5,132 nt of DNA, from NCBI GenBank assembly GCA_024278345.1, contig JAJRTK010000446.1, positions 1-5,132 on the forward strand, written 5' to 3'. The DNA is from a bacterium. GTDB lineage: Bacteria > CSSED10-310 > JAJRTK01. This document shows, one piece after another, positions 1 to 5,132 of this stretch (positions within the stretch are counted from its first letter, which is position 1; each line of letters opens with the position of its first letter). The position numbers were made by a program, and so were the translations under genes. The notes under the pieces are model-generated. The model was not told the origin of the DNA. It saw only the letters and a list, made by a program, of their open reading frames with translations, and searched no databases.

Positions 1-71
1 GCCGGGGCGGGCCTCTTTCCCGGCTCCGTGCAGCCCGGAGGGCGCTACACCGGCAAGATGCCGGTGCCACC
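1..71. repeat. Palindromic GC-rich repeat cut by the left window edge
   Basis: Three inverted repeats lie in a row. GCCGGG (1-6) pairs with CCCGGC (19-24). GCCC (33-36) pairs with GGGC (40-43) around a GGA loop. CACCGGCA (48-55) pairs perfectly with TGCCGGTG (59-66) around an AGA loop. All three frames are open here, and frame 1 reads through TGKMPVPP to a TAA at 91-93. I recall similar GKMPVPP or GKMPALP strings from spurious ORFs in repeat-rich PVC-group genomes, so I treat this as a repeat and not as the end of a gene. The 9-mer GGGCGCTAC (40-48) also occurs inside the element at 327-527 (363-371), just before a similar triloop hairpin. The true left boundary lies outside the window. Confidence 0.5.
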
Positions 72-318
72 GTTTCGGCGAAGAAAATTGTAAAGCAAAA
101 ACACGACAATTTGATAGGTCCCGCCCCACAAGCAAAAAATGAGGGGATTGCTCAGGGCCGGGACGGGCCGTGCTCTTGCGCAAGTCGGCTCAGGTCTCCG
201 AACTGTTTACGGGCGACAAACCTGGCCGTTCCGAGGTAGACTTTCTCTTACGGTCGTGAGGTTCGCGCGAACCAGGCTTGTCCTGGCACGCCTTTCCGGA
301 TTGGGGTGAAAATTTTTT
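72..318. other. Intergenic stretch with no supported gene
   Basis: I see no convincing coding region or RNA gene here. A short ORF from ATG 139 (about 56 codons, very arginine-rich) has no good ribosome binding site and no recognisable similarity. The only local structure is a perfect 14-bp palindrome, GGTTCGCGCGAACC (260-273), followed at once by a weak hairpin CCAGG/CCTGG (272-286). No poly-T tract follows, so it is not a standard terminator. Confidence 0.4.
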
Positions 319-326
319 CCAATCCC
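319..326. repeat. Left target-site duplication of the 327-527 element
   Basis: CCAATCCC directly abuts the left terminal inverted repeat. CCAATCCT (528-535) abuts the right one, so seven of eight bases match. The match is direct and not inverted, as expected for a target-site duplication. The other copy of the element also has an 8-bp duplication. Confidence 0.65.
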
Positions 327-527
327 GGCCTCGTCCATCGTTTCGCCCACCTCGTAAAATCCGGGCGCTACCCCAGGGCCTCCGGCCCTGGAATCCGGCG
401 GCGGCTCTGCCCCCAAACCTCCGCTGGGAGCGCTGCTCCCGGACCCACGCCAGAGAGCACGCTCCCTGGCCCCACGTTTATGTACGACGCTCTGCGTCGT
501 AGGGTGGCCGGAATGATGGACGAGGCC
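327..527 (-). mobile_element. MITE-like non-autonomous element, copy 1 (201 bp)
   Basis: The ends form an imperfect 25-bp terminal inverted repeat (327-351 against 503-527, about 22 of 25 matching, core GGCCTCGTCCATC), bounded by an 8-bp direct repeat. The interior is a chain of short hairpins: CCAGGGCC-tcc-GGCCCTGG (373-391), an arm at 450-469, GGGAGCGCTGCTCCC (426-440) and TACGACGC-tct-GCGTCGTA (483-501). Its reverse complement aligns along its length with 3572-3806; 417-433 is identical to the complement of 3700-3716, and 443-453 to that of 3680-3690. It encodes no transposase, so it would have to be moved in trans. It lies about 250 bp upstream of rtcB. The orientation is set relative to the other copy, which I call +. 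An alternative is a structured intergenic repeat spread by another mechanism, but the paired ends and flanking duplication favour transposition. Confidence 0.75.
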
Positions 528-535
528 CCAATCCT
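528..535. repeat. Right target-site duplication of the 327-527 element
   Basis: CCAATCCT follows the right terminal repeat and matches 319-326 in its first seven bases. The single difference at the eighth base fits drift after insertion or a 7-bp duplication. Confidence 0.6.
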
Positions 536-779
536 CAAGCCTCACGCCTTTTTTGTCATCTCCAACTCTCACCCTCGCCCGGGTCTATCGCCTCCTGAAG
601 TTGTCAACCGGGTTTGATAGGTCACGAAATAGGCCCGCCTGCCTTGCCATGATCCGTGATGAGACCTCCGGGAGAATGCCATCGTGGTGTTTGACGGCTA
701 GGCATGTTGCCTCCCATTGCCTTTCGTTGTTCTTTCCTGGAGTATTGGTGAAAGGAAGCTCGAAAGGGGATCTCAAAAG
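536..779 (+). other. Leader region upstream of rtcB
   Basis: There is no supported gene in this stretch. The rtcB promoter presumably lies here, but I found no -35/-10 pair close enough to consensus to place it. The purine-rich AAAGGGGA at 763-770, nine bases before ATG 780, is the likely ribosome binding site of rtcB and supports that start over the in-frame TTG at 717. Confidence 0.4.
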
Positions 780-2054
780 ATGAACGTGCAGTTTGAACGG
801 ATTGACGATTACCGCTGGCGAATTCCGCGGACGGGGAAAATGCGAGTGCCGGGGCTGGTCTTTGCGTCAGAAAAAATGCTCAAGAATATCCAGCGGGACA
901 AGAGCCCGGAACAGGTGGCGAATGTTGCGCACCTTCCGGGGATTGTGGGGCATTCCATCGCCATGCCCGACATGCACTGGGGATACGGTTTTCCCATCGG
1001 CGGCGTGGCTGCGTTTGATGAGCGAGAGGGCGTCATTTCACCAGGGGGCGTGGGGTATGACATTAACTGCGGCGTTCGGCTGCTCACCACCGATCTCAGC
1101 AGGGGCGAGATCAAGCGGGACCTGGAGGAACTTTCCCTGGCGCTCCACAAGGCGATTCCGTCGGGTGTGGGGTCTCGGAGTCACCGGAAGCTCTCGGAAC
1201 GGGAGCTGGAGGAAGTTTTGGTTCGCGGTGCGGAGTGGGCTGTGACTGCCGGCTATGGCCAGTCCCGGGATTTGCGGGTCATCGAGGAAGGTGGCCGCCT
1301 CGCTGGCGCCGACCCTGAAAAGGTATCGCCTAGTGCCAAGACTCGCGGGAGGCCGCAGCTTGGGTCCCTGGGTTCGGGCAACCACTTTTGCGAGGTAGGC
1401 TGGGTATCAGAGGTGTACAACGCCCGGGCTGCCGAGGCTTTCGGGCTTCGGCAAGGGGGCGTGACGGTGATGATCCACTCCGGCAGTCGGGGACTGGGCT
1501 ACCAGGTCTGCGCCGACTCGCTTCGCAAGATGATCCAGGCGTCGGAGAAATACGGGATCCATTTGCCGGATCGCCAGTTGTGCGCCGCTCCGCTGGGGAG
1601 TGACGAAGCGGCCGACTATTGGGGAGCCATGGCTTGTGCCGTCAACTACGCCTTTGCCAATCGACAAATGCTGACCCATTTCGTTCGAAAAGCTTTTTCG
1701 GAGTTTTTTGACGTCGATGGGCTCGGGATGGATCTGGTCTATGATGTCTGCCACAACATCGCGAAGTGGGAGCATCACGTCGTCGATGGCCGCAAAAGGC
1801 GGCTCTGCGTGCATCGCAAGGGTGCGACCCGGGCTTTTGGACCCGGCCATGAGTCGGTGCCGGATCTTTACCGCGAAGTCGGCCAGCCAGTGCTCATCCC
1901 GGGGGACATGGGGCGATATAGCTTCGTGTTGGCGGGAACCACGGGAGCCATGGAGGAGACCTTCGGGTCCTGTTGTCATGGCGCTGGCCGTCTCATGTCC
2001 CGGACCAAGGCGAAAAAACTGGCCAGGGGCCGTTCCATCTTCAAGGAGCTCTAG
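780..2054 (+). CDS. rtcB: RtcB RNA-splicing ligase, ended early by an in-frame TAG
   Basis: RtcB joins RNA 2',3'-cyclic phosphate or 3'-phosphate ends to 5'-OH ends, using GTP and Mn2+ through a guanylyl-histidine intermediate, in RNA repair or tRNA splicing in the cytoplasm. Family motifs are all present: MPDMHWGYGFPIGG (62-75), D94 and C97 in GVGYDINCGVR, GSLGSGNHFCEV with N201 and H202, IHSGSRG with H233, CHNIAKWEHH with H325, VHRKGATRAFGPGH (344-357), and CCHGAGRLMSR with the predicted nucleophile H400. Numbering is offset by about four from my recollection of Pyrococcus RtcB (H404). The start at ATG 780 has AAAGGGGA nine bases upstream and gives the usual N-terminus. The frame stops after 424 residues at TAG 2052-2054 (KEL-stop), where the family normally continues with about 50 more residues. 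Those residues follow in the same frame. The family call is certain; whether this copy makes active enzyme is not. Confidence 0.95.
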   Translation: MNVQFERIDDYRWRIPRTGKMRVPGLVFASEKMLKNIQRDKSPEQVANVAHLPGIVGHSIAMPDMHWGYGFPIGGVAAFDEREGVISPGGVGYDINCGVRLLTTDLSRGEIKRDLEELSLALHKAIPSGVGSRSHRKLSERELEEVLVRGAEWAVTAGYGQSRDLRVIEEGGRLAGADPEKVSPSAKTRGRPQLGSLGSGNHFCEVGWVSEVYNARAAEAFGLRQGGVTVMIHSGSRGLGYQVCADSLRKMIQASEKYGIHLPDRQLCAAPLGSDEAADYWGAMACAVNYAFANRQMLTHFVRKAFSEFFDVDGLGMDLVYDVCHNIAKWEHHVVDGRKRRLCVHRKGATRAFGPGHESVPDLYREVGQPVLIPGDMGRYSFVLAGTTGAMEETFGSCCHGAGRLMSRTKAKKLARGRSIFKEL

Positions 2055-2213
2055 GACCGAGGGATTTGGGTGAGGAGTGACAGCAAGCGAACCGTTGCGG
2101 AGGAGATCTCTGAAGCGTACAAAGATGTGGCCGAGGTTATCGAGGTCGTGCATGGAGCCGGGATCGCCAGGAAGGTGGCCAAGATCGTACCGCTTGTGGT
2201 GGTGAAGGGGTGA
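2055..2213 (+). pseudogene. rtcB: Severed C-terminal segment of RtcB, in frame after the TAG
   Basis: Reading on in the same frame after the TAG gives 52 codons to TGA 2211-2213, beginning [19 protein letters not shown] and ending VVVKG. This is the canonical RtcB C-terminus (family pattern KELEERGI...[27 protein letters not shown]...RPLGVVKG). With the TAG counted as one codon the protein would be 477 residues, close to the 481 I recall for Pyrococcus RtcB. The segment contains Y447 and K476, which by position match Tyr451 and Lys480, recalled as guanine-pocket residues. No frameshift or other damage is visible, so the lesion is a single codon. Possibilities are a recent nonsense mutation, readthrough or suppression, separate translation from GTG 2070, or a base-call error (GAG or CAG to TAG). 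I label it pseudogene for lack of a better type; it may be functional. Confidence 0.85.
2059..2064 (+). promoter_or_regulatory. Possible ribosome binding site for restart at GTG 2070
   Basis: GAGGGA lies five bases before an in-frame GTG (2070-2072) and five bases after the TAG of rtcB. This spacing would allow termination-coupled restart, giving a 48-codon C-terminal RtcB peptide. It could equally be ordinary coding sequence (D-R-G-I). Confidence 0.25.
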
Positions 2214-2439
2214 ATGGAAACACGTGTGAGTTCCCACTGTTTGCCCCTGCAGGATGAATCAATCAAACCGCTTTTCTCTTTTTGGGTTGGGTCCGCTCAT
2301 GCCAGCGTCCATCCGGCCGCCGTCACTCGCCTTTTCACGGGCCCTGGCGCACTGTTTGTTTCCTGATGGCGTTGGGAGCCGGCCTCCGAGCCAGCCCTCG
2401 TTCGTTGGACCCTTGTTTGCCGCGGACGCCTGAAAAAAT
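2214..2439 (+). other. Intergenic region between rtcB and the isomerase gene
   Basis: About 240 bp separate the end of the RtcB frame from the isomerase gene. An ORF from ATG 2213, overlapping the TGA of the RtcB tail, runs about 50 codons, but its composition resembles no family I know and no ribosome binding site is evident. I see no hairpin followed by a T-tract and no convincing promoter. Confidence 0.35.
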
Positions 2440-2446
2440 GGAGGGG
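2440..2446 (+). promoter_or_regulatory. Shine-Dalgarno sequence that decides the isomerase start
   Basis: GGAGGGG lies eight bases before ATG 2455. The alternatives at ATG 2488 and ATG 2491 have only a weak AAAGGA about 11 bases or more upstream, so 2455 is the better-supported start. Confidence 0.6.
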
Positions 2447-2454
2447 CCCGGGAG

Positions 2455-3564
2455 ATGCAAAGCGGGAGCAAAAGGATTGCGGGAAAGATGATGCAAGGAG
2501 TCCGGGAGGATTCGCCGGAGAACCATGGCAAGCCGGGGGCGCCCACGGCGGCGCGGAAGAACTCTCACGTGGAGGTCTGCGCCACCGGGAAAGTGGGCTC
2601 GGATCGCTTGACCACGGGCTTGGAACGGTGGAGGTTGGAGCACGCTGGTTTGCCGGAGCTCGAGTTCAACAAGGTCGAGACCGGTTGCGAGGTTTTCGGG
2701 AAGCGGATCGCGGGGCCTCTTTTCGTGGCGCCCATGACCGGGGGAACTCCGGAAACAGCCGGGATCGTGAGAAACCTGGCCCTGGCGGCGGAGGAGATGA
2801 AATTGCCGATCTCCGTGGGATCCCAGCGAGCAGCCATCGAGGATCCCGACCGAAAGAAATTCTTCGAGGTCCGGCGCTACGCGCCGACCGTTCCCGTCTT
2901 CGGAAACCTGGGGGCCGTGCAGCTCAATTATGGTTACGGCGTCCATGAATACCGTGCCGCCGTGGAAATGATCGAGGCCGACGCACTCTTTCTCCATGTC
3001 AATACCCTGCAAGAGTGCATCCAGGAAGGGGGAGACACTGATTTCAGAGGGCTTTTGAACAAGCTGGAGGAATTGGTCGTGAAGTTACCGGTTCCCGTGG
3101 TTGTTTCCGAGGTGGGTTGCGGTTTTAGTGAAACAACCTTGAAGCGGCTCAGGGATGTTGGAGTTCGGGCGGTCTGTCCCAGCGGAGGCGGCGGGACTTC
3201 GTGGGCTCTGGTGGAGGCGCTCAGGGCAAGATCGCCATCCCGGGCCAGGTCGGGCCGCCTTTTTCGCGATTGGGGCATTCCGTTGGCCGAGGCCGTGCAA
3301 TTGGCCAGGCGCCAGGACGAAGACTGGACCGTCATGGCCGTGGGCGGAGTCAAGGATGGCCTCGCGATGGCCAAGTTGGTGGCGTTGGGCGCCGATCTGT
3401 GCGGGATGGCGCGAGCCCTCTTGCCCGCGGCGATGGAGTCTGCCGATGCCGTTTTGGCGGAGATGCGGCAGCATCTGATCGACCTTCGGATCGCCATGTT
3501 CTGTGCCGGGGCCGGGAGCGTGGAGGAGCTTCGGATGGGAAACTTTCTTCGGCCAGTGGAATAG
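2455..3564 (+). CDS. fni: Type 2 isopentenyl-diphosphate delta-isomerase (FMN-dependent)
   Basis: This enzyme interconverts IPP and DMAPP, the two C5 isoprenoid precursors, using reduced FMN and Mg2+ in the cytoplasm. The 369 residues cover the whole TIM-barrel family: RKNSH (34-38), TTGLERWRLEHAGLPELEF (53-71), APMTGG (92-97), SVGSQRAA (120-127), FGNLGA (149-154), H181 and N183, LQE with predicted catalytic Q186 and Mg-ligand E187, GGDTDF (192-197), GGGTSWA (245-251), VGGVKDG and GADLCGMA near the end. The N-terminus is about 30 residues longer than usual before the RK..H motif. Two conserved places differ: the usual VKEVG reads VSEVG (S218 in place of Lys), and the usual DVxGxGGTSW reads CPSGGGGTSW (C241). 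From memory the Lys contacts FMN, so activity may be altered. The gene ends at TAG 3562-3564, where a mobile element is inserted. The family call is firm; unchanged catalysis is inferred. Confidence 0.92.
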   Translation: MQSGSKRIAGKMMQGVREDSPENHGKPGAPTAARKNSHVEVCATGKVGSDRLTTGLERWRLEHAGLPELEFNKVETGCEVFGKRIAGPLFVAPMTGGTPETAGIVRNLALAAEEMKLPISVGSQRAAIEDPDRKKFFEVRRYAPTVPVFGNLGAVQLNYGYGVHEYRAAVEMIEADALFLHVNTLQECIQEGGDTDFRGLLNKLEELVVKLPVPVVVSEVGCGFSETTLKRLRDVGVRAVCPSGGGGTSWALVEALRARSPSRARSGRLFRDWGIPLAEAVQLARRQDEDWTVMAVGGVKDGLAMAKLVALGADLCGMARALLPAAMESADAVLAEMRQHLIDLRIAMFCAGAGSVEELRMGNFLRPVE

Positions 3565-3571
3565 AATCCTG
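3564..3571. repeat. Left target-site duplication of the 3572-3806 element
   Basis: GAATCCTG starts at the last base of the isomerase stop codon and is repeated exactly at 3807-3814, directly outside the other end of the element. Confidence 0.75.
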
Positions 3572-3806
3572 GGAGGTGGTCATCGGTGGTGCCTCCGGCA
3601 GCTCTCGCTGTCGCTCGGACCCGGCCACCCCCAAAAAAGCGCGCGGCGCACAAAAATGTGGGTCCAGGGAGTGCGCCCCCTGGCGTGGGTCTGGGAGCGG
3701 CGCTCCCAGCGGAGGTCCGGAGGCGGAGCCTCCGCCGGGTTCCAGGGCTGGAAGCCCCGGGGCTGGACCCGAAGTTCACTGGGTGGCCGGAACGATGACC
3801 AAGGCC
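3572..3806 (+). mobile_element. MITE-like non-autonomous element, copy 2 (235 bp)
   Basis: An exact 8-bp direct repeat flanks this block. Its ends match as inverted repeats over the outer 14 bases (11 of 14), including GGTCATCG (3578-3585) against CGATGACC (3793-3800). The right end (3782-3806) matches the right terminal repeat of copy 1 at 21 of 25 bases. Interior hairpins are GCGC-gcg-GCGC (3639-3649), CCAGGG/CCCTGG (3664-3683), CTGGGAGC-ggc-GCTCCCAG (3691-3709), CGGAGGC-gga-GCCTCCG (3718-3734) and CCAGGGCT-gga-AGCCCCGG (3742-3760, one mismatch). It is about 35 bp longer than copy 1 because of extra sequence just inside the left end (about 3586-3620). Open frames through it are by-products of the repeat. 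Its hairpins lie directly after the isomerase stop and could end or attenuate transcription, but there is no T-tract. Confidence 0.75.
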
Positions 3807-3814
3807 GAATCCTG
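3807..3814. repeat. Right target-site duplication of the 3572-3806 element
   Basis: GAATCCTG is identical to 3564-3571. Removing the element and one copy restores a continuous sequence running from the isomerase stop codon into the downstream spacer. Confidence 0.75.
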
Positions 3815-4000
3815 CTTTGGGTGCGGACCCACGGGAGGTCTTGGCTTGGCGGGGGAGGAGCCGTGGCCGGGGGCAAACAGGCGCGAGTGGCGACGGACGG
3901 ATTGCCGGCGCCGGGAGCGGAACGCAACCCGAAGAAAGATGAGCAACTCTGCCTTTTTCCCGGTAACGATTTGAAACTACACTTTTTTTAGATGTTCTAG
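3815..4000 (+). other. Spacer upstream of the small membrane protein gene
   Basis: I see no supported gene here. An 11-codon ORF (ATG 3939) is too short to judge. The AT-rich run at 3967-3993, against a GC-rich background, is the likeliest promoter region for the downstream gene. It has a TTGAAA (3971-3976) but no clear -10 box at a suitable distance. Confidence 0.3.
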
Positions 4001-4006
4001 AAGGAG
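4001..4006 (+). promoter_or_regulatory. Strong Shine-Dalgarno for the small membrane protein
   Basis: AAGGAG lies six bases before ATG 4013. It is the best ribosome binding site in the window and the main evidence that this short ORF is translated. Confidence 0.7.
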
Positions 4007-4012
4007 ATTTCG

Positions 4013-4360
4013 ATGGAAGAGCTGGTCTTTCAGCGGGTGCTCTTGAAGATGCTTCCGCAGCTTCTGACGATGTCGGGAATGTTCCTGATGGCCAAGTTCC
4101 TTTTTCTTCACGTAACGATGGGCATGGTCGTTTACCGAAACGCCAGCCAGATGGAGCGTTGTGCCTTGGAGATCCCTCCCGTGATTTGGGGTTTCATGGT
4201 GCTGGTCAGCCCGATTTTTGGACTTCTGGTTTTCTGGCTGATGCACCATTCGGTTTTGGTGCGGGAGCGGAAAGTGGCCAGCACGGAGCTCAACGGTGCA
4301 ACCGGCCTGGTGAGTGGGCAGTCGATTTTTGGGCCGCGGAAGGAGCCACCTGGAGCCTAG
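4013..4360 (+). CDS. Small two-helix membrane protein of unknown function
   Basis: I do not recognise the family. The 115-residue product has two hydrophobic segments: about residues 17-41 (LLTMSGMFLMAKFLFLHVTM and on) and about 53-75 (IPPVIWGFMVLVSPIFGLLV and on). They are joined by a short polar loop, YRNASQMERCALE, and followed by HH and a basic stretch, RERK. The tail of about 35 residues is polar. By the positive-inside rule both the loop and the tail carry charge, so topology is not settled. The layout (helix, VYR..., IPPxIW, helix with a conserved-looking Pro) resembles many small inner-membrane proteins without a known role. AAGGAG six bases before the ATG and the coherent membrane pattern argue that it is real. 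It lies 105 bp upstream of etfB on the same strand, so a link to electron transfer is possible but is only inferred from position. Confidence 0.75.
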   Translation: MEELVFQRVLLKMLPQLLTMSGMFLMAKFLFLHVTMGMVVYRNASQMERCALEIPPVIWGFMVLVSPIFGLLVFWLMHHSVLVRERKVASTELNGATGLVSGQSIFGPRKEPPGA

Positions 4361-4390
4361 CTGAGGGGTTGGTTTCGAATTGCCGGTGGG

Positions 4391-4419
4391 AGGAGATTCT
4401 GGTAGGTTAGCCTTCTCCT
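4391..4419 (+). repeat. Weak inverted repeat between the membrane protein gene and etfB
   Basis: AGGAGA (4391-4396) can pair with TCTCCT (4414-4419), and a smaller AGG/CCT pair lies inside. There is no T-tract after it. It might be a weak terminator, an attenuator or chance. Confidence 0.2.
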
Positions 4420-4465
4420 GAATCGAGATTCATTTTGACCACCGCGAACCAAGGAGTGCTTTGTG

Positions 4466-5132
4466 ATGAAGATCATCACGTGCGTCAAGCAAGTGCCGGA
4501 CAAGAACAGCCGGTTCAGGGTCCGTGACGATGCCATGGGTCTGGAGGAGAAGGGCCTGTCGCGAGTCGTCAACGAGTTCGACGAATACGCCATCGAAGTG
4601 TCGCTGCGGCTCAAGGAGAAGTTTGGCGGCGAGGTCGTCGTGGTGAGCGTGGGGGGAAAGAAGGTCAAGGATGCCATCCTCCGGGCTTTGGCGTTTGGGG
4701 CGGATCGCGCGATCCAGCTCGATGATCCAGCCCTGGTCGGTTCGGATGCCCTGGCCACGGCACGGGTCCTGGCCGCCGCGATTTCCAAGGAAGAGTTCGA
4801 CCTCGTGGTCACCGGTGTCTGGTCCGAAGACTTGACCCAGGCGCAGACCGGGACGATGTTGGCCGAGTTTTTGGGGATTCCCCACGCCACCATCGTCATG
4901 GAGATGGAGATCGATGAGGCGGGGCGAAAAATGAACGTCAAGCGGGAGCTCGAGGGTGGAATGCTCGAAGAGAGCGAGCTTCCCTTGCCGGCGCTCGTGA
5001 CCATCCAGGCCGGGGCCGCCGAAGTTCGCTATCCCACCATGCGCAACATCATGCAGGCGCGGCGGAAGAAGATCGCCAAGCCGAGCCTGGGAGACTTGGG
5101 GATCGAGGCTTCGTCCGTAGGTGCCGCGGGCC
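4466..5132 (+). CDS. etfB: Electron transfer flavoprotein beta subunit, cut by the window edge
   Basis: ETF beta pairs with the FAD-bearing alpha subunit, binds AMP (or a second FAD in bifurcating forms), and passes electrons from acyl-CoA or other flavin dehydrogenases to a quinone oxidoreductase or another acceptor. The 222 visible residues contain the family hallmarks: MKIITCVKQVPD at the N-terminus, NEFDEYAIEVSLRLKE (36-51), GADRAIQLDD (78-87), GSDALATARVLAAAI (92-106), a TGVWSEDLTQAQTGTMLAEFLG segment (116-137), and the C-terminal signature region VKRELEGGML...PALVTIQAG (158-183) followed by RYPTMRNIMQARRKKI. The form SEDxxxAQTG, in place of the DxDTGQVG of mitochondrial-type ETF beta, resembles ETFs of anaerobes and other non-proteobacterial lineages. 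The start at ATG 4466 has AAGGAG at 4451-4456, nine bases upstream; GTG 4463 is an in-frame alternative. With a usual length of about 250-260 residues, 30-40 are missing beyond the edge. etfA would be expected next. Confidence 0.95.
   Translation, partial: MKIITCVKQVPDKNSRFRVRDDAMGLEEKGLSRVVNEFDEYAIEVSLRLKEKFGGEVVVVSVGGKKVKDAILRALAFGADRAIQLDDPALVGSDALATARVLAAAISKEEFDLVVTGVWSEDLTQAQTGTMLAEFLGIPHATIVMEMEIDEAGRKMNVKRELEGGMLEESELPLPALVTIQAGAAEVRYPTMRNIMQARRKKIAKPSLGDLGIEASSVGAAG

Follow-up and report, generated by a model that had tools for sequence, protein, structure and literature searches.

Are the two short blocks with inverted ends in this stretch of DNA mobile elements and, if so, which enzyme moves them? 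The window analysed here, 5132 b long, is the entire contig C385; the genome measures 6.06 Mb in 550 contigs and is 88% complete. It is very probable, in our view, that both blocks are MITEs served by a trans-acting transposase, most likely the DUF6399 protein of a 1.8–1.9-kb insertion sequence. The features of the window are collected in Table 1.

Table 1. Features of the 5132-b window; positions are counted from its first base.
Feature	Position	Strand	Remarks
5' target-site duplication, copy 1	319-326	.	CCAATCCC; 7/8 identical to 528-535
MITE copy 1	327-527	+	201 bp, the commonest length of both-ended copies
Left terminal inverted repeat, copy 1	327-351	+	GGCCTCGTCCATCGTTTCGCCCACC
Interior of copy 1, G+C-rich palindromes	372-473	+	CCAGGGCC..GGCCCTGG, CTGGGAGC..GCTCCCGG, CCAGAGAGC..GCTCCCTGG
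Right terminal inverted repeat, copy 1	503-527	-	
3' target-site duplication, copy 1	528-535	.	CCAATCCT
rtcB	780-2213		Split by TAG
Type 2 isopentenyl-diphosphate isomerase-like FMN protein	2455-3564		Pfam FMN_dh; the isomerase name is our reading
5' target-site duplication, copy 2	3564-3571	.	GAATCCTG
MITE copy 2	3572-3806	-	235 bp
Possible intrinsic terminator in copy 2	3639-3651	-	GTGCGCCGCGCGC then TTTTTT; consensus match only
Terminal inverted repeat, copy 2 (element 5' end on - strand)	3782-3806	-	GGCCTTGGTCATCGTTCCGGCCACC
3' target-site duplication, copy 2	3807-3814	.	GAATCCTG, exact repeat of 3564-3571
Small protein	4013-4360		
ETF beta-like protein	from 4463 on		Pfam ETF; the ETF-beta name is our reading

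The block coordinates, inverted ends and flanking 8-bp target duplications, as claimed in an earlier note on this DNA, could be read directly from the sequence. The two 25-bp ends of copy 1 are 88% complementary, and the reverse complement of the block at 3572–3806 aligns with copy 1 at 79% over 165 nt. Copy 2 represents a subtype with a variant distal end that has diverged to 75% complementarity; this distal part is present too in C202, C348, C373, C474 and C500. Copy 1 lies upstream of rtcB and copy 2 immediately 3' of the FMN protein gene, the first base of its 5' duplication being the last base of the stop codon. No plausible transposase gene was found inside the 201- and 235-bp elements. 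Being short, gene-less and of high copy number, with shared inverted ends and flanking duplications, the blocks are indeed MITE-like and non-autonomous, as the note had proposed. Bacterial MITEs in general, among them MITEAba12 (PMC6382973) and those of Coxiella (PMC5896051), are likewise short, gene-less and multicopy, with inverted ends and a target duplication.

Two other observations concern the surroundings of the copies. Inside rtcB, an in-frame TAG at 2052–2054 has Pfam RtcB matches on both sides and may reflect a pseudogene, readthrough or a sequencing error. A dispersed, multicopy repeat of roughly 55–60 bp occupies 3883–3943, and a query covering it (3815–3965) gave 49 BLAST matches in a 1.05-Mb sample of the genome.

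How widespread are such elements? The 24-nt end consensus of the family to which both blocks belong, here called family A (GGCCTYGGTCATSGTWYCGGCCAC; up to 3 mismatches allowed), occurs at 157 + 152 = 309 sites in the genome, compared with 0 + 1 sites for the reversed control, and searches with either copy 1 or copy 2 returned at least 40 matches each. Family A is thus present in well over 100 copies, an unusual abundance. The "two-copy family" of the earlier note is therefore real as a family, common ends and duplications recurring genome-wide, but its copy number was far too low because the window is small. Both-ended copies are mostly 201–204 bp long, and 18 of 30 non-redundant ones are flanked by a duplication of 8 bp (at least 7/8 identity) or 9 bp (at least 8/9), 16 of them exactly, whereas 5000 flank shuffles yielded none. 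This count used a strict end pattern; a lax pattern with 887 candidates was discarded. The AATCC shared by the two target sites of the window is no rule of the family, the ten exact 8-bp duplications showing only a weak symmetric tendency, with G/C at positions 1 and 8 and A/T at positions 2 and 7. In the remaining 12 both-ended copies (40%), the duplication is missing; recombination between copies could account for this, as could misassembly. Many family-A ends, among those listed and in the sampled contigs, lie ~100–150 b from a contig edge, and many contig breaks in the sampled contigs fall within a family-A element, so that family A is one reason why the assembly is broken.

Could the blocks instead be cis-acting regulatory or structural repeats, such as terminators or REP-like palindromes, whose spread is due to recombination and not to transposition? 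Their palindromes are strong (fold z-scores of −7.9, for the whole copy 1 element, and −4.6), and copy 2 holds a hairpin followed by a T-run, in a window with 9 terminator consensus sites against 6.1 ± 2.8 expected. On the other hand, an Rfam search of the window matched no RNA family, and fixed ends with 8/9-bp duplications above chance argue for transposition, as does an empty site that could be reconstructed in a coding gene. Since no syntenic match to the window was found among the closest genomes compared, which share only the phylum, this site was sought within the same genome. The family-A copy at C5:335-535 lies within an ISL3 transposase gene, bordered on either side by the 9-bp GTTCAAGCG; excising the copy together with one 9-bp repeat in silico restores a continuous ISL3 C-terminal frame. 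This case is direct evidence of insertion, with the empty site internal to the same genome; in other cases, a frame without stops across an empty site carries no information, given the G+C content. A cis-acting origin is accordingly very hard to credit, and we conjecture that the hairpin-rich interior of the MITEs plays at most a side role, for example, in stopping transcription.

Which transposase, then, could act on these ends? The ISL3 and IS1595 families make 8-bp duplications and have ends starting with GG, for which the earlier note had named them as possible trans-acting sources; genes of both are present in the genome. We compared IS256, IS1595 and ISL3. The IS1595 remnants share with the window elements a GG-starting end and the same genome, but their end sequence is unrelated: the two resident copies cease to resemble each other at GGCTCTATATGCGATCC, with which the remnants begin and which is not the family-A end. 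The resident ISL3 gene, itself cut off by a contig end, is a victim of family-A insertion. IS256 (PF00872) had no match in the assembly, while control genomes were positive. In addition, a search of 100 sampled contigs (1.05 Mb) revealed no transposase gene flanked by a pair of family-A ends. A known 8-bp-duplicating resident family, whether one of these three or another, is therefore an improbable mover of the MITEs. The shortest of the sampled contigs measured 2506 b; short contigs are absent from the MAG, and any insertion sequence that collapsed during assembly would be missing as well. The enzyme was for this reason sought in other genomes.

There, the matching ends belong to elements with a DUF6399 gene. 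Plasmid pTs417 of 'Candidatus Thiodictyon syntrophicum' carries a 1916-bp element with a single gene, annotated only as DUF6399; its ends, GGCCTTGATCATAAATCCGGCCA/GGCCTTGATCATCGTTCCGGCCA, match family A, and it is flanked by an exact 8-bp duplication, GTCCAACC. Further DUF6399 elements have perfect 8-bp duplications (GCGCATTG and GGAATTGC, 8/8), and another has a 9-bp duplication read from its flanks (AGCCGGTTG, 9/9), which gives three exact 8-bp and one 9-bp duplication among both-ended elements; several intact elements are without one. Discrete DUF6399 elements were found in Thiodictyon, Lamprocystis and other Chromatiaceae, and one in a Desulfobacteraceae MAG. At unrelated Chromatiaceae loci, they align end to end, the alignment ending at the inverted repeats or only a few bases away. 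The outer GGCCTTGATCAT is fixed across the elements while the rest drops to 65–72% identity, which ties the ends to the DUF6399 gene. Like the window MITEs, the elements of pTs417 and Lamprocystis purpurea have the outer end GGCCTTGRTCATCGTTYCGGCC, GG...CC termini and a target duplication of 8–9 bp; DUF6399 elements measure 1.8–1.9 kb and contain one gene, whereas the window elements contain none.

Is DUF6399 plausibly part of a transposase? The family (Pfam PF19936) is filed as of 'unknown function', and we found no mention of it in the PMC papers searched. In the pTs417 protein, Pfam recognises DUF6399 at residues 400–546 and, scoring slightly under the cut-off, a helix-turn-helix in the N-terminal region; no NCBIfam family scored above its cut-off. 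Homologues of ~550–590 aa share invariant D147, D201, D221 (D[LV]FH) and E474 (VEGRNG), numbered as in the Thiodictyon copy, acidic residues that we read as probably a DDE-like layout. Profile comparison of DUF6399 with solved structures gave no significant match, and the integrase core matched one DUF6399 member only, weakly. ISL3 relatives for a further profile comparison were collected from plasmids with the rejoined ISL3 protein as the query, and hhalign, with shallow alignments of 5 sequences each, joined the two families over 25 helix-turn-helix columns only (probability 0.5%). The D-x-FH and 'EG.N' motifs of ISL3 and DUF6399 are alike by eye, but there is no profile homology beyond the helix-turn-helix; as the comparison is not significant, we do not file DUF6399 under ISL3. 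Searches of viral contigs found no DUF6399 relatives, and distant relatives on Crinalium and Methylomonas plasmids have no recognisable ends.

The genome of the window itself retains traces of such an element. It contains four DUF6399 fragments. An intact gene was not found in this MAG, the contigs seen being 2.5 kb or longer. At C80:2671-2790, a decayed DUF6399 C-terminal tail is followed by an inward-facing end, GGCCTTGGTCATAGTACCGACCAC, as in an intact element, and the end variant of this remnant, TCATAGTACCG, also terminates MITEs in C5 and C32. The match between the MITEs and an autonomous element is hence made with DUF6399 elements elsewhere and, in the window's genome, with a right-end remnant only.

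The ends reach well beyond these organisms. Among the matches listed, the exact end pattern occurs in Thiodictyon, Lamprocystis, other Chromatiaceae, Litorilinea, Desulfobacteraceae and others; end counts in four other genomes were 131, 39, 465 and 63, with reversed controls of 0. In Lamprocystis and Desulfoluna, the surroundings of ends were inspected in 20 stretches, which proved to be MITEs, or lone ends beside ordinary genes. Could several transposase lineages use the same motif, with DUF6399 acting in Chromatiaceae and in this organism and an unrelated enzyme in Chloroflexota, Yes70-08 and Desulfoluna? Ends are plentiful in Litorilinea, Yes70-08 and Desulfoluna, and a DUF6399 search of these end-rich drafts gave no match (bacterium Yes70-08, G043, has 465 ends in 4.3 Mb). 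Yet the genomes without a match are drafts, with many ends at contig breaks, and in the AUK157 MAG a truncated DUF6399-like gene that the Pfam model missed adjoins the end motif. We consider a plurality of lineages rather unlikely, though less so than a resident source of a known family.

We thus favour a DUF6399 enzyme, for which the following course of events can be proposed. The MITEs would be ~200-bp non-autonomous DNA transposons with ~24-bp inverted ends and no gene. A transposase supplied in trans, in which a helix-turn-helix at the N terminus would precede the DDE-like arrangement, would bind the ends and excise or copy the element, which would then be joined to a target whose strands had been cut with a stagger of 8 bp (sometimes 9). 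Repair would leave the 8/9-bp duplication. To judge from its conserved residues, DUF6399 would catalyse the movement by DDE chemistry, and we infer that it moved the two copies in the window. More broadly, it is likely that DUF6399 forms the C-terminal portion of a hitherto unrecognised DDE transposase and that this enzyme defines a new insertion sequence family. Its ends would have been copied into MITE swarms, from tens to hundreds of copies strong, in genomes of at least three phyla; in this MAG, the swarm would be one among several MITE families that show 8-bp duplications. The MITEs are ordinary in kind; the insertion sequence family behind family A is probably unrecognised, although ISfinder may already name it.

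These findings give a Pfam family of 'unknown function' a testable function, that of a transposase, and make DUF6399 the likely driving force behind a swarm of repeats that breaks up genome assemblies across phyla. Furthermore, the end sequences, the length of the target duplication and the candidate catalytic residues suffice to design a direct transposition test.

Several variants of family A were also seen. The copies in L012 and L039 carry an extra nested insert, the palindromic repeat TTCCCGTTGCAAC...GGGATC. Elements of ~130 bp with family-A-like ends and another interior lie at L127 5170-5299, L174 10391-10519 and L034 208-339; several MITE subfamilies rely on these same ends. Within family-A copies at L120 57-135 and L144 19-97, the ends of group II introns were recognised (RF00029, 58 bits against a cut-off of 40); they adjoin the family-A hairpins, which may serve as intron targets.

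Two additional MITE families occur in the genome. Positions 1–122 of the window form most of a family B element (ends GGGACCTATCA..., 154 bp, with 8-bp duplications elsewhere), and a partial match to the other end of this family lies at ~595–628. Family C (169–355 bp; L117, L138, L155, L189 and L199), which begins with GGGTATCCACGCAAGGCGGG or GGCCATCCACG..., likewise has GG...CC ends and 8-bp duplications, with 65 end matches in the 1.05-Mb sample compared with 0 for the controls.

Follow-up and report, generated by a model that had tools for sequence, protein, structure and literature searches.

The closest described counterpart of the gene discussed here is the RNA-repair ligase RtcB of Pyrococcus horikoshii (3'-P/5'-OH RNA ligase; PH1602; PF01139; PDB 1uc2/4dwq/4it0), of which a K480A variant is inactive unless Archease is present (PMC3973293). 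The locus can also be compared with bacterial genes recently turned into pseudogenes by a single stop codon, and with pyrrolysine or otherwise TAG-recoded genes. It lies in a window of 5,132 nucleotides (the whole stretch of DNA analysed), which is one complete contig of a draft genome of 6.06 Mb in 550 contigs, estimated at 87.9% complete. From an ATG at 780-782 on the plus strand, the rtcB frame (780-2213) runs to an in-frame TAG at 2052-2054, placed 53 codons ahead of the gene's normal end, and then stays open through 52 further codons to a TGA at 2211-2213, as the sequence-only reading had reported. The truncated open reading frame (780-2054, plus strand) specifies 424 amino acids and includes the CHGAGR catalytic histidine motif with H400; the intact C-terminal tail, including its TGA, occupies 2055-2213 on the same strand.

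When the TAG is read as a sense codon, the frame matches the whole of the PF01139 profile (positions 1-426 of 426) with 582.3 bits, against 514.7 bits for residues 1-424 (profile positions 1-372), both far above the curated cut-off of 27 bits, and a phmmer alignment to the P. horikoshii protein (1uc2) scores 590 bits, runs from end to end with no gap at the TAG column, and pairs residue 477 with the last Pyrococcus residue, 481. Because the profile score rises and the alignment is complete, the tail is judged to be real RtcB sequence, far beyond chance, as had been proposed from its appearance. The H400 motif, Y447 and K476 of the window correspond to H404, Y451 and K480 of Pyrococcus, so that the constant offset of four claimed earlier holds in the C-terminal part, but not through the body of the protein, where there are small gaps of one residue near residue 20 and of two and one near 312-314. 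No inserted residues appear at the TAG site in these alignments, and an intein or other insertion there was rejected. The conspicuous departure from the Pyrococcus protein is thus the TAG at residue 425, which leaves the conventional product 53 residues short at its C-terminus; under the standard code the HGAGR histidine and the C-terminal Lys-Gly fall outside a single translated chain, H400 lying before the TAG and K476-G477 after it. On this sequence comparison we file the gene as rtcB and do not claim a working RtcB enzyme. A search of the viral contigs with the RtcB protein returned no relatives.

Alignment of 109 relatives, drawn from many named groups, shows what usually occupies the column of the TAG. 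It is glutamate in 45 of them, alanine in 27, lysine in 12 and arginine in 10, with Q, S, G, N, L, M, Y or T in the remainder, and because these four and eight further residues all occur there we regard column 425 as a variable position among the sequences compared; a stop is present in none of the 109. The nearest genomes searched share only the phylum with the source of the window. The comparison with close relatives that had been suggested earlier shows that the two closest have AAG (L031, 71.6% identity) and GAG (L032, 68.8%) at this codon, both of which are one base away from TAG.

The tail itself is well preserved, retaining 22 of the 24 columns in which at least 80% of 80 relatives agree, including EE441-442, YK447-448 and K476. 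Counting those columns in which L031 and L032 agree and the window differs, the tail has 7 such window-specific replacements among 43 positions and the body 31 among 288, a difference that is not significant (Fisher p = 0.30) and so gives no significant indication that the tail has begun to decay. It follows that the stop would be recent, not real, or not obeyed.

The last of these possibilities bears on how the genome treats TAG in general. Release factor RF1 is present (491.7 bits, above the cut-off), and among 311 long open reading frames in a 0.5 Mb sample, 87 terminate with TAG and the open stretch following TAG is no longer than that following TAA. We also compared 788 non-overlapping open reading frames from relatives with 0.97 Mb of the genome, covering 72.8 kb of its coding sequence; 36 genes share their endpoint with their homologues, and 11 of these use TAG. 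Across the roughly 71-73 kb of coding DNA covered, the rtcB TAG is the sole internal stop that is flanked on either side by strong homology in the true frame; the further stops listed in the scan lie in antisense or low-identity alignments. TAG is therefore neither depleted as a terminator nor read through in several genes, and as far as these data can test, it appears to be obeyed as a terminator in this genome. The earlier suggestion that general reassignment of TAG is disfavoured is borne out by RF1 and by the 11 homology-checked genes that end in it.

A suppressor tRNA or pyl genes, which the sequence-only reading had suggested looking for, were not found. Matches to PylS remain below threshold (23 and 21.7 bits against a cut-off of 178), and none of the 48 tRNAs recovered from the 87.9% complete genome was read with a CTA anticodon, the loop of one tRNA being unreadable by ARAGORN. 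The pair expected for pyrrolysine decoding, PylS together with a CUA tRNA, is thus not seen; although the window resembles pyrrolysine and TAG-recoded genes in having an in-frame TAG followed by conserved coding sequence, it differs from them in these respects, in its RF1 and use of TAG as a terminator, and in that its TAG stands at a variable column, which does not coincide with any known active-site position. General reassignment of TAG, including pyrrolysine decoding, was rejected on these grounds. A more restricted proposal is that natural suppression, pyrrolysine insertion or low-level near-cognate decoding lets ribosomes pass the rtcB TAG and make some full-length RtcB. The conservation of the tail up to its normal stop is what such a mechanism would predict, and a suppressor tRNA could be encoded in the missing part of the genome; however, with the findings above, and with no second sense TAG in about 73 kb, we consider read-through very improbable.

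Some tRNA-like sequences were encountered in this search. On contig C257 (L240), a tRNA-like gene whose anticodon loop is abnormal lies at 2872-2944 on the minus strand (reported by ARAGORN as 'tRNA-???', anticodon 'tg'). At 2663-2754 of the same locus, also on the minus strand and immediately before a tRNA-Met of low G+C content, is a tRNA-like sequence of permuted order, consisting of the T-arm and 3' acceptor strand, three bases (GTG), the 5' acceptor strand, the D-arm and the anticodon arm; in the predicted fold the acceptor stem has 7 bp and the variable arm is closed by a stem of 5 bp. This could be a permuted tRNA, a Y-RNA-like element or a shuffled tandem remnant; its match to YrlA is below threshold (29.2 bits against 69), and no full-length match to it was found in 60 other genomes. 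Partners of the Ro/Y-RNA type were rejected, as no TROVE protein was found and the YrlA matches are sub-threshold and tRNA-derived in appearance.

The sequence immediately downstream of the TAG offers a different way in which the tail might be used. A spacer of 7 bases separates a GAGG at 2059-2062 from an in-frame GTG at 2070-2072 (together 2059-2072, plus strand), and ribosomes terminating at the TAG could in principle reinitiate there, so that a peptide of about 47 residues from the tail would complement the truncated body of 424 residues. However, a start-type codon occupies the same residue in 24 of 80 intact relatives, 12 of which also have a suitably spaced Shine-Dalgarno-like motif, because the protein motif (K/R)-G-I-x-V is conserved; the candidate start and ribosome binding site of the window are therefore judged coincidental. 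A split at this column is not conserved either, since none of the 109 relatives has a stop there. With an equivalent site in 12 of 80 unsplit relatives, a gene split by reinitiation was rejected as background, and a two-chain RtcB is the least probable of the alternatives considered, below even read-through. No Rfam match is present in the window even at E <= 1, and an RNA element at the stop was rejected for that reason; no terminator beyond chance was detected 3' of the TAG. Taken more broadly, it is very doubtful that this lineage obtains its RtcB by amber read-through or reinitiation dependent on context, as a regulated or two-chain ligase, while TAG serves its ordinary role elsewhere.

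The sequence-only reading had listed a nonsense mutation, a base-call error, read-through and a split protein without choosing among them; the last two are weakened by the results above, and the first two remain, reads being needed to separate them. An error in the consensus, or a minority variant taken up by the draft assembly, would mean that the real gene encodes an intact RtcB of 477 residues. Internal-stop artefacts are frequent in draft and public assemblies, and many of the 'pseudogenes' with internal stops in public assemblies are assembly errors (PMC11017572). The conserved tail is consistent with this, since an intact tail with no second lesion would also be expected of a consensus error, as are the single copy of rtcB, the single base change required and the size of the contig, 5.1 kb within a metagenome-type assembly of 550 contigs. 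Spurious stops nevertheless seem to be uncommon in this assembly, as the roughly 71 kb of coding DNA covered by homology contained no other convincing internal stop. We regard such an error as the main rival reading, a serious but lesser possibility.

The contig is tied to its genome by a G+C-rich interspersed repeat at 361-520, of about 110-160 bp, which has at least 40 copies in the genome that are 75-93% identical; a similar-looking stretch is visible by eye at 3640-3790. Many copies of the repeat sit at contig ends, and so it probably breaks the assembly. The remaining genes of the window appear intact, a point against the reading of rtcB as mutated that is given below. They comprise a type 2 isopentenyl-diphosphate isomerase gene (2455-3564; TIGR02151, 338 bits), a small membrane-like open reading frame with no family match 3' of it (4013-4360), and after this the gene for an ETF beta subunit, which the end of the contig truncates (within 4013-5131).

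Loss of RtcB activity would be the expected consequence if the TAG is obeyed. The 424-residue product lacks the tail with the lysine equivalent to K480, and neither an archease gene nor a second intact rtcB was found in the 87.9% complete draft, the latter having been proposed for search earlier; by analogy with the Pyrococcus variant, the shortened protein should therefore be inactive, in agreement with the impairment first suspected from the sequence. Rescue of a pocket-defective enzyme by Archease was rejected because the gene was not found. Such a loss is plausibly tolerated, as any match to the window's RtcB is present in just 44 of 60 sampled genomes, and an example of rtcB loss is seen in an unrelated genome (G057), where a decayed remnant at L265 2258-2536 and nearby, on the minus strand, comprises a short open reading frame, degraded pieces of RtcB and a separate match to the tail.

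We are inclined, with moderate confidence, to view this as an ordinary rtcB gene, encoding a dispensable RNA ligase, that has been inactivated by a recent nonsense mutation. One base substitution would have converted codon 425, a variable one, to TAG, and the nonsense allele would be either fixed or polymorphic in the population sampled. Translation would then stop at codon 425, and the 424-residue product, missing the C-terminal residues, Y447 and K476 among them, with which the guanine-binding pocket is completed, would not be guanylylated and would be inactive, while too little time would have passed for the tail to decay. In having one lesion, an otherwise intact tail, a patchy distribution and no second copy, the window rtcB resembles recent single-stop bacterial pseudogenes, and we see no difference from them, the stop in the window being known from the consensus; the presence of the TAG in cells is somewhat favoured over an error in that consensus.

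There is no sign here of a new way of reading genes, and the event is of an ordinary kind. Taken alone it is of little importance: in one draft genome, from a bacterial phylum that has been sampled only thinly, the single RtcB RNA ligase has apparently been lost in recent time or its gene has been misread in sequencing. Should reads confirm the TAG and the protein turn out to be full length, the locus would be an unusual bacterial case of read-through in a single gene.
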